NCBI RefSeq assembly: GCF_014268595.2
Contig: NZ_CP077091.1
Location: 4,942,001-5,006,000 of the forward strand
Origin: Pseudomonas hamedanensis
Lineage (GTDB): Bacteria > Pseudomonadota > Gammaproteobacteria > Pseudomonadales > Pseudomonadaceae
Length of the DNA stretch: 64,000 bases
Direction of reading: 5' to 3'
In this document: positions 1 through 64,000 of the stretch, piece by piece
How the letters are laid out: each line of letters starts with the position of its first letter
Numbering within the stretch: the stretch's first letter is position 1
Position numbers and translations under genes: made by a program
The notes under the pieces: model-generated
Database searches by the model: none
What the model was told of the DNA's origin: nothing
What the model saw: only the letters and a program-made list of their open reading frames with translations

Positions 1-1
1 C

Positions 2-1291
2 GGCTACGTGCCTGCGCGCTTCGGTGCGGTGGCGCCCTTGCAGATTCCGCCCCTGACGACCCTGGACAGCCAGCTCAAGGGCACCGGCGAGCGGGCAATC
101 TCGACGACCATGGCGTTCGTGCGCATCCTCGGTACGCTGCTCAAGGACCCGAACATCGGCAAGCTGATCGTACCGATTGTCCCCGACGAATCACGCACCT
201 TCGGCATGGAGAGCCTGTTCCGCCAGATAGGTATCCACTCGCACGTCGGCCAGTTGTACACGCCTCAGGACGCCGGCCAACTAAGCTATTACAAGGAGGC
301 ACGAGACGGTCAGATCCTGCAGGAAGGCCTGAACGAATCCGGCGGAATTTCCTCCTGGATCGCCGCGAGCACTTCCTACAGCACCCACGGCGTGATGACC
401 GTGCCCTTCTACATTTTCTACTCGATGTTCGGCTTCCAGCGCGTCGGCGACCTTGCCTGGGCGGCAGGTGACGCCCGCGCCCGTGGCTTCCTGCTCGGCG
501 CGACATCCGGCCGGACGACCCTGATGGGCGAAGGTCTGCAACACGACGACGGCCACAGCCATGTTCTGTCCTCCACCATCCCTTGCTGCGTGTCCTACGA
601 CCCGACTTACGCCTACGAGCTGGCGGTGATCATCCAGGATGGGATGCGGCGGATGTATGTCGAGAACGAGGATATCTATTACTACATCACGCTGCTCAAC
701 GAAAATTATCCCCATCCGCCGATGCCCGAAGGTGTCGAGCAGGACATCCTCAAAGGCATGTACCGGCTTCGCCACCCTGCGCAGCCCGAAAGCCAGCACG
801 TGCAACTGATGGGTTGTGGTTCGATTCTGGAGGAAGTCGTTGCCGCTGCGCAGTTGCTGGAGCGCGACTTTGGCGTCAGCAGTGACGTCTGGAGCGTCAC
901 CAGCCTGACCGAACTGCGTCGCGACGGCCAGGATGCCGAACGCTGGAACCTGCTCCACCCACAACAGACGCCTCGCATCAGCCATGTAGAAAGCTGCCTG
1001 CAGCGTGCACAGGGTCCGGTGGTGGTCGCGACCGACTACATGAAAATATTCGCCGACCAGATCCGCCCGTTCGTGCCCAATCGACGCTTCGTGGCCCTGG
1101 GCACCGACGGCTTTGGCCAATCGGACACCCGCGAATCGCTGCGTCGGTTCTTCGAAGTGGACCGCCACTTCATTGCCTTGGCGGCTTTGAAGGCGCTGGC
1201 CGATGACGGAGCGATAGCACGGGAAAAAGTGGACGAGGCGATTGTTCTTTATGGTATCGACCCCGAGAAGCAGAATCCCGCAGCGGTATGA
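2..1291 (+). CDS. Pyruvate dehydrogenase E1-type subunit, 3' part only
   Basis: This is the C-terminal 429 or so residues of a homodimeric thiamine-diphosphate E1 subunit of the AceE family; the 5' part lies outside the window. The family decarboxylates pyruvate (or another 2-oxoacid) and passes the acyl group to an E2 lipoyl enzyme. AceE-like segments are visible, such as PDESRTFGMESLFRQ, EGLQHDDGHSH and LGTDGFGQSDTRE, and the end GIDPEKQNP matches the usual AceE terminus. No aceF (E2) gene follows; tRNA genes do. That favours a second AceE paralogue, such as the MdeB-type 2-oxobutyrate dehydrogenase known from P. putida, over the housekeeping aceE. Family assignment is firm; substrate is inference. 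Confidence 0.9.
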   Translation, partial: GYVPARFGAVAPLQIPPLTTLDSQLKGTGERAISTTMAFVRILGTLLKDPNIGKLIVPIVPDESRTFGMESLFRQIGIHSHVGQLYTPQDAGQLSYYKEARDGQILQEGLNESGGISSWIAASTSYSTHGVMTVPFYIFYSMFGFQRVGDLAWAAGDARARGFLLGATSGRTTLMGEGLQHDDGHSHVLSSTIPCCVSYDPTYAYELAVIIQDGMRRMYVENEDIYYYITLLNENYPHPPMPEGVEQDILKGMYRLRHPAQPESQHVQLMGCGSILEEVVAAAQLLERDFGVSSDVWSVTSLTELRRDGQDAERWNLLHPQQTPRISHVESCLQRAQGPVVVATDYMKIFADQIRPFVPNRRFVALGTDGFGQSDTRESLRRFFEVDRHFIALAALKALADDGAIAREKVDEAIVLYGIDPEKQNPAAV

Positions 1292-1585
1292 TTCTGTTTG
1301 ATCATGCTTACGGCTTCGTTTCTTTGCTTTGACCCTCTGATGTAAGCTGATCGGGCTGGAAGTCCCGCCCGATCTCTTGCCCCCACGTCGCTCGATCTGG
1401 TTCCAATCGCCTGGTCGCAAATGCTGGCATTGAGCGCAAGCGAGCAGATGGGCGACGGGGCGGTTCCCTCGATAATTGCCAAAGAGCAAAACGTCCTTTG
1501 GTCCAACTTCCCATCTACCGTTCGGGGATCTGGAAGCATGAAATAGCGCTACGGTCATGGCTTGGGCCAGGAAACGCGCACAAAC
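1292..1585. other. Intergenic stretch without a gene
   Basis: No convincing coding region lies between the E1 gene and the tRNA cluster. The only structure I see is an 8-bp inverted repeat, GATCGGGC at 1349-1356 and GCCCGATC at 1367-1374. It has no T-run and so is a weak terminator candidate for the E1 gene. Confidence 0.5.
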
Positions 1586-1617
1586 AAAAACGCCGATCAT
1601 CACTGATCGGCGTTTTT
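1586..1617 (-). terminator. Rho-independent terminator of the tRNA cluster
   Basis: A 14-bp perfect inverted repeat (AAAAACGCCGATCA, loop TCAC, then its complement) has an A-run on one side and a T-run on the other, so it can terminate in both directions. It lies 8 bp past the 3' end of the last tRNA gene on the minus strand. Confidence 0.9.
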
Positions 1618-1624
1618 GTGAAAT

Positions 1625-1700
<76 letters not shown>

Positions 1701-1703
1701 AAA

Positions 1704-1779
1704 TGGCGTCCCCTAGGGGACTCGAACCCCTGTTACCGCCGTGAAAGGGCGGTGTCCTAGGCCACTAGACGAAGGGGAC
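1704..1779 (-). tRNA. tRNA-Glu(TTC)
   Basis: A 76-nt tRNA with encoded CCA. The minus strand begins GTCCCCTTCGTCTAG and the anticodon loop contains TTC. It is separated from the following tRNA-Gly by 3 nt and is identical to the copy at 1962-2037. Confidence 0.97.
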
Positions 1780-1883
1780 ACGCTACCCGGAACACATGGT
1801 GTGTGTTTCGGTGTCCAGATCCGCCTCCGAAGAGTGGGTTCTGGTTTCACTCAGCCCCGCCCGAAAGCAGTGCTGTTTAAAAT

Positions 1884-1959
<76 letters not shown>

Positions 1960-1961
1960 AC

Positions 1962-2037
1962 TGGCGTCCCCTAGGGGACTCGAACCCCTGTTACCGCCGT
2001 GAAAGGGCGGTGTCCTAGGCCACTAGACGAAGGGGAC
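1962..2037 (-). tRNA. tRNA-Glu(TTC), promoter-proximal copy
   Basis: Identical to the tRNA-Glu at 1704-1779 and first in the transcription unit. It lies about 60 bp downstream of a strong sigma-70 promoter (2099-2127). Confidence 0.97.
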
Positions 2038-2090
2038 ACACTACAACATTCACTCCCTGCCGCGTTTCGCTGTGTGCTTTACGCTGCAAG

Positions 2091-2127
2091 TGGCGCGCAT
2101 TCTATGGATGGATTGAGAGGTCGTCAA
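2091..2127 (-). promoter_or_regulatory. Sigma-70 promoter of the tRNA-Glu/Gly cluster
   Basis: On the minus strand the -35 box TTGACG (2127-2122), a 17-bp spacer and the -10 box TAGAAT (2104-2099) are close to consensus. They are followed by a GC-only discriminator, GCGCGCC. Such discriminators are typical of stable-RNA promoters under stringent (ppGpp/DksA) control; the regulation here is inferred. The rest of the 2038-2409 gap shows no gene. Confidence 0.85.
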
Positions 2128-2409
2128 CCCCCTGATATAAATTTATTTAAATCAATGACTTCGACCTGCTTTCCGGGCCGCGTAAGGCTTTTCCGTCGTC
2201 TGAATCCTGACGCCTATATTCCGCCACACGCCAAGGCGTTATAGTCCACCGCACAGTGATGGCAATCTGCACATCAAGCGCCAGCATTCATATAAGCAGG
2301 ACGCGGCCGATACAGATTGCAGCAGCCGATCCAACCCGTCGAGCGGCGCTAGGCGCCTAAATGCCCAGCCACTACACTCGCATGCGAACCCTATAAAGAG
2401 GTCTTACCG

Positions 2410-3180
2410 GTGACACCACTCATGATCACCCTGCTAGTTGTAGCCGGGATCGCAATTCTGATCGCCATTGGCTACATGAACCATGTGGTGGAAAACAACA
2501 AACTGGAGAAGGCCCGCACCAAAGTCGAACTCAACGACCGCCTGCGCCGTTGCGGCGAACTGACCGAGACATTCCCCGGCCAATTCATGACACCGGCGCT
2601 CAAGCTGTTGCTGACCCGACTGGAACTGAACGTCTGCCAGCGCCTGCTGAATCTGGAGAAAACCAGTGCGACCACCAAGGCACGCATCAGCGAACTGAGC
2701 GCACTGGTCGCCCAGGGCGAATCGATACCGGTCAACAATCCACCAGCACCGATCATGACCGAAGCCAAAGCCAAAGACGTGCGCTTCCTGCTCGAAGCCC
2801 TCCACGGCCAAATCACCCGCGCCGCCCACGACGGCTTCCTGCCCCCGAACGAAGCCAAGCACTGGGTCCGTGAAGTCCGGCATATTCTGGTGCTGCTGCA
2901 CATCGAATTCTTCAACAACCTCGGCCAGCAATCCCTGCAACAAAACCAGCCCGGCCAGGCCCGCCTCGCCTTCGAACGCGGCGTGCAATACCTGCGCAAA
3001 CAACAGGATCCGCAGATCTACGCCGAACAACTGCAATACCTGGAAAAACTGCTGGCCCGCGCCAATGCCCAGGTCATGGACAAAATTGCGCCGGTTGAAG
3101 GTGAAGAGAATCAACTGACTGCCGGTCTGAAAGATGTCGAAGCGGATGCGGACTGGAAGAAGAAAGTCATTTACGACTAA
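2410..3180 (+). CDS. Membrane-anchored hypothetical protein
   Basis: A 256-residue protein that I recognise only as a conserved Pseudomonas hypothetical. Residues about 5-23 form one hydrophobic helix, suggesting an N-terminal inner-membrane anchor. The rest is charged and probably helical, with coiled-coil character around residues 30-110 and a TPR-like stretch (QQNQPGQARLAFERGVQYL) near residues 178-196. The GTG start is chosen because AGAGG lies 8 nt upstream; an in-frame ATG 12 nt later is the alternative. A strong terminator follows at 3199. It is transcribed alone. No catalytic motif is visible, and a scaffold role would be speculation. Confidence 0.75.
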   Translation: MTPLMITLLVVAGIAILIAIGYMNHVVENNKLEKARTKVELNDRLRRCGELTETFPGQFMTPALKLLLTRLELNVCQRLLNLEKTSATTKARISELSALVAQGESIPVNNPPAPIMTEAKAKDVRFLLEALHGQITRAAHDGFLPPNEAKHWVREVRHILVLLHIEFFNNLGQQSLQQNQPGQARLAFERGVQYLRKQQDPQIYAEQLQYLEKLLARANAQVMDKIAPVEGEENQLTAGLKDVEADADWKKKVIYD

Positions 3181-3198
3181 GCCTGCAAGCTGACAGAG

Positions 3199-3222
3199 AA
3201 GCCACCGCGAGGTGGCTTTTTT
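3199..3222 (+). terminator. Rho-independent terminator
   Basis: Stem AAGCCACC / GGTGGCTT with a GCGA tetraloop and a run of T, 18 bp after the stop codon of the hypothetical gene at 2410. Confidence 0.92.
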
Positions 3223-3254
3223 GTGGGCGACGGAATTGACGCAGCAGTAATCCG

Positions 3255-3505
3255 AAGCCGCCATCGCGAGCAGGCTCGCTCCCACAGTTTGGGGCGGTGT
3301 ACATCTGCAAGAAACAGGTCGGCTGTCAGGCCGCCTTCGCTGGCAAGCCAGCTCCCACAGGGATTGCGGGTATCCGGGAGAAATGGGGTGACTGTGACGA
3401 CGCCATCGCGAGCAGGCTCGCTCCTACAGTTTGGGGCGGTGTACATCCGCAAGAGACAGGTCGGCTGTCAGGCCGCCTTCGCGAGCAAGCTCACTCCCAC
3501 AAAAA
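3255..3505. repeat. REP-based tandem array, 142-bp period
   Basis: REP hairpin cores (TCGCGAGCAGGCTCGCTCC and variants) alternate with the segment GTACATCTGCAAGA, ACAGGTCGGCTGTCAGGCC. The segment TACATC recurs at 3300 and 3442, exactly 142 bp apart. The same unit with the same period recurs three to four times at 12.6-13.1 kb. No coding function; open frames here are chance readings of the repeat. Confidence 0.85.
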
Positions 3506-3566
3506 AGCAAAAGCAACGCAACGCAACGCAACGCAAACCAGTCCAGTCCCTCGCGGCGAAGCCGCC

Positions 3567-3919
3567 CCACTCAACACAATGAGCGTTAGCTCGAGTACCG
3601 CTCTTGATCGTGGAGCCCGTCGGAAGGCTGAGCCCAGGGATTGATCCGGGCGTGGGAGCGCAGCGACCGTTTGGCGCAGCCAAACACAGCGAGAGGAGGT
3701 GCAGCGAAGCAAACCGGAGACGCTGCGCCCGGATCGATCCCGGAGCGAAGGAACCCCGAGCCCCAGCGAGCGGGCCGAACGTCAGGGCAAAGCCTTTTGG
3801 TTCCTTTTTGGCGTCTGAAAAAGGGACTCGCCGTAAGGGCGAAACCGCCAGCCGCAACACCGCAAAAACGGATATTCACCCAAAACCCCAAAAGCCTGGT
3901 CGGCCCAAAGGCCGCCAAG
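3567..3919. repeat. Long structured intergenic repeat, copy 1
   Basis: About 350 bp that match 13128-13537 almost along their whole length. It starts with CCACTCAACACAATGAGCG and ends with GGCCCAAAGGCCGCCAAG, directly at the stop codon of the chemoreceptor gene. A 105-nt domain (3637-3741) is closed by a 13-bp stem. Inside it are an 8-bp stem (GCGCAGCG / CGCTGCGC) and a terminal hairpin at 3669-3685. A second hairpin sits at 3803-3824. Four CAACG units lie just upstream at about 3514-3534. Short open frames in it look like chance readings of a dispersed repeat. Confidence 0.85.
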
Positions 3920-5887
3920 TCAAAGCCGAAAATGCCCAACCATGGACTTCAGCTCAACCCCCAACTGCGCCAGTTCAACACTGGAAGCCGCATTCCCGCG
4001 CATCGCCACAGAAGAATGATCCGCACTCGCCCGAATACTGGTGACACTGCGATTGATCTCCTCGGCCACCGAACTCTGCTCCTCCGCCGCCGCAGCAATC
4101 TGCTGATTCATCTGCTGAATCAACGACACCGCCGCCGCAATGCTGCCCAGCGCACTCTCGGTCTGCAAGGCATCGCTGACCGCCAGCTTCACCAGCTCGC
4201 CACTGCTGCGAATCTGCTGCACCGACGACTGCGCCGCCGCGCGCAAGGCACTGACCAATCGCTCGATCTCCTCGGTCGACTGCTGCGTACGCCGTGCCAG
4301 CGCGCGAACCTCATCAGCCACCACGGCAAAACCCCTGCCCTGCTCCCCGGCCCGAGCCGCCTCGATCGCCGCGTTCAACGCCAGCAGGTTGGTCTGCTCA
4401 GCGACACTCTTGATCACTCCAAGCACCGTACCGATATTCTGGATTTCGGCGCTGAGGCTTTCGATACTGGAACTGGCCGAGGTGGCCGAATCGGCCAGTT
4501 GCTCAATGCGCTCCATGCTTTGCCGCACCACCTGCTGACCGCTCTCGACCTTGCCCTCGGCGGTCTGTGCAGCCTGCGCCGCTTCTTCGGCATTGCGCGC
4601 AACGTCATGCACGGTCGCGGTCATCTGATTCATGGCCGTGGCCACTTGCTCGGTTTCTTCCTTCTGACTGCTGACTTCCAGATTGGTCTGCTCGGTGACC
4701 GCCGACAGCGATTGCGCCGAACCGGCCAAGCGCTCGATACCCGCCTGCAAGCCGCTGACAATCGTGCCCAGACCCGCGCCCATCTGCTGCATCGCCAACA
4801 TCAATTGGCCCATCTCATCACGGCGGTTCACCTCAACCGTCGCCGTCAGATCCCCGGCCGCGATCTGCTGCGCCACCGCAATCACATGGCGCAATGGCGC
4901 GACGATCAAGCGTGTGATGACCCATGCAGCGATCAACCCGACCAACAGCGCCAGTGCCGAGGAAGCGATGATCAGCAGGGTGTTTTTCTTCAGCTCGGCT
5001 TGCATCGCGGCATCCTCGGCGACATAGGCCTGGTTTACCCGGTCCACCACTTGCGCGGCACGCTGATGCAGTTGTGTGTAAACCGTTTTTTCCTGTGCCA
5101 GCAAACCGGTGTACTCCGCCAGTTTGTCGTTGAATCCGGCAATGTGTCCCGACACTTCATTGAGCACGGTCAGATAGCCCTCATCCTTGACCGTGCTTTT
5201 CAGCGCTTCGGCCTGCGCCTGTGCCTGAGCGGCCTGTTCGATGTTGCCTTCGCCGGCGTTATCGGCGTCGCCCTTGCGGCTCTGATCGAGACGGACATGC
5301 GCTTCGTTCATCGCTTGCAGCATCAGCCGCGATACCTGGCTGACCTGATTCGTCTGCTCGATGAACTGGGCGCCGTCCTTGCCCTCTGTGTCTTTCAAGG
5401 TATAGGCACCATCATCGGCCAGCCCGGCTTGCAGTACATCGAGATTGTTAGCCACGCTGGACACCGACCAACTAGCCATTTCCAGCGCGAGATCCTTGGC
5501 CTGGCTCAGCGAGACGAACTCGTCAAACGCCTTGCGATAGGCCCCGAGCGCTTGCTCGACATCGGTCATCACCGGCACATTGGCCGGCGTCTGCGCCTTG
5601 AGTTCACCGGCCAGGGCCACCAGTCCGTCCACACCTTCACGCAAGGCGTCGGCGGTTTTCGGGCTGCCGCGCAAGGCATATTCCTGTTCGAGCAGGCGCA
5701 CCTTGAGCAAACCGCTATTGAGCGACGACATCTGCTTCAGCCCATCGAAACGCAGGCTGATGGTTTGCAGGGACCAGACGCCAATGGCTGCCACCAGTGC
5801 GGTCAGCAGTAACACCAGCACAAAGCCGATACCCAGTTTGGTTGCCATACCGAGGTTGGCGAAACGTCCTTGCACGGCGGAAATCAT
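3920..5887 (-). CDS. Methyl-accepting chemotaxis protein, HBM sensor type
   Basis: A 655-residue chemoreceptor that relays ligand binding to CheA/CheW at the inner membrane. TM1 spans about residues 14-36. A periplasmic domain of about 260 residues, long and helical, has the size of the bimodular HBM domain known from P. putida McpS. TM2 is near 303-323 and is followed by a HAMP domain. The signalling hairpin contains [20 protein letters not shown] and [12 protein letters not shown] around residues 495-530. The start at MISAVQG is preferred; an upstream in-frame extension of 29 residues is not membrane-like and has no family support. The ligand is unknown; TCA intermediates are known for McpS. 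Its stop codon directly abuts the long repeat at 3567. Confidence 0.9.
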
Positions 5888-5995
5888 TGCGCGTAGTCCC
5901 CAGCCAAAGTCTATTGCCGAAGATTCGCAACGGGCTTGAACCAGCACAAGTCTCTGGCGTCGGAATAATGGCAAAAAGCTACGCCCGCGTCGTTT

Positions 5996-7396
5996 TCAGA
6001 ACGCTTGAGGTCGATCCACAGCGGTACTGCGAAAAAACTGGCGGGCGCGCGGGTCACAGGCGTAGGCCACATTGATGCGATGCCAATCGCCGGTTTCGCC
6101 ACTGGGGCTGTAGGCGTCAGCGGCTGACAGCACGACACCGCAGCGTTGAGCCTGTTGGCGCACACCTTCCTGGTCGTTCATCCGCGAGCGCGCCCAAATG
6201 AACAACCCGCCAACCGGTTTACCGAAAATCTCCCACTCGGCGTCTTCCAGCGCCTGCAAGGCCGCCGCGCGATCGGCATTCAGACGCTGGCGCTGGCGCT
6301 GCACCAGTTTTCGGTAAGCGCCCGTTGCCATCAGGCTGGCCAATACCGCTTCGCAAAACCTTGAGCAGCCCAGGCCACTGATCATCTTGACCTGAGCCAA
6401 CCGCGTGACCAGTTCGCTCTCGGCAACGACAAAGCCGACCCGCAAGGAGCTGCTCAGGGTCTTGGAGAAGCTGCCGACGTAAATCACTCGTCCATCGTCA
6501 TCCAGCGCCGCCAGACGCACGCCGTTGCCGGTGTGCCAATCGGCGTAGACGTCATCCTCGATCACCCGCAAATCGTAAGTCTTGCTCAATTGCAGAATGT
6601 GCTGGGCCACGGCCGGCGTGAGGCAACTGCCGGTGGGATTGTGGTGGTGGCTGTTGATGAAGAGCGCGCTGGGCTGATACTGACGCAATAAAGCTTCGAG
6701 CATGTCGAGGTCCGGCCCGCTCGGCGTACGCCGGACCTCAAGCATGCGCACCCCATGCAAGCGCAACAGCTCGAACAGCGGCGCATAGCCGGGGGTTTCG
6801 ACTATCACGCAATCACCGGCCTTGAACAAGGTGCGCACGATCAGGTCGAGCGCGTGACTGGCGCCGCCAGTGCTCAACAGCTGCGTGCTGCGCGCCTCGA
6901 TATTCAAGGTCTTGAGGCGTTTGGCAATTTGTTCGCGCAATGCGGGCAGGCCCAAAGGCGAACTGTAGTTGAACAGACTGGCCATATCGGTACGCGCCAC
7001 TTCGCGCAGCGCATAGCTGAGGTCGTCGGGCTCGCGCCAACTCTGCGGCAAGCCGCCGGCGCCCAGTTTCAACCCGCCTGCGACTGCGCAGACGGCATCG
7101 CACCAGGCGTGTCGCCCAAGGAAAGGCGTCAGCTCTTCATCGGCGTTGAGCGTCGATGGCGATGCCGCCACGACAAACCCCGCGCCCTGCCGTGCCGTCA
7201 AAACCCCCTGCGATACCAGACGCTCGCACGCTTCCACCACGCATGACTGGCTAAGCAGATTGCCTCGGGCGATTTGCCGAACGGAGGGCAGACGAGTGGC
7301 CGGCGGGACACCGCTCTGCAGAATCCAGTCAGTCAGCCCGTCCACAATCTGCTGTACGACCGGCACCATTGCCTGTCGGTCAATTCTCAATTCCAT
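5996..7396 (-). CDS. MocR-type GntR/aminotransferase regulator
   Basis: A 466-residue PLP-dependent transcription factor. A GntR winged helix-turn-helix occupies about residues 5-75 (PSVRQIARGNLLSQS). It is fused to a class I aminotransferase fold with the PLP-lysine motif GSFSKTLSSSLRVGF near residue 313 and the PLP-contacting DDVYADW. MocR proteins usually sense a PLP adduct or amine and control a neighbouring metabolic gene. The target here is not obvious; the next gene upstream (an SDR) is on the same strand and ends 182 bp away. The start MELRIDRQ is chosen because the preceding 84 in-frame codons have no family match. Confidence 0.88.
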   Translation of the reverse strand: MELRIDRQAMVPVVQQIVDGLTDWILQSGVPPATRLPSVRQIARGNLLSQSCVVEACERLVSQGVLTARQGAGFVVAASPSTLNADEELTPFLGRHAWCDAVCAVAGGLKLGAGGLPQSWREPDDLSYALREVARTDMASLFNYSSPLGLPALREQIAKRLKTLNIEARSTQLLSTGGASHALDLIVRTLFKAGDCVIVETPGYAPLFELLRLHGVRMLEVRRTPSGPDLDMLEALLRQYQPSALFINSHHHNPTGSCLTPAVAQHILQLSKTYDLRVIEDDVYADWHTGNGVRLAALDDDGRVIYVGSFSKTLSSSLRVGFVVAESELVTRLAQVKMISGLGCSRFCEAVLASLMATGAYRKLVQRQRQRLNADRAAALQALEDAEWEIFGKPVGGLFIWARSRMNDQEGVRQQAQRCGVVLSAADAYSPSGETGDWHRINVAYACDPRARQFFRSTAVDRPQAF

Positions 7397-7537
7397 GAGC
7401 GCGCAAACTCCTGTCCGTTTTGCTGGGCGCAGTAAATCACAGCCACACCGTTCAGGCTGTGCGACAACACCGCCAAAAGCGACCGTTCTAACTATTTGAT
7501 ACACATTGTTTAACGGATCTTGGAACCTGGCAGGAAC

Positions 7538-7561
7538 AAAAAACCCGCACGAATGCGGGTT
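7538..7561 (-). terminator. Rho-independent terminator of the SDR gene
   Basis: Stem AACCCGCA / TGCGGGTT with a 4-nt loop, followed on the minus strand by six T. It lies about 18 bp after the SDR stop codon. Confidence 0.9.
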
Positions 7562-7578
7562 CTGTATAGCAGCGTCGC

Positions 7579-8340
<762 letters not shown>

Positions 8341-8575
8341 TGTTATGTCCTCGAACGCAAAGTGGCAGGGTGAGTAGCGCCACAGCATAGCGACAGGGGA
8401 TTGCACCGCGTCAGCACTATCAGAAGGCTGTTTGGGTCCTCATGCGCCACAGTGATTAACCTGTGGCGGGGACTATCACTGCACTGGATCGGAATGCATT
8501 CGCCGCATCGGCCAACCTTGCCACATCGCCGCCGAAGGACTATCAACAAGGCTTCATTCCGTTCGAGTGCCAGTC

Positions 8576-9580
8576 ATGACCAACCAGACCAATCGCCAGT
8601 TCCTGCTCGCCAAACGCCCCGTCGGCGCCGCCACCCGCGAGACGTTCACTTTTCAGGAAGTGCCGGTCGGCGAGCCGGCGGCGGGACAGATCCTGGTCAA
8701 GAACGAATACCTGTCCCTCGACCCGGCCATGCGCGGCTGGATGAACGAAGGCAAGTCCTACATTCCGCCGGTCGCTATCGGTGAGGTCATGCGCGCGCTG
8801 GGCGTGGGAAAAGTCGTCGCGTCGAACAATCCGGGATTTGCCGTCGGCGACTACGTCAACGGTGCCCTTGGCGTGCAGGATTTTTTCCTCGGCGAGCCAA
8901 GAGGCTTCTACAAGGTCGATCCGAAACTCGCACCGTTGCCGGTGTATCTGTCAGCGCTGGGCATGACCGGTATGACCGCCTACTTCGCCCTGCTGGATGT
9001 CGGCGCGCCCAAGGCTGGCGACACTGTGGTGTTGTCCGGCGCGGCCGGCGCGGTGGGCAGCATTGCCGGGCAGATTGCCAAGATCAAAGGCTGCCGCGTG
9101 GTCGGCATCGCGGGGGGCGCCGACAAGTGCAAATTCCTCATCGACGAGCTGGGTTTCGACGGCGCCATCGACTACAAATCCGAAGAGGTCGTGGCCGGCC
9201 TTAAACGCGAATGCCCGAAAGGCGTCGACGTGTACTTCGATAACGTTGGCGGCGATATTCTCGACGCGGTCCTCAGCCGCCTGAACATGAAGGCACGGGT
9301 CGTGATCTGCGGTGCGATCAGCCAGTACAACAATAAAGAGGCGGTCAAAGGCCCGGCCAACTACCTGTCACTGCTGATCAACCGAGCGCGCATGGAAGGA
9401 TTTGTGGTGATGGACTATGCCGCGCAATTCGCCACTGCCGCACAGGAAATGGCCGGCTGGATGGCCAAGGGGCAGCTCAAGAGCAAAGAACACATCGTCG
9501 AAGGCCTGGAGACCTTTCCGGAAACGCTGATGAAACTGTTCAGCGGCGAGAACTTTGGCAAGTTGGTGTTGAAAATCTAA
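8576..9580 (+). CDS. CurA-like NADP-dependent oxidoreductase (MDR superfamily)
   Basis: A 334-residue zinc-independent medium-chain reductase of the YncB/CurA type, which reduces the double bond of alpha,beta-unsaturated carbonyl compounds with NADPH. The family N-terminus (YLSLDPAMRGWM) and the nucleotide-binding loop LSGAAGAVGSIAGQIAK near residue 153 are clear. No structural or catalytic zinc ligands are seen, as expected. The ATG at 8576 is preferred to a GTG nine bases earlier, although neither has a strong ribosome-binding site. A REPIN separates its end from pyrF. Confidence 0.88.
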   Translation: MTNQTNRQFLLAKRPVGAATRETFTFQEVPVGEPAAGQILVKNEYLSLDPAMRGWMNEGKSYIPPVAIGEVMRALGVGKVVASNNPGFAVGDYVNGALGVQDFFLGEPRGFYKVDPKLAPLPVYLSALGMTGMTAYFALLDVGAPKAGDTVVLSGAAGAVGSIAGQIAKIKGCRVVGIAGGADKCKFLIDELGFDGAIDYKSEEVVAGLKRECPKGVDVYFDNVGGDILDAVLSRLNMKARVVICGAISQYNNKEAVKGPANYLSLLINRARMEGFVVMDYAAQFATAAQEMAGWMAKGQLKSKEHIVEGLETFPETLMKLFSGENFGKLVLKI

Positions 9581-9595
9581 AACCACCGCGGACCA

Positions 9596-9689
9596 AATGT
9601 AGGAGTGAGCCTGCTCGCGATAGCGGTGTGTCAGCCAACATTAACGTTGTTTGACACACCGCTATCGCGAGCAGGCTCACTCCTACATT
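9596..9689. repeat. REPIN (two REPs face to face)
   Basis: Two REP sequences in inverted orientation form a hairpin of more than 40 bp per arm (AATGTAGGAGTGAGCC ... its complement). The inner arms read GCGGTGTGTCAG / TTGACACACCGC. It lies between the convergent CurA-like and pyrF genes and could act as a shared terminator. Confidence 0.93.
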
Positions 9690-9705
9690 GGCTTTGCGGT
9701 GTTAC

Positions 9706-10404
9706 TCAGGCGATTTCGGCTACAACCGCAGCCAATGCCTTGGCCGGATCCGCCGCCTGGCTGATCGGACGGCCGATCACCAGGTAATCGGAACCGGCAT
9801 CCAGCGCCTGACGCGGGGTCAGAATACGGCGCTGATCGTCCTGCGCGCTGCCCGCCGGACGAATCCCCGGGGTCACCAGTTGCAACGACGGGTGCGCGGT
9901 TTTCAGCGCCTGGGCTTCCAGCGCCGAACACACCAGACCGTCCATCCCGGCCTTCTCGGCCAGTGCCGCCAGCCGCAGCACCTGCTCCTGCGGCTCGATG
10001 TCCAGACCGATACCGGCCAGATCTTCGCGCTCCATAGAGGTCAGCACGGTCACGCCGATCAGCAGCGGTTGCGGGCCGCTGCGCTTGTCCAGTTCTTCAC
10101 GGCAGGCGGCCATCATGCGCAGGCCACCGGAGCAATGGACGTTGACCATCCACACGCCCATTTCCGCGGCGGCTTTCACGGCCATCGCCGTGGTGTTGGG
10201 AATGTCGTGGAATTTCAAATCAAGAAAGACTTCAAAGCCCTTGTCACGCAGGGTGCCAACGATTTCCGCGGCACAACTGGTGAACAGCTCCTTGCCCACT
10301 TTGACCCGGCACAGCTTCGGGTCCAACTGGTCGGCCAGCTTCAGTGCGGCGTCACGGGTGGGGAAATCCAGGGCGACGATGATAGGAGTCTGGCAGGCGG
10401 ACAT
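9706..10404 (-). CDS. pyrF: Orotidine 5'-phosphate decarboxylase
   Basis: A 232-residue OMP decarboxylase, the last step of UMP synthesis. The catalytic motif [10 protein letters not shown] (D62, K64, D67) is intact, as are VALDF near the start and the phosphate-binding TPGIRP. Length fits the family. The start is set at MSACQTP, with GAGAG upstream; a 63-codon in-frame extension beyond it has no family support. It is monocistronic on the minus strand, divergent from a two-component operon across 293 bp in which I see no further gene. Confidence 0.96.
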
Positions 10405-10697
10405 GAATGGGCTCTCAGGCAGGTCGAAATCGGCGCGCATTGTAGCGGAACCGGCGGCGGCGCGGCACCCGATGATCGGTAAATCGTCGCGCCGACCGTG
10501 ATCAGCATAGCGCCCGCTGCTATTGTGTCGACTCCGATACACAGCCGACATCTGATCAACAAGCGTCGGCGCTAGCCTCGCCAGCCGCAACACGCCCTTA
10601 CATCAGCACTTCCCGCCCCTTGGGTGGACGCCTATGCTGAAACCACAACCTCGCGGCCCATCTTTGTGGTGGCGGCCTACTGGCAGATGAACATCCC

Positions 10698-11447
10698 ATG
10701 CACAACAACCCTGCGACTGCGACGGACGAGCCGAAAGACGACAAGCGCTGGAGCATCCGCGCACTGATCGTCGACGACGACGTGCCGATCCGCGAGCTGA
10801 TGATCGACTACCTCGCCCGCTTCAACATCCACGCCAGCGGCGTCACCGACGGCGCGGCGATGCGGCAGGCCATGCAGGCCGAACGCTACGACGTGGTCGT
10901 CCTCGACCTGATGCTGCCCGGCGAAGACGGCCTGTCGTTGTGCCGCTGGCTGCGCGCCGAATCGGACATCCCGATCCTGATGCTCACCGCACGTTGCGAA
11001 CCGACCGACCGCATCATCGGCCTGGAACTGGGCGCCGATGACTACATGGCCAAACCGTTCGAACCGCGCGAACTGGTCGCACGCATCCAGACCATTCTGC
11101 GCCGGGTGCGCGATGACCGCAGCGAACAGCGGTCGAACATCCGGTTCGACAACTGGCGCCTGAACAGCGTGTTGCGCCAACTGGTGGCCGACGATGGCCT
11201 TGTGGTCCCGCTGTCCAACGCCGAATTTCGCTTGCTCTGGGTCTTCATCGAACGCCCGCGCCGAGTGCTGAGCCGCGAGCAACTGCTCGATGCCGCCCGT
11301 GGCCGCTCGATCGAAGCGTTCGACCGCAGTATCGATTTGCTGGTCTCGCGCTTGCGGCAGAAACTGGGCGACGACCCGAAAGCTCCGCACCTGATCAAGA
11401 CCGTACGCGGTGAGGGTTACCTGTTCGACGCACGGGACATCGGCTGA
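10698..11447 (+). CDS. OmpR-family response regulator
   Basis: A 249-residue regulator. The receiver has acidic residues DDD near 26-28, the phosphoacceptor D70 (VVVLDLMLPG) and K119 (DDYMAKPF). The C-terminal half is an OmpR winged helix ending KTVRGEGYLF. The N-terminus carries an extra 20 polar residues. It overlaps the partner kinase gene by one base (TGATG), implying translational coupling. The long recognition domain resembles OmpR itself, but I cannot name the target. Confidence 0.9.
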   Translation: MHNNPATATDEPKDDKRWSIRALIVDDDVPIRELMIDYLARFNIHASGVTDGAAMRQAMQAERYDVVVLDLMLPGEDGLSLCRWLRAESDIPILMLTARCEPTDRIIGLELGADDYMAKPFEPRELVARIQTILRRVRDDRSEQRSNIRFDNWRLNSVLRQLVADDGLVVPLSNAEFRLLWVFIERPRRVLSREQLLDAARGRSIEAFDRSIDLLVSRLRQKLGDDPKAPHLIKTVRGEGYLFDARDIG

Positions 11448-12493
11448 TGCGGCTGCGCCTGGACACGCTGTTCGGCCGCCTGTTTGGCGTGCTGTTTGTC
11501 GCCATCGTCCTGGCGCACCTGCTGGCGTTCACCTGGTTCAAGCTCTACGGCCCGCCCCCGCCGCCGCCCTCTGCGCCGTTTTCCCAAGGGATCGACGGGC
11601 AAGCACCCGCACACGACCCCCGCTACCCGCCACGTCCGCGTCCCTGGTTCGGTGGCCCGATCGTACCGCTGACTTTCCAGTTCATCACCTTGATGATCGC
11701 GGCCTGGTATGGCGCCAAACTGCTCAGCCGCCCGATCCAGCGTTTGAGCGACGCCGCCGAACGCCTCAGCGAAGACCTCGACAGCCCGCCACTCGATGAA
11801 TCCGGGCCACGGGAAGCCCGGCAAGCGGCGTACGCCTTCAACCTGATGCAACAGCGAATTCGTGAACAGGTACAACAACGCGCACGCATGCTCGGCGCCG
11901 TCTCCCACGATCTGCGCACACCGCTGTCACGCCTGAAACTGCGTCTGGAAAACATCAGCGACGACAAGCTGCAAAGCCAGATGCGCCAGGACCTCGACGA
12001 CATGATCGACATGCTCGATGCCACCCTGACGTATCTGCACGAACAGCGCACCAGCGAAGCACTGCAGTTGATGGACGTGCAGGCACTGGTCGAATCACTG
12101 TGCGAAAACGCCCAGGACCAAGGCGCGGACGTTCAAGTCAGCGGCCATTGCCATCCCTTGCCAGTGCAACCGATGGCGCTGCGCTCGTGCATCAACAACC
12201 TGTTGGACAACGCCCTGCGCTATGCCGGGCAGGCGCGAATCGAACTGCAAGACCTGCCCGGGCAACTGCTGATCCGCGTGATCGACCACGGCCCGGGGAT
12301 TGCCGAGCACAAGCGCGAGGCCGTGTTCGAACCGTTTTATCGGCTGGAAGGTTCGCGCAACCGCAACTCAGGGGGGGTGGGCCTGGGCATGACCATTGCC
12401 CGAGAGGCGGCGCAGCGGTTGGGTGGGCAATTGAATCTGGAAGAAACTCCGGGCGGCGGTTTGACCGCCATTGTTCGCCTGCCACGGGGCTGA
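11447..12493 (+). CDS. Sensor histidine kinase with proline-rich periplasmic loop
   Basis: A 348-residue kinase paired with the regulator just upstream. TM1 is about residues 12-32 and TM2 about 74-93. Between them lies a short periplasmic loop very rich in proline (seven consecutive prolines near residues 35-41, then PPRPRPW), too small for a classical ligand pocket. HAMP follows, then H154 in AVSHDLRTPL, the N-box NLLDNALRYA and a G-box with GVGLGMTIA. The stimulus is unknown. The loop suggests sensing of membrane state, a protein partner or a metal; this is inference. Confidence 0.9.
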   Translation: MRLRLDTLFGRLFGVLFVAIVLAHLLAFTWFKLYGPPPPPPSAPFSQGIDGQAPAHDPRYPPRPRPWFGGPIVPLTFQFITLMIAAWYGAKLLSRPIQRLSDAAERLSEDLDSPPLDESGPREARQAAYAFNLMQQRIREQVQQRARMLGAVSHDLRTPLSRLKLRLENISDDKLQSQMRQDLDDMIDMLDATLTYLHEQRTSEALQLMDVQALVESLCENAQDQGADVQVSGHCHPLPVQPMALRSCINNLLDNALRYAGQARIELQDLPGQLLIRVIDHGPGIAEHKREAVFEPFYRLEGSRNRNSGGVGLGMTIAREAAQRLGGQLNLEETPGGGLTAIVRLPRG

Positions 12494-12507
12494 GCCTCAC
12501 CCAGTCA

Positions 12508-12598
12508 TGTGAGAGCGAGCCTGCTCGCGAAGGCATCGGTTGATTCGATATCTCTGTTGGATTTGACGGCCTCTTCGCGAGCAGGCTCGCTCCCACAC
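12508..12598. repeat. REPIN (face to face)
   Basis: TGTGAGAGCGAGCCTGCTCGCGA and its near complement about 45 bp later form a hairpin directly after the kinase stop codon. It begins a 1046-bp gene-free block made entirely of repeats (12494-13539). Confidence 0.85.
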
Positions 12599-13105
12599 TT
12601 GAAATGAGTACATCTGCAAGAGACAGGTCGGCTGTCAGGCCGTTTTCGCTGGCAAGCCAACTGCCACAGGGACTGTGTTTATTTTCGAAGCAAATGGTGT
12701 CTGTACCGGCGCTATCGCGAGCAGGCTCACTCCTACAGTTTGGAGCGGTGTACATCTGCAAGAGACAGGTCGGCTGTCAGGCCGTTTTCGCTGGCAAGCC
12801 AGCTTCCACAGGGACTGTGTTTATCTTCGAAGAAAATGGTGTCTGTACCGGCGCTATCGCGAGCAGGCTCACTCCTACAGTTTGGAGCGGTGTACATCTG
12901 CAAGAGACAGGTCGGCTGTCAGGCCGTTTTCGCTGGCAAGCCAGCTGCCACAGGGACTGTGTTTATTTTCGAAGCAAATGGTGTCTGTACCGGCGCTATC
13001 GCGAGCAGGCTCACTCCTATAGTTTGGAGCGGTGTACATCTGCAAGAGACAGGTCGACTGCCAGGCCGCCTTCGCGAGCAGGCTCGCTCCCACAGAGAAG
13101 CAAAA
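12599..13105. repeat. REP-based tandem array, exact 142-bp period, about 3.5 units
   Basis: The segment TACATCTGCAAGAGACAGG occurs at 12609, 12751, 12893 and 13035, each 142 bp apart. Units differ by only a few bases. Each unit holds one REP core (GCGAGCAGGCTCACTCC), a variant TTCGCTGGCAAGCCAGC hairpin and a spacer with GGGACTGTGTTTAT. The same unit with the same period is seen at 3.3-3.4 kb. The units are too long and REP-derived to be CRISPR repeats. Confidence 0.92.
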
Positions 13106-13127
13106 GCAAAGCAAACCGCGTTAGCTC

Positions 13128-13537
13128 CCAACCACTCAACACAATGAGCGTTAGCTCAAGTACCGCTTTTGCCTCTCACCACTCAACACGATGAGCGTTA
13201 GCTCGAGTAAGGCTCTTGATCTTGATGCACGGCGCCCGTCGGCAGGCTGAGTGGAGGGATTGATCCGGGCGTGGGAGCGCAGCGACCGTACGACGAAGTC
13301 GTACACAGCGGAAGGAGGTGCAGCGAAGCAAACCGGAAACGCTGCGCCCGGATCGATCCCGCAGCGAAGGCACCCCGAGCCACAGCGAGGGGCCGCACGT
13401 CAGGGTAAAAGGCCTTTGGTTACTTTGGGCCCCCAAAGTCACCCGCCGTCAGGGCGGAACCCTGAGTAGCCGTTACCGCAGCAACGGATATGTACCCCCA
13501 AAAAACCCAAAGCCTGGCCGGCCCAAAGGCCGCCAAG
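13128..13537. repeat. Long structured intergenic repeat, copy 2
   Basis: Matches 3567-3919 in order and orientation. It carries an extra duplication of the segment CCACTCAACACRATGAGCG (13128 and 13180). The 105-nt stem-closed domain is at 13256-13360 with its terminal hairpin at 13288-13304. A second hairpin is at 13422-13439. It ends two bases before the stop codon of the permease gene, just as copy 1 abuts the chemoreceptor stop. Confidence 0.85.
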
Positions 13538-13539
13538 CC

Positions 13540-14583
13540 CTAAACCACCCGAGCCTGACTCTTGCTCCAGTCGGTCAACAAACTATAAGCCACCGCCAAC
13601 AACGTAGGCCCGATAAACAACCCGATAAACCCAAACGCAATCAACCCGCCAAACACCCCAAGCAACACAATCACCAGCGGCAGATTCCCCCCGCGGCTGA
13701 TCAGATACGGCTTGAGCACATTGTCCACGCCACTGATGATGAACGTCCCCCAGATCCCGAGAAACACCGCCATCCCGTACTCACCCTTCCACGCCAGCCA
13801 GGCGGTGGCCGGGACCCACACCAGCGGCGGCCCCATCGGAATCAGACTCAACAGAAACGTCACGATCCCCAGTACCAGCGCCCCCGGCACCCCGGCAATA
13901 AAAAAGCCGATCAACGCCAGCACCGCCTGCGCCGCCGCGGTCCCGATCACGCCATTGACCACCCGCTGCACCGTACCGGCCACCAATTCGATGTAGTACC
14001 CGGCACGATCACCGATCAGCCGTTCGAGCAGGCTGTGCACGAACGCCGCCAGCCGCGGCCCGTCACGGTAGAAAAAGAACACGAAGACGATACTCAGCGT
14101 CAGCTCGAGAATCCCGCCGCCAATCTGCGCACTGCGCGCCAGCAACCAATTACCGACCTGCCCCAGATAGGGTTTGATCGAGACCATCAACGCCGCGCCC
14201 TGCTGATCGATGCTGTCCCACATGCCCACCAGCCGCTCACCGACGAAAGGCACACCGCCGAGCCAGGTCGGCGCCTCCGGCAGACCGTCGACCTGCACAT
14301 CCTTGATGAACGCCGTGGCATCACGGACATGGTCGGCCAGGTTGAACCCCAGCCACACCAGCGGCGCCGCCACCAGCAACATCCAGCCCAGCGTCAGGAT
14401 CGCCGCGGCCAGCGATTCACGGCCATTGAGCCAACGGGTCAACAGCCGCATCAGCGGCCAGCTGGCGAATGCCAGCACCGCGCCCCAGAACAGCGCCGAC
14501 CAGAACGGCGCCATCACCCACAGGCTGGCACCAAACAACACCAGCAGCAGAATCTGCACCAGCAGGCGATCGTTATTGAGCAT
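13540..14583 (-). CDS. AI-2E/PerM-family membrane permease
   Basis: A 347-residue polytopic inner-membrane protein of the PF01594 family (PerM, YdiK, TqsA). About eight hydrophobic segments are visible, with the conserved middle region FVFFFYRDGPRL and the C-terminal GVFGGLIAFGFIGLFIGP. Members export or transport small molecules, but substrates are known for few and AI-2 transport should not be assumed here. It ends in the long repeat (copy 2) and has a start with weak GAGA upstream. No operon partner is evident; the next gene (DUF4892) ends 69 bp upstream on the same strand. Confidence 0.88.
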   Translation of the reverse strand: MLNNDRLLVQILLLVLFGASLWVMAPFWSALFWGAVLAFASWPLMRLLTRWLNGRESLAAAILTLGWMLLVAAPLVWLGFNLADHVRDATAFIKDVQVDGLPEAPTWLGGVPFVGERLVGMWDSIDQQGAALMVSIKPYLGQVGNWLLARSAQIGGGILELTLSIVFVFFFYRDGPRLAAFVHSLLERLIGDRAGYYIELVAGTVQRVVNGVIGTAAAQAVLALIGFFIAGVPGALVLGIVTFLLSLIPMGPPLVWVPATAWLAWKGEYGMAVFLGIWGTFIISGVDNVLKPYLISRGGNLPLVIVLLGVFGGLIAFGFIGLFIGPTLLAVAYSLLTDWSKSQARVV

Positions 14584-14652
14584 GGAGGGTCTCGAAAATA
14601 GTCAGTCAGGCCAAGAGTAGGCGAACACCTCGCGGGTATTCGCCGATACAGC

Positions 14653-15471
14653 TTATCGCAACAGGTGGATGCGCAGTCCGGCGCCTTCGAGATTACCGGT
14701 TTCCATGCGTGCCGCGCGTACGCCCTGATTGATCAGCGCCTGGCGCCAGGCTTCGGCCTTGGGCCCGGAGACCGTGACCCGTAAGGTAGTGTCGAGATTG
14801 AGGCTGCGAGAAATCAAGCGTAACCAAGGCTCACCCGGCTCATCCACTCGATCGGGGAAATCCAGCTCGCCGGTACTCTTGAGCTGACGCAACAAGGTCG
14901 CCGAGGTCGGCAGCAACTCGCCCAACGGCGCGTTCGCCTCGAACTGTTCGACGTGCAGATAGGCTTTGCGATTGCCGCGCGTGATGCTGTAGAGCGCCAC
15001 GAGTGTGTTGTCCCTCGGCGCCGCCAGCCTCAGCAACAGGTACGCCTGTTGCTCATCGGAACCGTACAGCTTGGCATTGCCGAATACCTCGTTGGCCCAC
15101 AGGCTGCTCTCACCGCAGTCGCGGGCCTGACACCAGAACAGCAACTCGGCATCCTGCTTTTGCAGGGCCTGGCGAGCGGCGGTGAATGCTTCGGTGGCGG
15201 AATGTTCGGGCGGCAACTCGTAGGTCACCGAAGTGGTCTGGCCACGCGCGGTCACTTGCCCGTCGAAGCGCAGTTGGCCGCTGATCTTGCGGATCGAACC
15301 CAGCGGATAGATTCTTTCCAGCTCGACGGCAGGCCGATAGTCGACGATTTGCGCATCGGCCAGACGCGGCACGATTTGCAAATCCTGACTGCCCGGCACA
15401 TCCGCGGCGAACGAAAAGCAACTGATAGAACACAGCGCCAGCAGACTGAGTGAGCGCTTGGTCAGGCTCAT
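14653..15471 (-). CDS. DUF4892 domain periplasmic protein
   Basis: A 272-residue exported protein with an N-terminal signal peptide (hydrophobic segment after MSLTKRS, likely cleavage after FAA near residue 22). It carries the DUF4892 pattern: a DVPGSQDLQ start to the mature region and a mid-protein YELPPEHS segment. In the C-terminal part a peptidoglycan-associated-like tail may be present, but I cannot confirm it. Function is unknown in the family. The start at 15471 is chosen because the signal peptide begins there. It lies downstream of two coupled hydrolase genes. Confidence 0.8.
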   Translation of the reverse strand: MSLTKRSLSLLALCSISCFSFAADVPGSQDLQIVPRLADAQIVDYRPAVELERIYPLGSIRKISGQLRFDGQVTARGQTTSVTYELPPEHSATEAFTAARQALQKQDAELLFWCQARDCGESSLWANEVFGNAKLYGSDEQQAYLLLRLAAPRDNTLVALYSITRGNRKAYLHVEQFEANAPLGELLPTSATLLRQLKSTGELDFPDRVDEPGEPWLRLISRSLNLDTTLRVTVSGPKAEAWRQALINQGVRAARMETGNLEGAGLRIHLLR

Positions 15472-15574
15472 CGGATCGCCAAGGCGTGGCAAATCGGGGG
15501 TGCAGCGGTGTAGACATCCATCGTGGTTATCTCCCATTTCAACCCGCCCAGCCTCGGCAGTTGCCCGCAGCAAG

Positions 15575-16429
15575 TCAAGGAATGGCGAAGAAGCGATTGA
15601 AACAGTCTGCGACAAGATCCGCGCCGGCCTCATCGTTCAGGTGCAAATGGTGCCCGCCCGGCAGCGGTTTATGGCTAAAGGGCAGACGCTCCAGCAGTTC
15701 GGGATGCCTGGCCAACATGCCGTCAGCCGCAACCACCAGGTGCGCCGGACAACTGACTCGAAGCGCGAACGCCATCGCCTGTTCCTCGGTCAGGCGCAGC
15801 GGCGATGGCAGGGTCAGGCGATTGTCGGTGCGCCAGGTATAACCGCCGGGCACCGGCATCAGACCGCGCTGGGCCAGCAGCTCGGCCGCTTCGCGACTGA
15901 CCGCCACCAGGCCTTTCATGCGCGCTTCGATCGCTCGGTCGAGTGTGGTGTAGACCGGTTTGCGTTTTTCCCGCAGATCCAGTTGGGCTTGCAGGGCCAT
16001 GCCCATCCGCTCGGCAGCGTTTTCGCCTTTGTCGGTCGGTGGAATCACCCCATCGATCAGCGCCAGATGGCTGATCCGCTCCGGCAGCGACCCCGCCAGC
16101 ACCATCGACACGATAGCGCCCATCGAATGCCCGAGCAGGCCGAAACGCTTCCAGCCCAGTTGCTCGGCGACCTGCAAAACGTCGTGGGCGTAATCCCACA
16201 GCGCATAGCCGGCGCCGTTCGGCCGGTGCCCGGAATGTCCGTGTCCGGCCATGTCCAGCGCAATGATGCGCAAGCCTTTGAGTTTGGGCGCGAGGCGGGC
16301 AAAGCTGTTGGCGTTATCGAGCCAGCCGTGCAGGGCGATCACCGGCAAGCCGTTCTCGGGGCCGAACAAATGCGCCGCCAGTTCGATATGCGGCAGGCTC
16401 AAACGCACTTCTTCGAACGTCGGGCTCAT
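15575..16429 (-). CDS. Alpha/beta hydrolase (second of a coupled pair)
   Basis: A 284-residue alpha/beta-hydrolase. The oxyanion region HGWLDNANSF, the nucleophile elbow GLLGHSMGA (S102) and a C-terminal histidine in PGGHHLHL are visible. No signal peptide, so it is probably cytoplasmic. Its start codon overlaps the stop of the upstream hydrolase gene (ATGA), so the two are translationally coupled. Substrate is unknown; small esters or thioesters are plausible. Confidence 0.88.
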   Translation of the reverse strand: MSPTFEEVRLSLPHIELAAHLFGPENGLPVIALHGWLDNANSFARLAPKLKGLRIIALDMAGHGHSGHRPNGAGYALWDYAHDVLQVAEQLGWKRFGLLGHSMGAIVSMVLAGSLPERISHLALIDGVIPPTDKGENAAERMGMALQAQLDLREKRKPVYTTLDRAIEARMKGLVAVSREAAELLAQRGLMPVPGGYTWRTDNRLTLPSPLRLTEEQAMAFALRVSCPAHLVVAADGMLARHPELLERLPFSHKPLPGGHHLHLNDEAGADLVADCFNRFFAIP

Positions 16430-17232
16430 GCGCAATCCTGAGCCTGACGGCTTTCCCAGCGAGCGAACAGACTCTTGAGCAACCGTGCGGTGTCCTGCGG
16501 GCGCTCAAGCGGAAACATGTGCCCGCCGGGCATGCTCAGCGCCTCGCCTTGTGGCAGACGCGAAACAAAACGGGTGTGGTGACGCATCACCACACGGCTT
16601 TTGTGTCCGCGCACCACGGCCAGCGGCACCTGCAATTGCCGGGTGCGCCCGGGACTGGTATGCGGCACGCCGCGATAAATGCTGATTTCAGTGGCCGGGT
16701 CGAAACGCAGCCGCAGCTTGTCGTCTACCCGATGCAGCCCGTGTTGCAGGTACGCATCGAAGCATTCCGGGTCGAATCCGCGAAACAGGCTTTTGCCAGC
16801 GAAATAACTGCGCGCGCTATCGAGATCGGCGAACTCTTCACGACGCCCGAGCGTACGCCCGGCCGGGGTCAGCCGGTCGATGAACCCGAAGCGCTTGGCC
16901 GCACGAATCACCCATTGATCGGTGCGGGTCAGCACTGGCGAATCGAGCATCACCACCCCGCGATACAGCTCAGGACAACGCAACGCCGCGTGCAAATGGA
17001 GCACGCCACCAAAGGAATGACCGACGCCCCACACCGGTTGGTCCTGCTGCTGCAAGTGATGGATCAGTTCATCGACCAGGTTGTACCAGTTGTCATCCGC
17101 CGGAAAACGCGGGTCGTGGGCGTGCTGCTGTAAATGTGCAACCCGGTACTCGGGCGCCAGCGCCGCGAACAACTTGCCATAGGTGCCCGAGGGAAAGCCG
17201 TTGGCGTGGGCGAAAAAGATCGGTTGCGACAT
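16426..17232 (-). CDS. Alpha/beta hydrolase (first of a coupled pair)
   Basis: A 268-residue alpha/beta-hydrolase with FFAHANGFPSGTY, the nucleophile elbow GVGHSFGG (S73) and a late histidine in MPGGHMFPLE near residue 244. The start MSQPIFFAHA is chosen over a 67-codon upstream extension lacking family character. It is unrelated in detail to its partner, so this is not a recent duplication. The RHS gene starts 221 bp away, divergently. Confidence 0.86.
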   Translation of the reverse strand: MSQPIFFAHANGFPSGTYGKLFAALAPEYRVAHLQQHAHDPRFPADDNWYNLVDELIHHLQQQDQPVWGVGHSFGGVLHLHAALRCPELYRGVVMLDSPVLTRTDQWVIRAAKRFGFIDRLTPAGRTLGRREEFADLDSARSYFAGKSLFRGFDPECFDAYLQHGLHRVDDKLRLRFDPATEISIYRGVPHTSPGRTRQLQVPLAVVRGHKSRVVMRHHTRFVSRLPQGEALSMPGGHMFPLERPQDTARLLKSLFARWESRQAQDCA

Positions 17233-17353
17233 GCGGGCAAATCCAGTGGGCGAAAACATGAGGATGATTGTCCGCAAGACCCGCGCGGACAGCAATGACC
17301 GTAACGGCCACGAATAGTGGCGATGTTGTTTTATCCATACTGACGTCAGGCCA

Positions 17354-17419
17354 GTCGTCGCAAACTTCGACGACCTGTAATTTCTGACAGTTGACCGCTG
17401 GCTTCCTGTGCACGATAAA
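17354..17419 (+). promoter_or_regulatory. Candidate promoter and operator of the RHS gene
   Basis: TTGACC (17391-17396), a 17-bp spacer and GATAAA (17414-17419) form a plausible sigma-70 promoter. Just upstream is a perfect 7-bp inverted repeat, GTCGTCG (17354-17360) and CGACGAC (17368-17374), separated by 7 bp, which could be a regulator-binding site. Confidence 0.5.
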
Positions 17420-17453
17420 CGAATCAGGTCCACGAACTCGGGATGGCTGCTTC

Positions 17454-20420
17454 ATGCACACGCATACACCGACGGTTTCCGTGATGGATTCACGTGGGCT
17501 GAACATTGCCACGGTGTCCTATTGTCGTGAAACCCCCGGTGGGCCGACCGACCCGCGTATTTATCGCCAACGCTACAACGCTGCCGGTCGACTGACTGAC
17601 GCCTGCGATCCACGCCTGTATGCGCTGCAACAGCGCGAACCGGATGCCCGCCCAAACCTGAAGTTGATTTCCAGCCTCTCCGGCCGGTCCCTTTCAAGCG
17701 ACAGTGTTGATGGCGCACTTCGGCTGACCTTGCCAGGCGCGGCAGGACAACGCCTCATCGAGTGGGACGGGCAGATGACACAGACGCTGACCTTCTATGA
17801 CTTGCGGCTGCGTCCCATCAGTCTCGTTGAACAGGTACTGGGCACAAGTGCCAGAAACAGCGGTTTTTTCAGTTACGGCGACAGCTCGCCATCGTGCGCA
17901 GCGCACAACCAATGCGACCGCATGATTCGCCATGATGACAGTGCTGGCAGCGAGTTTTTTCCTGAATACACCCTCAACGGTGAGCCAATCAGGTGTGTAC
18001 GGCACTTTCTCAGTGAAATTAACGAGCCGGACTGGCCGCCAGCCTTGGCGGAAAGAGACCTGCTCCACGAGTCCGGGAGTGGTGCAACTACCCATGTCTG
18101 CTATAACGCCTTGGGGGAGACGATCAGCCAGCAAGACGCCATGAGCAATCAAAAGCGACTCCAACTGAACGTCGCCGGACAACTCAAGCAAATCAGTCTG
18201 AAAGTCGCGCAAGACTCGCATCCCAGACTGTTGCTGCACGACATCCAGTACAACGCGGACGATCAGGTGGTGCGCCAAGCGGCCGCCAATGGCGTGATAA
18301 GCCAGAATTTCTACGATCCACAGAGCGGTCGACTTGTTGAGATCATTGCCGGAACGGACGGGCGCCCTGCCCTGCAACATCTGCTCTATCGCTACGATCC
18401 AGTCGGCAACATCCTCAGTGTCGAGGATATGGCCCAGCCCACGCGCTTTTTTCGCAACCAGACGATCAACCCTGTTTCGTCGTTTATTTATGACAGCCTC
18501 TACCAATTGATCGGTGCCACGGGCTGGCAGCGAAGCAGCACGGTCAATGGTCCCGCGGAGCCGATCTTCAGCTCTCCACCAGATTCCGCCCAGCTCGAAA
18601 ACTACCGCCAGACGTACACCTATGATGAGGCCGGCAACCTCACCACCCTGGTTCACAGTGCCGCAAGCAAGAGTTGGACGCAGCGCACGGCGATTTCCAG
18701 ATACAGCAATCGCGGCATGGAACAAACGATCAGCGGCACACTGCCCGACGAACTGGAAATTGCCGCCGGCTTCGATATCAACGGCAACCGGAAAACGCTC
18801 CAGCCCGGCCAGATGTTGCAGTGGAGTGCTGGCGGACGATTGCTCCAGGTCGATCAGGTCAGGCGCAAGGATGCTGCAAACGACTGCGAGCGCTATGCGT
18901 ACGACGGCGCGGGTCAGCGCAAGCGCAAAGTCCGCCTCGTACAAACGGCAGCAATCGTGCAACTGCATGAAACGCGCTATCTGCCAGAGCTGGAAATACG
19001 CAATAGAGCCGATGAAACCTTGCACGTCATTTCAGTGCAGGCAGGACGTTGTGCTGTTGAAGTCCTGCACTGGGCTACCGAGGGCATGGTTGCCGATCAG
19101 TATCGCTACCAGTTCAGCAATCATCTGGGCTCGAACATGCTGGTGCTCGACGATCAGGGCAACACTATTTGTGAAGAGAACTATTTTCCCTACGGTGGCA
19201 CCTCGTGGTGGGCAGGGCCCGATCAGCTACAGGCCCGTTACAAGACCCGCCGCTACGCAGGCCAGGAGCTTGATGCCACCGGCCTTTATTATTATGGCCA
19301 GCGCTTCTATGCGCCTTGGTTGATGCGCTGGATCAGCCCGGATCCGGTGGGCATCACCGATGGTATGAATCGATACTTGATGGTGCGCGGCAATCCCGTA
19401 AGGTTTGTCGACCGCCAAGGACTGACCGGATTGGATACCGCCAGGGCAGCGGGTGCGACAGCCACGCGAGAGTTTGTCAGCGCAGCTTTTGCCACCGCCG
19501 CGCAAGCGGCCTTCGTGGGTTTCCTGCCGCCGGCGAACGTTGCGGTGAGCATTGGAGGTGCTTTGGCGGGTGCCGTAACGGGTGGCATAAGCGGCTATGC
19601 CGGCGCCAACTGGGCGCAAAGCTCTATGCACATCAGTTCCGCGGCAGATTGGGGACCTCTGGCTGCGAAAATCGGCGGTGCTGTAATAGGTGCGGCCCTG
19701 GGCGCTGCGCCGTCCCTGCTCGGGATGCTCGATCCACGCGGGAATGCAGCCGCGGCGGGCCAGATTGGCAGCGCCTTCGGTACCCTGTTTCGCGAAATGT
19801 CGGCGCAGTATCTGGCCAATGCCGGTCCGAGCAATCCCGCTGTGGGCCGTGTCGATCCGCTCACGGGAGCGGCCAGCGTAGCTGGCGCAGGGTTGGCAGC
19901 AGGCGCCACCGGGTTCGGCGGCTCAATGCTGTTTGGCACGGATGCAACCGGAAATGTGTTGCAGTCCGTTCTTTCCGTCTCGGCAGTCACGGCTGCCAGT
20001 GCTGCCGCTGCCTCAGTCGTGAGAGGGCTGAGGGGAACCCCGACCATCCCCTCGAATGATCGCGAACCGACCTTCAATCAGGAAAACGCCGTGGTCGGCT
20101 ACAGCAGCCGTCATTTCTTTTTATCGTTGGGGCAGGTCGCCAATCTGGCTTTATCACAGATCCCTGGCTACGACACGTTGGACCCACACACCCGAACGGC
20201 GGTGAGCCGTGCAGTCGTGAGCGCGATCGGCGACATACGCTCGACGTTTGTCACGATTGCCAAGCCTGGCCTGAGCGCAGAACTGGGAAGGACTTCGTGG
20301 GACGTTGAAAAAAACGAGGTCGGTGCCGAAAGCCCACCAACCGACGTCGACCAAGTCTACTTTGTTAGCGAAACCAGTCCTGGTCAGCGAAAATATTCCC
20401 GAGCGCAACTCAACTTTTAA
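17454..20420 (+). CDS. RHS-repeat protein, TccC-like insecticidal toxin component
   Basis: A 988-residue protein. The N-terminus MHTHTPTVSVMDSRGL with YNAAGRLTDACDPRL matches C-components of Tc toxin complexes, which form half of the RHS cocoon that encloses a toxic C-terminal domain. YD-type repeats (YDPVGNI, YDEAGNL, YDGAGQR) run to the RHS core end near residues 600-660 (GLYYYGQRFYAPWLMRWISPDPVG, here split, then DGMNRY), where the aspartyl self-cleavage site lies in the family. The variable C-terminal part (about 660-988) has glycine/alanine-rich hydrophobic segments and no catalytic domain I recognise. No TcA or TcB gene and no immunity gene adjoin. The start ATG is set by the family N-terminus; its ribosome site is weak. 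Confidence 0.88.
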   Translation: MHTHTPTVSVMDSRGLNIATVSYCRETPGGPTDPRIYRQRYNAAGRLTDACDPRLYALQQREPDARPNLKLISSLSGRSLSSDSVDGALRLTLPGAAGQRLIEWDGQMTQTLTFYDLRLRPISLVEQVLGTSARNSGFFSYGDSSPSCAAHNQCDRMIRHDDSAGSEFFPEYTLNGEPIRCVRHFLSEINEPDWPPALAERDLLHESGSGATTHVCYNALGETISQQDAMSNQKRLQLNVAGQLKQISLKVAQDSHPRLLLHDIQYNADDQVVRQAAANGVISQNFYDPQSGRLVEIIAGTDGRPALQHLLYRYDPVGNILSVEDMAQPTRFFRNQTINPVSSFIYDSLYQLIGATGWQRSSTVNGPAEPIFSSPPDSAQLENYRQTYTYDEAGNLTTLVHSAASKSWTQRTAISRYSNRGMEQTISGTLPDELEIAAGFDINGNRKTLQPGQMLQWSAGGRLLQVDQVRRKDAANDCERYAYDGAGQRKRKVRLVQTAAIVQLHETRYLPELEIRNRADETLHVISVQAGRCAVEVLHWATEGMVADQYRYQFSNHLGSNMLVLDDQGNTICEENYFPYGGTSWWAGPDQLQARYKTRRYAGQELDATGLYYYGQRFYAPWLMRWISPDPVGITDGMNRYLMVRGNPVRFVDRQGLTGLDTARAAGATATREFVSAAFATAAQAAFVGFLPPANVAVSIGGALAGAVTGGISGYAGANWAQSSMHISSAADWGPLAAKIGGAVIGAALGAAPSLLGMLDPRGNAAAAGQIGSAFGTLFREMSAQYLANAGPSNPAVGRVDPLTGAASVAGAGLAAGATGFGGSMLFGTDATGNVLQSVLSVSAVTAASAAAASVVRGLRGTPTIPSNDREPTFNQENAVVGYSSRHFFLSLGQVANLALSQIPGYDTLDPHTRTAVSRAVVSAIGDIRSTFVTIAKPGLSAELGRTSWDVEKNEVGAESPPTDVDQVYFVSETSPGQRKYSRAQLNF

Positions 20421-20450
20421 GCAGGTGATGCTATCGCCTTACCGCTGCCC

Positions 20451-20894
20451 TCACCGCAGCGGCGGCTGCTCTCCCAGCGGCACCACCGCCATGGTCAGGC
20501 GCGACACGCAACTGGCCTTGCCTTCGTCGCTGGTCAGGCGGATATCCCAGACATGGGTGGTACGGCCAATGTGAATCGGCGTGGCCACCGCTGTCACCCG
20601 TCCACTGCGCAAGCCGCGCAGGTGGTTGGCGTTGATCTCCAGCCCTACGCAGTAAAAGTTGCTGGCATCGATACACAGATAACTGGCCATCGAACCGACG
20701 GTTTCCGCCAGCACCACCGAGGCGCCGCCGTGCAGCAAGCCGTACGGTTGGTGAGTGCGATGGTCGATGACCATGCTCGCCGTCAGCGATTGCTCGTCGA
20801 ACGCTTCGAAGCGGATGTCGAGCACTTCACCGATGGTGTTTTTCTGAATCGCGTTCAACTGCTCGATGTTTGGAGTGGTACGCCACAGGCTCAT
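20451..20894 (-). CDS. Hotdog-fold thioesterase (YdiI/PaaI type)
   Basis: A 147-residue hotdog thioesterase. The motif HGGASVVLAETVGS gives the catalytic E64 with H55 and the GG loop expected of the EntH/YdiI/4HBT-II group, which hydrolyses acyl- or aroyl-CoA. It follows the acyl-CoA ligase gene by 31 bp on the same strand, so the pair probably activates and releases acyl groups together. It is convergent with the RHS gene, only 30 bp away. Confidence 0.9.
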   Translation of the reverse strand: MSLWRTTPNIEQLNAIQKNTIGEVLDIRFEAFDEQSLTASMVIDHRTHQPYGLLHGGASVVLAETVGSMASYLCIDASNFYCVGLEINANHLRGLRSGRVTAVATPIHIGRTTHVWDIRLTSDEGKASCVSRLTMAVVPLGEQPPLR

Positions 20895-20925
20895 TGCAGA
20901 CTTCCCTTGTTGTTTTAGTCGTCAC

Positions 20926-22581
20926 TCAATCCTGCCACAGCACCGCCTCGCGGCGCTCGCTCCATTCTTCGAAACGGGCGCCATAACGGTCTTCGATCAC
21001 GTTGCGCTTGATTTTCAGGGTCGGCGTGAGAAAGCCGTTTTCCACGGCCCAACTGTCCTTGACCACCACCAGCCGGTGCAGGCGCTCATGCTTGTCGAGC
21101 ACAGCATTGACCTCCTCCAGCAGTTTTTCCAGGCTCGTCTGCAGACTCACCCGCCCCTCGTCCTGGCTGACCGAGGACAGCACACACAAGCCTAACGGCG
21201 CACTCAAACCATCGCCCACCACACAGACCTGTTCGATTCGCGAATGCACCGCCAGGCGATTCTCGATAGGCGCCGGCGCGACGTATTTGCCTTTGCTGGT
21301 CTTGAAGATTTCCTTGAGCCGCCCGGTCAGGCGCAGGCGCCCTTCGCTGTCCTGCTCGCCCTTGTCGCCGGTGCGCAGAAAGCCGTCTTCGGTCAGGGTC
21401 TCGGCGGTTTTTTGCGGTTCCTTGAAATAGCCGAGCATGTTCGCCCGGCTGCGCACTTGTACTTCACCGGACGCATCGATGCGCACTTCGACCTCCGGGC
21501 AAGGTTTGCCGATCCAGCCTTGCCGGTACTCGCCGGGCAGGCAGATATGCGAGTAGCCGCAACCCTCGGTCATGCCGTAGACCTCCAGCACATCGAGGCC
21601 GAGTTTCTGATACCAGGCGAGCAGGGTCGGCGGCACGGGCGCGGCGCCGGACAACGCCACACGCAAGGCATCCAGCCCCAGACCCGCCAGCACCTTGTGC
21701 CCGACCCGTTTGCCAATCAACGGCAGGCCGAGGAGAAAATCCAGACGTTTCGCCGGGATCTTGCTGTACACGCCCATCTGGAACTTGGTCCAGATGCGCG
21801 GCACGCCGAACATCGCGGTCGGCCGCGCCCGCTTGAGGTCGATGATGAAAGTATCGAGGCTCTCAGCGAAAAACACCGTCTGCCCGGTGTAGATCGACGC
21901 CAGCTCGACAAACATGCGCTCGGCGACATGGCACAGCGGCAAATACGACAGCAGTCGATCGTTCTCGTTGAGACCGAACAACTGCGTGCCGCGACTGGTG
22001 GCGAAACCAAGATTAGCGAAACTGTGCATCACGCCCTTGGGCAGGCCGGTGGTGCCGGAGGTGTAAATAATGGTCGCCAGTTGCTCGGCGGCGGGACGCG
22101 GGTCGTCCTGAATCGGCGAACAACCTTGCAGGTCCGCCCAACTGAAATCGAACGCGCCGGACGGATGCAGCGGCAGGCTGATAGTCGGCAAGCCCGCCGG
22201 CACGCCCTGGGACATGCCCGCCCAATCATCGAGTTTGCCGATGAACGCCAGCACGCTTTGCGAGTGAGTGAGCACCTGCGCCACCGATTCGGCCGTGAGG
22301 TTGGGGTACAGCGGCACCGAGACGTGTCCGGCCATCCAGATCGCCAGGTCGGCAATGATCCAGTGCGCGCAGTTTTTCGAGATCAGCGCGATATGACTGC
22401 CGGACGGCAATTCGCGGGCGCGTAGCCAGTGCGCGGCGCAACGGGCCTGATGGCCGACGTCGGCCCAGGTCAGTGTCTCGACCTGCCCGCCGCCGATGGG
22501 CTGCACAAGGAAGCGCTGGCGCGGGTGCCGCGCTTCGCGTTCGTAAAACACATCCAGCGGCAAACGGAAGGCGGCAGACAT
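20926..22581 (-). CDS. AMP-binding acyl-CoA ligase
   Basis: A 551-residue adenylate-forming ligase of the long-chain acyl-CoA synthetase type. The P-loop YTSGTTGLPKGVMHSF, the A5-like region YGMTEGCGYS and the hinge LRTGDKGEQD are visible, as is the C-terminal lysine segment KTSKGKYVAPAPIEN. No membrane segment, so it is probably cytoplasmic or membrane-associated. AGGAG lies 8 nt before the ATG. A 22-bp perfect palindrome 41 bp upstream (22622-22643) is a likely repressor site. Substrate chain length cannot be read from sequence. Confidence 0.92.
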   Translation of the reverse strand: MSAAFRLPLDVFYEREARHPRQRFLVQPIGGGQVETLTWADVGHQARCAAHWLRARELPSGSHIALISKNCAHWIIADLAIWMAGHVSVPLYPNLTAESVAQVLTHSQSVLAFIGKLDDWAGMSQGVPAGLPTISLPLHPSGAFDFSWADLQGCSPIQDDPRPAAEQLATIIYTSGTTGLPKGVMHSFANLGFATSRGTQLFGLNENDRLLSYLPLCHVAERMFVELASIYTGQTVFFAESLDTFIIDLKRARPTAMFGVPRIWTKFQMGVYSKIPAKRLDFLLGLPLIGKRVGHKVLAGLGLDALRVALSGAAPVPPTLLAWYQKLGLDVLEVYGMTEGCGYSHICLPGEYRQGWIGKPCPEVEVRIDASGEVQVRSRANMLGYFKEPQKTAETLTEDGFLRTGDKGEQDSEGRLRLTGRLKEIFKTSKGKYVAPAPIENRLAVHSRIEQVCVVGDGLSAPLGLCVLSSVSQDEGRVSLQTSLEKLLEEVNAVLDKHERLHRLVVVKDSWAVENGFLTPTLKIKRNVIEDRYGARFEEWSERREAVLWQD

Positions 22582-22621
22582 GCGACTCGCTCCTGTTTTT
22601 TTGGTCTGGAGCAAGCGTAGT

Positions 22622-22643
22622 CAACCAAGCAAGTGCTTGGTTG
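22622..22643 (-). promoter_or_regulatory. 22-bp palindrome, candidate operator of the acyl-CoA ligase operon
   Basis: CAACCAAGCA, spacer AG, TGCTTGGTTG: ten perfectly paired bases per arm, ending 41 bp before the ligase start codon. Length and symmetry fit a TetR-family fatty-acyl regulator site; the regulator itself is not in the window. Confidence 0.7.
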
Positions 22644-22681
22644 GATTTTTCAAACAAATAATTTCAGATGCAGATAGCCTC

Positions 22682-22771
22682 TGTAGGAGTGAGCCTGCTC
22701 GCGATGGCGGTGTGTCAGTCAGCGGCGATGTTGCCTGTCACACCGCCATCGCGAGCAGGCTCACTCCTACA
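22682..22771. repeat. REPIN (face to face)
   Basis: TGTAGGAGTGAGCCTGCTCGCGA and its complement enclose GCGGTGTGTCAGTCA ... TGTCACACCGC. It separates the ligase promoter region from the 3' end of sixA. Confidence 0.93.
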
Positions 22772-22789
22772 AGGGGAGCGGTGTATGCC

Positions 22790-23242
22790 TTAAGGGTGTT
22801 TGAGGCTGTTGAGCTTCATCGAGCCAATCAGCAGTTCACTGTGCTCAAGCTCCGCCAGCCCCGCCGTACTGACCCGCTCCGGCGGATGCCCGGCGCCGTG
22901 CTGCAGATAGCTGAGCAGATTGCCCACCAAAGGGTTATGGCTGACCAGCAATACATTGCTGACCGAGACCAATTGCTCGGCGACTTTGTCCGGATCGCTC
23001 TCCGGTGTCAGCCAATCGACGGTGCGAATCTCCGGCTCAAAGCCCAACGCCTCGCGAACAATCTGCGCGGTTTGCTGCGCGCGCAGATAAGGGCTGGCAT
23101 AGATCGCCGTCAACGGCTGCCCCATTAAATGAGCGGCGCTGCTCAGGACTTCTTTACGGCCATGTTCGGTCAGTTCTCGCTCGGAATCGATCTTCGAGCC
23201 GTAAGGCACCGCCTCACCATGACGCAGCACCCAGAGTTTCAT
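22790..23242 (-). CDS. sixA: Phosphohistidine phosphatase SixA
   Basis: A 150-residue histidine phosphatase with the catalytic RHGEA near the start (H8 as nucleophile) and a second histidine in VSHNPLVG. SixA removes phosphate from histidine phosphotransfer domains or PTS proteins. Its start overlaps the stop of the DUF4389 gene by 4 bp, so translation is coupled in the operon gpsA-DUF4389-sixA. Confidence 0.92.
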   Translation of the reverse strand: MKLWVLRHGEAVPYGSKIDSERELTEHGRKEVLSSAAHLMGQPLTAIYASPYLRAQQTAQIVREALGFEPEIRTVDWLTPESDPDKVAEQLVSVSNVLLVSHNPLVGNLLSYLQHGAGHPPERVSTAGLAELEHSELLIGSMKLNSLKHP

Positions 23243-23586
23243 AGCTTGGGCTCCTCATCGCGCACCGGATGCGCGGCCGGGGCGACGGTGTGCGGCGCTT
23301 CGCCTTCCGGGGTGCGCGGCGTTGGCCAGTCGGCGAACGGCCAGGGTTTCTGGTCGCTGTGAAAACTGCCGAAACGGCCAATCTGAGCGAGAAACTGGCT
23401 CAGGCTGTCGCCAAAATTCATCAGGCTGGCGCTCGGCGCACCGTAGATCAGACGGTAGATCAGTTGCACCAGCACCACGGCGCCGAGGATGAACTGCGCC
23501 ACTTGCCAGACCAGCACATAGACAATCATCCACAACACCCGCAGGAGGATGGATTCGTACTTGGCTTCGGTTTTCGGATCGTTCAT
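23239..23586 (-). CDS. DUF4389 membrane protein
   Basis: A 115-residue protein with one or two hydrophobic helices at about residues 14-46 (LRVLWMIVYVLVWQVAQF) and a polar, proline-rich tail. The pattern fits DUF4389, of unknown function. It sits between gpsA (16 bp upstream) and sixA (overlapping), on the same strand. Confidence 0.85.
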   Translation of the reverse strand: MNDPKTEAKYESILLRVLWMIVYVLVWQVAQFILGAVVLVQLIYRLIYGAPSASLMNFGDSLSQFLAQIGRFGSFHSDQKPWPFADWPTPRTPEGEAPHTVAPAAHPVRDEEPKL

Positions 23587-23602
23587 GGCTCTTCCCGTTG
23601 AC

Positions 23603-24628
23603 TCAGTTGAAACCGCTGGTGGAAATGAAATCGACGTCGGTTTTTGGCTCGGCGCGCATCAGTAGACCGATCACCTGCTCCAGCGTGCGTCCTTCGAAGA
23701 GAATCGCGTGCAGACCGGCGACCAGCGGCATGTACACGCCGACCTCTTGCGATTTGGCCTTGAGCACTTTGAGCGTGTTGACCCCTTCGGCGACTTCCCC
23801 CAGGCGCGACACGGCTTCGTCGAGGCTCAGGCCCTGGCCGAGGGCGAAACCGACCTGATAGTTGCGGCTCTTGGGCGAGGAACAGGTAACGATCAGATCA
23901 CCGACCCCGGCCAGGCCGAGGAAAGTCATCGGATTGGCCCCTTGATTCACCGCGAAACGAGTCATCTCTGCCAGAGCGCGGGTGATCAGCATGCTTTTGG
24001 TGTTCTCGCCCATGTCCAGCGCCACCGCCATGCCGGCGATGATCGCGTAGACATTTTTCAGCGCCCCGCCCAGCTCGACACCAAAGCGGTCGGCGCTGGC
24101 GTACACACGAAAGGTGCGACCGTGCAGCGCGGCTTGCACCTGCTTGCACAGCGCTTCGTCTTCACTGGCGACCACCGTCGCGGTCAGCGCATGTTCGGCG
24201 ATTTCCCGCGCCAGGTTCGGCCCGGACAACACGCCAATGCGCGCCTGCGGGGCGATCTCTTCGAGGATCTGGCTCATCAGTTTGAACGTCTGGGCTTCGA
24301 TGCCTTTGGTCAGGCTGACCAGCATCTTGCCGCTCAACCGCTCGGCGTGGGCGGCGAGCACCGTGCGCAGTGCGCTGGACGGCAGCGCGACGAAGCACAA
24401 CTCGCAGGCGTCGAGGGTGGCCTGCAGGTCGGTGACGGCAGTCACGCCCGGCAGAATCTTGATGCCTTTGAGGTAACGCGGGTTTTCGCGATTGACCCGG
24501 ATGGCCTCGGCCTGCTCGGGGTCACGCATCCACTGCCGGACTTGATGGCCGTTCTCGGCCAACAGATTGGCCACGGCGGTACCAAAACTTCCGCCTCCCA
24601 GGACCGCAATCGGGCGCTGTTCAGTCAT
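23603..24628 (-). CDS. gpsA: NAD(P)-dependent glycerol-3-phosphate dehydrogenase
   Basis: A 341-residue GpsA that reduces dihydroxyacetone phosphate to sn-glycerol-3-phosphate for phospholipid synthesis. The Rossmann loop GGGSFGTA (from about residue 11), [16 protein letters not shown] and the [11 protein letters not shown] segment with the catalytic lysine are present. The start MTEQRPIAV is chosen over an in-frame extension because the Rossmann strand begins there. It is the first gene of a three-gene operon. Confidence 0.96.
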
Positions 24629-24824
24629 ATGCAATCCGTTAATCCATACCAGTGGCGATGCCGGCATTATACGGGGCGACCCGGTCGCGGCCAGCCCCTG
24701 CGTCAATTACCGACACTTGTAGGAAGAAGACCAACAAAACCTAGGAAAATGCCTACAACGTGACTGGAAAAGTCGCTGCCCTCGGTTAACATGCGCGCCA
24801 ATTCTTCGCTCTATAGGCTGCGTT

Positions 24825-26948
24825 GTGTTTTTTGGCCCTCCCCCACCGCGTTCGTCTGTGCTGCTGGCGCTGCTGTTCAGCCCGCTGCTGCAGGCCGACG
24901 ATCTGTTTGTCGACAGCCAGACGCTGCCGCAGGTGCTGACCGCCACGCGCCTGAAACAGACACCGGCACAAGTGCCGGGGAGCATGACCGTACTCGACAG
25001 CGAACTGATCGGCGCCAGCGGTGCCCGTGACATCAGCGAGCTGCTGCGCCTGGTTCCGGGGATGATGGTCGGCCACCTCAACGGCAATCAGGCCGCGGTC
25101 AATTACCACGGCACTAATGCCACCGGCGCGCGGCGCATGCAGGTGTTGATCGATGGCCGCTCGGTGTACCGCGCAGGCTTGGCCACGGTGGACTGGAGCG
25201 ATATTCCGGTGGCCCTGGAAGACGTCGAACGCATCGAAGTGTTTCGCGGGCCGAACACCGTCAGCTACGGCGCCAACGCGCTGATGGCGGTGATCAACAT
25301 CATCACCCGCCACCCCGCGGACAGCCATGGCACGCGGCTGAAGTACACCCGCGGCCAACGCGGCATCAGCGACTTCTATGCGAGCCAGGGCACCGGCTGG
25401 AACGGCGGTGATCTGCGCCTGTCGCTGTCCGGCCAGGAGGACGACGGTTTCGACAGCGATCGCAGCGGCGCCGACTACCGCGACAGCCGCCGCTTGAATC
25501 GCCTGAGTCTCGCCGTCAGTCACACCCTGAGCGATGACCAGAGCCTCGACTGGCAACTCAACGCCAAGGACGGCAGCAATCAGCGGCCCTATACCTACCG
25601 CCCGGTGTTCTCAGGGACTACCGCCGCCGGGAATAATTCCGACGTGGTGGCCAAGGATTACGCCGGCTCGGTGCGCTGGAACCTCGACATCAACCCCGAA
25701 CACAGCCTTTACGTACAAGGCTCGGTCCAACACTGGGATCGTCAGCAGACCTGGCGCGCCTGCGACGCCGAGGTCTCGTTCAGCCCGCAACTGGCGCAAC
25801 TGTGGCAACTGAACCCCAACTACACCGAACGCCTGGCGCGCAACATCAGCCAATTCACCGGCCCCGGCGCGGCACCCGGCACACCGCAGGAGATGGCGCT
25901 GGCCAATCAAGTGCTCGGTCAATGGCGCAACGGCGCCAGTCGAACCCTGTGCGGTGACATCGACCAGAGCGCCCGCGAATCGCGCTACGACCTTGAACTG
26001 CAAGATACCCTCAGCCTGTCCGACAGCCTGCGTCTGGTCAGCGGCATGAACTATCGCTACGACCGCGCCGACTCCGAAACGTATTTCAACGGCACGCTCG
26101 ACGACACCACTTGGCGCACCTTCGGCCAACTCGAGTGGCGCGCCAGTGAACATTGGCTGTTACAGGGCGGGGCGATGTTCGAGGACACGCAACTGGTCGG
26201 CAGTTCGCTGACCCCTCGCTTCGCGATCAACTACCTGATCAACCCGCGCCACGGCCTGCGTGCGGTGTACTCCGAAGCGATTCGCTCGCCGGACATGTTC
26301 GAGAACAACGTCAACTGGAGCTATCAGGTCAGCAAGCTGCGGCCCTCGGCGTATGGACAGTCGTCGGCGCGTTATTTCGTCCAGACCCGCGGCCCCGGCG
26401 ATCTCGATCAGGAACACATGCGCTCGCGGGAATTGGGTTACAACGGCTATTTCGCCGAACTCGGCCTGGCGCTGGATGTGAAGCTGTTCTATGACGAAAT
26501 CACCGGGATGATCAGCGAGCCGCTGCGCAACAACCAGTACATTGCCAGCAACGCCAACAGCTCACGCTTTCGCGGCACGGAAACCCAACTGGATTGGCGC
26601 GTGAGCGTGGCCGACCGCTTGCGTTTCACCTATGCCTTTGTCGATGCCCAGGCGAGCAATCCGCTGGATCAGCAGTTCACCTCGCGCAACAGCGGTTCCG
26701 CCGGCTGGCTGCGCGATTGGGGGCATGGCTGGAACAGCGCCGTCTTCTATTACGGCGACAACGCCCTCAATGGCTACCGCTTCGAACGGATCGACACACG
26801 CATCGCCAAACGTATTCCGCTGGGCAAGGCGCAGTTGCAACTGGCCGGGGTGTTGCAGCAGCGCCTCGATCACGAGCCGAGCACTTTTGTCGATAACAAC
26901 GATGACGAGCGCCGATTGATGTACTTCAGTGCCGAGCTGGAGTTCTAG
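24825..26948 (+). CDS. TonB-dependent outer-membrane receptor
   Basis: A 707-residue receptor starting at GTG. A signal peptide is visible (LLALLFSPLLQADD, cleavage near residue 24). The plug follows (PGSMTVLDSELI, RDISELLRLVPGMMVG, IDGRSVYR, VERIEVFRGPNTVSYGANAL, VINIITR), then the beta-barrel ending in the aromatic SAELEF. Size and plug resemble BtuB/colicin-type receptors rather than large siderophore receptors. No N-terminal sigma-regulator signalling domain is present. It heads an operon with a binding protein (1 nt after its stop) and a hybrid kinase. Ligand unknown. Confidence 0.92.
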   Translation: MFFGPPPPRSSVLLALLFSPLLQADDLFVDSQTLPQVLTATRLKQTPAQVPGSMTVLDSELIGASGARDISELLRLVPGMMVGHLNGNQAAVNYHGTNATGARRMQVLIDGRSVYRAGLATVDWSDIPVALEDVERIEVFRGPNTVSYGANALMAVINIITRHPADSHGTRLKYTRGQRGISDFYASQGTGWNGGDLRLSLSGQEDDGFDSDRSGADYRDSRRLNRLSLAVSHTLSDDQSLDWQLNAKDGSNQRPYTYRPVFSGTTAAGNNSDVVAKDYAGSVRWNLDINPEHSLYVQGSVQHWDRQQTWRACDAEVSFSPQLAQLWQLNPNYTERLARNISQFTGPGAAPGTPQEMALANQVLGQWRNGASRTLCGDIDQSARESRYDLELQDTLSLSDSLRLVSGMNYRYDRADSETYFNGTLDDTTWRTFGQLEWRASEHWLLQGGAMFEDTQLVGSSLTPRFAINYLINPRHGLRAVYSEAIRSPDMFENNVNWSYQVSKLRPSAYGQSSARYFVQTRGPGDLDQEHMRSRELGYNGYFAELGLALDVKLFYDEITGMISEPLRNNQYIASNANSSRFRGTETQLDWRVSVADRLRFTYAFVDAQASNPLDQQFTSRNSGSAGWLRDWGHGWNSAVFYYGDNALNGYRFERIDTRIAKRIPLGKAQLQLAGVLQQRLDHEPSTFVDNNDDERRLMYFSAELEF

Positions 26949-26949
26949 C

Positions 26950-27882
26950 ATGCGCAACGGCCTGTCACGGAAGATGCCAAGCGCCGGCCACTGGCTGGCC
27001 GGATTCTGTCTGTTTGTGACGGCATGGCTGCACGGCGTCGCGGTGCAGGCAGCCGATATTCTGCTGACCGGTGCCGAGGAAAGCCCCGGCGTGCAGGCGT
27101 TCGTTCAGGCGCTCAGCGAATTGCGCCCCACCGATAACGTGCGCTTCCAGCCGCTGGCGAGTCTGCCGGCGGCGGGCAAATTGCCGGCAAGCCTGCGCTT
27201 GATCCTGCTCGACCTGCCCGCGCTGGATTGGCGCCGGCAAGACTCACAAGGCCCGGCCACGCTGGTGCTGCGTATCAGCCGCTTGCAGGCACGGCAGCGC
27301 TTTGGTGATTCACAGCCGGCGCGCTTGAGCCTGCTGTGGAGCGATCCGCCGCTGAGCCGACAGTTGCAACTGATCCGGCGAATATTGCCGCAGGCCCGAC
27401 GGGTCGGCGTGCTGTTCGATCAGCACAGCGAGTTCCTGCTCAAAGAGCTGAACCTGGCCGCGCAACCGTTGAACCTGCACATCGTCAGCGAGCGCTGGGA
27501 CGACACCCATGACAGTCGGCCCTTGCAAGCGCTGTTGAAAAACAGCGATGTATTGCTGGGCCTCGACGATCCCGATCTGTACAACCCGAAAACCGCGAAA
27601 AACCTGCTGCTCAGCAGCTACTCGCGACAGGTGGCCCTGGTCGGCCCCAACGTTGCGTTCGTACGCGCCGGCAGCCTGGCCAGCACCTACAGCGATCAGA
27701 GCGATTGGCTGAGCATCCTCGACCGCTTGCTCGACCAGCCGCCGGCAACCTGGCCGCGCGCGCTCTATCCCGAGCGATTCAAAGTCTCAAGTAATGCGCA
27801 AGTGGCTCGTTCCTTAGGCATCGAACCGCTCAATGAAGCGTCTGCCGCCACTGCGCTGGCCGAAGGAGAACCGCGCCCATGA
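26950..27882 (+). CDS. Periplasmic ABC-type substrate-binding-like protein
   Basis: A 310-residue exported protein with a signal peptide (hydrophobic stretch about residues 12-32, cleavage near VQA-AD). Residues 120-250 resemble COG2984/TrpX-type binding proteins ([44 protein letters not shown]). No ABC permease or ATPase gene is nearby, so it more likely presents a ligand to the co-transcribed kinase than feeds a transporter. It starts just after the receptor stop and overlaps the kinase start (ATGA). Confidence 0.8.
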
Positions 27883-29783
27883 CTTTCCGTCGCCGTTGGG
27901 ACATCAACACCCGCACCCAACTGATCAGCCTCGGCCCGGCCTTGCTGCTGACCTTGCTGCTGATCAGTTTCTTTACCTTCGTGCGGATTCAGGATCTGCG
28001 CCAGGAGCTGAACCACACCGGCCAACTGATCGCCAACCAGTTGGCGCCTGCCACCGAATACGGAGTGATTTCCGGTAACAACGAAGTGCTGGAGAGCCTG
28101 CTGAAAGCGACCCTGGCCACGCCCAATGTGCGTTTTCTGGAAGTGCAGGACAGCGCCAACCGGATTCTCGTGTACGTCGAGCAACCGGCGGCGGCCCACA
28201 GCCGTCCGCATCAGGTCGAAGTGTTTCAGGCGCCGGTGCGCCTGCAACGGATTGCCTTGCACAATGATTTTTTCCAGGACGCCAACGTCAGCAAAAGCGG
28301 GGCCAGCGAGGATTATCTGGGCCGGGTAATCGTCGGCCTGTCCAACGATGCGTTCAGCCAGCGTCAGCAGGAAATCGTGTTCAAGGCCGCGATCCTCGCG
28401 CTGTTCGCATTGCTCTTCACGTTTATTTTGGCGCGGCGCCTGGCCGGCAGCCTGTCGCAGCCGATCCGCGACATCGGCGATGCCGTCAAGGCGATTCAGG
28501 AAGGCGACTATAAAACCCCGTTGCCGATTGTCGATGACACCGAACTGGGTGCGCTGTCGCAGCACATCAACAACCTCGCCCAGGCGCTGGAGCAGGCCAG
28601 CCGCGAGCAGCATCAGGCGATGGCGCAACTGATCCAGACCCGCGAGGAAGCGGAAAAGGCCAACAACGCCAAGTCCGATTTCCTGGCGATGATGAGCCAT
28701 GAACTGCGCACGCCCATGAACGGTGTGCTGGGCATGTTGCAATTGCTCGAAACCACCGAGATGACCGAAGAGCAGGTCGAATACGCCGCACTCGCGTCAG
28801 AATCCACCGAACATCTGCTGAAGGTCATCAACGACATTCTTGATTTCTCGCGGATCGAGCGTTCGGAACTGGAGCTGGAGCACATTCCATTCAACCTCGC
28901 CGAACTGATCGGCGCCTGTGCGCAGTCGTTCCAGCACAGCGCTGTGCAGCGTGGCCTGGCGCTGAATCTGCGGATCCCGGACGACATGCGCGGCTTGCAG
29001 GTTCAGGGCGACCCGACCCGAATCCGGCAGATTCTGGTCAATCTGGTCGGCAATGCGCTGAAGTTCACCGAGCAGGGCCGGGTCAGCATCGAAGCACAAT
29101 GGCAGTCGCTCGATCATGAACTGCTGTGGTTCACCTGTTCGGTGCGTGACAGCGGCATCGGTATTTCTTCCGAAAGCCTGGAGTTGATGTTCAACGCGTT
29201 CCAGCAGGCCGACAGTTCGATTTCCCGGCGTTATGGCGGCACCGGCCTGGGTTTGCCGATTGCCCGCACCCTCGCCGAACGCATGGGCGGCACCTTGCGC
29301 GCGCAGAGCGAGGAAGGTCGCGGTTCGGTGTTCACGCTGGAAATTCCTTTGGCGCTGTATAAACAGGCACTGCCGCCACAGGCTGCGCCACGAGCCTTGA
29401 ACGGCAGTGGTCAGGGTGAAGGGCGACAGGTGTTGCTGGTCGAGGACAATCCGGTCAATCAGACCGTGATCGAAGCGATGCTGCGCAGCCTCGGTTTCGC
29501 CGTCAGCGTGGCGACCGATGGCGCGCAAGCGGTGCGCAGTGCCGAGGGCGGCGAATTCGAGGTGATTCTGATGGACTGCCGTCTGCCGATCATCGACGGC
29601 TATGAAGCCACGCGGCAGATTCGCGAACTGCCCGGACGCCGCGACGTACCGATCATCGCGCTGACCGCCAACGCCTTGCAGGGCGACCGGGAAGCCTGTC
29701 TGGCAGCGGGCATGAACGATTACCTGGCGAAGCCGTTCAAACGCAACGACCTACAGCAGATTCTGCAGCGCTGGGTGCGGTAG
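27879..29783 (+). CDS. Hybrid sensor histidine kinase, likely PA1611 orthologue
   Basis: A 634-residue kinase. TM1 is about residues 16-36, then a small periplasmic domain of about 130 residues of the CHASE8 type ([19 protein letters not shown]), TM2 about 168-188, HAMP, H274 in [12 protein letters not shown], the ATPase domain ([20 protein letters not shown]) and a C-terminal receiver with D566 (VILMDCRLP). No Hpt domain. Directly upstream of fabA, this is where P. aeruginosa has PA1611, a kinase that phosphorylates HptB and interacts with RetS. Orthology is inferred from remembered synteny and architecture. Confidence 0.9.
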
Positions 29784-29881
29784 TGACGGTTTTTCGACCA
29801 TCTGCGACTGGCGTGAAAAGCGAAAGTGCGGCAGTCTTAGGCACCCGAACGAGCCTCGAAAGGGGCTTGTATAAAAATTTC

Positions 29882-29899
29882 AGTGCACAAGTGTACATT
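29882..29899 (+). promoter_or_regulatory. Candidate DesT/FabR-type operator upstream of fabA
   Basis: AGTGCACAAGTGTACATT is a partly symmetric 18-mer that resembles the DesT site known from P. aeruginosa (AGTGAACACTTGTTGACT, 12 of 18 matching by my alignment). DesT is known to adjust fabAB there. It lies 131 bp before fabA, in the 247-bp gap after the kinase gene. Confidence 0.5.
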
Positions 29900-30030
29900 C
29901 ATGTCCTTGGTGCTGTGACTTTCACCACAACGCAATAGTCTATGAGTAGGCTGCCGGTTCGAGGCATGAACGCTTTGAACGGTCGGGAAGATTTGCCCCA
30001 CCTGCCGCATGGGATTATTGAGGAGCTCGC

Positions 30031-30546
30031 ATGACCAAACAAAACGCCTTTACTCGGGAAGACCTGCTGCGCTGCAGTCGCGGTGAGCTGTTCGGCCCAG
30101 GTAACGCGCAATTGCCCGCCCCGAACATGCTGATGGTGGATCGCATCACCCATATCAGCGAAGAAGGCGGCAAGTACGGCAAAGGTGAATTGGTCGCCGA
30201 GCTGGATATCAACCCTGACCTGTGGTTCTTCGCCTGTCATTTCGAAGGCGATCCGGTGATGCCGGGCTGCCTGGGCCTGGATGCCATGTGGCAGCTGGTC
30301 GGTTTCTTCCTCGGCTGGCAGGGTCTGCCGGGCCGCGGCCGTGCGCTGGGTTCGGGCGAAGTGAAATTCTTCGGCCAGGTGCTGCCGACCGCCAAGAAAG
30401 TCACCTACAACATTCATATCAAGCGCGTCCTCAAGGGCAAGCTGAACATGGCCATCGCCGATGGTTCGGTCAGTGTCGACGGACGCGAAATCTACACCGC
30501 CGAAGGCCTCCGGGTCGGCGTGTTCACCTCCACTGACAACTTCTAA
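30031..30546 (+). CDS. fabA: 3-hydroxydecanoyl-ACP dehydratase/isomerase
   Basis: A 171-residue FabA. The catalytic H70 ([14 protein letters not shown]) and D84 (LGLD) are at the family positions. The enzyme dehydrates beta-hydroxydecanoyl-ACP and isomerises the product to the cis-3 form, the branch point to unsaturated fatty acids. GAGGAG lies 7 nt before the ATG. It is followed by fabB after 11 bp in the same operon. Confidence 0.98.
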
Positions 30547-30557
30547 GGGTTATTCGC

Positions 30558-31778
30558 ATGCGCCGCGTCGTTATCACTGGTCTGGGCATTGTTTCGTGCC
30601 TGGGCAATGACAAAGAGACCGTCTCCGCTAACCTGCGTGCAAGCCGCCCTGGCATCCGGTTCAACCCGGAATATGCTGAAATGGGTCTGCGTAGCCAGGT
30701 TTCCGGCTCCATTGACCTCAACCTTGAAGAGCTGATCGATCGCAAGATCTATCGCTTCGTCGGCCACGCAGCGGCTTACGCCTACCTGGCCATGAAAGAC
30801 GCGATCACTGACTCCGGCCTGACCGAAGAGCAAGTGTCCAACCCGCGTACCGGCCTGATCGCCGGCTCCGGCGGTGCTTCCACGCTGAACCAGATGGAAG
30901 CGCTGGACATCCTCCGCGAGAAAGGCGTGAAACGCGTCGGCCCGTACCGCGTTACGCGGACCATGAGCAGCACCGTTTCCGCTTGCCTGGCCACGCCGTT
31001 CAAGATCAAGGGCCTGAACTATTCCATCGCTTCTGCCTGCGCCACCAGTGCTCACTGCATCGGTACCGCCATGGAACAGATCCAGATGGGCAAGCAGGAC
31101 ATCGTCTTCGCCGGTGGCGGTGAAGAAGAGCACTGGAGCCAGTCGTTCCTGTTCGACGCCATGGGCGCCTTGTCCAGCAAGCGTAACGACACCCCGGAAC
31201 AAGCCTCCCGCGCCTATGACAAGGACCGTGACGGCTTCGTCATCGCTGGCGGCGGCGGCATGGTTGTTGTTGAGGAGCTGGAACACGCGCTGGCCCGTGG
31301 CGCGAAAATCTACGCCGAGATCGTTGGCTACGGCGCCACCTCCGACGGCTACGACATGGTCGCCCCAAGTGGCGAAGGCGCGATCCGCTGCATGCAGCAG
31401 GCGCTGTCGACTGTCGACACCCCGATCGACTACCTGAACACCCACGGCACCTCGACTCCGGTCGGCGACGTCGCGGAAATGAAAGGTGTGCGTGAAGTGT
31501 TCGGCGACAAGGCTCCAGCCATCAGCTCGACCAAGAGCCTGTCCGGTCACTCCCTAGGCGCCGCCGGCGTTCACGAAGCGATCTACTGCATGCTGATGAT
31601 GGAAGGCAACTTCATTGCCGGTTCCGCCAACATCGACGAGCTCGACCCGGAAGTGGCCGATCTGCCGGTGCTGACCAAAACCCGCGAGAACGCCACCCTC
31701 AACACCGTGATGAGCAACAGCTTCGGTTTCGGCGGCACCAACGCCACGCTGGTGTTGAAGCGCTGGGAAGGCAAGTAA
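30558..31778 (+). CDS. fabB: 3-oxoacyl-ACP synthase I
   Basis: A 406-residue KAS I. The catalytic C161 ([12 protein letters not shown]), H296 (NTHGTST) and a histidine near 331 (SLSGHSLGA) are present, along with the C-terminal SFGFGGTNA. FabB extends the cis-3-decenoyl product of FabA. It closes the fabAB operon and is followed by a strong terminator. Confidence 0.98.
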
Positions 31779-31803
31779 TTCCCCGCTGCTGAGCGACACA
31801 TGA

Positions 31804-31835
31804 AAACGCCCCGACTGGTTCGGGGCGTTTTTTTT
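31804..31835 (+). terminator. Rho-independent terminator of fabAB
   Basis: Stem AACGCCCCGA / TCGGGGCGTT with a 5-nt loop and eight T, 25 bp after the fabB stop. Confidence 0.95.
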
Positions 31836-31869
31836 GGCTGATATAAAACTCATGGCCGACACACATCTG

Positions 31870-31959
31870 TGTAGGAGTGAGCCTGCTCGCGATAGCGGTG
31901 GATCAGTCAATATCAGCGGTGACTGACACTCCGCGATCGCGAGCAGGCTCACTCCTACA
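31870..31959. repeat. REPIN (face to face)
   Basis: TGTAGGAGTGAGCC and its complement flank the inner sequence GCGGTGGATCAGTCA ... GACTGACACTCCGC, after the fabAB terminator. Confidence 0.92.
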
Positions 31960-32088
31960 AGGGGTTTGCGGTGTTCTGAAAATGAAACCTTTGTCATGAA
32001 ACCAATTGCCCTGCGACCGAATGTCGCGGTTTACGCGGCCTGCAGCACTGTTACGAAATTCGCAACAACACCTTGCGCCCATCGGCGG

Positions 32089-32118
32089 TTTACTTAGCTG
32101 GCTAACAAAATCTATAAC
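32089..32118 (+). promoter_or_regulatory. Candidate sigma-70 promoter of the small ORF at 32170
   Basis: TTTACT (32089-32094), an 18-bp spacer and TATAAC (32113-32118) lie about 50 bp before the start codon. Confidence 0.5.
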
Positions 32119-32169
32119 AGAGTCCTGCACATGCCTTGCTGCAGAACCTGAAAAAATTGGAGCTAGCAG

Positions 32170-32358
32170 ATGACTGTAAAAGTAACTGAACGCGACGATT
32201 CACACATGTCCCACGAAGGCCTGGCCGCCGGTATCCGTATCTGGGATGTGCATCAACAAGACTTGCTGGTCGGCATGTTCCACAACGAGATCGATGCCCA
32301 CAACTACAAGGCCGAACTGGAAGTGCAGGAACAGCAAAGAGATCTGAAGTCCGCCTGA
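32170..32358 (+). CDS. Small conserved hypothetical protein, 62 aa
   Basis: A 62-residue acidic soluble protein. It has no signal peptide or membrane helix. A possible beta-type segment (GIRIWDVHQQDLLVGMFHNE) is followed by a charged helix. GGAG lies 9 nt before the ATG, a promoter is visible upstream, and a perfect palindrome follows the stop, all supporting a real gene. I recognise it only as a conserved Pseudomonas hypothetical. Confidence 0.75.
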   Translation: MTVKVTERDDSHMSHEGLAAGIRIWDVHQQDLLVGMFHNEIDAHNYKAELEVQEQQRDLKSA

Positions 32359-32375
32359 TCAGGCGAACATTGCAC

Positions 32376-32409
32376 ATTGTGGCGAGGGAGCAAGCTCCCT
32401 CGCCACAAT
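32376..32409. repeat. Short perfect palindrome (second REP class), terminator-like
   Basis: ATTGTGGCGAGGGAGC, AA, then its exact complement: 16-bp arms, lying between convergent genes (32358 and 32413). The GTGGCGAGGGAG core also appears at 47.5, 50.4, 51.5 and 54.5 kb and is distinct from the common GAGCCTGCTCGCGA class. Confidence 0.9.
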
Positions 32410-32412
32410 CGC

Positions 32413-32955
32413 TTACCACATCAGATCGTCAGGGATCTGATAGGCCGCGTACGGATCGTCCTCGGCGTTGACCTCTTCGGTCTGCACGTTGAGCTGAACG
32501 ATGCGCTGCGGATCGCGCTCCTGGATCTTCAGCGCCGCTTCACGGGGGATCACTTCGTAGCCACCGTTATGGTGCACGATCGCCAGCGAGCCGCTGCTGA
32601 GCTTGTTGCGCATCAGCGTGTTGACCGAGATGCGCTTGACCTTCTTGTCATCGACGAAGTTGTAGTAGTCCTCGGTGGTCAGCTTGGGCAGACGCGAGAC
32701 TTCGATCAACTGCTTGACCTGCGCGGCGCGGGCCTTGGCTTCAGCCTTCTCTTTCTGCTGACGGTTCAGTTCCTGATCGCGCTTGACCTTCTCGGCCATG
32801 GCTTCCTGGGCTGCGCGCTGCTGCGAATCATCCAGTTCGATCTGGCCTTTGTGAGCCAGACGCTGCTGCTTCTGCTTGTCTTTGCTGACCTGCTTGGCCT
32901 GCTTTTGATTGACCAGTCCTGCCTTGAGCAACTGGTCGCGAAGGGAAAGGCTCAT
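32413..32955 (-). CDS. DUF2058 (YaiL-like) nucleoprotein
   Basis: A 180-residue highly charged protein of the DUF2058 family. The N-terminal 75 residues are lysine/glutamine-rich (KQKQQRLAHKGQIE) and likely a coiled coil or nucleic-acid-binding helix. The C-terminal part holds the conserved NTLMRNKLSSGSLAIV segment. E. coli YaiL is annotated as a nucleoprotein/polysaccharide-associated protein without a defined role. It ends near the palindrome at 32376 and starts 26 bp after the mazG stop. Confidence 0.88.
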   Translation of the reverse strand: MSLSLRDQLLKAGLVNQKQAKQVSKDKQKQQRLAHKGQIELDDSQQRAAQEAMAEKVKRDQELNRQQKEKAEAKARAAQVKQLIEVSRLPKLTTEDYYNFVDDKKVKRISVNTLMRNKLSSGSLAIVHHNGGYEVIPREAALKIQERDPQRIVQLNVQTEEVNAEDDPYAAYQIPDDLMW

Positions 32956-32981
32956 TAATGCTTACTCACTTGGGCAACGGC

Positions 32982-33815
32982 TCAGCCGCAGCTGGGCTCA
33001 TTCTTTTCCTGGCGTTTGGCTTCGCCCCACAGGGCGTCCAACTCTTCGAGGGTGCAATCTTCCATGGGACGGTGGGTGTCGCGCAATGCCTGTTCGATAA
33101 AACGGAAACGTCTTTCAAATTTGCCGTTGGCGCCACGCAGCGCAGTTTCCGGGTCGACCTTCAGGTGGCGGGCCAGATTGACCACGGAAAACAGCAGGTC
33201 GCCGATCTCGTCCGCTACGGCCACCGGATCATTTTCCGACATGGCTTCGAGCACTTCATCGAGCTCTTCGCGCACCTTGTCGAGTACCGGCAAGGCGTCC
33301 GGCCAGTCGAAACCGACCTGCCCGGCACGCTTTTGCAACTTGGCCGAGCGCGACAGTGCCGGCAACGTCGTCGGCACATCGTCGAGCAAGGACAACTGTT
33401 CGGGCGCCGAGGCTTTCTCGGCGCGCTCTTCGGCTTTGATTTGTTCCCAGCGCTGTTTGACCTGCTCTTCGCTCAAGCGTGGCACGTCGAGCGGCGCATA
33501 CAGATCGCCGGTGGGAAACACGTGCGGATGGCGGCGGATCAGCTTGCGGGTGATGCTGTCGATCACCCCGGCGAATTCAAACCGCCCTTCTTCCTTGGCC
33601 AATTGGCTGTAATACACCACCTGAAACAACAGATCGCCCAGTTCGCCCTGCAAATGATCGAGATCGCCGCGCTCGATGGCATCGGCCACTTCGTAGGCTT
33701 CCTCCAACGTGTGCGGGACGATGGTCGCGTAGGTTTGCTTGATGTCCCACGGGCAACCGAACTGCGGATCGCGCAGGCGGTTCATGAGATGGAGCAGATC
33801 TTCCAATGAATACAT
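32982..33815 (-). CDS. mazG: Nucleoside triphosphate pyrophosphohydrolase MazG
   Basis: A 277-residue protein with two MazG domains. The N-terminal one has CPWDIKQTYATI, EEAYEV and ELGDLLFQVV; the C-terminal one has EELDEVLEA and EIGDLLFSVV, which give the acidic Mg-binding residues. It hydrolyses aberrant or surplus NTPs and is linked to relA and ppGpp levels in E. coli, where mazG also follows relA. Here it is on the same strand as relA, with a REPIN in the 133-bp gap. Confidence 0.95.
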   Translation of the reverse strand: MYSLEDLLHLMNRLRDPQFGCPWDIKQTYATIVPHTLEEAYEVADAIERGDLDHLQGELGDLLFQVVYYSQLAKEEGRFEFAGVIDSITRKLIRRHPHVFPTGDLYAPLDVPRLSEEQVKQRWEQIKAEERAEKASAPEQLSLLDDVPTTLPALSRSAKLQKRAGQVGFDWPDALPVLDKVREELDEVLEAMSENDPVAVADEIGDLLFSVVNLARHLKVDPETALRGANGKFERRFRFIEQALRDTHRPMEDCTLEELDALWGEAKRQEKNEPSCG

Positions 33816-33840
33816 CTGTTATGTCTCTACACTAGATCAA

Positions 33841-33930
33841 TGTGGGAGCGGGCTTGCTCGCGAATGCGGTGTGTCATTCAGCGCAAATATCGACTGACAC
33901 GACCTCTTCGCGAGCAAGCCCGCTCCCACA
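33841..33930. repeat. REPIN between relA and mazG
   Basis: TGTGGGAGCGGGCTTGCTCGCGA and its complement (face to face) lie in the relA-mazG gap, transcribed if the two genes form one operon. Confidence 0.92.
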
Positions 33931-33948
33931 GTTGATTGGCGTCGATCT

Positions 33949-36192
33949 TCACGGGGTACGGTTACGCCGCGTTTCGATGATGTTCGGCAATTGCGAAATG
34001 CGCCCCAGCAAGCGGCCCAGCGCATCCAGACCGGGAATCTCGATGGTCAGGGACATCAGCGCCGTGTTGTCTTCCTTGTTCGAACGGGTGTTGACCGCCA
34101 GCACGTTGATGCGCTCGTTGAGCAGCACCTGCGAAACGTCACGCAGCAGCCCGGAACGGTCGTAGGCGCGGATGATGATGTCCACCGGATAGGTGAGCAC
34201 CGGCACCGGCCCCCAACTGACCTGAATGATCCGCTCCGGCTCGCGCCCGCCCAGTTGCAGCACCGAGGCGCAGTCCTGACGGTGAATGCTCACACCGCGG
34301 CCCTGGGTGATGTAGCCGACAATCGCGTCGCCCGGCAGCGGCTGGCAGCAGCCGGCCATTTGCGTCATCAGGTTGCCGACGCCCTGAATCTGGATATCGC
34401 CGCGCTTGCCCGGTTTGTAACCGGTGGCCTTGCGTGGAATCAGCTCCAGCTGCTCGTTGCCGCGCTCCGGCTCGACCAGTTGCTGCGCGAGGTTGACCAG
34501 GTGCGCCTGACGCAGGTCGCCGGCACCGAGGGCGGCGAACATGTCTTCGGCGGTTTTCATGTTGGCCTTTTCGGCCAGCTTGTCGAAATCCACCGCCGGT
34601 AGACCAAGGCGATTGAGTTCGCGCTCGATCAGGGTTTTACCCGCTGCAACGTTCTGATCGCGAGCCTGCAACTTGAACCAGTGAACAATCTTCGCCCGCG
34701 CCCGCGAGGTGGTGACGTAACCGAGGTTCGGGTTCAGCCAGTCGCGACTCGGCGTGCCGTGCTTGCTGGTAATGATCTCGACCTGCTCGCCGGTTTGCAG
34801 GCTGTAGTTGAGCGGCACGATACGCCCGTTGATCTTCGCGCCCCGGCAGTTGTGGCCGATCTCGGTGTGTACGCGATAGGCGAAATCCAGCGGCGTCGCG
34901 CCTTTCGGCAAGTCGATGGCGTGACCGTCAGGGGTGAAGATGTAAACCCGATCCGGCTCGATATCGACCCGCAGCTGTTCGGCCAGACCGCCGATGTCAC
35001 CGAGTTCTTCGTGCCATTCGAGGACCTGACGCAGCCAGGAGATTTTCTCTTCGTAATGGTTCGAGCCGGATTTGACGTCGGTGCCCTTGTAGCGCCAGTG
35101 CGCGCAGACGCCGAGTTCGGCTTCTTCGTGCATCGAGTGGGTGCGGATCTGCACCTCAAGCACTTTGCCTTCCGGGCCGATCACGGCAGTGTGCAGCGAG
35201 CGGTAGCCGTTCTCTTTCGGGTTGGCGATGTAGTCGTCGAATTCCTTAGGGATGTGCCGCCACAGGGTATGGACGATGCCAAGTGCGGTGTAGCAATCGC
35301 GCATTTCCGGGACCAGCACGCGCACGGCGCGCACGTCGTAGATCTGGCTGAACTCCAGACCCTTGCGCTGCATTTTGCGCCAGATCGAATAAATGTGTTT
35401 GGCCCGGCCGCTGATGTCGGCGTCGACGCCGGTGGCCTGCAATTCGTCCTTGAGCTGGGTCATCACGTCGCTGATGAAACGCTCGCGGTCCAGACGTCGC
35501 TCGTGGAGCAACTTGGCGATCTGTTTGTATTGATCCGGTTCCAGGTAACGGAAGGACAGGTCCTCCAGTTCCCATTTGATATGACCGATGCCGAGCCGGT
35601 GCGCTAGCGGCGCATAGATGTCGAAGACTTCCCGGGCGACGCGGTTGCGCTTTTCATCGTCGGCGGTTTTCACCGCACGAATGGCGCAGGTGCGCTCGGC
35701 CAGTTTGATCAACGCGACGCGCACATCGTCAACCATGGCGACGAGCATCTTGCGCAGGTTTTCCACCTGCCCCTGCGTGCCCATGACCATCGATTGCCGA
35801 GGGCTGAGGCTGGCGCTGATGGCCGCCATGCGCTGCACGCCGTCGATCAGCTTGGCCACCACCGGGCCGAAGCGCTGGCCGACTGCGGCGAGTTCGATCT
35901 GGCCTTCGCGCACGCCGCGATACAGGACCGCCGCGACCAGCGAATCCTGATCGAGCTTGAGGTCGGCAAGAATCTCGGCGATTTCCAGGCCAGTACTGAA
36001 ACTGCCGGAGCCTTCGGCCCACAGATTCTTCTTGGCATTGGACTGTTGTTCGGCCTCGCGAGCGAACTCGCAGGCTTCTTTCAAGGCCTCGCGATCCAGT
36101 GCCAGATCGACACTGACCGCATGATCGAGCCAGGCCTCGAGGTTGATACTGCCGTCAGTGTTGATCGGCTGGTGTGCTCTCACCTGTACCAT
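33949..36192 (-). CDS. relA: GTP pyrophosphokinase RelA
   Basis: A 747-residue ppGpp synthetase of the ribosome-dependent stringent response. The N-terminal hydrolase-like domain is degenerate (AAVLYRGVREGQIELA replaces the HD motif), as expected for RelA rather than SpoT. The synthetase region has YDVRAVRVLVP and NPKENGYRSLHTAV. Next come TGS (VYIFTPDGHAIDLPKG), the zinc-finger region (CCQPLPGDAIVG) and a C-terminal ACT domain with VDIIIRAYDRSGLL. Start ATG at 36192. Synteny with mazG on one side and rlmD and cysM on the other matches other pseudomonads. Confidence 0.97.
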   Translation of the reverse strand: MVQVRAHQPINTDGSINLEAWLDHAVSVDLALDREALKEACEFAREAEQQSNAKKNLWAEGSGSFSTGLEIAEILADLKLDQDSLVAAVLYRGVREGQIELAAVGQRFGPVVAKLIDGVQRMAAISASLSPRQSMVMGTQGQVENLRKMLVAMVDDVRVALIKLAERTCAIRAVKTADDEKRNRVAREVFDIYAPLAHRLGIGHIKWELEDLSFRYLEPDQYKQIAKLLHERRLDRERFISDVMTQLKDELQATGVDADISGRAKHIYSIWRKMQRKGLEFSQIYDVRAVRVLVPEMRDCYTALGIVHTLWRHIPKEFDDYIANPKENGYRSLHTAVIGPEGKVLEVQIRTHSMHEEAELGVCAHWRYKGTDVKSGSNHYEEKISWLRQVLEWHEELGDIGGLAEQLRVDIEPDRVYIFTPDGHAIDLPKGATPLDFAYRVHTEIGHNCRGAKINGRIVPLNYSLQTGEQVEIITSKHGTPSRDWLNPNLGYVTTSRARAKIVHWFKLQARDQNVAAGKTLIERELNRLGLPAVDFDKLAEKANMKTAEDMFAALGAGDLRQAHLVNLAQQLVEPERGNEQLELIPRKATGYKPGKRGDIQIQGVGNLMTQMAGCCQPLPGDAIVGYITQGRGVSIHRQDCASVLQLGGREPERIIQVSWGPVPVLTYPVDIIIRAYDRSGLLRDVSQVLLNERINVLAVNTRSNKEDNTALMSLTIEIPGLDALGRLLGRISQLPNIIETRRNRTP

Positions 36193-36293
36193 GCTGCTTT
36201 ACCTTCCCTACGACGCAGATTCAATGCGTCAAATCGCTGACCTGTACTGCCCGTTTGCGCTCGCGGGGCTCAAGCGAGCGCTGCGCGGACAGA

Positions 36294-37670
36294 TCAGACG
36301 GATTCAGACGAGCCATCCTGGCCCGCTTCAAATAACGCCATGGCCTCGACATGTGCCGTCTGAGGAAACATATCGAGAATCCCGGCACGTTTTAACCGGT
36401 AGCCCTGCTTGATCAATTCCACCGTGTCGCGCGCCAGCGTTGCCGGGTTGCACGACACATACACCAGCCGTTTGGCACCCAGGGTCGCCAACTGGCGTAC
36501 CACCTCGAAAGCACCGTCACGCGGTGGGTCCAAGAGTACCGCAGAAAAGCCGTTCGCGATCCACTGGGCAGCGCTCAAAGGCTGGGATAAATCGGCTTGA
36601 AAAAACTTTGTGTTATGCAAATTGTTACTGACGGCGTTGGCAGCGGCCCGCTCGACCATGGTCTGCACGCCCTCCACCGCCACCACTTCACGCACGCTTT
36701 GGGCCAGCGGCAGCGCAAAGTTGCCCAGCCCGCAAAACAGGTCCAGTACCCGTTCCTCGCGCGCCGGTTTCAGCCAGTCCAGCGCCTGCGCAACCATTGC
36801 CTCGTTGACCGCGGCATTGACCTGAACGAAGTCCCCCGGCCGGTAAGCCAGCTCCAGATCCCACTGCTCAAGGCGATAACCGAGCGTCTGACCCGCCTCG
36901 ACCGGTTGAGGTTCACCCTCGCCATGCAGCCACAGTTGCGCCTCATGAAACTGGCAAAACTCCTTGAGGATCGTCAGGTCCGCTTCGGACAACGGCGCCA
37001 TGTGCCGCAGCAACAGTGCCAATGACGAGCCGCTGAACAACTCGACATGCCCCAGCGCCTGCGGTTTGCTCAAGCGCCGCAACATCTCCGGCAACCGGGT
37101 CATGATCGGTTGCAAGGGCTGTACCAGCACCGGGCACTCGCTGATCGCGACGATGTCCTGACTGCCGGCAGCGCGGAAGCCGACTTCCAGCTTTTTCGCT
37201 TTCATGTCCCAGCGCACGGCAATACGCGCACGGCGACGGTAGCCGAATTCCGGGCCGGTCAGCGGCGCTGCCCATTCTTCTGGTTCGACACCGGCAACCC
37301 GCGACAATTGCTCGGCGAGCATGCGCTGTTTCAGGGCGAGCTGTTCGTCGTGGGGCAAATGCTGGACGCTGCAACCGCCGCAACGGCCGGCGTGCGGGCA
37401 CGGCGCCGGGCGACGCAATGCACTGGCGGTGAACACGCGTTCGGTGCGCGCTTCGACCACTTTGCCGTGGGCGCCTAGCACCCGCGCTTCGACGTCTTCG
37501 CCCGCAAGGGCGCCGAGGACGAACCAGGTCCGGCCTTCGAAAAACGCGATACCGCGACCGTCATTGGCCAGGCGCTCGATGCTCAAGCGCTGCTTTTTTC
37601 CGGTCGGGACTTGCGGGGCCTTGCTGCCGCCGGTGGGCTGGAAGCGCAGGCCTCTCTCGTGTTTGGCCAT
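36294..37670 (-). CDS. rlmD: 23S rRNA (uracil-5-)-methyltransferase RlmD
   Basis: A 458-residue SAM-dependent methyltransferase (m5U1939). An N-terminal TRAM domain is followed by the Fe-S cluster cysteines ([10 protein letters not shown] with a later SECPVL), the SAM motif [16 protein letters not shown], the DPPR motif and the catalytic cysteine in [11 protein letters not shown]. The TRAM start MAKHERG is chosen; an in-frame extension of 18 codons lies inside the cysM end. Its start overlaps the cysM stop by one base (TGATG), so cysM and rlmD are coupled. Confidence 0.95.
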
Positions 37671-38572
37671 CAGTTGGGTGCGTCGAAAATGCCGGTCGAC
37701 AGGTAACGGTCGCCACGGTCGCAAATGATCGCGACGATCACCGCATTCTCAACTTCCCGAGACAAACGCAGCATCGCCGCCACCGCACCGCCCGAGGACA
37801 CACCGCAGAAGATGCCTTCTTCACGCGCCAGGCGACGGGTCACGTCTTCGGCTTCGCTTTGCGCCATGTCGACGATGCGATCGACGCGCTCGGCCTGATA
37901 GATCTTCGGCAGGTATTCCTGAGGCCAGCGGCGGATGCCCGGGATGGCCGAGCCTTCCATCGGTTGCAGGCCGACGATCTGCACGCTGTCGCTCTGCTCT
38001 TTGAGGTAGCGCGAGACGCCCATGATGGTGCCGGTGGTACCCATCGAGCTGACGAAGTGCGTGATGCTGCCCTGGGTCTGACGCCAGATTTCCGGACCGG
38101 TGGTGGTGTAGTGCGCCTCAGGATTGTCGCCATTGGCGAACTGATCGAGCACCTTGCCGCGGCCTTCGGCTTCCATACGCTGGGCCAGATCCCGGGCGCC
38201 TTCCATGCCCTCTTCCTGAGTCACCAGAATCAGCTCGGCGCCGTAAGCGGTCATCGCCGCCTTGCGCTCGGCGCTGGAGTTGTCCGGCATGATCAGGATC
38301 ATCTTGTAACCCTTGATCGCAGCGGCCATGGCCAAAGCGATACCGGTGTTGCCGGAGGTCGCCTCGATCAACGTGTCGCCGGGATTGATTTGCCCGCGCA
38401 ACTCGGCGCGAGTGATCATCGACAGCGCCGGACGGTCCTTGACCGAACCCGCCGGGTTGTTCCCTTCGAGCTTGAGCAATAGGGTGTTGCTGGTGGCGCC
38501 GGGCAGGCGCTGCAAACGCACCAGCGGCGTGTTGCCGACGCAATCGGCGATGGTTGGGTACTGCAGGGTCAT
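37670..38572 (-). CDS. cysM: Cysteine synthase B
   Basis: A 300-residue PLP enzyme of the CysM type that makes cysteine from O-acetylserine and sulfide or thiosulfate. The PLP lysine is K45 in [11 protein letters not shown], the substrate loop is [12 protein letters not shown], and the phosphate-binding loop is SSMGTTGT. The start [11 protein letters not shown] is set by the family; a 13-residue in-frame extension is not. First gene of the cysM-rlmD pair. Confidence 0.96.
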
Positions 38573-38679
38573 GGCGTATTCGCAATCCAGACGTGCGGGG
38601 GCGCCTATCATACCGGCAATCCCACGCAGGCCATATCACGCAAAGTGCGGTGCTTATGGTTTATGGGAATAAGCGCCCG

Positions 38680-39705
38680 CTAGTCGGTGTTTTCCGTGTG
38701 GGCCGTATCCAAGGCATAAAACTCATGCAGCTTGGCTTGCAGCAATTGTTTATCCGGTAAGCATGTTTGATATTGCGCGATCAATGCCGGCGAGAGACTG
38801 CGGTTGAGGGCGTACTCGACGACCTCGTCCTCTTTACTGGCGCAGAGCAACACACCGATGGCCGGATTTTCGTGGGGCTTGCGGACATTGCGGTCCAGCG
38901 CCTCCAGATAGAAATCCAGCTTGCCCAGATATTCCGGTTCAAAGCGGCCGACCTTGAGCTCGATAGCGACCAGGCAATTGAGCCCTCGGTGGAAGAACAA
39001 AAGGTCCAGCGCAAAATCCCGACCGCCGACTTGCAGCGGATATTCGGAGCCGACAAAGCAGAAGTCCCGACCAAGCTCGATGAGGAAGTCCTTCAGCCTT
39101 GTCAGGAGCCCTTGGTGCAGATCGGTTTCAGAATGAGCAGAAGGCAGGTCGAGGAATTCGACCATGTAGGAGTCGCGGAATATTTCAAGCGCTGCTGGGT
39201 GCGTTTGTTTGAGCGCGGCGGAGGTTTTCGCTGGATCGGCAATGGTTCGCTCGAACAGAGCGGCTTTCAGCTGTCGCTCCAGTTCGCGCTTTGACCATTT
39301 TTCCTGGACGGCCATTCGCAGGTAGAAAGCCCGCTCCTCAGGACATTTGCTTTGACTCAAAATGATCATGTTATGAGTCCACGGCAATTGTCTCACCAGT
39401 GGTGAGACAATTGCTTCGTCTCGATAAGTCTCATAAAACTGGCGCATGCGGAACAGATTGGGTCGGGTGAATCCACGCAGACCTGGCTGGGTCTGAGCGA
39501 GATGCGCTGCCAGTTGAGCGATGACCGAATCCCCCCACTCCGCCCGCTCAATCTTGCGACTGATATGCGCCCCCACCTGCCAGTAAAGCTCGATCAGGTG
39601 AGTATTGACCGCCTGCATGGCCTTGTGTCTGGAACTGTGGATCAATGCGAGCACTTCATTGAAACGATCGCCATCTGAGCTGCCGGTAAGGCTGGATGCA
39701 TTCAT
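38680..39705 (-). CDS. DUF1016 (YhcG-like) PDDEXK nuclease-family protein
   Basis: A 341-residue protein with the DUF1016 N-terminal region (NTHLIELYWQVGAHIS, GFTRPNLFRMRQFY, LPWTHNMIIL) and a C-terminal PDDEXK-type nuclease fold (DFALDLLFFHRGLNCLVAIELK, split here: D in DFALDLL, then ELK). Family members occur with restriction systems or alone; the function is unproven. No methylase or specificity subunit is adjacent, so it is solitary. AAGGA 7 nt upstream supports the start at 39705. It sits between cysM and a PirSR-like pair, where P. aeruginosa has the receptor gene pirA. This suggests replacement or insertion. Confidence 0.88.
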   Translation of the reverse strand: MNASSLTGSSDGDRFNEVLALIHSSRHKAMQAVNTHLIELYWQVGAHISRKIERAEWGDSVIAQLAAHLAQTQPGLRGFTRPNLFRMRQFYETYRDEAIVSPLVRQLPWTHNMIILSQSKCPEERAFYLRMAVQEKWSKRELERQLKAALFERTIADPAKTSAALKQTHPAALEIFRDSYMVEFLDLPSAHSETDLHQGLLTRLKDFLIELGRDFCFVGSEYPLQVGGRDFALDLLFFHRGLNCLVAIELKVGRFEPEYLGKLDFYLEALDRNVRKPHENPAIGVLLCASKEDEVVEYALNRSLSPALIAQYQTCLPDKQLLQAKLHEFYALDTAHTENTD

Positions 39706-39849
39706 GCGCAATTCCTTGAAGGTTAGGTGAAGCACGAGCCTAAACCGTTCGGGAAGCTCAAAATGACCGCTGGTGCAGCTTGGGAAATGTCATACAGAAA
39801 AAGACGAGCGCTCCGTCAAGTCAGCAGGATAGGGCGCGCGAATGGACTA

Positions 39850-39948
39850 CATCGCGAGCAGGCTCACTCCTACAAGGGGATTTATGTTGTTCAACTGATC
39901 TGCGGTGAACGCAAATCCATTGTAGGAGTGAGCCTGCTCGCGATAGCG
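39850..39948. repeat. REP pair, back to back, reaching into pirS
   Basis: TCGCGAGCAGGCTCACTCC at 39852 and its complement near 39921-39945 face away from each other. The second REP is inside the 3' end of the sensor-kinase gene (stop at 39891), encoding its residues NDAIASRLTPT. Confidence 0.88.
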
Positions 39949-41315
39949 TCATTCGGCGCAACACCATCATCCGCCAGCAACCGCAAATTCAGCCGCAACC
40001 CCGCCCCGCTGTTCTGCGCCCAAAGCAACCCACCCTGCCGTTGCACCGCATTGCGCGCAATGCTCAAGCCCAGCCCAAACCCACCATCCCCCGGCCGCGA
40101 GCCATCGAGTCGAATGAACGGCGAAAAGATCCTCTCCAGATCCTCTTCAGCCACGCCGCCGCCCTGGTCCTCCAGCCACAAATGCCAATACTCGCCATCG
40201 CGCCGACCATCGAGGCGCACAATCGCGCCCTCGGGTGAGTGACGAATGGCGTTTCGCAGAATGTTTTCCAGCGCTTGCGCCAGTGTATTGAGGTTGCCGC
40301 GCACCCAGCACGACGCTTCAACCGTGCATTGCAACTGCAAGCTCGGCCAGCCGCTTTCATAACAGGCGTTGTCGGTGAGCATTTCCCACAGTGCCTGAAT
40401 CTGTATCGCTTCGTCCGGCAACGGCGAGCGGTCGGTGTCCAGCCAGGCCAGTTGCAGGGTGTCCTCGACCAGCCGCTGCATGCCGTCGACTTCACGGCCG
40501 ATGCGTTCGCGCAATTGCAGCAGTTCTTGCTCGCTCTCGCTGGCCACGCGCAAGCGACTCAGCGGCGTGCGCAGTTCGTGGGACAGGTCGCGCAATAATT
40601 GCTGTTGCAGGGCGACGGTGGATTGCAGACGTTCGGACATGGAATCGAACGCTCGCGCCAGCTCGCCGAGTTCATCCGGGCGCTGGGTGATGCCGCTCGA
40701 CAGGCGCACGTTCAACTGATCGGCGCGCCAGGCGTTGGCCTGTTCGCGCAGGTTGTTCAGCGGCACCACCAGCAGCCGATACAGGCCGACGCAGAGCATC
40801 AAGGTGAACAGCCCGGGAATCACGCCGTTGGTAATGACCCGCCAGAACACCCGGTATTTGCCCGGGATAAAGCGCTCCGGCAATTCGATAACGAGGATGC
40901 CGGCGGCAGGATCCAGGGGAAACGGCACGCGCAGCCACGGCCGGCCTTTCTTGTGAATCGGCCAATCGAGGCCGCGCAGAAACGTCAGGTGCTGCACTTC
41001 TGCCGCGTTCAACGGCTCGCTGCTCAGCGACTGCAAATCAGCGCCAATGACGCCGACCCAACTGGCCTCGCGCAGTTGCATGCCCTGCAACCAGTCGTCG
41101 ACGCCATCGCGTCCGCCGCGCTGCCACGCCTGCTCGGCCTGTGCGGCATAACGAGCGAGGGTGCTGCGCGCTTCATTGGAAAGAAACTGATTGCGCTCCT
41201 CCATGTAGCGGCCCCACGACCAGCTCAGCCAGATCATCAGCAGACAGAACGCCACCAGCAGACATGCCAGCTTCCAGAACAGCGAATGCCGCCCCGGCAG
41301 CTCAGACAGTTTCAT
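39891..41315 (-). CDS. pirS: PirS-like sensor histidine kinase
   Basis: A 474-residue kinase. TM1 about residues 13-33, a periplasmic region of about 120 residues, TM2 about 160-182, HAMP, the phosphoacceptor histidine in RDLSHELRTPLSRL, N-box NILRNAIRHS and FGLGLSIARNA. PirR/PirS of P. aeruginosa (PA0929/PA0930) control the ferric-enterobactin receptor PirA; the pair lies there between gacS and cysM, as here. pirA itself is absent here. The last 20 or so residues are encoded by a REP element. Name given by synteny, moderate confidence in function. Confidence 0.8.
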   Translation of the reverse strand: MKLSELPGRHSLFWKLACLLVAFCLLMIWLSWSWGRYMEERNQFLSNEARSTLARYAAQAEQAWQRGGRDGVDDWLQGMQLREASWVGVIGADLQSLSSEPLNAAEVQHLTFLRGLDWPIHKKGRPWLRVPFPLDPAAGILVIELPERFIPGKYRVFWRVITNGVIPGLFTLMLCVGLYRLLVVPLNNLREQANAWRADQLNVRLSSGITQRPDELGELARAFDSMSERLQSTVALQQQLLRDLSHELRTPLSRLRVASESEQELLQLRERIGREVDGMQRLVEDTLQLAWLDTDRSPLPDEAIQIQALWEMLTDNACYESGWPSLQLQCTVEASCWVRGNLNTLAQALENILRNAIRHSPEGAIVRLDGRRDGEYWHLWLEDQGGGVAEEDLERIFSPFIRLDGSRPGDGGFGLGLSIARNAVQRQGGLLWAQNSGAGLRLNLRLLADDGVAPNDAIASRLTPTMDLRSPQIS

Positions 41316-42024
41316 CGGCGGCGCTCAAGACATAACCCTTGCCCCACACCGTGCGCACTTCGCGCTCGGTGTAACCGATGGCTTTGAGTTTGCGACGAAT
41401 CTGGCTGATGTGCATGTCGAGGCTGCGGTCATGGGCGGCGTAGCCGCGCTGCAAGACATGTTGATAAAGGAAGGCTTTGCTCAGCACTTCCTCGTTGTTG
41501 CGGTGCAGGGTTTCGAGCAATCGAAATTCGCTGCGGGTCAGCCCGGCCGCCTGTTCGCGGAAAAACACCTCGCATTGTTCCTCATCGAAACGCAAGGTGC
41601 CGCTGGCCATCGCAGCGGCCACGACGGGCGGACGCCGATCCAGCGCCACCCGGCGCAGGATCGCCTCGATGCGCACGTGCAACTCGGCCATGCTGAACGG
41701 CTTGGGCAGGTAGTCGTCGGCGCCGAGACGAAAACCGCTGATGCGATCGGCCTCGGCCCCCAGCGCCGACATCAGCAACACCGGCGTCGAATGACTCTGG
41801 CGCAGTTGCGTCAGCAGGTTCAGGCCATCGAGCCCCGGCAGCAGAATATCCATGAGCACTACGTCGAACGGCTGGCGCTGGGCGATGTTCAGGCCTTCCT
41901 GGCCGTTCTGGCACCAGGTCACCTGAAAGCCGCTACGGCCCAGATGGTCGTGCACATAGGCGCCGAGGACCGGATCGTCTTCAATGGAAAGGATGCGTGG
42001 CTGGGTGGCGGAAACAGGAGTCAT
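41302..42024 (-). CDS. pirR: PirR-like response regulator
   Basis: A 240-residue OmpR-family regulator with D59 (VVLMDILLPG), K in ADDYLPKPF, and a winged helix ending VRTVWGKGYVL. Its 3' end overlaps the kinase start by 14 bp. The ATG at 42024 is preferred over an in-frame TTG 39 nt upstream. It is divergent from gacS. In P. aeruginosa the homologue regulates pirA; here the local receptor gene is missing, so its target would be elsewhere. Confidence 0.8.
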   Translation of the reverse strand: MTPVSATQPRILSIEDDPVLGAYVHDHLGRSGFQVTWCQNGQEGLNIAQRQPFDVVLMDILLPGLDGLNLLTQLRQSHSTPVLLMSALGAEADRISGFRLGADDYLPKPFSMAELHVRIEAILRRVALDRRPPVVAAAMASGTLRFDEEQCEVFFREQAAGLTRSEFRLLETLHRNNEEVLSKAFLYQHVLQRGYAAHDRSLDMHISQIRRKLKAIGYTEREVRTVWGKGYVLSAADETV

Positions 42025-42089
42025 GAGTATCTGCAAGTAATTCTCAGTTGGCGGATTATTCAAGATTGTCCGACAGCGGGCAACACAAG

Positions 42090-42108
42090 GTTCGTCTGCC
42101 GGACGAAC
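42090..42108. promoter_or_regulatory. 19-bp palindrome between pirR and gacS
   Basis: GTTCGTC, spacer TGCCG, GACGAAC: a perfect 7-bp inverted repeat, 66 bp from the pirR start and 123 bp from the gacS start. Possibly a binding site for autoregulation by PirR. Confidence 0.5.
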
Positions 42109-42230
42109 GAGCGCGAACGTGACCCTGCATTTTCCGCAAGATTGCCCGCCTGCAAATCGCTACACTGCGACCATGTCGCGTGCCGGATGCACGCATGTGT
42201 CAACAGATCAGCGGGATGCGGGAGATAGGC

Positions 42231-44984
42231 GTGCTCAAGAAACTGGGAATCAAAGGTCGCGTACTGTTGCTGACCTTATTGCCGACCAGCCTGATGGCGC
42301 TGGTGCTGGGTGGCTATTTCACCTGGACGCAGCAGACCGACCTGCAGAGCCAATTGATGCAGCGCGGCGAAATGATTGCCGAGCAACTGGCGCCGTTGGT
42401 AGCACCGGCGATGGGGCACGGCGATGCCAATCTGCTCGAACGCATCGCCACTCAATCGCTTGAACAACCCGACGTGCGCGCAGTGACCTTCCTCGCTCCG
42501 GACCGCTCGCCCCTGGCCCATGCTGGCCCGACCATGCTCAACCAGGCGCCGAACGGCGACAGTGCGCAACTGCAACGGCGCAGCGGCAACGATGCCACCC
42601 GCTACCTGATGCCGGTCTTCGGCAAGCACCGCAACCTGGCCGGAGAAGTCATTCCCGCCGAATCCGACCGCCTGCTCGGTTGGGTCGAGCTGGAACTGTC
42701 ACACAACGGCATGTTGCTGCGCGGTTATCGTAGCCTGTTCGCCAGTCTGCTGCTCATCGCTGCCGGGCTGGCCGGTGCCGCCCTGCTGGCATTGCGCATG
42801 GGCCGAACCATCAACCATCCGCTGAGCCAGATCAAACAGGCCGTCGCGCAACTCAAGGATGGTCACCTGGAGACCCGTTTGCCACCGCTGGGCAGCCACG
42901 AACTGGATGAGCTGGCCTCGGGGATCAATCGCATGGCCGGTACCCTGCAGAACGCCCGCGAAGAATTGCAGCACAGCGTCGATCAGGCCACCGAAGACGT
43001 GCGGCAGAATCTGGAGACCATCGAGATCCAGAACATCGAACTGGACCTGGCCCGCAAAGAAGCCCTGGAAGCCAGCCGGATCAAATCCGAATTCCTCGCC
43101 AACATGAGTCACGAGATCCGCACGCCGCTCAACGGTATCCTCGGTTTCACTCACTTGTTGCAGAAAAGCGAACTGACCCCGCGTCAGCTCGATTACCTGG
43201 GCACCATCGAAAAATCCGCCGACAGCCTGCTGGGCATCATCAACGAGATTCTCGACTTCTCGAAAATCGAGGCCGGCAAACTGGTGCTCGACCATATTCC
43301 GTTCAATCTGCGCGATCTGTTGCAGGACACCCTGACCATCCTCGCCCCGGCCGCGCATGCCAAACAATTGGAGCTGGTCAGTCTGGTGTACCGCGACACG
43401 CCGCTGTCGCTGGTCGGCGATCCGCTGCGGCTCAAGCAGATTCTCACTAACCTTGTGAGCAACGCGATCAAGTTCACCCGCGAAGGCACCATCGTCGCCC
43501 GGGCGATGCTTGAAGACGAACGCGAAGACAGCGTGCAATTGCGCATCAGCATTCAGGACACCGGCATCGGCTTGTCGAGTCAGGACGTGCGCGCGTTGTT
43601 TCAAGCCTTCAGCCAGGCCGACAATTCGCTGTCGCGCCAACCCGGCGGCACCGGTCTGGGGCTGGTGATTTCCAAGCGCCTGATCGAGCAAATGGGCGGC
43701 GAGATCGGCGTCGACAGCACCCCGGGCGAAGGCTCGGAGTTCTGGATCAGCCTGAGCCTGCCCAAGACCCGCGACGATGCCGAAGACTTGCCTGCCGCGC
43801 CGCTGCTGGGACGGCGCGTCGCGGTGCTGGAAAATCACGAACTGGCGCGTCAGGCGTTGCAGCATCAACTGGAAGACTGCGGCCTCGACGTCACGCCGTT
43901 CAACACCCTGGAGAGTCTGAGCAACGGGGTCACCGGTGCGCACCAGACCGATCAGGCGATTGACCTGGCGGTCATTGGCATCACCAGCAACGACATGCTG
44001 CCGGAGCGCTTGAATCAGCATATCTGGGACCTCGAACACCTCGGCTGCAAGGTGCTGGTGCTGTGCCCGACCACCGAGCAGACGCTGTTTCACCTGTCGG
44101 TGCCCAACCCGCACAGCCAGTTGCAGGCCAAACCGGCCTGCACCCGCAAGCTGCGGCGTGCCCTGTCCGATCTGGTCAATCCGCGCCAGCCGCGCAATGA
44201 ACCGAGCGAGCCGTTGTCGAGCCGGGCGCCGCGGGTGCTGTGTGTCGACGACAATCCGGCCAATCTGCTGCTGGTGCAAACCCTGCTTGAAGACATGGGC
44301 GCGCGGGTACTCGCCGTGGAAAGCGGCTACGCGGCGGTCAAGGCGGTGCAGACTGAGTCCTTCGATCTGGTGCTGATGGATGTGCAGATGCCGGGCATGG
44401 ACGGTCGGCAAAGCACCGAAACCATTCGCCAGTGGGAAAGTGAACGGCATTGCACGCCACTGCCGATTGTCGCCCTTACCGCCCACGCCATGGCCAACGA
44501 AAAACGCGCGTTGCTGCAAAGCGGCATGGACGATTACCTGACCAAGCCCATCAGCGAGCGGCAACTGGCGCAGGTGGTGCTGAAGTGGACCGGGCTGGCC
44601 TTGCGTAATCAAGCGCCGGAGCGGCCCGGCGAAAGTGCGGTGGGCAACCATGAGCTGCCCGTCCTCGATCACGAAGAAGGCCTGCGTCTGGCGGCCGGCA
44701 AGGCGGATCTGGCAGCGGACATGCTGGCGATGCTGCTGGCGTCACTGGAAGCCGACCGCGAAGCCATCCGGGCGGCGCGTGACAGTCACGACCACAACGC
44801 CCTGCTCGAACGCGTGCATCGCCTGCATGGCGCCACCCGCTACTGCGGTGTGCCGCAATTGCGCGCCGCCTGCCAGCGCAGCGAAACACTGCTCAAGCAG
44901 GACGATCCGAAATCCGCCGCCGCCCTCGACGAACTGGAGCGTTCGATCAACCGCCTCGCGGCGCAGGCCAGAATCGGCGCCTGA
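42231..44984 (+). CDS. gacS: Tripartite sensor kinase GacS
   Basis: A 917-residue hybrid kinase (the usual GacS length) that phosphorylates GacA and controls the Rsm small-RNA pathway for secondary metabolites and biofilm. TM1 and TM2 flank a periplasmic domain. HAMP follows, then H294 (NMSHEIRTPLNG), the ATPase domain (GTGLGLVIS), D717 (LVLMDVQMPG) in the receiver, and H863 (RVHRLHGATRYC) in the Hpt domain. The GTG at 42231 is the start, since it gives the known N-terminus LKKLGIKGRVLLL; GGGAG lies upstream. An ATG 51 nt earlier is in frame but not conserved. Confidence 0.97.
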   Translation: MLKKLGIKGRVLLLTLLPTSLMALVLGGYFTWTQQTDLQSQLMQRGEMIAEQLAPLVAPAMGHGDANLLERIATQSLEQPDVRAVTFLAPDRSPLAHAGPTMLNQAPNGDSAQLQRRSGNDATRYLMPVFGKHRNLAGEVIPAESDRLLGWVELELSHNGMLLRGYRSLFASLLLIAAGLAGAALLALRMGRTINHPLSQIKQAVAQLKDGHLETRLPPLGSHELDELASGINRMAGTLQNAREELQHSVDQATEDVRQNLETIEIQNIELDLARKEALEASRIKSEFLANMSHEIRTPLNGILGFTHLLQKSELTPRQLDYLGTIEKSADSLLGIINEILDFSKIEAGKLVLDHIPFNLRDLLQDTLTILAPAAHAKQLELVSLVYRDTPLSLVGDPLRLKQILTNLVSNAIKFTREGTIVARAMLEDEREDSVQLRISIQDTGIGLSSQDVRALFQAFSQADNSLSRQPGGTGLGLVISKRLIEQMGGEIGVDSTPGEGSEFWISLSLPKTRDDAEDLPAAPLLGRRVAVLENHELARQALQHQLEDCGLDVTPFNTLESLSNGVTGAHQTDQAIDLAVIGITSNDMLPERLNQHIWDLEHLGCKVLVLCPTTEQTLFHLSVPNPHSQLQAKPACTRKLRRALSDLVNPRQPRNEPSEPLSSRAPRVLCVDDNPANLLLVQTLLEDMGARVLAVESGYAAVKAVQTESFDLVLMDVQMPGMDGRQSTETIRQWESERHCTPLPIVALTAHAMANEKRALLQSGMDDYLTKPISERQLAQVVLKWTGLALRNQAPERPGESAVGNHELPVLDHEEGLRLAAGKADLAADMLAMLLASLEADREAIRAARDSHDHNALLERVHRLHGATRYCGVPQLRAACQRSETLLKQDDPKSAAALDELERSINRLAAQARIGA

Positions 44985-45065
44985 TCCACGGCAATGCCGG
45001 CTGCGCCGATTGCACTACAGTGGGCGCGGACCTTTCCGTCCGCGCCGATGTTCCAGGAGGATTCC

Positions 45066-46055
45066 ATGCGCACCCTCGTTTTCAGCAGCCAGACCTACGA
45101 CCGCGACAGCTTTCTCGCCGCCGACTGCCCGGCCGCCATCGACCTGCATTTCCAGGCCGCGCGGCTCAGCCTCGACACCGCCGCACTGGCCGAGCAGCAC
45201 GAGGTGGTCTGCGCCTTTATCAATGATGACCTCAGCGCTGCGGTGCTGGAACGTCTGGCAGCCGGAGGCACGCGGCTGATCGCGTTGCGTTCGGCCGGTT
45301 ACAACCATGTCGACCTGCTGGCGGCGAAACGTCTGGGGTTGTCGGTGGTGCGCGTTCCGGCCTACTCGCCCCATGCCGTGGCCGAACATGCCGTGGCGCT
45401 GATTCTTGCCCTTAACCGGCGCCTGCACCGCGCCTACAACCGCACCCGCGAAGGCGATTTCAGCCTGCACGGTCTGACCGGATTCGATCTGGTCGGCAAA
45501 ACCGTCGGCATCGTCGGCACCGGACAGATCGGTGCGACTTTCGCGAAGATCATGCACGGTTTCGGTTGCGAACTGCTGGCTCACGATCCGTATCCCAACC
45601 CTGATGTCCTGGCCTTGGGTGCGCGGTACCTGAGCCTGCCGGAGTTGCTTGCGCAATCGCGGATCATCAGCCTGCACTGCCCGCTCAACGAGCAAAGCAG
45701 ACACCTGATCAACCGCGACTCGCTGGCGCACATGCAGCCGGGCGCCATGTTGATCAACACCGGACGCGGCGGTCTGGTGGACACACCGGCGCTGATCGAC
45801 GCCTTGAAGGACGGCCAGCTCGGTTATCTGGGACTGGATGTGTATGAAGAGGAGGCGCAGCTGTTTTTCGAGGACCGTTCCGATCTGCCGTTGCAGGACG
45901 ATGTACTGGCGCGCTTGCTGACTTTTCCTAACGTGATCATCACCGCGCACCAGGCATTCCTGACCCGCGAAGCGCTGGGCGCGATCGCGTCAACCACGCT
46001 GCACAACATCGCAGCCTGGGCGGCGGGTGAGCCGCAGAACCAGGTCGAGGGCTGA
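45066..46055 (+). CDS. ldhA: D-lactate dehydrogenase / 2-hydroxyacid dehydrogenase
   Basis: A 329-residue NAD-dependent D-2-hydroxyacid dehydrogenase. Signatures are ALRSAGYNHVDL, the nucleotide loop VGIVGTGQIGATFA, LHCPLNEQSRHLIN and MLINTGRGGLVD with the catalytic histidine in TAHQAFLT. It reduces pyruvate to D-lactate. AGGAGG 6 nt upstream fixes the start. In P. aeruginosa ldhA also follows gacS. Its end is 5 bp from a convergent zinc-ribbon gene. Confidence 0.93.
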   Translation: MRTLVFSSQTYDRDSFLAADCPAAIDLHFQAARLSLDTAALAEQHEVVCAFINDDLSAAVLERLAAGGTRLIALRSAGYNHVDLLAAKRLGLSVVRVPAYSPHAVAEHAVALILALNRRLHRAYNRTREGDFSLHGLTGFDLVGKTVGIVGTGQIGATFAKIMHGFGCELLAHDPYPNPDVLALGARYLSLPELLAQSRIISLHCPLNEQSRHLINRDSLAHMQPGAMLINTGRGGLVDTPALIDALKDGQLGYLGLDVYEEEAQLFFEDRSDLPLQDDVLARLLTFPNVIITAHQAFLTREALGAIASTTLHNIAAWAAGEPQNQVEG

Positions 46056-46060
46056 GCGCC

Positions 46061-46519
46061 TTATTTGCTCAGCGAGGACGCCAGGATCAGCAAGCCCAGC
46101 CAACCGAAACCGAGCAGGCGTTGCTTGCTCGAATGGCCCTTGCGCAACAGGAACCAGACGAAAAACGCCGGCAACAGGAACACCATGATTTTCAGCCAGC
46201 CTTCCACCGGACGGCTGCCGTCAGCGTTGACCGGTTGCTGCGCCTGACGCGCCTGCTCTGCGGCCTGCTGACGGCGGCGGCGCCCGGCCGCTGCCGGCAT
46301 GACTTTGGGCAGAGGTTCGGCCAGCGGCGCGACAAAAGCCTCGGGCACGGCATTGTTGCGTGGCAGGCTGCCGAACGAAATCGTCGACGCCTGGGGGGAT
46401 GCCGCAACGGACTGCGCTTGCATGGCGGCGTGTTCGGCCATCGGCGCTCCGCAATGAATACACACCAGAGCTTCGGAACTGATGCTCCGCTTGCATTCAT
46501 AACATTCGATCAGCGCCAT
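46061..46519 (-). CDS. Zinc-ribbon membrane protein
   Basis: A 152-residue protein with an N-terminal zinc ribbon (CYECKRSISSEALVCIHCG), a proline/alanine-rich linker and an arginine-rich stretch (GRRRRQQAAEQA). Two hydrophobic helices near the C-terminus follow (IMVFLLPAFFVWFLL, LLGFGWLGLLIL). Function unknown; zinc binding at the membrane is inferred. Confidence 0.85.
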   Translation of the reverse strand: MALIECYECKRSISSEALVCIHCGAPMAEHAAMQAQSVAASPQASTISFGSLPRNNAVPEAFVAPLAEPLPKVMPAAAGRRRRQQAAEQARQAQQPVNADGSRPVEGWLKIMVFLLPAFFVWFLLRKGHSSKQRLLGFGWLGLLILASSLSK

Positions 46520-46652
46520 GTTCCGTTCCTTCAGATTCGGGGCCGGCAGTTTGCCATGACTGTCGGCTCATTTGAACCGGATCGAAGGTCGCACGTGCCC
46601 CTCATTCTGTCATCGAGCCCGTGCTAGCATGTCGCGCATATTTGGAGGACCC

Positions 46653-47087
46653 ATGGTCGAACACGATTTTCGCTACACCCTGATGAACCCGCAACACACC
46701 CTCACCGAATGCCGCGCCCTGGTTCCGGGCCGCTATCAGGTCACCGGCAACGGTGGCTCGATCCGCATCGGTGATGTCCTGCTGGTCACGCTCAAAGGCA
46801 GCAAGGATTTGTCCATGCGCCTGACCGTCGACACCGTCCGCCACCTGATCAACCCGCCGGGCCAATGGACCGCGATGACCACCGGCCCGCTCTTCGGCGA
46901 ACTGGCGATTCACACCTGGCAGGTCAATTGCGACAGCTGCGCCAAGGAACTGAGCTTCGAATTCGCGGTGGACGCCAAGCTGGGCAAATCCGCAGAAAAA
47001 CCGGCAGCCACGGCGCGCATCGCCGAGCTGGGCTGGAAAGCCATCGATGACAAGCACCTGTGCCCGAAATGCCAGGAGCCTGCATGA
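46653..47087 (+). CDS. Hypothetical protein with C-terminal zinc-binding cysteines
   Basis: A 144-residue cytoplasmic protein. A beta-rich N-terminal part (ALVPGRYQVTGNGGSIRIGDVLLV) and two CxxC pairs (CDSCAKE near residue 93 and CPKCQ at the end) are visible. They could bind zinc. TTGGAGG 6 nt upstream supports the ATG. Overlaps the start of the following META-domain gene. No function recognised. Confidence 0.75.
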   Translation: MVEHDFRYTLMNPQHTLTECRALVPGRYQVTGNGGSIRIGDVLLVTLKGSKDLSMRLTVDTVRHLINPPGQWTAMTTGPLFGELAIHTWQVNCDSCAKELSFEFAVDAKLGKSAEKPAATARIAELGWKAIDDKHLCPKCQEPA

Positions 47088-47491
47088 TGAAACGCCTGGC
47101 CCTGGCCGCTCTGGTCGGTGCTGGTCTCGCCGGTTGCGCCGCCGACCCTGTACAACTGCAGCAGAACCGCAGCTACATTCTGGAATGGATCGGCGAACGG
47201 CCGCTGATGGACTACAGCCATCTGACCGTGACCCTTGGCGACGATGGTCGCGCCTACGGCAACGGCGGCTGCAACCACTGGTTCGCGCCGTATACGCTGG
47301 AGGGCGACAAACTGACCTTCGGCAAGATCGGCAAGACCCGCAAACTCTGCGCGCCGGCGTTGATGGAGCAGGAGCAACGCTTCCTGCAGGCGCTGGAAAA
47401 GGTCGAGCGCTGGGACATCTCGCCGATCGAACAGATGCGTTTCTGGCCGGCAGAAGGCAAGCCGCTGCGCTGGTGGCTGGAAGAGGGTTAA
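47087..47491 (+). CDS. META-domain lipoprotein (HslJ-like)
   Basis: A 134-residue lipoprotein. The signal peptide ends in the lipobox LAGC (cysteine near residue 17), followed by a META/HslJ-like beta domain (LTVTLGDDGRAYGNGGCNHWFAPY, split here; GGCNHW is the conserved core). E. coli HslJ is a heat-inducible lipoprotein linked to novobiocin resistance. The start at 47087 has AGGAG 8 nt upstream; an ATG 3 nt earlier overlaps the preceding stop. Confidence 0.85.
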   Translation: MKRLALAALVGAGLAGCAADPVQLQQNRSYILEWIGERPLMDYSHLTVTLGDDGRAYGNGGCNHWFAPYTLEGDKLTFGKIGKTRKLCAPALMEQEQRFLQALEKVERWDISPIEQMRFWPAEGKPLRWWLEEG

Positions 47492-47517
47492 ACCCCTTTT
47501 ATGCCCACAGGGGTTAC

Positions 47518-47635
47518 CTGTGGCGAGGGGATTCATCCCCGTTGGGTCGCGAAGCGGCCCCCTGCGCAGTTCCAGGCAAACTGCAAACTCAGGGCTGCTA
47601 CGCAGCCCAACGGGGATAAATCCCCTCGCCACAGA
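47518..47635. repeat. Long inverted repeat, second REP class
   Basis: CTGTGGCGAGGGGATTCATCCCCGTTGGG and near-complementary CCCAACGGGGATAAATCCCC... form a hairpin with a loop of about 50 bp. It sits between convergent genes. Confidence 0.85.
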
Positions 47636-47646
47636 ACTCGTCCGGC

Positions 47647-48114
47647 TTATTGGCTGGACTGTAAAGCCTCCAGCTTCGCCATCACCCCCGCCGCCGTCTG
47701 CTCACCCAGCAACTGTTCACGCACCTTGCCCTTGTTGTCGATGATGTACGTCACCGGTAACGCTTCACTGCGCGGCAAGTCAAACAACTCCGCCGGATCC
47801 TGCGCCAGCACGGTGAACTTGATGCCGAGTTTCTCGCTGGCGCTCTTCAATTCTTCACCCTGCACGTTGTCGAAATTGACCCCGAACACACCCACGCTCT
47901 TGCTCTTGAGTTCCTCAGCCAAATGGTTGAGTTCAGGAATTTCCGTGCGGCACGGACCACACCACTCCGCCCAGTAATTGAGCACCACCCATTGTTTGTC
48001 CAGACGCTCGGACGCGACCTTCTGGCCGTTCTGGTCGATCCCGTAATCATTGCCGCAGCCCCCCAGCATCAACGCCCCGAGAATCGTCAATGCCGCTGCC
48101 AATCGCCGTGTCAT
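47647..48114 (-). CDS. TlpA-like thiol:disulfide lipoprotein
   Basis: A 155-residue lipoprotein with lipobox LGGC (cysteine 20) and a thioredoxin fold with the active site AEWCGPC and the cis-proline region ALPVTYIID. Such periplasmic TlpA/ResA-like proteins reduce disulfides, for instance in cytochrome c maturation. Anchored probably to the inner or outer membrane, facing the periplasm. Divergent from arsC across 113 bp. Confidence 0.9.
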   Translation of the reverse strand: MTRRLAAALTILGALMLGGCGNDYGIDQNGQKVASERLDKQWVVLNYWAEWCGPCRTEIPELNHLAEELKSKSVGVFGVNFDNVQGEELKSASEKLGIKFTVLAQDPAELFDLPRSEALPVTYIIDNKGKVREQLLGEQTAAGVMAKLEALQSSQ

Positions 48115-48227
48115 GCCGTGTTCCTTGTGAAAATGAGAAAGCGCCTGCGACCCATCGCCTCTGACGGTTCTGGATTGCGCGCCGCACAGTTAGAATAGCC
48201 GCCACTTTACGCCAGAAGCGACCCGCC

Positions 48228-49174
<947 letters not shown>

Positions 49175-49175
49175 G

Positions 49176-49601
49176 ATGGCGAAGAAGGCAAAGATTTTGC
49201 CCTCAGTGGCGTGGCTTGAACCTCGGGTGAAGGCCATGCGCGTGCTCAGCCTGTTGAGCTTTTTCGCCCTCGCCGGGTTGCTGGCGACCTATTACCTGCT
49301 GTTCGCCGACCTGCATGGCGCCCGGCCGTGGGTGATTCTGCTGGTCGAACTGATCCCGTGGCTGGTCCTCGCCCCGGGGATGATCATGGGCAGCGCCCGC
49401 GGGCATTCGTGGATGTGTTTTGTGGTGAACCTGTATTTCATCAAAGGCGCACTGGCGGCGTATGACCCGCACCGGCAGCTGTTCGGCCTGCTGGAAATGG
49501 CGGCGAGTCTGGCGGTGTTCTGCTCGGCGCTGTTGTATGTGCGCTGGCGGTACCAGTTGAATCGCAAATTGGCTGGTGAAGGTGACGTCAGCGTCGCCTG
49601 A
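49176..49601 (+). CDS. DUF2069 membrane protein
   Basis: A 141-residue protein of the DUF2069 family. Four hydrophobic helices are visible at about residues 25-42, 52-70, 75-95 and 105-125, with short charged ends. Function unknown. The start ATG lies just after the wrbA stop (CTGAGATG). Confidence 0.88.
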   Translation: MAKKAKILPSVAWLEPRVKAMRVLSLLSFFALAGLLATYYLLFADLHGARPWVILLVELIPWLVLAPGMIMGSARGHSWMCFVVNLYFIKGALAAYDPHRQLFGLLEMAASLAVFCSALLYVRWRYQLNRKLAGEGDVSVA

Positions 49602-49608
49602 TCTGACG

Positions 49609-49678
49609 CCTTCGCGAGCAGGCTCGCTCCCACAGAAAAACGCATTCCAAAATGTGGGAGCGAGCCTGCTCGCGAAGG
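49609..49678. repeat. REP pair, back to back
   Basis: CCTTCGCGAGCAGGCTCGC and its complement face away from each other across ACGCATTCCAAAATG. Lies between the convergent DUF2069 and Tag-like genes. Confidence 0.93.
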
Positions 49679-49691
49679 GGACGACGCGGTC

Positions 49692-50366
49692 TCAATGGTT
49701 GACGGTGTAAGCCAGCATCATCGAAATCTGGCTCATCGGCCGCCCACCGCTCTGTTCGTGCCACTGATTGAACGCTTCCTGCACAATCGCCAGGTCACGC
49801 TGACTGGTCGGCACCTTGTCGACGATCTTCTGCGCATTGAGTGCCGCGACCACGTCGTAGCTCGGCACGAAGGTGTCCTTGCCGACCATGCGCAAAAACC
49901 GCGGTGCCGACAGCCCGCCCAATTGATGGCCGTGCTTTTTCAGGTAGGTCCACAGACCGACGATATCGGTCACCGGCCAGTCGGCGATCAGTGCGCCGAA
50001 ACTGCCTTTGTCCTTTTCCACATCGAGGATGAACTGCGCATTGCGCGGCACGCTCTTGAGCTTGCCCAAGTGGCGAATGATCCGCGCATCCTGCATCAGG
50101 CGCTCAAGGTGTTCGGCGCTCATCAGCACGACTTTTTCCGGATCGAATTTGAAGAACACTTCTTCGAACGCCGGCCACTTGGCGTCGACCAGACTGTGCT
50201 TGAGCCCGGCGCGAAAGACCCGCAGCGCCATGGTCGAGAGGTAGCGGTCGTCGCTGATCTTGCGCAGTTGTGCAGGCGTCTTGGGAACGGGCAGATGGGC
50301 TTCCAGTTCAGCCGCCGAACCGAAACGGTTCAGACAGTATTCGTGCAGCCACTTGTAATCGCGCAT
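49692..50366 (-). CDS. 3-methyladenine DNA glycosylase I-like protein
   Basis: A 224-residue protein similar to Tag. The segment FDPEKVVLMSAEHLERLMQD, then ARIIRHLGKL, matches E. coli Tag. However the N-terminal cysteine/histidine and C-terminal histidine/cysteine zinc ligands of Tag are missing. The catalytic glutamate before AGL also seems replaced (VFRAGLKHS). It may be a divergent glycosylase or have lost activity. The start is fixed by AGGAGAG upstream. Monocistronic between REP clusters. Confidence 0.78.
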   Translation of the reverse strand: MRDYKWLHEYCLNRFGSAAELEAHLPVPKTPAQLRKISDDRYLSTMALRVFRAGLKHSLVDAKWPAFEEVFFKFDPEKVVLMSAEHLERLMQDARIIRHLGKLKSVPRNAQFILDVEKDKGSFGALIADWPVTDIVGLWTYLKKHGHQLGGLSAPRFLRMVGKDTFVPSYDVVAALNAQKIVDKVPTSQRDLAIVQEAFNQWHEQSGGRPMSQISMMLAYTVNH

Positions 50367-50408
50367 GCCCTCTCCTGAGGTTTGGAATGAATAACACATG
50401 CAGAAGCT

Positions 50409-50543
50409 GCCCCTGTGGCGAGGGGATTCAGCGAAACGTCGCACCGCCCCGCTGGGGCGCGAAGCGGCCCCCAAATCTCAGGGTCTGCTGCGCAGCCCAG
50501 CGGGGCGGTGCGACGTTTCGCTGAATCCCCTCGCCACAGGGGC
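50409..50543. repeat. Long perfect inverted repeat, 48-bp arms
   Basis: The left arm 50409-50456 is the exact complement of the right arm 50496-50543, with a 39-bp loop. It contains the GTGGCGAGGGGATT core of the second REP class on both ends, and the arm interior (CAGCGAAACGTCGCACC) is unusually extended. It lies between the divergently facing ends of a Tag-like gene start and the ttcA stop. Confidence 0.95.
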
Positions 50544-50562
50544 TCACTCCTACAAATCGGGT

Positions 50563-51387
50563 TTACAGGTTGGCGACATTGACGAAACGCGAAGCCGCCG
50601 TCTCGTCGATCTTCAGGCTGGTGAAATCGAACAGATTGCGGTCGGCCAGTTGCGACGGCACCACGTTCTGCAGGCTGCGGAAAATCGATTCGGTGCGGCC
50701 CGGAGTTTTGCGATCCCAATCCTGCAGCATTTCCTTGACCACCTGGCGTTGCAGGTTTTCCTGCGAGCCGCAGAGGTTGCACGGGATGATCGGGAATTGC
50801 TTGAGGTCCGAGTAGGCCTGGATGTCCTTCTCGTTGCAGTACGCCAGCGGACGGATCACCACGTTGCGGCCGTCGTCGGCGCGCAGTTTCGGCGGCATCG
50901 CCTTGAGCGTGCCGTTGAAAAACATGTTGAGGAAAAACGTCTCGACGATGTCGTCGCGGTGATGACCGAGGGCCATTTTCGTCGCGCCGATTTCATCGGC
51001 AAAGGTGTACAGCGTGCCGCGGCGCAGGCGCGAGCACAGCGAGCAAGTGGTCTTGCCCTCCGGAATCAGTTCCTTGACCACCGAGTAGGTGTCTTTCTCG
51101 ACGATGTGGTACTCGACGCCCAGCTCTTTCAGGTAGGCCGGCAGCACGTGCTCGGGGAAGCCCGGCTGTTTCTGGTCCATGTTCACCGCGACGATCTCGA
51201 ACTTGATCGGCGCCACCTTCTGCAGATGCAGCAGCACGTCGAGCATGGTGTAGCTGTCCTTGCCCCCGGACAGGCAGACCATGACCTTGTCGCCGTCTTC
51301 GATCATGTTGAAATCGGCGACCGCTTCGCCCGCCAGGCGGCGCAGGCGCTTTTGCAGTTTGTTCTGATTGACCGTAAGAGTGCCCAT
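50563..51387 (-). CDS. ttcA: tRNA 2-thiocytidine(32) synthetase TtcA
   Basis: A 274-residue PP-loop ATPase that thiolates C32 of certain tRNAs using a 4Fe-4S cluster. SGGKDS (residues 40-45) is the PP-loop, and cluster cysteines are in CSLC and later CNLC. The start [10 protein letters not shown] is chosen; the ORF extends 67 codons upstream through a REP element. No operon partner. Confidence 0.96.
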
Positions 51388-51458
51388 GACGCGGAATCCG
51401 TGAGGTGTGACGAAGGGCCGGCATTTTACGCAAAAACCCCAGTAGCGCGAAGCATCTG

Positions 51459-51591
51459 TGGCGAGGGGATTTATCCCCGCTGGGTTGCGAAGCAGCCCCA
51501 AAACCTGAGAACTCGTATTGCCTGACACTGCGCGGTGAATGGCTTGGCGACTGCTGCGCAGCCGAACGGGGACAAATTTCCTCGCCACAAA
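51459..51591. repeat. Inverted repeat, second REP class
   Basis: TGTGGCGAGGGGATTTATCCCCGCTGGG and an imperfect complement CCGAACGGGGACAAATTTCCTCGCCACA enclose a loop of about 75 bp, upstream of ttcA. Confidence 0.85.
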
Positions 51592-51812
51592 AGTATTTCA
51601 ACCTCAAAAATGCCTTCCCCGCAAGACCCCAAGGCGATTAAGCCTCATGTTTACAGCGCAATTTGCTCTAAGTTGGCCATACCGGTGCGCTGGAGTCCTT
51701 TCTATACTGCGACATAAGGTCGCACACATCTGAAGACCTGTATTTGCTCGGCCACCTTGGCCCGTAGGCGCTCCGCTGGGGGGCGATGGCAATAACAAGA
51801 GGAGTGAATGGC

Positions 51813-52415
51813 ATGATCCATCACGTAGTGGGACTGTTTACCCACCCCGATCAGGAATGGAAGGAGATCCGTGGCGACCAAGAAGAAAGCATCAGCCACA
51901 TGTACTTGACCCACACGCTGATTCTCGCGGCGATTCCTGCCGTCTCGGCGTTTATCGGCACCACTCAGGTCGGCTGGGTGATCGGCAACCGCGCGCCGGT
52001 GATGCTCACTCTGGAGAGCGCGCTGTGGATGACGATCATGTCGTACCTGGCGATGCTTGGCGGGGTCGCGGTCATGGGCGCTTTTGTGCACTGGATGGCG
52101 CGTACCTATGACGCCAATCCGAGCTTGGCCCGTTGCGTGGCCTTTGCCACCTACACCGCCACGCCACTGTTCGTCGGCGGTCTGGCGGCGCTGTATCCGC
52201 ACATGTGGCTGGGCATGATCGTTGGCACGGCGGCCATCTGCTACACGGTGTATCTGCTGTATGTGGGATTGCCGACATTCATGAACATCCCGCCGGACGA
52301 AGGTTTTCTGTTCTCCAGTTCGGTGCTGGCGGTGGGCCTGGTGGTTCTGGTGGCGATCATGGCGTTCACCGTGATCGTCTGGGGCCTGGGCGTTGGCCCG
52401 GTGTATACCAACTAG
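51813..52415 (+). CDS. Yip1-family membrane protein
   Basis: A 200-residue protein with five or so hydrophobic helices and the Yip1 pattern GLFTHPDQEWKEIR near the N-terminus and TYTATPLFVGGLAALYP in the middle. Function in bacteria unknown. The ATG at 51813 has AGGAG 8 nt upstream; an upstream in-frame start would be poorly supported. Followed by a terminator. Confidence 0.88.
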   Translation: MIHHVVGLFTHPDQEWKEIRGDQEESISHMYLTHTLILAAIPAVSAFIGTTQVGWVIGNRAPVMLTLESALWMTIMSYLAMLGGVAVMGAFVHWMARTYDANPSLARCVAFATYTATPLFVGGLAALYPHMWLGMIVGTAAICYTVYLLYVGLPTFMNIPPDEGFLFSSSVLAVGLVVLVAIMAFTVIVWGLGVGPVYTN

Positions 52416-52453
52416 CTTGATTCACGCCTGAAAAAAACAACATCTGCCCACAC

Positions 52454-52480
52454 AGGCCGCCGCAAGGCGGCCTTCTTCTT
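52454..52480 (+). terminator. Rho-independent terminator
   Basis: Stem AGGCCGCC / GGCGGCCT with GCAA loop, then TTCTTCTT, about 40 bp after the Yip1-family stop. Confidence 0.85.
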
Positions 52481-52563
52481 GGGGCGATGACCATTCGGCA
52501 GGTCGGCGATTCGCAAGTCGGCGGGGTTGCGGCATACTCGGCGTCTCTGGAGATCCATCAAGC

Positions 52564-53058
52564 ATGCCCGAGCAACTCAATACCCGCGTCGAAGACTGTT
52601 ACCAACTCGCTGAATCCTTTTTCAAACGTTCCTTCAAACGTCCCGTGGTCAGCCTCAAGCTGCGCGGGCAGAAAGCCGGTGTCGCGCATCTGCACGAGAA
52701 CCTGCTGCGCTTTAATCCGCAGCTGTACCGCGAAAATACTGAACACTTCCTCAAGCAGACCGTGGCCCACGAAGTCGCGCACCTGATCGCTCATCAATTG
52801 TTTGGCGACCGCATCCAGCCTCACGGCGAGGAGTGGCAACTGATCATGCGTGGGGTTTACGAACTGCCGCCGGACCGCTGCCACACCTATGAAATCCAGC
52901 GGCGCAGAGTCACCCGCTACATCTATAAATGCCCATGTCCGGACAGCGACTTTGCATTTTCGGCACAGCGCCATAGCCTGGTCAGACAAGGGCGGCGGTA
53001 TTTCTGCCGGCGGTGCCGCACGACGTTGGTGTTCAGTGGTGAGATGCGGGTGGAATAG
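52564..53058 (+). CDS. SprT-family zinc metalloprotease-like protein
   Basis: A 164-residue SprT-like protein. Zinc motif HEVAH (H69, E70, H73) and a C-terminal zinc ribbon formed by CPC ... CRRC. SprT-like proteins resemble the DNA-protein crosslink protease Spartan, but bacterial SprT function is undefined. Monocistronic; starts at MPEQLNTRVE. Confidence 0.9.
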   Translation: MPEQLNTRVEDCYQLAESFFKRSFKRPVVSLKLRGQKAGVAHLHENLLRFNPQLYRENTEHFLKQTVAHEVAHLIAHQLFGDRIQPHGEEWQLIMRGVYELPPDRCHTYEIQRRRVTRYIYKCPCPDSDFAFSAQRHSLVRQGRRYFCRRCRTTLVFSGEMRVE

Positions 53059-53080
53059 CTGGTTTCTGTGTTGCCTTGAC

Positions 53081-53160
53081 TGGCCCCATCGCGAGCAGGC
53101 TCACTCCTACATTTGGAATGCGCTCCACCTGTAGGAGTGAGCCTGCTCGCGAAGGGGCCA
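53081..53160. repeat. REP pair, back to back
   Basis: TGGCCCCATCGCGAGCAGG and GAAGGGGCCA ends form the arms, with the linker ATTTGGAATGCG in the middle. Between SprT-like and CoA-transferase genes, which converge here. Confidence 0.9.
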
Positions 53161-53169
53161 GCACATGCA

Positions 53170-54351
53170 TTAAAGAATCACTTTGGTGGAACGCAGCTCA
53201 GCAATCCGCTCAGCACTAAACCCCAACTCCGCCAACACTTCATCCGTGTGCTGCCCCAACCCCGCGCCGACATGTCGCGGTGCCGGCAGCGCTTGAGAAA
53301 ACTTCAACGGACAAGCCATCTGCGCCTGTATCGTGCCATCGCCGCGCGGCACTTGCGTCACCAGCCCCCGCGCCTGCAACTGCGGATGGCGTACCGCCTC
53401 GCCCAGACTCAGCACCGGTTCGACACAGGCATCAACCCCGGCAAACAACTCACACAGTTCGGCAAAGTCATGCCGCTCAAACTCGACCTGCAATGCGTGC
53501 TTCAGCGCCTGTTGCTGCTCAGCCCTTTGCGACAATCCCTGCGCCGCCAGCTCCGGCCGGCCAAGCGCTGCGCACAATTGCTGCATGAACGCCGGCTCGA
53601 GACTGCCCACCGACATCCAGCGCCCATCTCGCGTACGGTAATAATCATAAAAGCTGCCGCCATTAAGCATCTGGTCTTCGCGGCCCGGTTCCGCGCCGCA
53701 GGCCAGGTAACCCGCGCCGGCCATGGCATTGAGGCTGAATGCGCAGTCGGTCATGCTCACATCCAGGTGCGTGCCCTGCCCGCTCTGCTGCCGGGCGATC
53801 ACCGCTGCCAGCAAGCCGATCACCCCGTGCAGCGAGCCTCCCGCCACATCCGCCACTTGCATGCCTAACGGCACCGGCCCGCTGTCGGCGCGGCCGGTGT
53901 AACTGGCAAGTCCCGCCAGCGCCAGATAATTGATGTCATGCCCGGCGCGATCACGATACGGCCCGGTCTGGCCGTAGCCGCTGATCGAGACGTAGATCAG
54001 CTGCGGATTGATCGCTTTCAACGCTTCATAGCCCAGGCCCAGTCGCTCCATCACCCCGGGCCGAAACTGCTCCAGAACGATGTCGTACTCGCCCAGCAAT
54101 TGCTGGATGATCTCGAGCGCTTCGGGCTGTTTGAGATCCAGCGCCAGACTGCGCTTGTTGCGGTTCAGATACGCATGGCTGGCCGATGTCCCGCCATCGT
54201 GGGGTGGCAGTACGCGCAACAGGTCCATGCGCGTCGGTGATTCGATGCGCAGCACCTCGGCGCCCATGTCCGCCAGCAGCAACGAGGCGAACGGCCCCGG
54301 CAGCAGGGTCGAGAAATCGAGAATTTTCAGTGAGGCCAGCGGTGCGGACAT
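53170..54351 (-). CDS. CaiB/BaiF-family (class III) CoA-transferase or racemase
   Basis: A 393-residue type III CoA-transferase. ILDFSTLLPGPFASLLLADMG, split here, is the family N-terminus; GYGQTGPYRDRAGHDINYLA carries the catalytic-type region, with aspartate and histidine. The pattern is closest to alpha-methylacyl-CoA racemase. AAGGAG 7 nt upstream fixes the start. No acyl-CoA ligase adjacent, so a substrate cannot be stated. Confidence 0.88.
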   Translation of the reverse strand: MSAPLASLKILDFSTLLPGPFASLLLADMGAEVLRIESPTRMDLLRVLPPHDGGTSASHAYLNRNKRSLALDLKQPEALEIIQQLLGEYDIVLEQFRPGVMERLGLGYEALKAINPQLIYVSISGYGQTGPYRDRAGHDINYLALAGLASYTGRADSGPVPLGMQVADVAGGSLHGVIGLLAAVIARQQSGQGTHLDVSMTDCAFSLNAMAGAGYLACGAEPGREDQMLNGGSFYDYYRTRDGRWMSVGSLEPAFMQQLCAALGRPELAAQGLSQRAEQQQALKHALQVEFERHDFAELCELFAGVDACVEPVLSLGEAVRHPQLQARGLVTQVPRGDGTIQAQMACPLKFSQALPAPRHVGAGLGQHTDEVLAELGFSAERIAELRSTKVIL

Positions 54352-54467
54352 GGGCGAACTCCTTGGGCGATCCATTCAGCCTAGGCAGCCATCGTCGATG
54401 CGGCAATCACCGCAAATGTCAGCGAGTGTGACCGTTGTGCTCAAACCCTGTGTTTAATCGCAGGCAA

Positions 54468-54495
54468 GAAAAAACCCGCCGAAGCGGGTTTTTTC
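54468..54495. terminator. Bidirectional terminator
   Basis: GAAAAAACCCGC, loop CGAA, GCGGGTTTTTTC: 12-bp perfect arms with A and T runs. Between the CoA-transferase promoter region and the dctA 3' end. Confidence 0.9.
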
Positions 54496-54499
54496 TATT

Positions 54500-54600
54500 C
54501 ATGTGGCGAGGGAGCTTGCTCCCGCTGGACTGCGGAGCAGGCCCCTTTTTGAAAGCGGGCCGCTGCGCGCCCCAGCGGGAGCAAGCTCCCTCACCACAAG
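54500..54600. repeat. Inverted repeat, second REP class
   Basis: ATGTGGCGAGGGAGCTTGCTCCCGCTGG and its imperfect complement enclose a GC-rich loop. Just downstream of dctA. Confidence 0.88.
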
Positions 54601-54617
54601 GTATTACCAGATACAGC

Positions 54618-55952
54618 TTATTTCACATTGCTCGGGGTTGGGCCTTCAGCTACACCCAGGTCGTCTTCTTCACGCTCTTCGGAGATACCACGGCCACCGG
54701 AAGCCAACTCGGCTTGCAGCACGTCGGTGTCCAGTTCCTTGACCCACTTGGCCACGACGATGGTCGCTACGGCGTTACCGACCAGGTTGGTCAGCGCGCG
54801 GGCTTCGGACATGAAGCGGTCGATACCGAGGATCAGCGCCAGACCGGCAACCGGCAGGTGGCCGACCGCCGACAGGGTAGCGGCCAGAACGATGAAGCCC
54901 GAACCGGTCACGCCCGCCGCGCCTTTGGAGGACAACAGCAGCACCAGCAACAGGGTGATCTGGTGGGTAATGTCCATGTGGGTGTCAGTCGCTTGGGCGA
55001 TGAACACGGCCGCCATGGTCAGGTAGATCGAAGTACCGTCGAGGTTGAACGAGTAACCGGTCGGGATCACCAGACCAACAACCGATTTCTTCGCGCCCAG
55101 ACGTTCCATCTTGATCAGCATGCGTGGCAGCGCCGATTCCGACGAGGACGTACCCAGGACGATCAACAGCTCTTCACGGATGTAACGCACCAGCTTAAAC
55201 ACGCTGAAACCGTGAGCACGGCAGATCGCGCCCAGCACCAGCACGACGAACAGTATGCAGGTGATGTAGAAGCAGATCATCAACTGGCCCAACTGCACCA
55301 GCGAGCCGACACCGTAGGCACCGATGGTGAACGCCATGGCACCGAACGCACCCAGTGGCGCCAGCTTCATGATCATGTTGATGATGTTGAACATCACGTG
55401 GGCGAAGCGATCGATCATGTCCAGCAACGGACGACCGTACGAGCCGAGGCGATGCAGGGCGTAGCCGAAGATCACCGAGAACATCAGCACTTGTAGAATG
55501 TCACCGGTGGCAAACGCGCCGACGATGGTGTTCGGGATTACGTTGAGGAGGAAACCGACAATGCTCTGGTCTTTACTGGCCGTCACGTAGGTGGCGATTT
55601 TCGAGGCATCGAGGGTGGTGACGTCGATGTGCATGCCGGCGCCCGGTTGCACGACGTTGACCACGATCAGGCCGATCAGCAGGGCGATGGTCGAAACGAT
55701 TTCGAAGTACAGCAGCGCGTAGCCGCCGGTCTTGCCCACGGATTTCATGTTCTGCATGCCGGCGATGCCGCTGACAACGGTACAGAAGATGATCGGCGCG
55801 ATGACCATTTTGATCAGTTTGATGAAACCGTCACCCAGTGGCTTGAGGGCCACACCGGTCTGCGGATAAAAGTGACCAAGCAGGATGCCGATGGCGATGG
55901 CAACGATCACCTGGAAATACAGGGATTTGTACAGTGGCTGACGAGTCGTCAT
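54618..55952 (-). CDS. dctA: C4-dicarboxylate/cation symporter DctA
   Basis: A 444-residue transporter of the DAACS family taking up succinate, fumarate and malate. Eight TM segments are expected; the conserved loops [27 protein letters not shown] and [13 protein letters not shown] with [14 protein letters not shown] are all visible. The start [12 protein letters not shown] is chosen over an 11-codon extension. A sigma-54 -24/-12 promoter lies 143 bp upstream (56095-56110), in line with DctBD-controlled expression. dctBD is not in the window. Confidence 0.96.
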
Positions 55953-56094
55953 TGCAGGTTTCCTCAAGCGTCCAGCGGGCGACATCCATCTGTCGAGCGC
56001 CGAACCTTAATTGCGAACCCTCCTGCACTGGAGGGATTTGTTGTTGGAGCGGCGTTTTCCGCGAAGGAGAAATGCACGCTTCTGTCGCTTCTAT

Positions 56095-56110
56095 CGCAAA
56101 CGCCGTGCCA
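56095..56110 (-). promoter_or_regulatory. Sigma-54 promoter of dctA
   Basis: On the minus strand TGGCAC (56110-56105), GGCGT, TTGC (56099-56096) matches the -24/-12 consensus with correct spacing. It is 143 bp before the dctA start. Sigma-54 control of dctA is established in several bacteria. Confidence 0.85.
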
Positions 56111-56188
56111 GATTGGTGCGATTGCCAGCAAGCCTTTTGATATCAGGGTCTGCGGGTTTTTCCATGTCACCGGACGGCGACCTGTGTG

Positions 56189-56244
56189 TGGCGGATTCCC
56201 GCCAACTTGCCGTTTCGCGTCCTGCAATTTGGCGGAAATCCGCC
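56189..56244. promoter_or_regulatory. Two GGCGGA-type palindromes in the dctA/AraC intergenic region
   Basis: TGGCGGATTCCCGCCA (56189-56204) and GGCGGAAATCCGCC (56231-56244) have centres 41 bp apart, on the same helix face. They lie 79 and 120 bp upstream of the dctA -24 box and 59-114 bp before the AraC gene start. Either an enhancer site for the sigma-54 activator or an operator of the AraC gene. The 350-bp gap has no gene. Confidence 0.55.
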
Positions 56245-56302
56245 TTGTTGCAAGCAGCGCCACCCGGCTACCATCCGGCGCCTGAGGAAGGATCTGCCGC
56301 TT

Positions 56303-57301
56303 ATGCGTGAACGCACCATTGCCAGTCATTTCGCCCGTGCCGCCCTCGGTGGCGCACGCCGTCTGGGCTTCGATTATTCGGGCCTGCTGCTGCAACTGGG
56401 CATCAGCCCGGAGCTGCTCGACGAACCGCGCGCGCGCATTGCTCCAGAGCAATTCACCCGGCTGATTCAAGGGCTGTGGCTGGCGCTGGATGACGAGTAC
56501 CTGGGCTTCGGCAACGCGCCAGGCAAGCCCGGCACTTTCGCCATGATGTGCCACGCCTCGATTCATTGCCGCAATCTGGAAAAGGCCCTGCAACGCGGTT
56601 TACTTTTTTATAGCTTATTCCCCGATGCCCCGCGCCTGACCTTGAATCGCGAAGACGAATGGGTGCGTTTGAGCCTCGACGATTCGCCGCTATGGGACCC
56701 GGATCACTTCCTCACCGAGAGCCTGCTGGTGATCTGGCATCGCCTCGGCAGTTGGCTGATCGGCCAGCGGATTCGCCTCGAACAGGCATCCTTCAGCTAC
56801 CCGCGCCCCGACCACGGCGCTGAATACGACCTGCTGTTTCCCTGCCCTATGGTTTTCGGCACCGAACGAAGCAGCCTGCTGTTTCACAGCCGCTACCTGC
56901 CGATGCCGCTGTTGCAGGACGAACGCACGCTCAAACATTTCCTCGAACGCTCCCCCGCCGACCTGCTCTCACGCCCGGACGACGGCGACAGCCTCAGCAG
57001 CCGCCTGCGCCGCTTGCTCAGCCGCGACGCAGCGCGCTGGCCGGATCTGGAAGCGGTCGCGGCGGATCTGCACATCAGCCCGCAAACGTTGCGGCGGCAC
57101 CTGCGTGAGGAGGCTACGAGTTTTCAGGAGCTAAAGGATCAGCTGCGGCGGGATATCGCCATCTATCATCTGGGGCGCGCGGAGCTGTCGTTGCAGCAGA
57201 TTGCCGAGCAGCTAGGGTTCTCCGAGCCATCGGCGTTTCATCGGGCGTTCAAGAAGTGGACGGGGCTGACGCCGGGGGCTTATCGGGCGCAGGAGCAATG
57301 A
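56303..57301 (+). CDS. AraC-family transcriptional regulator
   Basis: A 332-residue regulator. The N-terminal 220 residues are the PF12625-type arabinose-binding-like domain (FARAALGGARRLGFDYSGLL, QFTRLIQGLWLALDDEYLGF), and the C-terminal two-helix AraC DNA-binding domain contains LHISPQTLRRHLREE and QQIAEQLGFSEPSAFHRAFK, each shown in part. Start at MRERTIASHF with GAGGAAGGA 10 nt upstream. Divergent from dctA; the target is unknown. Confidence 0.9.
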   Translation: MRERTIASHFARAALGGARRLGFDYSGLLLQLGISPELLDEPRARIAPEQFTRLIQGLWLALDDEYLGFGNAPGKPGTFAMMCHASIHCRNLEKALQRGLLFYSLFPDAPRLTLNREDEWVRLSLDDSPLWDPDHFLTESLLVIWHRLGSWLIGQRIRLEQASFSYPRPDHGAEYDLLFPCPMVFGTERSSLLFHSRYLPMPLLQDERTLKHFLERSPADLLSRPDDGDSLSSRLRRLLSRDAARWPDLEAVAADLHISPQTLRRHLREEATSFQELKDQLRRDIAIYHLGRAELSLQQIAEQLGFSEPSAFHRAFKKWTGLTPGAYRAQEQ

Positions 57302-57333
57302 GGCAGCCTCGAATCTTGCATTGAAGCGCCCGG

Positions 57334-57406
57334 CGCTATCGCGAGCAGGCTCACTCCTACAAGGGTACGCATTCCAAATGTAGGAGTGAGCCTGCTCGCG
57401 ATAGCG
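57334..57406. repeat. REP pair, back to back
   Basis: CGCTATCGCGAGCAGGCTC and its complement, with linker ACGCATTCCAAATG. Between AraC and phoQ 3' ends. Confidence 0.92.
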
Positions 57407-57422
57407 TCATAAAGGGCACCAC

Positions 57423-58769
57423 CTAAACCGCAGGAAAATGAATCCTGAACGCCGCCCCGCCCATCGGCGAATCGCCCAGGGCCAGCCGGGCGTTGTAGCT
57501 TTCGATGATGTCCTTGACCACCGCCAGCCCGATGCCCTGCCCCGGATGCTGCGCATCCAGGCGTTCGCCGCGTTCGAGTATCCGTGCGCGTTGATCGAGT
57601 GGCACACCCGGCCCGTCGTCTTCTACGCACAACTCGACCCCGGCGAGCGACTCGCGCACGCTGACGCGCACTTCGCCCAGGCACAGGCGATAGGCGTTTT
57701 CCAGCAGGTTGCCGAGCATCTCCAGCAAGGCACCCTGTTCGATCGGCACATAGCAATGCTCCGGCAGATCAAACGTGACACGTACGTGTTTGTCGCGGTA
57801 GACCTTGTCCAGCGTGTCACAAAGGCTTTTGAGCACCGGTTGCAGACGCACCTGATGGCGCACCAGGCCGCTTTTACGCAGGCTGGCCCGTTGCAGTTGG
57901 TAGCTGATCTGCTGGCTCATGCGCTCGATCTGGCTTTGCAGCACCCAGGCCTGATCGCGCTCTTGAGGCCGCTGCGCCATGTCTTCGCTGACGCCTTGCA
58001 ACACCGCCAGTGGCGTTTTCAGACTGTGAGCAAGGTCATCGAGCGAATCGCGGTAACGGCTGCGCTGCTGACGCTCGCTGAGCAGCAAGCGGTTGAGCGA
58101 ACCGGTCAGGCGCAGCAGTTCACGCGGGTGTTTTTCAGTCAGGCTTTCGCGGGTTCCACCTTCGATTTCGTCGAGTTCCTGGCTGAGTCGGCGCAAGGCC
58201 TTGAGGCCCCAGGTCAGGCCGATCCACAACAACGCGAGCAGCACCAGCAACGCCGCGCCGAAGCCCAGATAAAGGTTTTCACGCAGGCCTTCGAGGGTGG
58301 TTTCGTATTCGCGCACCGGTTGCAGCGCGACAATGCTGAACGCCGCGCTCTTGCCGCCGAGCAGTTTGACTTCGACGTCGTAGACAAAGAATTCCTGGCC
58401 GTTGCTTTCGCGAATCCGCGCGAACTCGTTGCCGAGACCGTCATAGCGCGGCTTGTAGTTGATCTGCTCTTCCTGGGTGGCTTTCGACCGCCACACCAAT
58501 TTGCCGTCGCGGTCGTAGATATAGCCGAGCAGGCGAAAATCGGTGAGGTTGAAGCGCTCATCGGGCAATTGTGAAGGCATCACCAACCGACCGTTTTCCA
58601 CGCGCGCGGCCGAGATCAGCGTAGTGACATCAGAGGCCAGACGCTGCTCGATGGAATCCTGCAAGGCCAGACTGAATGCGCCCTGCATCGCCGGGAGCAA
58701 GGCGAGCATGAACAACACCGCCAACATGGTGGCGGCGAGCATCAAACGAACGCGAAGGGAACGAATCAA
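57423..58769 (-). CDS. phoQ: Sensor histidine kinase PhoQ
   Basis: A 448-residue kinase sensing low Mg2+ or cationic peptides. TM1 residues about 10-33, an acidic periplasmic domain, TM2 about 170-190, phosphoacceptor in DDLAHSLKTPLAVLQG, NLLENAYRLC and GQGIGLAVVKD. The start is TTG, overlapping the phoP stop (TTGA). The N-terminus MIRSLRVRLMLAAT matches P. aeruginosa PhoQ; an ATG nine codons in is the alternative. Third gene of oprH-phoP-phoQ. Confidence 0.93.
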   Translation of the reverse strand: MIRSLRVRLMLAATMLAVLFMLALLPAMQGAFSLALQDSIEQRLASDVTTLISAARVENGRLVMPSQLPDERFNLTDFRLLGYIYDRDGKLVWRSKATQEEQINYKPRYDGLGNEFARIRESNGQEFFVYDVEVKLLGGKSAAFSIVALQPVREYETTLEGLRENLYLGFGAALLVLLALLWIGLTWGLKALRRLSQELDEIEGGTRESLTEKHPRELLRLTGSLNRLLLSERQQRSRYRDSLDDLAHSLKTPLAVLQGVSEDMAQRPQERDQAWVLQSQIERMSQQISYQLQRASLRKSGLVRHQVRLQPVLKSLCDTLDKVYRDKHVRVTFDLPEHCYVPIEQGALLEMLGNLLENAYRLCLGEVRVSVRESLAGVELCVEDDGPGVPLDQRARILERGERLDAQHPGQGIGLAVVKDIIESYNARLALGDSPMGGAAFRIHFPAV

Positions 58770-59443
58770 GTGCAGCGCTCGTTGAACAGATAGCCGAGAC
58801 CGCGCACGGTGTCGATCGGTTTGAACCCCGCCGGGGCTTCAAGCTTGCGGCGCAGACGGCCGACCAGCACTTCGATCACGTTCGGATCACGCTCGTCGTC
58901 ATCCGGGTAGAGCTGCTCCATCAAGCGATCCTTGGGCACCACTTGCTGGTGGTGACGCATCAGGTATTCGAGGATGCGGTATTCGTAGGCGGTCAGCGCC
59001 AGCGGTTGTTCATCGAGGCTCGCCTGTTTGCGATTGAGGTCCAGCAGCAACGGCCCGGCAACAATGGTCGACTGAGTGAAACCGCTGGAGCGGCGCAGCA
59101 GCGCATTGAGGCGTGCGTCGAGTTCTTCGAACTGGAACGGCTTGACCACGTAATCGTCGGCGCCGGCGGCGAGGCCTTCGACCTTGTCCTGCCAGTTGCC
59201 GCGCGCGGTGAGGATCAGGATCGGAAAAATCTTGCCGCCCGAACGCAACTGCCGGATCAGGTCGAGGCCGCCCATGCCCGGCAGGCCGAGGTCGATCACC
59301 GCCAGATCGAAGTTGAACTGTCCGGTCTGGTACAGCGCTTCTTCGGCATTGGCCACGGATTCGACCACGTGACCGCTCTCCGTGAGGCGGGTTTGCAGGT
59401 GATGGCGCAACAGCGCTTCATCTTCGACGACCAACAGTTTCAT
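58766..59443 (-). CDS. phoP: Response regulator PhoP
   Basis: A 225-residue OmpR-family regulator with D51 (LAVIDLGLPG), K in DDYVVKPF, and a winged helix with VEVLVGRLRRKLE and TVRGLGYLF. It binds direct repeats such as those upstream of oprH. Coupled to phoQ by a 4-bp overlap. A REPIN of about 90 bp lies between phoP and oprH, unlike the short gap in P. aeruginosa. Confidence 0.95.
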   Translation of the reverse strand: MKLLVVEDEALLRHHLQTRLTESGHVVESVANAEEALYQTGQFNFDLAVIDLGLPGMGGLDLIRQLRSGGKIFPILILTARGNWQDKVEGLAAGADDYVVKPFQFEELDARLNALLRRSSGFTQSTIVAGPLLLDLNRKQASLDEQPLALTAYEYRILEYLMRHHQQVVPKDRLMEQLYPDDDERDPNVIEVLVGRLRRKLEAPAGFKPIDTVRGLGYLFNERCT

Positions 59444-59480
59444 GCCTTTCTCCCCATCGCTTGAACTCTACATACACAAC

Positions 59481-59571
59481 CTGTGGGAGCGAGCTTGCTC
59501 GCGAATACGTCTGTTCAGTCAACGATGTGTTGAATGAACCATTGCCTTCGCGAGCAAGCTCGCTCCCACAC
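59481..59571. repeat. REPIN inside the oprH-phoPQ operon
   Basis: TGTGGGAGCGAGCTTGCTCGCGA and its complement (face to face) lie in the 142-bp gap between the oprH stop and the phoP start. Confidence 0.93.
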
Positions 59572-59585
59572 AGGCCAGGCGAAAC

Positions 59586-60191
59586 TTAGAAATAGTAGTT
59601 GGCCGACAGGTACGTCTGGGCGCTGCTGGTCAAGTCCAGCGAGCCTTGCTTGCTGCCGCCGCGCTCACTCATCTCGGTGCTGGCGTTGCTGCGCAGGTAA
59701 CGGTAACCGAGTTCCACCGAGGTGTTTTGCGAGACTTGCTGCAACACACCGAACTGCCCACCCACTGCATAACCGATGTCGCTGTCACGGCTGAAGCCTG
59801 GCGACTCCTGGGTCAGTTTGGTCAGGCCCGCCGTGGCGCCGCCGAACAGTTTGGTGCTACCGCCCACCGGGTAGAACAGATCGTAGCTGCCCAGGAGGTT
59901 TTCCTGGCGCAGTTTAACGCCATTGTGCGAACCGGATACGTTGTCGTAGGTGGCGTAGTAGCGACCCTGACTGTTCTGCTGACCGAGGCGCACGCCGTAG
60001 GTGTTGTTGCCGTCGATGGCCCCGGTGGCGTTGGGGTGGTCGAGGTTGTCATTCAAAGCGTGGGACTTTTTGATCTTGTCGCTGGTCTGGCCGAAGCTCA
60101 GGCCGGCGAAGTTCGAAGTGGTGTCGGCGTGGGCCGCGATGCTGGCGCTCATTACGGTCAAAGCCAGCAGCAGTTTGTTTAAACGAGTCAT
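59586..60191 (-). CDS. oprH: Outer-membrane protein OprH
   Basis: A 201-residue beta-barrel protein. Signal peptide cleaved after AAHA (residue 22). Alternating segments and the aromatic terminus SANYYF fit an eight-stranded barrel. OprH binds LPS and stabilises the outer membrane at low Mg2+, and is co-transcribed with phoPQ. AGAGGAA upstream supports the start at 60191. Four 11-bp-spaced PhoP half-sites precede it. Confidence 0.94.
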   Translation of the reverse strand: MTRLNKLLLALTVMSASIAAHADTTSNFAGLSFGQTSDKIKKSHALNDNLDHPNATGAIDGNNTYGVRLGQQNSQGRYYATYDNVSGSHNGVKLRQENLLGSYDLFYPVGGSTKLFGGATAGLTKLTQESPGFSRDSDIGYAVGGQFGVLQQVSQNTSVELGYRYLRSNASTEMSERGGSKQGSLDLTSSAQTYLSANYYF

Positions 60192-60248
60192 GGGTATTTC
60201 CTCTTTCACAGTGCTGTTTGGGTATGGCGCAAGGTTACTGACCCACCC

Positions 60249-60288
60249 CTGTACCGCCCCTGAACCGTCTCTGAACCCAAGCTGAACC
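60249..60288 (-). promoter_or_regulatory. PhoP-box array upstream of oprH
   Basis: On the minus strand the heptamer GGTTCAG occurs three times (60288-60282, 60277-60271, 60266-60260) and as GGTACAG (60255-60249), each exactly 11 bp apart. Direct GTTCAG repeats 11 bp apart are the established PhoP box, so this is probably two tandem boxes. Confidence 0.9.
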
Positions 60289-60334
60289 AGATCGTCTAGG
60301 CTGTTCTGACCACTTACATCAAGGAGACCCGACC

Positions 60335-61126
60335 ATGCGCCTGTTCCTCGCCCTCACCTTGCTGGCCGTCAGCAGCCTGACCCAGGCTGCGATCAAGACC
60401 GCAGAAATCCCCTATCAAAGCGCCGACGGTACAAAACTGATCGGCTACTACGCCTATGACGACGCGATCAAAGGCCCACGCCCTGGCGTCGTTGTGGTCC
60501 ACGAATGGTGGGGGCTGAATGACTATGCGAAGCGTCGCGCACGGGATTTGGCTGAACTCGGCTACAGCGCGCTGGCTATCGACATGTATGGCGGAGGCAA
60601 GAACACCGAGCACCCGAAAGACGCGATGGCCTTCATGCAAGCGGCGACCAAGGACGCCGATGCAGCCAGCAAACGTTTTGCCGCTGGGCTGGACCTTCTG
60701 AAAAAACAGCCGCAAACCGACGTCAACAAACTCGCTGCCATCGGTTATTGCTTCGGTGGCGCCGTGGTGTTGAATGCGGCGCGTCAGGGCGTGCCACTGG
60801 CGGGTGTGGTGAGTTTCCATGGCGCGCTGGCGACCAAGACCCCGGCAACCCCGGGCAGCGTGAAAACGAAGATCCTGGTCGAGCATGGCGCGCTGGACAG
60901 CATGGTCACTCAGGACAATGTCACCGCGTTCAAGGCGGAAATGGACAAGGCCGGGGCGGACTATAAGTTCGTCAGTCTCGAGGGTGCCAAGCATGGCTTC
61001 AGCAATCCGGACGCCGACCGTTTGAGCCATGGCGAGCATGGTGGGCCGGACATTGGTTACAACAAGGCGGCGGATGAAAAATCCTGGGCGGATATGCAGG
61101 CATTCTTGAAGAAGATTTTCGGTTAA
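60335..61126 (+). CDS. Dienelactone hydrolase family, periplasmic
   Basis: A 263-residue alpha/beta-hydrolase. An 18-residue signal peptide (ends TQA) exports it. The nucleophile is C139 in GYCFGGAV, and a late histidine is in KHGFSNPDA; an aspartate precedes it. Typical dienelactone hydrolases are cytoplasmic; exported members are of unknown substrate. It is divergent from oprH, so it may share PhoP control. Confidence 0.9.
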   Translation: MRLFLALTLLAVSSLTQAAIKTAEIPYQSADGTKLIGYYAYDDAIKGPRPGVVVVHEWWGLNDYAKRRARDLAELGYSALAIDMYGGGKNTEHPKDAMAFMQAATKDADAASKRFAAGLDLLKKQPQTDVNKLAAIGYCFGGAVVLNAARQGVPLAGVVSFHGALATKTPATPGSVKTKILVEHGALDSMVTQDNVTAFKAEMDKAGADYKFVSLEGAKHGFSNPDADRLSHGEHGGPDIGYNKAADEKSWADMQAFLKKIFG

Positions 61127-61147
61127 TCAGAGACACCGCGGCGCGGC

Positions 61148-61212
61148 GATCGCGAGCAGGCTCACTCCTACAGGGGAATGCATTTCAAATGTAGGAGTGA
61201 GCCTGCTCGCGA
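61148..61212. repeat. REP pair, back to back
   Basis: GATCGCGAGCAGGCTCACTCC and its complement with linker ATGCATTTCAAATG. Confidence 0.92.
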
Positions 61213-61266
61213 AAAGCTTCACCGCGATTCTCGACCTTGCCCCGACTAACCGGCAAAATGCCCGCC

Positions 61267-61992
61267 ATGAATCTCACCCCCGCCCTGCCCGCCTGCTGCA
61301 CCGCGCTCGACAGTCGTTGGCCATTGCCAACGGTGTTGCCTGGCACCGTACTGCTCAGCACCCGGTTTGATCCGGCGCGACTGCTCGCCGATGACTTTCA
61401 GCGCAGCGCCGTCGTCGCGCCGCCAAGCATTCAGCGCTCGGTAGCCAAGCGTCAGGCCGAATTCCTTGCCGGACGGATCTGCGCCCGCGCCGCGCTGGCG
61501 CAACTCGACGGCACGGACACGATCCCGGCCATTGGCGAAGACCGCGCCCCGGTCTGGCCGGCGCACATCTGCGGCTCGATTACTCACAGCACCGGTCACG
61601 CCGCCGCGATCGTTGCCAACAAGCAAGACTGGCGCGGCTTGGGCATGGATCTGGAAAATCTGCTGAGCCACGAGCGCGCCGAGCGTCTGGCCGGGGAAAT
61701 CCTCACGCCGACGGAGATCCAGCGCATGGCGGCCGGGTCGCAGGATCATCTGGCGTTACTGGTGACCCTGACGTTTTCGGTCAAGGAAAGCCTGTTCAAG
61801 GCGCTGTACCCGATCGTGCAGCAGCGCTTTTATTTCGAGCATGCCGAAGTGTTGGAGTGGACGGCGGCGGGTCAGGTCAGGCTGCGGTTGTTGACCGATC
61901 TGTCTTCCGAGTGGCGCAACGGTACTGAGCTGGAGGCACAGTTTTCGGTTGGGGATGGGCAGTTGTTGAGTCTGGTCAGCATTGCTGCCTGA
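61267..61992 (+). CDS. pcpS: Phosphopantetheinyl transferase PcpS
   Basis: A 241-residue Sfp-type enzyme that activates carrier proteins of fatty-acid and siderophore synthesis with 4'-phosphopantetheine. GMDLE and SVKESLFKALYP hold the Mg2+ ligands and catalytic residues. The length and the sequence KRQAEFLAGR match P. aeruginosa PcpS, the only such enzyme in that species. Start at ATG 61267; no clear operon partner. Confidence 0.93.
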   Translation: MNLTPALPACCTALDSRWPLPTVLPGTVLLSTRFDPARLLADDFQRSAVVAPPSIQRSVAKRQAEFLAGRICARAALAQLDGTDTIPAIGEDRAPVWPAHICGSITHSTGHAAAIVANKQDWRGLGMDLENLLSHERAERLAGEILTPTEIQRMAAGSQDHLALLVTLTFSVKESLFKALYPIVQQRFYFEHAEVLEWTAAGQVRLRLLTDLSSEWRNGTELEAQFSVGDGQLLSLVSIAA

Positions 61993-62011
61993 GGATTTGC
62001 GTTGCCTGCCA

Positions 62012-62091
62012 TGGCCCCTTCGCGAGCAGGCTCACTCCTACAGGGGAAACGCATTCCAAATGTAGGAGTGAGCCTGCTCGCGATGGGGCCA
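62012..62091. repeat. REP pair, back to back
   Basis: TGGCCCCTTCGCGAGCAGG and CGCGATGGGGCCA ends, with linker ACGCATTCCAAATG. Between pcpS and the kinase 3' end. Confidence 0.92.
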
Positions 62092-62109
62092 GCCCTGCCA
62101 CCACACAAT

Positions 62110-63720
62110 TTACCGGCGCTCCTGATTCCTCGGCCAGCTCAAACTGAAACAAGCCCCACCCAGACTCTTGCTCTTGCCGATGATCGCCCGGCCGTCATGC
62201 CAGTGAATGATCCGCCGCACAATCGACAGCCCCAGGCCATGGCCACCCGACGCTCGCGTACGACTATCGTCCAGACGCAGGAACGGCGTGAAAATCCGCT
62301 CCCAGGCCACTTCCGGCACGCCCGGCCCGTCATCCTCGACGTCAACGCGGCAACGCAACTGCCCGACCTGATAGCTCACCGTGACCTTCGATTGCGCATG
62401 GCGCATGGCGTTGCTCACCAGATTCTGCAGCGCCCGGTGCAGGTAACGCGGTTCGGCTTCGACCCAGGCGTCGTCGTTATCGGCAGAAGACAGGCACAAC
62501 CCGCGCTGCACGGTGACTTCGGCGCGCAGCGGCGCCAGCTCTTCGATCACTTGATTGACCAGTGCATCAAGGTCGATGCGCTGGAACGTCAGGGCCGGCG
62601 AACCCTGCTCCAGCCGGGCGTAAGTGAGCATTTCGTCGACCAGCTTGTCGAGATCCTCGATATCGTGGTCCATGCCTTCACGGTACTTTTCCAGCGCTTG
62701 CGGGGTGGTCGCCGAGCCGATCATTTCCAGACCAAAACGCAGCCGCGCCACCGGCGTGCGCAATTCGTGGGACACCGCGCGCACCAGTTCACGCTGGATC
62801 GCCAGTAACTGCTGCAAGTGCTCGGCCATGCCATTGAAGGCCGACGCCAGACGCCCCACCGAGTCGGCTCCGCGCGCCGGCACGCGGGTTTCCAGGCTGC
62901 CCTTGGCGATGCGCGTGGCCGCTGCTTCCAGCCCACGCAAACGCCGCTCCAGTTGCCGCACCAGCAAATAAACGATGAGCCCGATCAGGGTCAGGCCGAG
63001 GGCGGCAATCAGCACCAGCCATTCCGGTGGATAGGGATTCATCTGATACAGCGGGCCGATTTCCAGCACCCACGGCGTGCCGACCATGCCGGCAAACACG
63101 CGGATCGAATCGCCGCCCTTGCCCAACGCCATCACCGTATCGCCCTCGGACACGCGGCGACTCTGGTCTTCGTCCATGTCGGCATCATTCGCCGTGACCA
63201 GACGCAAGTCGAAGCCGAAGCCCTTTTCTTTCTTTATTTGCGCCAGACGTTTCGGCTGATCAGCGACCGGCACGCGCACCAATTCATCGGCCAGCAGATA
63301 AATCGTCGCCCGGGCCAGTTGCTCGCTGATTTGCTGCACCTCGCCCACCAGCATCATCTGTTCCTGTTCGCTCACCAGCCGATAGACCTTCGCCGCGTGC
63401 GGACCGGTCTGCTCGACCAGCGCCTGACCGCGCAGCACACGGGTGCGCTGGGTCATATCGAGGTCGGTTTCGGCGAACTTTTTCAGCGTCAGCGGAATGC
63501 CGAGCAAGCGCTCCCACACCAGCAGCGCACGATGGCGCTCGGTCTGGTTCATTGGTTGCAGGTTGTCTGCCATCAGCGAGAACGTGCCATGCGCGAGACG
63601 CTCGCGGTATTGCTCGCTGCGCACCTGATTGAGCAGGTGCAGCGCCAGTACGCCGAGCACCGCCACGAGGATCAGTGCGGCGCACATGCCACCGTAGATG
63701 CGCAGGAAGATCGAGTTCAC
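62110..63720 (-). CDS. RstB-like sensor histidine kinase
   Basis: A 536-residue kinase. TM1 about residues 8-30, a long periplasmic domain of about 200 residues, TM2 about 232-252, HAMP, the histidine in AVSHELRTPVARLRFG, NLVSNAMRHA and HGLGLSIVRRI. The start is GTG, overlapping the regulator stop (GTGA). Architecture is of the RstB type; ligand unknown. Confidence 0.88.
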   Translation of the reverse strand: MNSIFLRIYGGMCAALILVAVLGVLALHLLNQVRSEQYRERLAHGTFSLMADNLQPMNQTERHRALLVWERLLGIPLTLKKFAETDLDMTQRTRVLRGQALVEQTGPHAAKVYRLVSEQEQMMLVGEVQQISEQLARATIYLLADELVRVPVADQPKRLAQIKKEKGFGFDLRLVTANDADMDEDQSRRVSEGDTVMALGKGGDSIRVFAGMVGTPWVLEIGPLYQMNPYPPEWLVLIAALGLTLIGLIVYLLVRQLERRLRGLEAAATRIAKGSLETRVPARGADSVGRLASAFNGMAEHLQQLLAIQRELVRAVSHELRTPVARLRFGLEMIGSATTPQALEKYREGMDHDIEDLDKLVDEMLTYARLEQGSPALTFQRIDLDALVNQVIEELAPLRAEVTVQRGLCLSSADNDDAWVEAEPRYLHRALQNLVSNAMRHAQSKVTVSYQVGQLRCRVDVEDDGPGVPEVAWERIFTPFLRLDDSRTRASGGHGLGLSIVRRIIHWHDGRAIIGKSKSLGGACFSLSWPRNQERR

Positions 63721-64000
63721 AGGGCCAGGTCTGCGCAGGCTTCCGGGACGAACAGATAGCCCTTGCTGCGGATGGTCTTGATCAGGCGCGGATGGTCGGG
63801 GTCATCGCCGATTTTCGGACGGATGCGCGAAATGCGTACATCGATCGAGCGGTCCTGGCCGTCATAGCCGATGCCGCGCAATGCGGTGAAGATTTCTTCG
63901 CGGGACAGAATGCGCCCGGCATTGGACACCAGTAGCCAGAGCAGGTCGAACTCGGCACTGGTCAGCTCGATGCCGTTGTCGCTCAGCCAGGCTTCGCGCA
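63717..64000 (-). CDS. RstA-like response regulator, 3' part only
   Basis: Only the C-terminal 94 codons lie in the window: a winged-helix DNA-binding domain with LTSAEFDLLWLL, RDGYDGQDRSIDVRISR-like recognition (DRSIDVRISRIRPKIG) and TIRSKGYLF. It precedes its kinase with a 4-bp overlap. The receiver domain and start are beyond the right edge. Confidence 0.88.
   Translation of the reverse strand, partial: REAWLSDNGIELTSAEFDLLWLLVSNAGRILSREEIFTALRGIGYDGQDRSIDVRISRIRPKIGDDPDHPRLIKTIRSKGYLFVPEACADLAL

Follow-up and report, generated by a model that had tools for sequence, protein, structure and literature searches.

The window, the whole 64,000-nucleotide stretch of Pseudomonas hamedanensis DNA analysed here, contains two copies of an element of about 350 bp that is built from two structured modules, one of which (module A, about 135 nt) occurs genus-wide. 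We define forward as the window's minus strand, which is the coding strand of the gene whose end adjoins each copy. Read this way, the element begins some tens of bases past a stop codon (the genes ending at 3920 and 13540) and runs through a G/T-rich sequence with ATATCCGTT, module A, module B, a variable stretch and REP sequences. Its parts and immediate surroundings are as follows.

3240..3510, strand not given: REP cluster adjoining copy 1, with REP cores near 3265, 3407 and 3480
3567..3636, plus: variable end of copy 1, on the 5' side of the structured strand, with a CACTCAACACAATGAGCGTTAGCTC unit and a GCTCTTGATC stretch (own-genome alignment)
3637..3741, plus: module B of copy 1, closing stem 3637-3652/3726-3741 (pair counts over 108 copies)
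3658-3664 (GCGCAGC), 3669-3685, and 3704-3710 (GCGAAGC) inside 3687-3725, plus: GNA-triloop hairpins of module B, copy 1
3744..3875, plus: module A of copy 1 (R1 match G000:C1:4945744-4945875, plus; module A covariation)
Within module A of copy 1, plus: P3, hairpin P2 (3800-3827), hairpin P1 (3828-3842) and the 3' motif AACGGATAT
3895..3919, minus: hairpin CTTGGCGGCCTTTGGGCCGACCAGG of copy 1, next to the stop codon of the minus-strand gene that ends at 3920
12575..13075, strand not given: tandem array adjoining copy 2, made of 3.5 copies of a 142-bp unit (94% matches) that each include REP sequences
13128..13255, plus: variable end of copy 2, with two CACTCAACACRATGAGCGTTAGCTC units (sequence and alignment)
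13256..13360, plus: module B of copy 2, in which hairpin 13288-13304 contains TACGAC-GAA-GTCGTA (nhmmer match 13491-13256, 235 bits)
13363..13491, plus: module A of copy 2, with P2 near 13422-13439 and P1 at 13443-13457 (R1 match G000:C1:4955363-4955491, plus)

The variable end of copy 1 is joined to REP sequences further left, and in the own-genome alignment hairpin CTTGGCGGCCTTTGGGCCGACCAGG adjoins many copies, not all. The letters quoted in the first-pass annotation at 3670-3684, 13289-13303, 3637-3741 and 13256-13360 are exact, module B measures 105 nt in both copies as it had stated, and the near-complete alignment that it described is recovered between 3401-3919 and 12994-13537 (551 columns, 78% identity, E = 9e-126), a match that begins in the flanking REP sequence. 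The second hairpin that it singled out (3800-3827 in copy 1, near 13422-13439 in copy 2) does differ in letters and keep its pairing. Both of its two copies are present, but the genome contains about 30. Elsewhere in the window (1625-2037), a tRNA-Gly(gcc)/tRNA-Glu(ttc) pair occurs twice in succession, both times with the same Rfam scores, and seems to have been duplicated in tandem.

Copies of the element are mostly found just past the 3' end of a gene, often between convergent genes: the left gene is directed at the element in 23 of the 30 own-genome copies, and 19 of the 30 have a convergent context, compared with 9 of the window's 38 gaps of at least 50 bp. This placement would suit a terminator or insulator at gene 3' ends, with the fold stopping antisense read-through or with P1 and the T-rich arm of P2 ending transcripts of the adjoining gene, and P1 of copy 1 with its T-run is terminator-like on the gene's strand. 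However, the scan gave one such site against 1.7 in shuffled sequences, P1 of copy 2 is not among the terminator-like sites, and 11 of the 30 own copies have a non-convergent context. Silby 2009 (PMC2718517) describes P. fluorescens intergenic repeats as a class as often tail to tail, and argues that such repeats may do least harm in a gap between convergent genes. We consider a role in termination improbable. At one own-genome locus (L005), a PhrS sRNA gene (1859-2074, minus strand; RF01673, 170.9 bits) ends next to the left end of the copy, and the 'left gene' there is therefore an sRNA.

A small-protein coding sequence is scarcely credible and was rejected: open frames of 115-146 amino acids overlap copy 1 and a 723-amino-acid frame runs on into the antisense of the next gene, but gene prediction with Pseudomonas codon usage called nothing in the copies examined, and hairpin lengths vary by frame-shifting amounts. 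A sigma-70 scan found no promoter-like site on either strand of either intergenic region, and no transcript of the element was seen.

Distribution and mobility

The 6.05-Mb own genome gave 31 BLAST matches, one of them a 40-base fragment, and 30 were fetched; a covariance model of module A, with 150 of 2280-2788 candidates scored per genome, likewise finds 30 copies. In seven other complete genomes, scored in the same way, the model finds 28 copies in G019 (leaving aside 11 weaker matches), 17 in G005, 15 in G010, 30 in G075 (leaving aside one partial match), 13 in G113, 40 in G017 and 22 in G062. Copy 1 has BLAST matches in 22 of 38 genomes, namely its own and 21 of 24 other Pseudomonas, and none in 13 genomes of other genera or in the plasmid and phage records. 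When GTDB genomes are scanned for exact 45-base matches, all 88 stretches returned are labelled Pseudomonas, including P. koreensis, P. neuropathica, P. crudilactis, P. viridiflava and P. fluorescens isolates; no copy among these 88 is named as Pf0-1, SBW25 or Pf-5.

Both loci are polymorphic between species. The element is present at the copy 1 locus in 14 of 30 genomes, the own included, and absent from 16, and at the copy 2 locus it is present in 16 of 30 (12 essentially full, 4 partial) and absent from 14, in calls that include four loci ending at contig ends (L157, L171, L190 and L202), one with masked bases (L188) and one that keeps a remnant (L169). That about half of the examined orthologous gaps are without the element is a further point against a terminator. 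GGTTTTG-like repeats in variable number precede ATATCC at left ends (for example, L157, L159 and L162), and hexamers like AAAAGC or GATCAA follow the other end of the element in several species. A LINE-like reading based on variable (GGTTTTG)n and (AAAAGC)n tails was dropped, truncated copies being few.

In one genome (G015), the element rides in a MITE. Eleven copies lie inside non-coding units of about 540-1130 bp with terminal inverted repeats, which are located in T or A tracts mostly of terminator-like hairpins. The unit ends (GGTTCTTCACGAAATCCCGG and CCGGAATTCCGTGAACAACC) recall those of the ISL3 family. Three units have unambiguous exact 8-bp target duplications (TCAAAAAA, TTTTTTAT and ATAAAAAA); in others, which lie in pure T or A runs, the duplication is ambiguous. 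L140 lacks one altogether, and for L146 the right end was not found. A search of this genome for an autonomous transposon with the same ends gave 29 end-like sites, no two of them facing each other 1.2-3 kb apart, with a pattern for which a backward control also gave 2 matches. The window copies and some others have no terminal inverted repeat or target duplication by eye.

REP sequences occur within 400 bp on the right of 28 of the 30 own copies and on the left of 1 of the 30. They adjoin one end of the element and do not form the unit of two inverted REPs in one hairpin that defines a REPIN. Five copies in G019 (contig C1, near 985149, 2165791, 2211615, 2413908 and 4896136) are interrupted within module A by about 1.5 kb, and at the copy 2 locus of L160 there is a break in the P2 hairpin loop; together, these suggest an insertion sequence that aims at the P2 hairpin. 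A piece of about 16 bases, CCGGAATGCCGGCCCAG or its complement, is found in the P2 loop of L016, L132, L165 and L223, from different species, and is possibly an excision scar.

Conserved structure and its two forms

Folding of lone sequences is weak evidence by itself (z = -1.24 for copy 1 minus, -2.83 for copy 1 plus and -1.71 for copy 2 minus); comparison across copies establishes the structure. As the first-pass annotation had proposed, copies were collected and aligned, which left 108 unique near-full copies from 208 profile hits once short or identical rows were removed. Clean pair exchanges are common in this alignment: columns 35-49 are TA in 70 copies and CG in 36, columns 50-80 GC in 79 and CG in 25, columns 154-230 GC in 59 and CG in 34, columns 198-210 TA in 61, GC in 27, AT in 13 and CG in 4, and columns 199-209 CG in 61 and TA in 47. 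Parsimony on a tree of the copies counts 140 double changes over eight helices, a figure inflated by block exchange between copies. On the pairs common to both strand predictions, parsimony counts 141. The two covarying hairpins that had been noticed from the window are real, and are only two among several covarying helices. The letters of module B differ among species and its closed multi-hairpin arrangement is kept.

For module A, 65 sequences were compared genus-wide (set A1: 259 rows, of which 184 full, reduced to 68 representatives and then to 65 by leaving out three G015 rows). Paired cells make up 91.4%, compared with 38-47% in slid structures. None of 500 shuffles reaches this fraction, the number of double-change cells (176 versus 67 ± 9 in shuffles) or the covariation score (0.231 versus 0.116), in a control that leaves relatedness in, so that the excess over shuffles is inflated by kinship. 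Two of five covariation measures are hardly above shuffles; 14 pairs have a double change, compared with 11.3 in shuffles (13 of 500 as high), and further pair types show no excess (36 versus 36.8; 389 of 500 as high). RNAalifold with default scoring returns only 10 pairs on the same alignment. Selection on secondary structure, which the first-pass annotation had thought the simplest reading, is supported by the 141 double changes together with a covariation score above that of 500 of 500 shuffles.

In other Pseudomonas, the place of module B holds TwoAYGGAY (RF01731). With up to 13 candidates scored per genome, this family is found at E ≤ 0.001 in at least 134 of 199 genomes and above the gathering score in at least 119; none was found among the candidates so scored in G011, G016, G019 and the own genome, G000 (13 of 164 for the last). 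Module A lies directly beside RF01731, on the same strand, in 11 of 12 fetched loci (the best locus in each of 12 genomes), one of the 11 neighbours being only a 43-base piece. The Rfam search that had been suggested for the window returned no RF01731 anywhere in it, nor did copy 1 with its surroundings match that family at E thresholds of 5 and 10; other families, such as group II introns, gave no match either, the window yielding four tRNAs above threshold and chance matches below. Both forms place hairpins inside one closing stem in the same position beside module A. The window's element is a sister form of TwoAYGGAY, and a non-member by the Rfam threshold.

The two forms are distinguished by their loops. 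In the window's type, module B loops are GNA, closed as c-GNA-g and with the middle base free, in 108, 107 and 106 of the 108 copies, and the P1 loop is c-GTNA-g in nearly all, with GTCA, which is not GNRA, in 14 of 108; copies in G024 also have the GNA form by eye. AYGGAY loops are absent from the module B hairpins of these 108 copies, and the exposed GGA of a CsrA/RsmA decoy is missing from the three loops, where GGA occurs once each as a GNA variant. In the TwoAYGGAY type, the two hairpin tips have GGA in 63 and 62, and CANGGANG in 52 and 45, of 63 unique sequences, which were chosen for such loops, so that the counts are partly by selection (of 107 module A hits, 11 were too short, 21 lacked the loop letters and 75 had them, 63 of these being unique). 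These GGA loops look like RsmA/CsrA sites. CsrA-family proteins favour hairpins exposing ANGGA (PMC7366521). A 2010 paper counts TwoAYGGAY among probable RNAs (PMC2864571), and by 2014 it was a family of unknown function for which a CsrA role had been proposed from motif matches (PMC4333381). In the window's clade, RsmA binding seems unlikely because the loops have become GNA triloops.

Preserved strand and replication polarity

G.U mispairs are tolerated in RNA or a single strand and A.C mispairs are not. On the pairs common to both predictions and read on forward, A.C events exceed G.U events in the window's type (43 versus 23), in the TwoAYGGAY type (34 versus 7) and in module A (21 versus 14), the last being a weak asymmetry when taken alone and from a set that has sequences in common with the window's type. 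Event counts on common pairs are a fair measure of strand, and we preferred them because, by cell counts, the sign of the asymmetry varies with the strand used for structure prediction. Since A.C events are in excess on forward, the preserved strand is its reverse, that is, the window's plus strand, antisense to the upstream gene. Consensus energies of the plus reading versus the other strand are -170 versus -151 (108 copies), -64.5 versus -56.7 and -110 versus -104, and RF01731 hits fall on the strand favoured by the mispairs. The first-pass annotation had left RNA and cruciform side by side; a fold of RNA (or of one-stranded DNA) fits better, and the cruciform is weakened because it needs both strands alike, whereas the mispairs lean to one.

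The asymmetry also bears on a neutral repeat whose arms change together by template switching or gene conversion, with no selected fold. Such a process would explain why P1, P2 and P6 have 111 double changes and 15 A.C or G.U intermediates, and why the 108 copies have few, recurring stem haplotypes, the pattern expected of block exchange. However, no strand asymmetry should arise in this way, yet one is counted, and it does not accommodate the preservation of GGA or GNA loops or of the closed layout of module B while its letters vary among species. We regard it as very improbable.

Of the 107 single copies in eight genomes, 97 are co-directional with replication and 10 are opposed to it, in a count in which copies shared by descent are not independent. 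Replication arms were set from dnaA and dif, with the replication end taken half-way from dnaA in G019, G075 and G062, in which dif had no match. The count leaves out 12 matches (11 weak or split in G019 and one partial in G075), all co-directional when assigned by hand; the opposite single of G019 (2213966) faces a left-out arm (2213287). All eight genomes also contain inverted arm pairs (5 in G000, 5 in G019, 3 in G005, 2 in G010, 5 in G075, 3 in G113, 17 in G017 and 4 in G062), mostly 600-1000 bp long, the shortest 225 and the longest 1253.

The polarity is not borrowed from gene direction, because flanking genes (predicted genes of at least 300 bp) are co-directional in only 73 of 154 cases (33/67 in G000, 22/51 in G019 and 18/36 in G005), and a by-product of gene direction was rejected on this ground. 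Of the six own singles with a left gene in the other direction, five still follow replication, which also counts against a terminator tied to that gene. Copies 1 and 2 of the window are both counted as opposite to the fork; of the five opposite own singles, four fall within 4.93-5.40 Mb. In 7 of 7 relatives checked, however, the copy 1 locus is co-directional (arms again set half-way from dnaA), and G000 has it at a different distance from dnaA, an indication of a later rearrangement.

Polarity of this kind could also reflect a fold that acts as single-stranded DNA, in which the hairpins of one strand are recognised by an enzyme during transposition or repair coupled to the fork, the element being a REP-linked DNA parasite without an RNA role. 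The 97:10 ratio, the REPs at one end of 28 of the 30 own copies and the lack of a promoter-like site in both intergenic regions are consistent with this, as are the loops themselves: GNA and GTNA loops form unusually stable DNA hairpins, and the GTCA found in 14 of 108 P1 loops is outside GNRA. However, in co-directional copies the strand favoured by mispairs is the leading-strand template and not the exposed lagging-strand template, and the GGA loops of the sister type match the site of an RNA-binding protein. We know of no well-known single-strand transposition scheme that a fold on the leading-strand template fits simply, and we consider a DNA-level role possible but rather unlikely.

Proposed function and comparison with known systems

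We favour, with a probability of about 0.5, a non-coding, dispersed, historically mobile Pseudomonas element, the preserved strand of which acts as RNA and the spread of which is coupled to the replication fork. The RNA would be read from the element toward the 3' end of the neighbouring gene, with two or three stable hairpins presented by module B. Both hairpins of the TwoAYGGAY form expose a GGA of the RsmA/RsmE (CsrA) type, so that the many copies together could titrate the regulator; in the window's clade, the GNA fold would presumably serve the element's own upkeep or spread. Coupling to replication forks may have set the polarity, REPs at one end would make a REP/RAYT route possible, and in at least one lineage the element appears to have been moved by a terminal-inverted-repeat transposase into T or A tracts, mostly of terminators. 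A more specific proposal, a genus-wide fork-polar mobile element with an interchangeable RNA head, in which, in many species, tens of copies with two GGA hairpins each form a distributed RsmA/RsmE decoy, whereas the GNA head of the window's clade has lost this link, is speculative, and we hold it to be doubtful.

The replication polarity of single copies is new here; among the open-licence papers searched, we found no report of a TwoAYGGAY link or of replication polarity for such an element, and no literal sequence words of the element. Once TwoAYGGAY is placed in a multi-copy Pseudomonas element whose second module, strand, position and polarity are defined, its function becomes testable, and a replication polarity that is indifferent to the orientation of adjacent genes hints at the route by which such elements get into genomes. 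The distributed-decoy proposal, if true, would give the orphan TwoAYGGAY RNA both a genomic vehicle and a function.

The first-pass annotation had left undecided whether the element is one of the described P. fluorescens intergenic repeats. This is plausible, and among those repeats it probably matches families R26, R178 and R200 of Silby 2009, a comparison by size and description only. Excerpts of that paper (PMC2718517) give R26 as 352 bp with 20 copies in Pf0-1, R178 as 101 bp with an 11-bp internal inverted repeat and R200 as 320 bp; size and copy range agree, whereas covariation, strand, a TwoAYGGAY link and replication polarity are not mentioned in those excerpts. Like MITEs, the G015 unit has terminal inverted repeats and 8-bp duplications, in contrast to the window copies, which lack such ends by eye. 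As in REP/REPIN and RAYT systems, REPs are involved, here adjoining one end of nearly every own copy, and compensatory changes have been reported in REPIN hairpins (Bertels and Rainey 2011, PMC3116915); unlike REPINs, the element has a core of about 250-350 bp, several different hairpins and no REP doublet. RsmY/RsmZ-type CsrA decoy RNAs share GGA at hairpin tips with the TwoAYGGAY type only, and differ in that our element is dispersed in many copies and, in the window's type, has no GGA loops. RF01731 itself shares with the window's element its place beside module A, its strand and a closing stem around two hairpins, whereas the window's module B carries GNA triloops and an extra short hairpin in place of AYGGAY loops, and module A lies outside RF01731.
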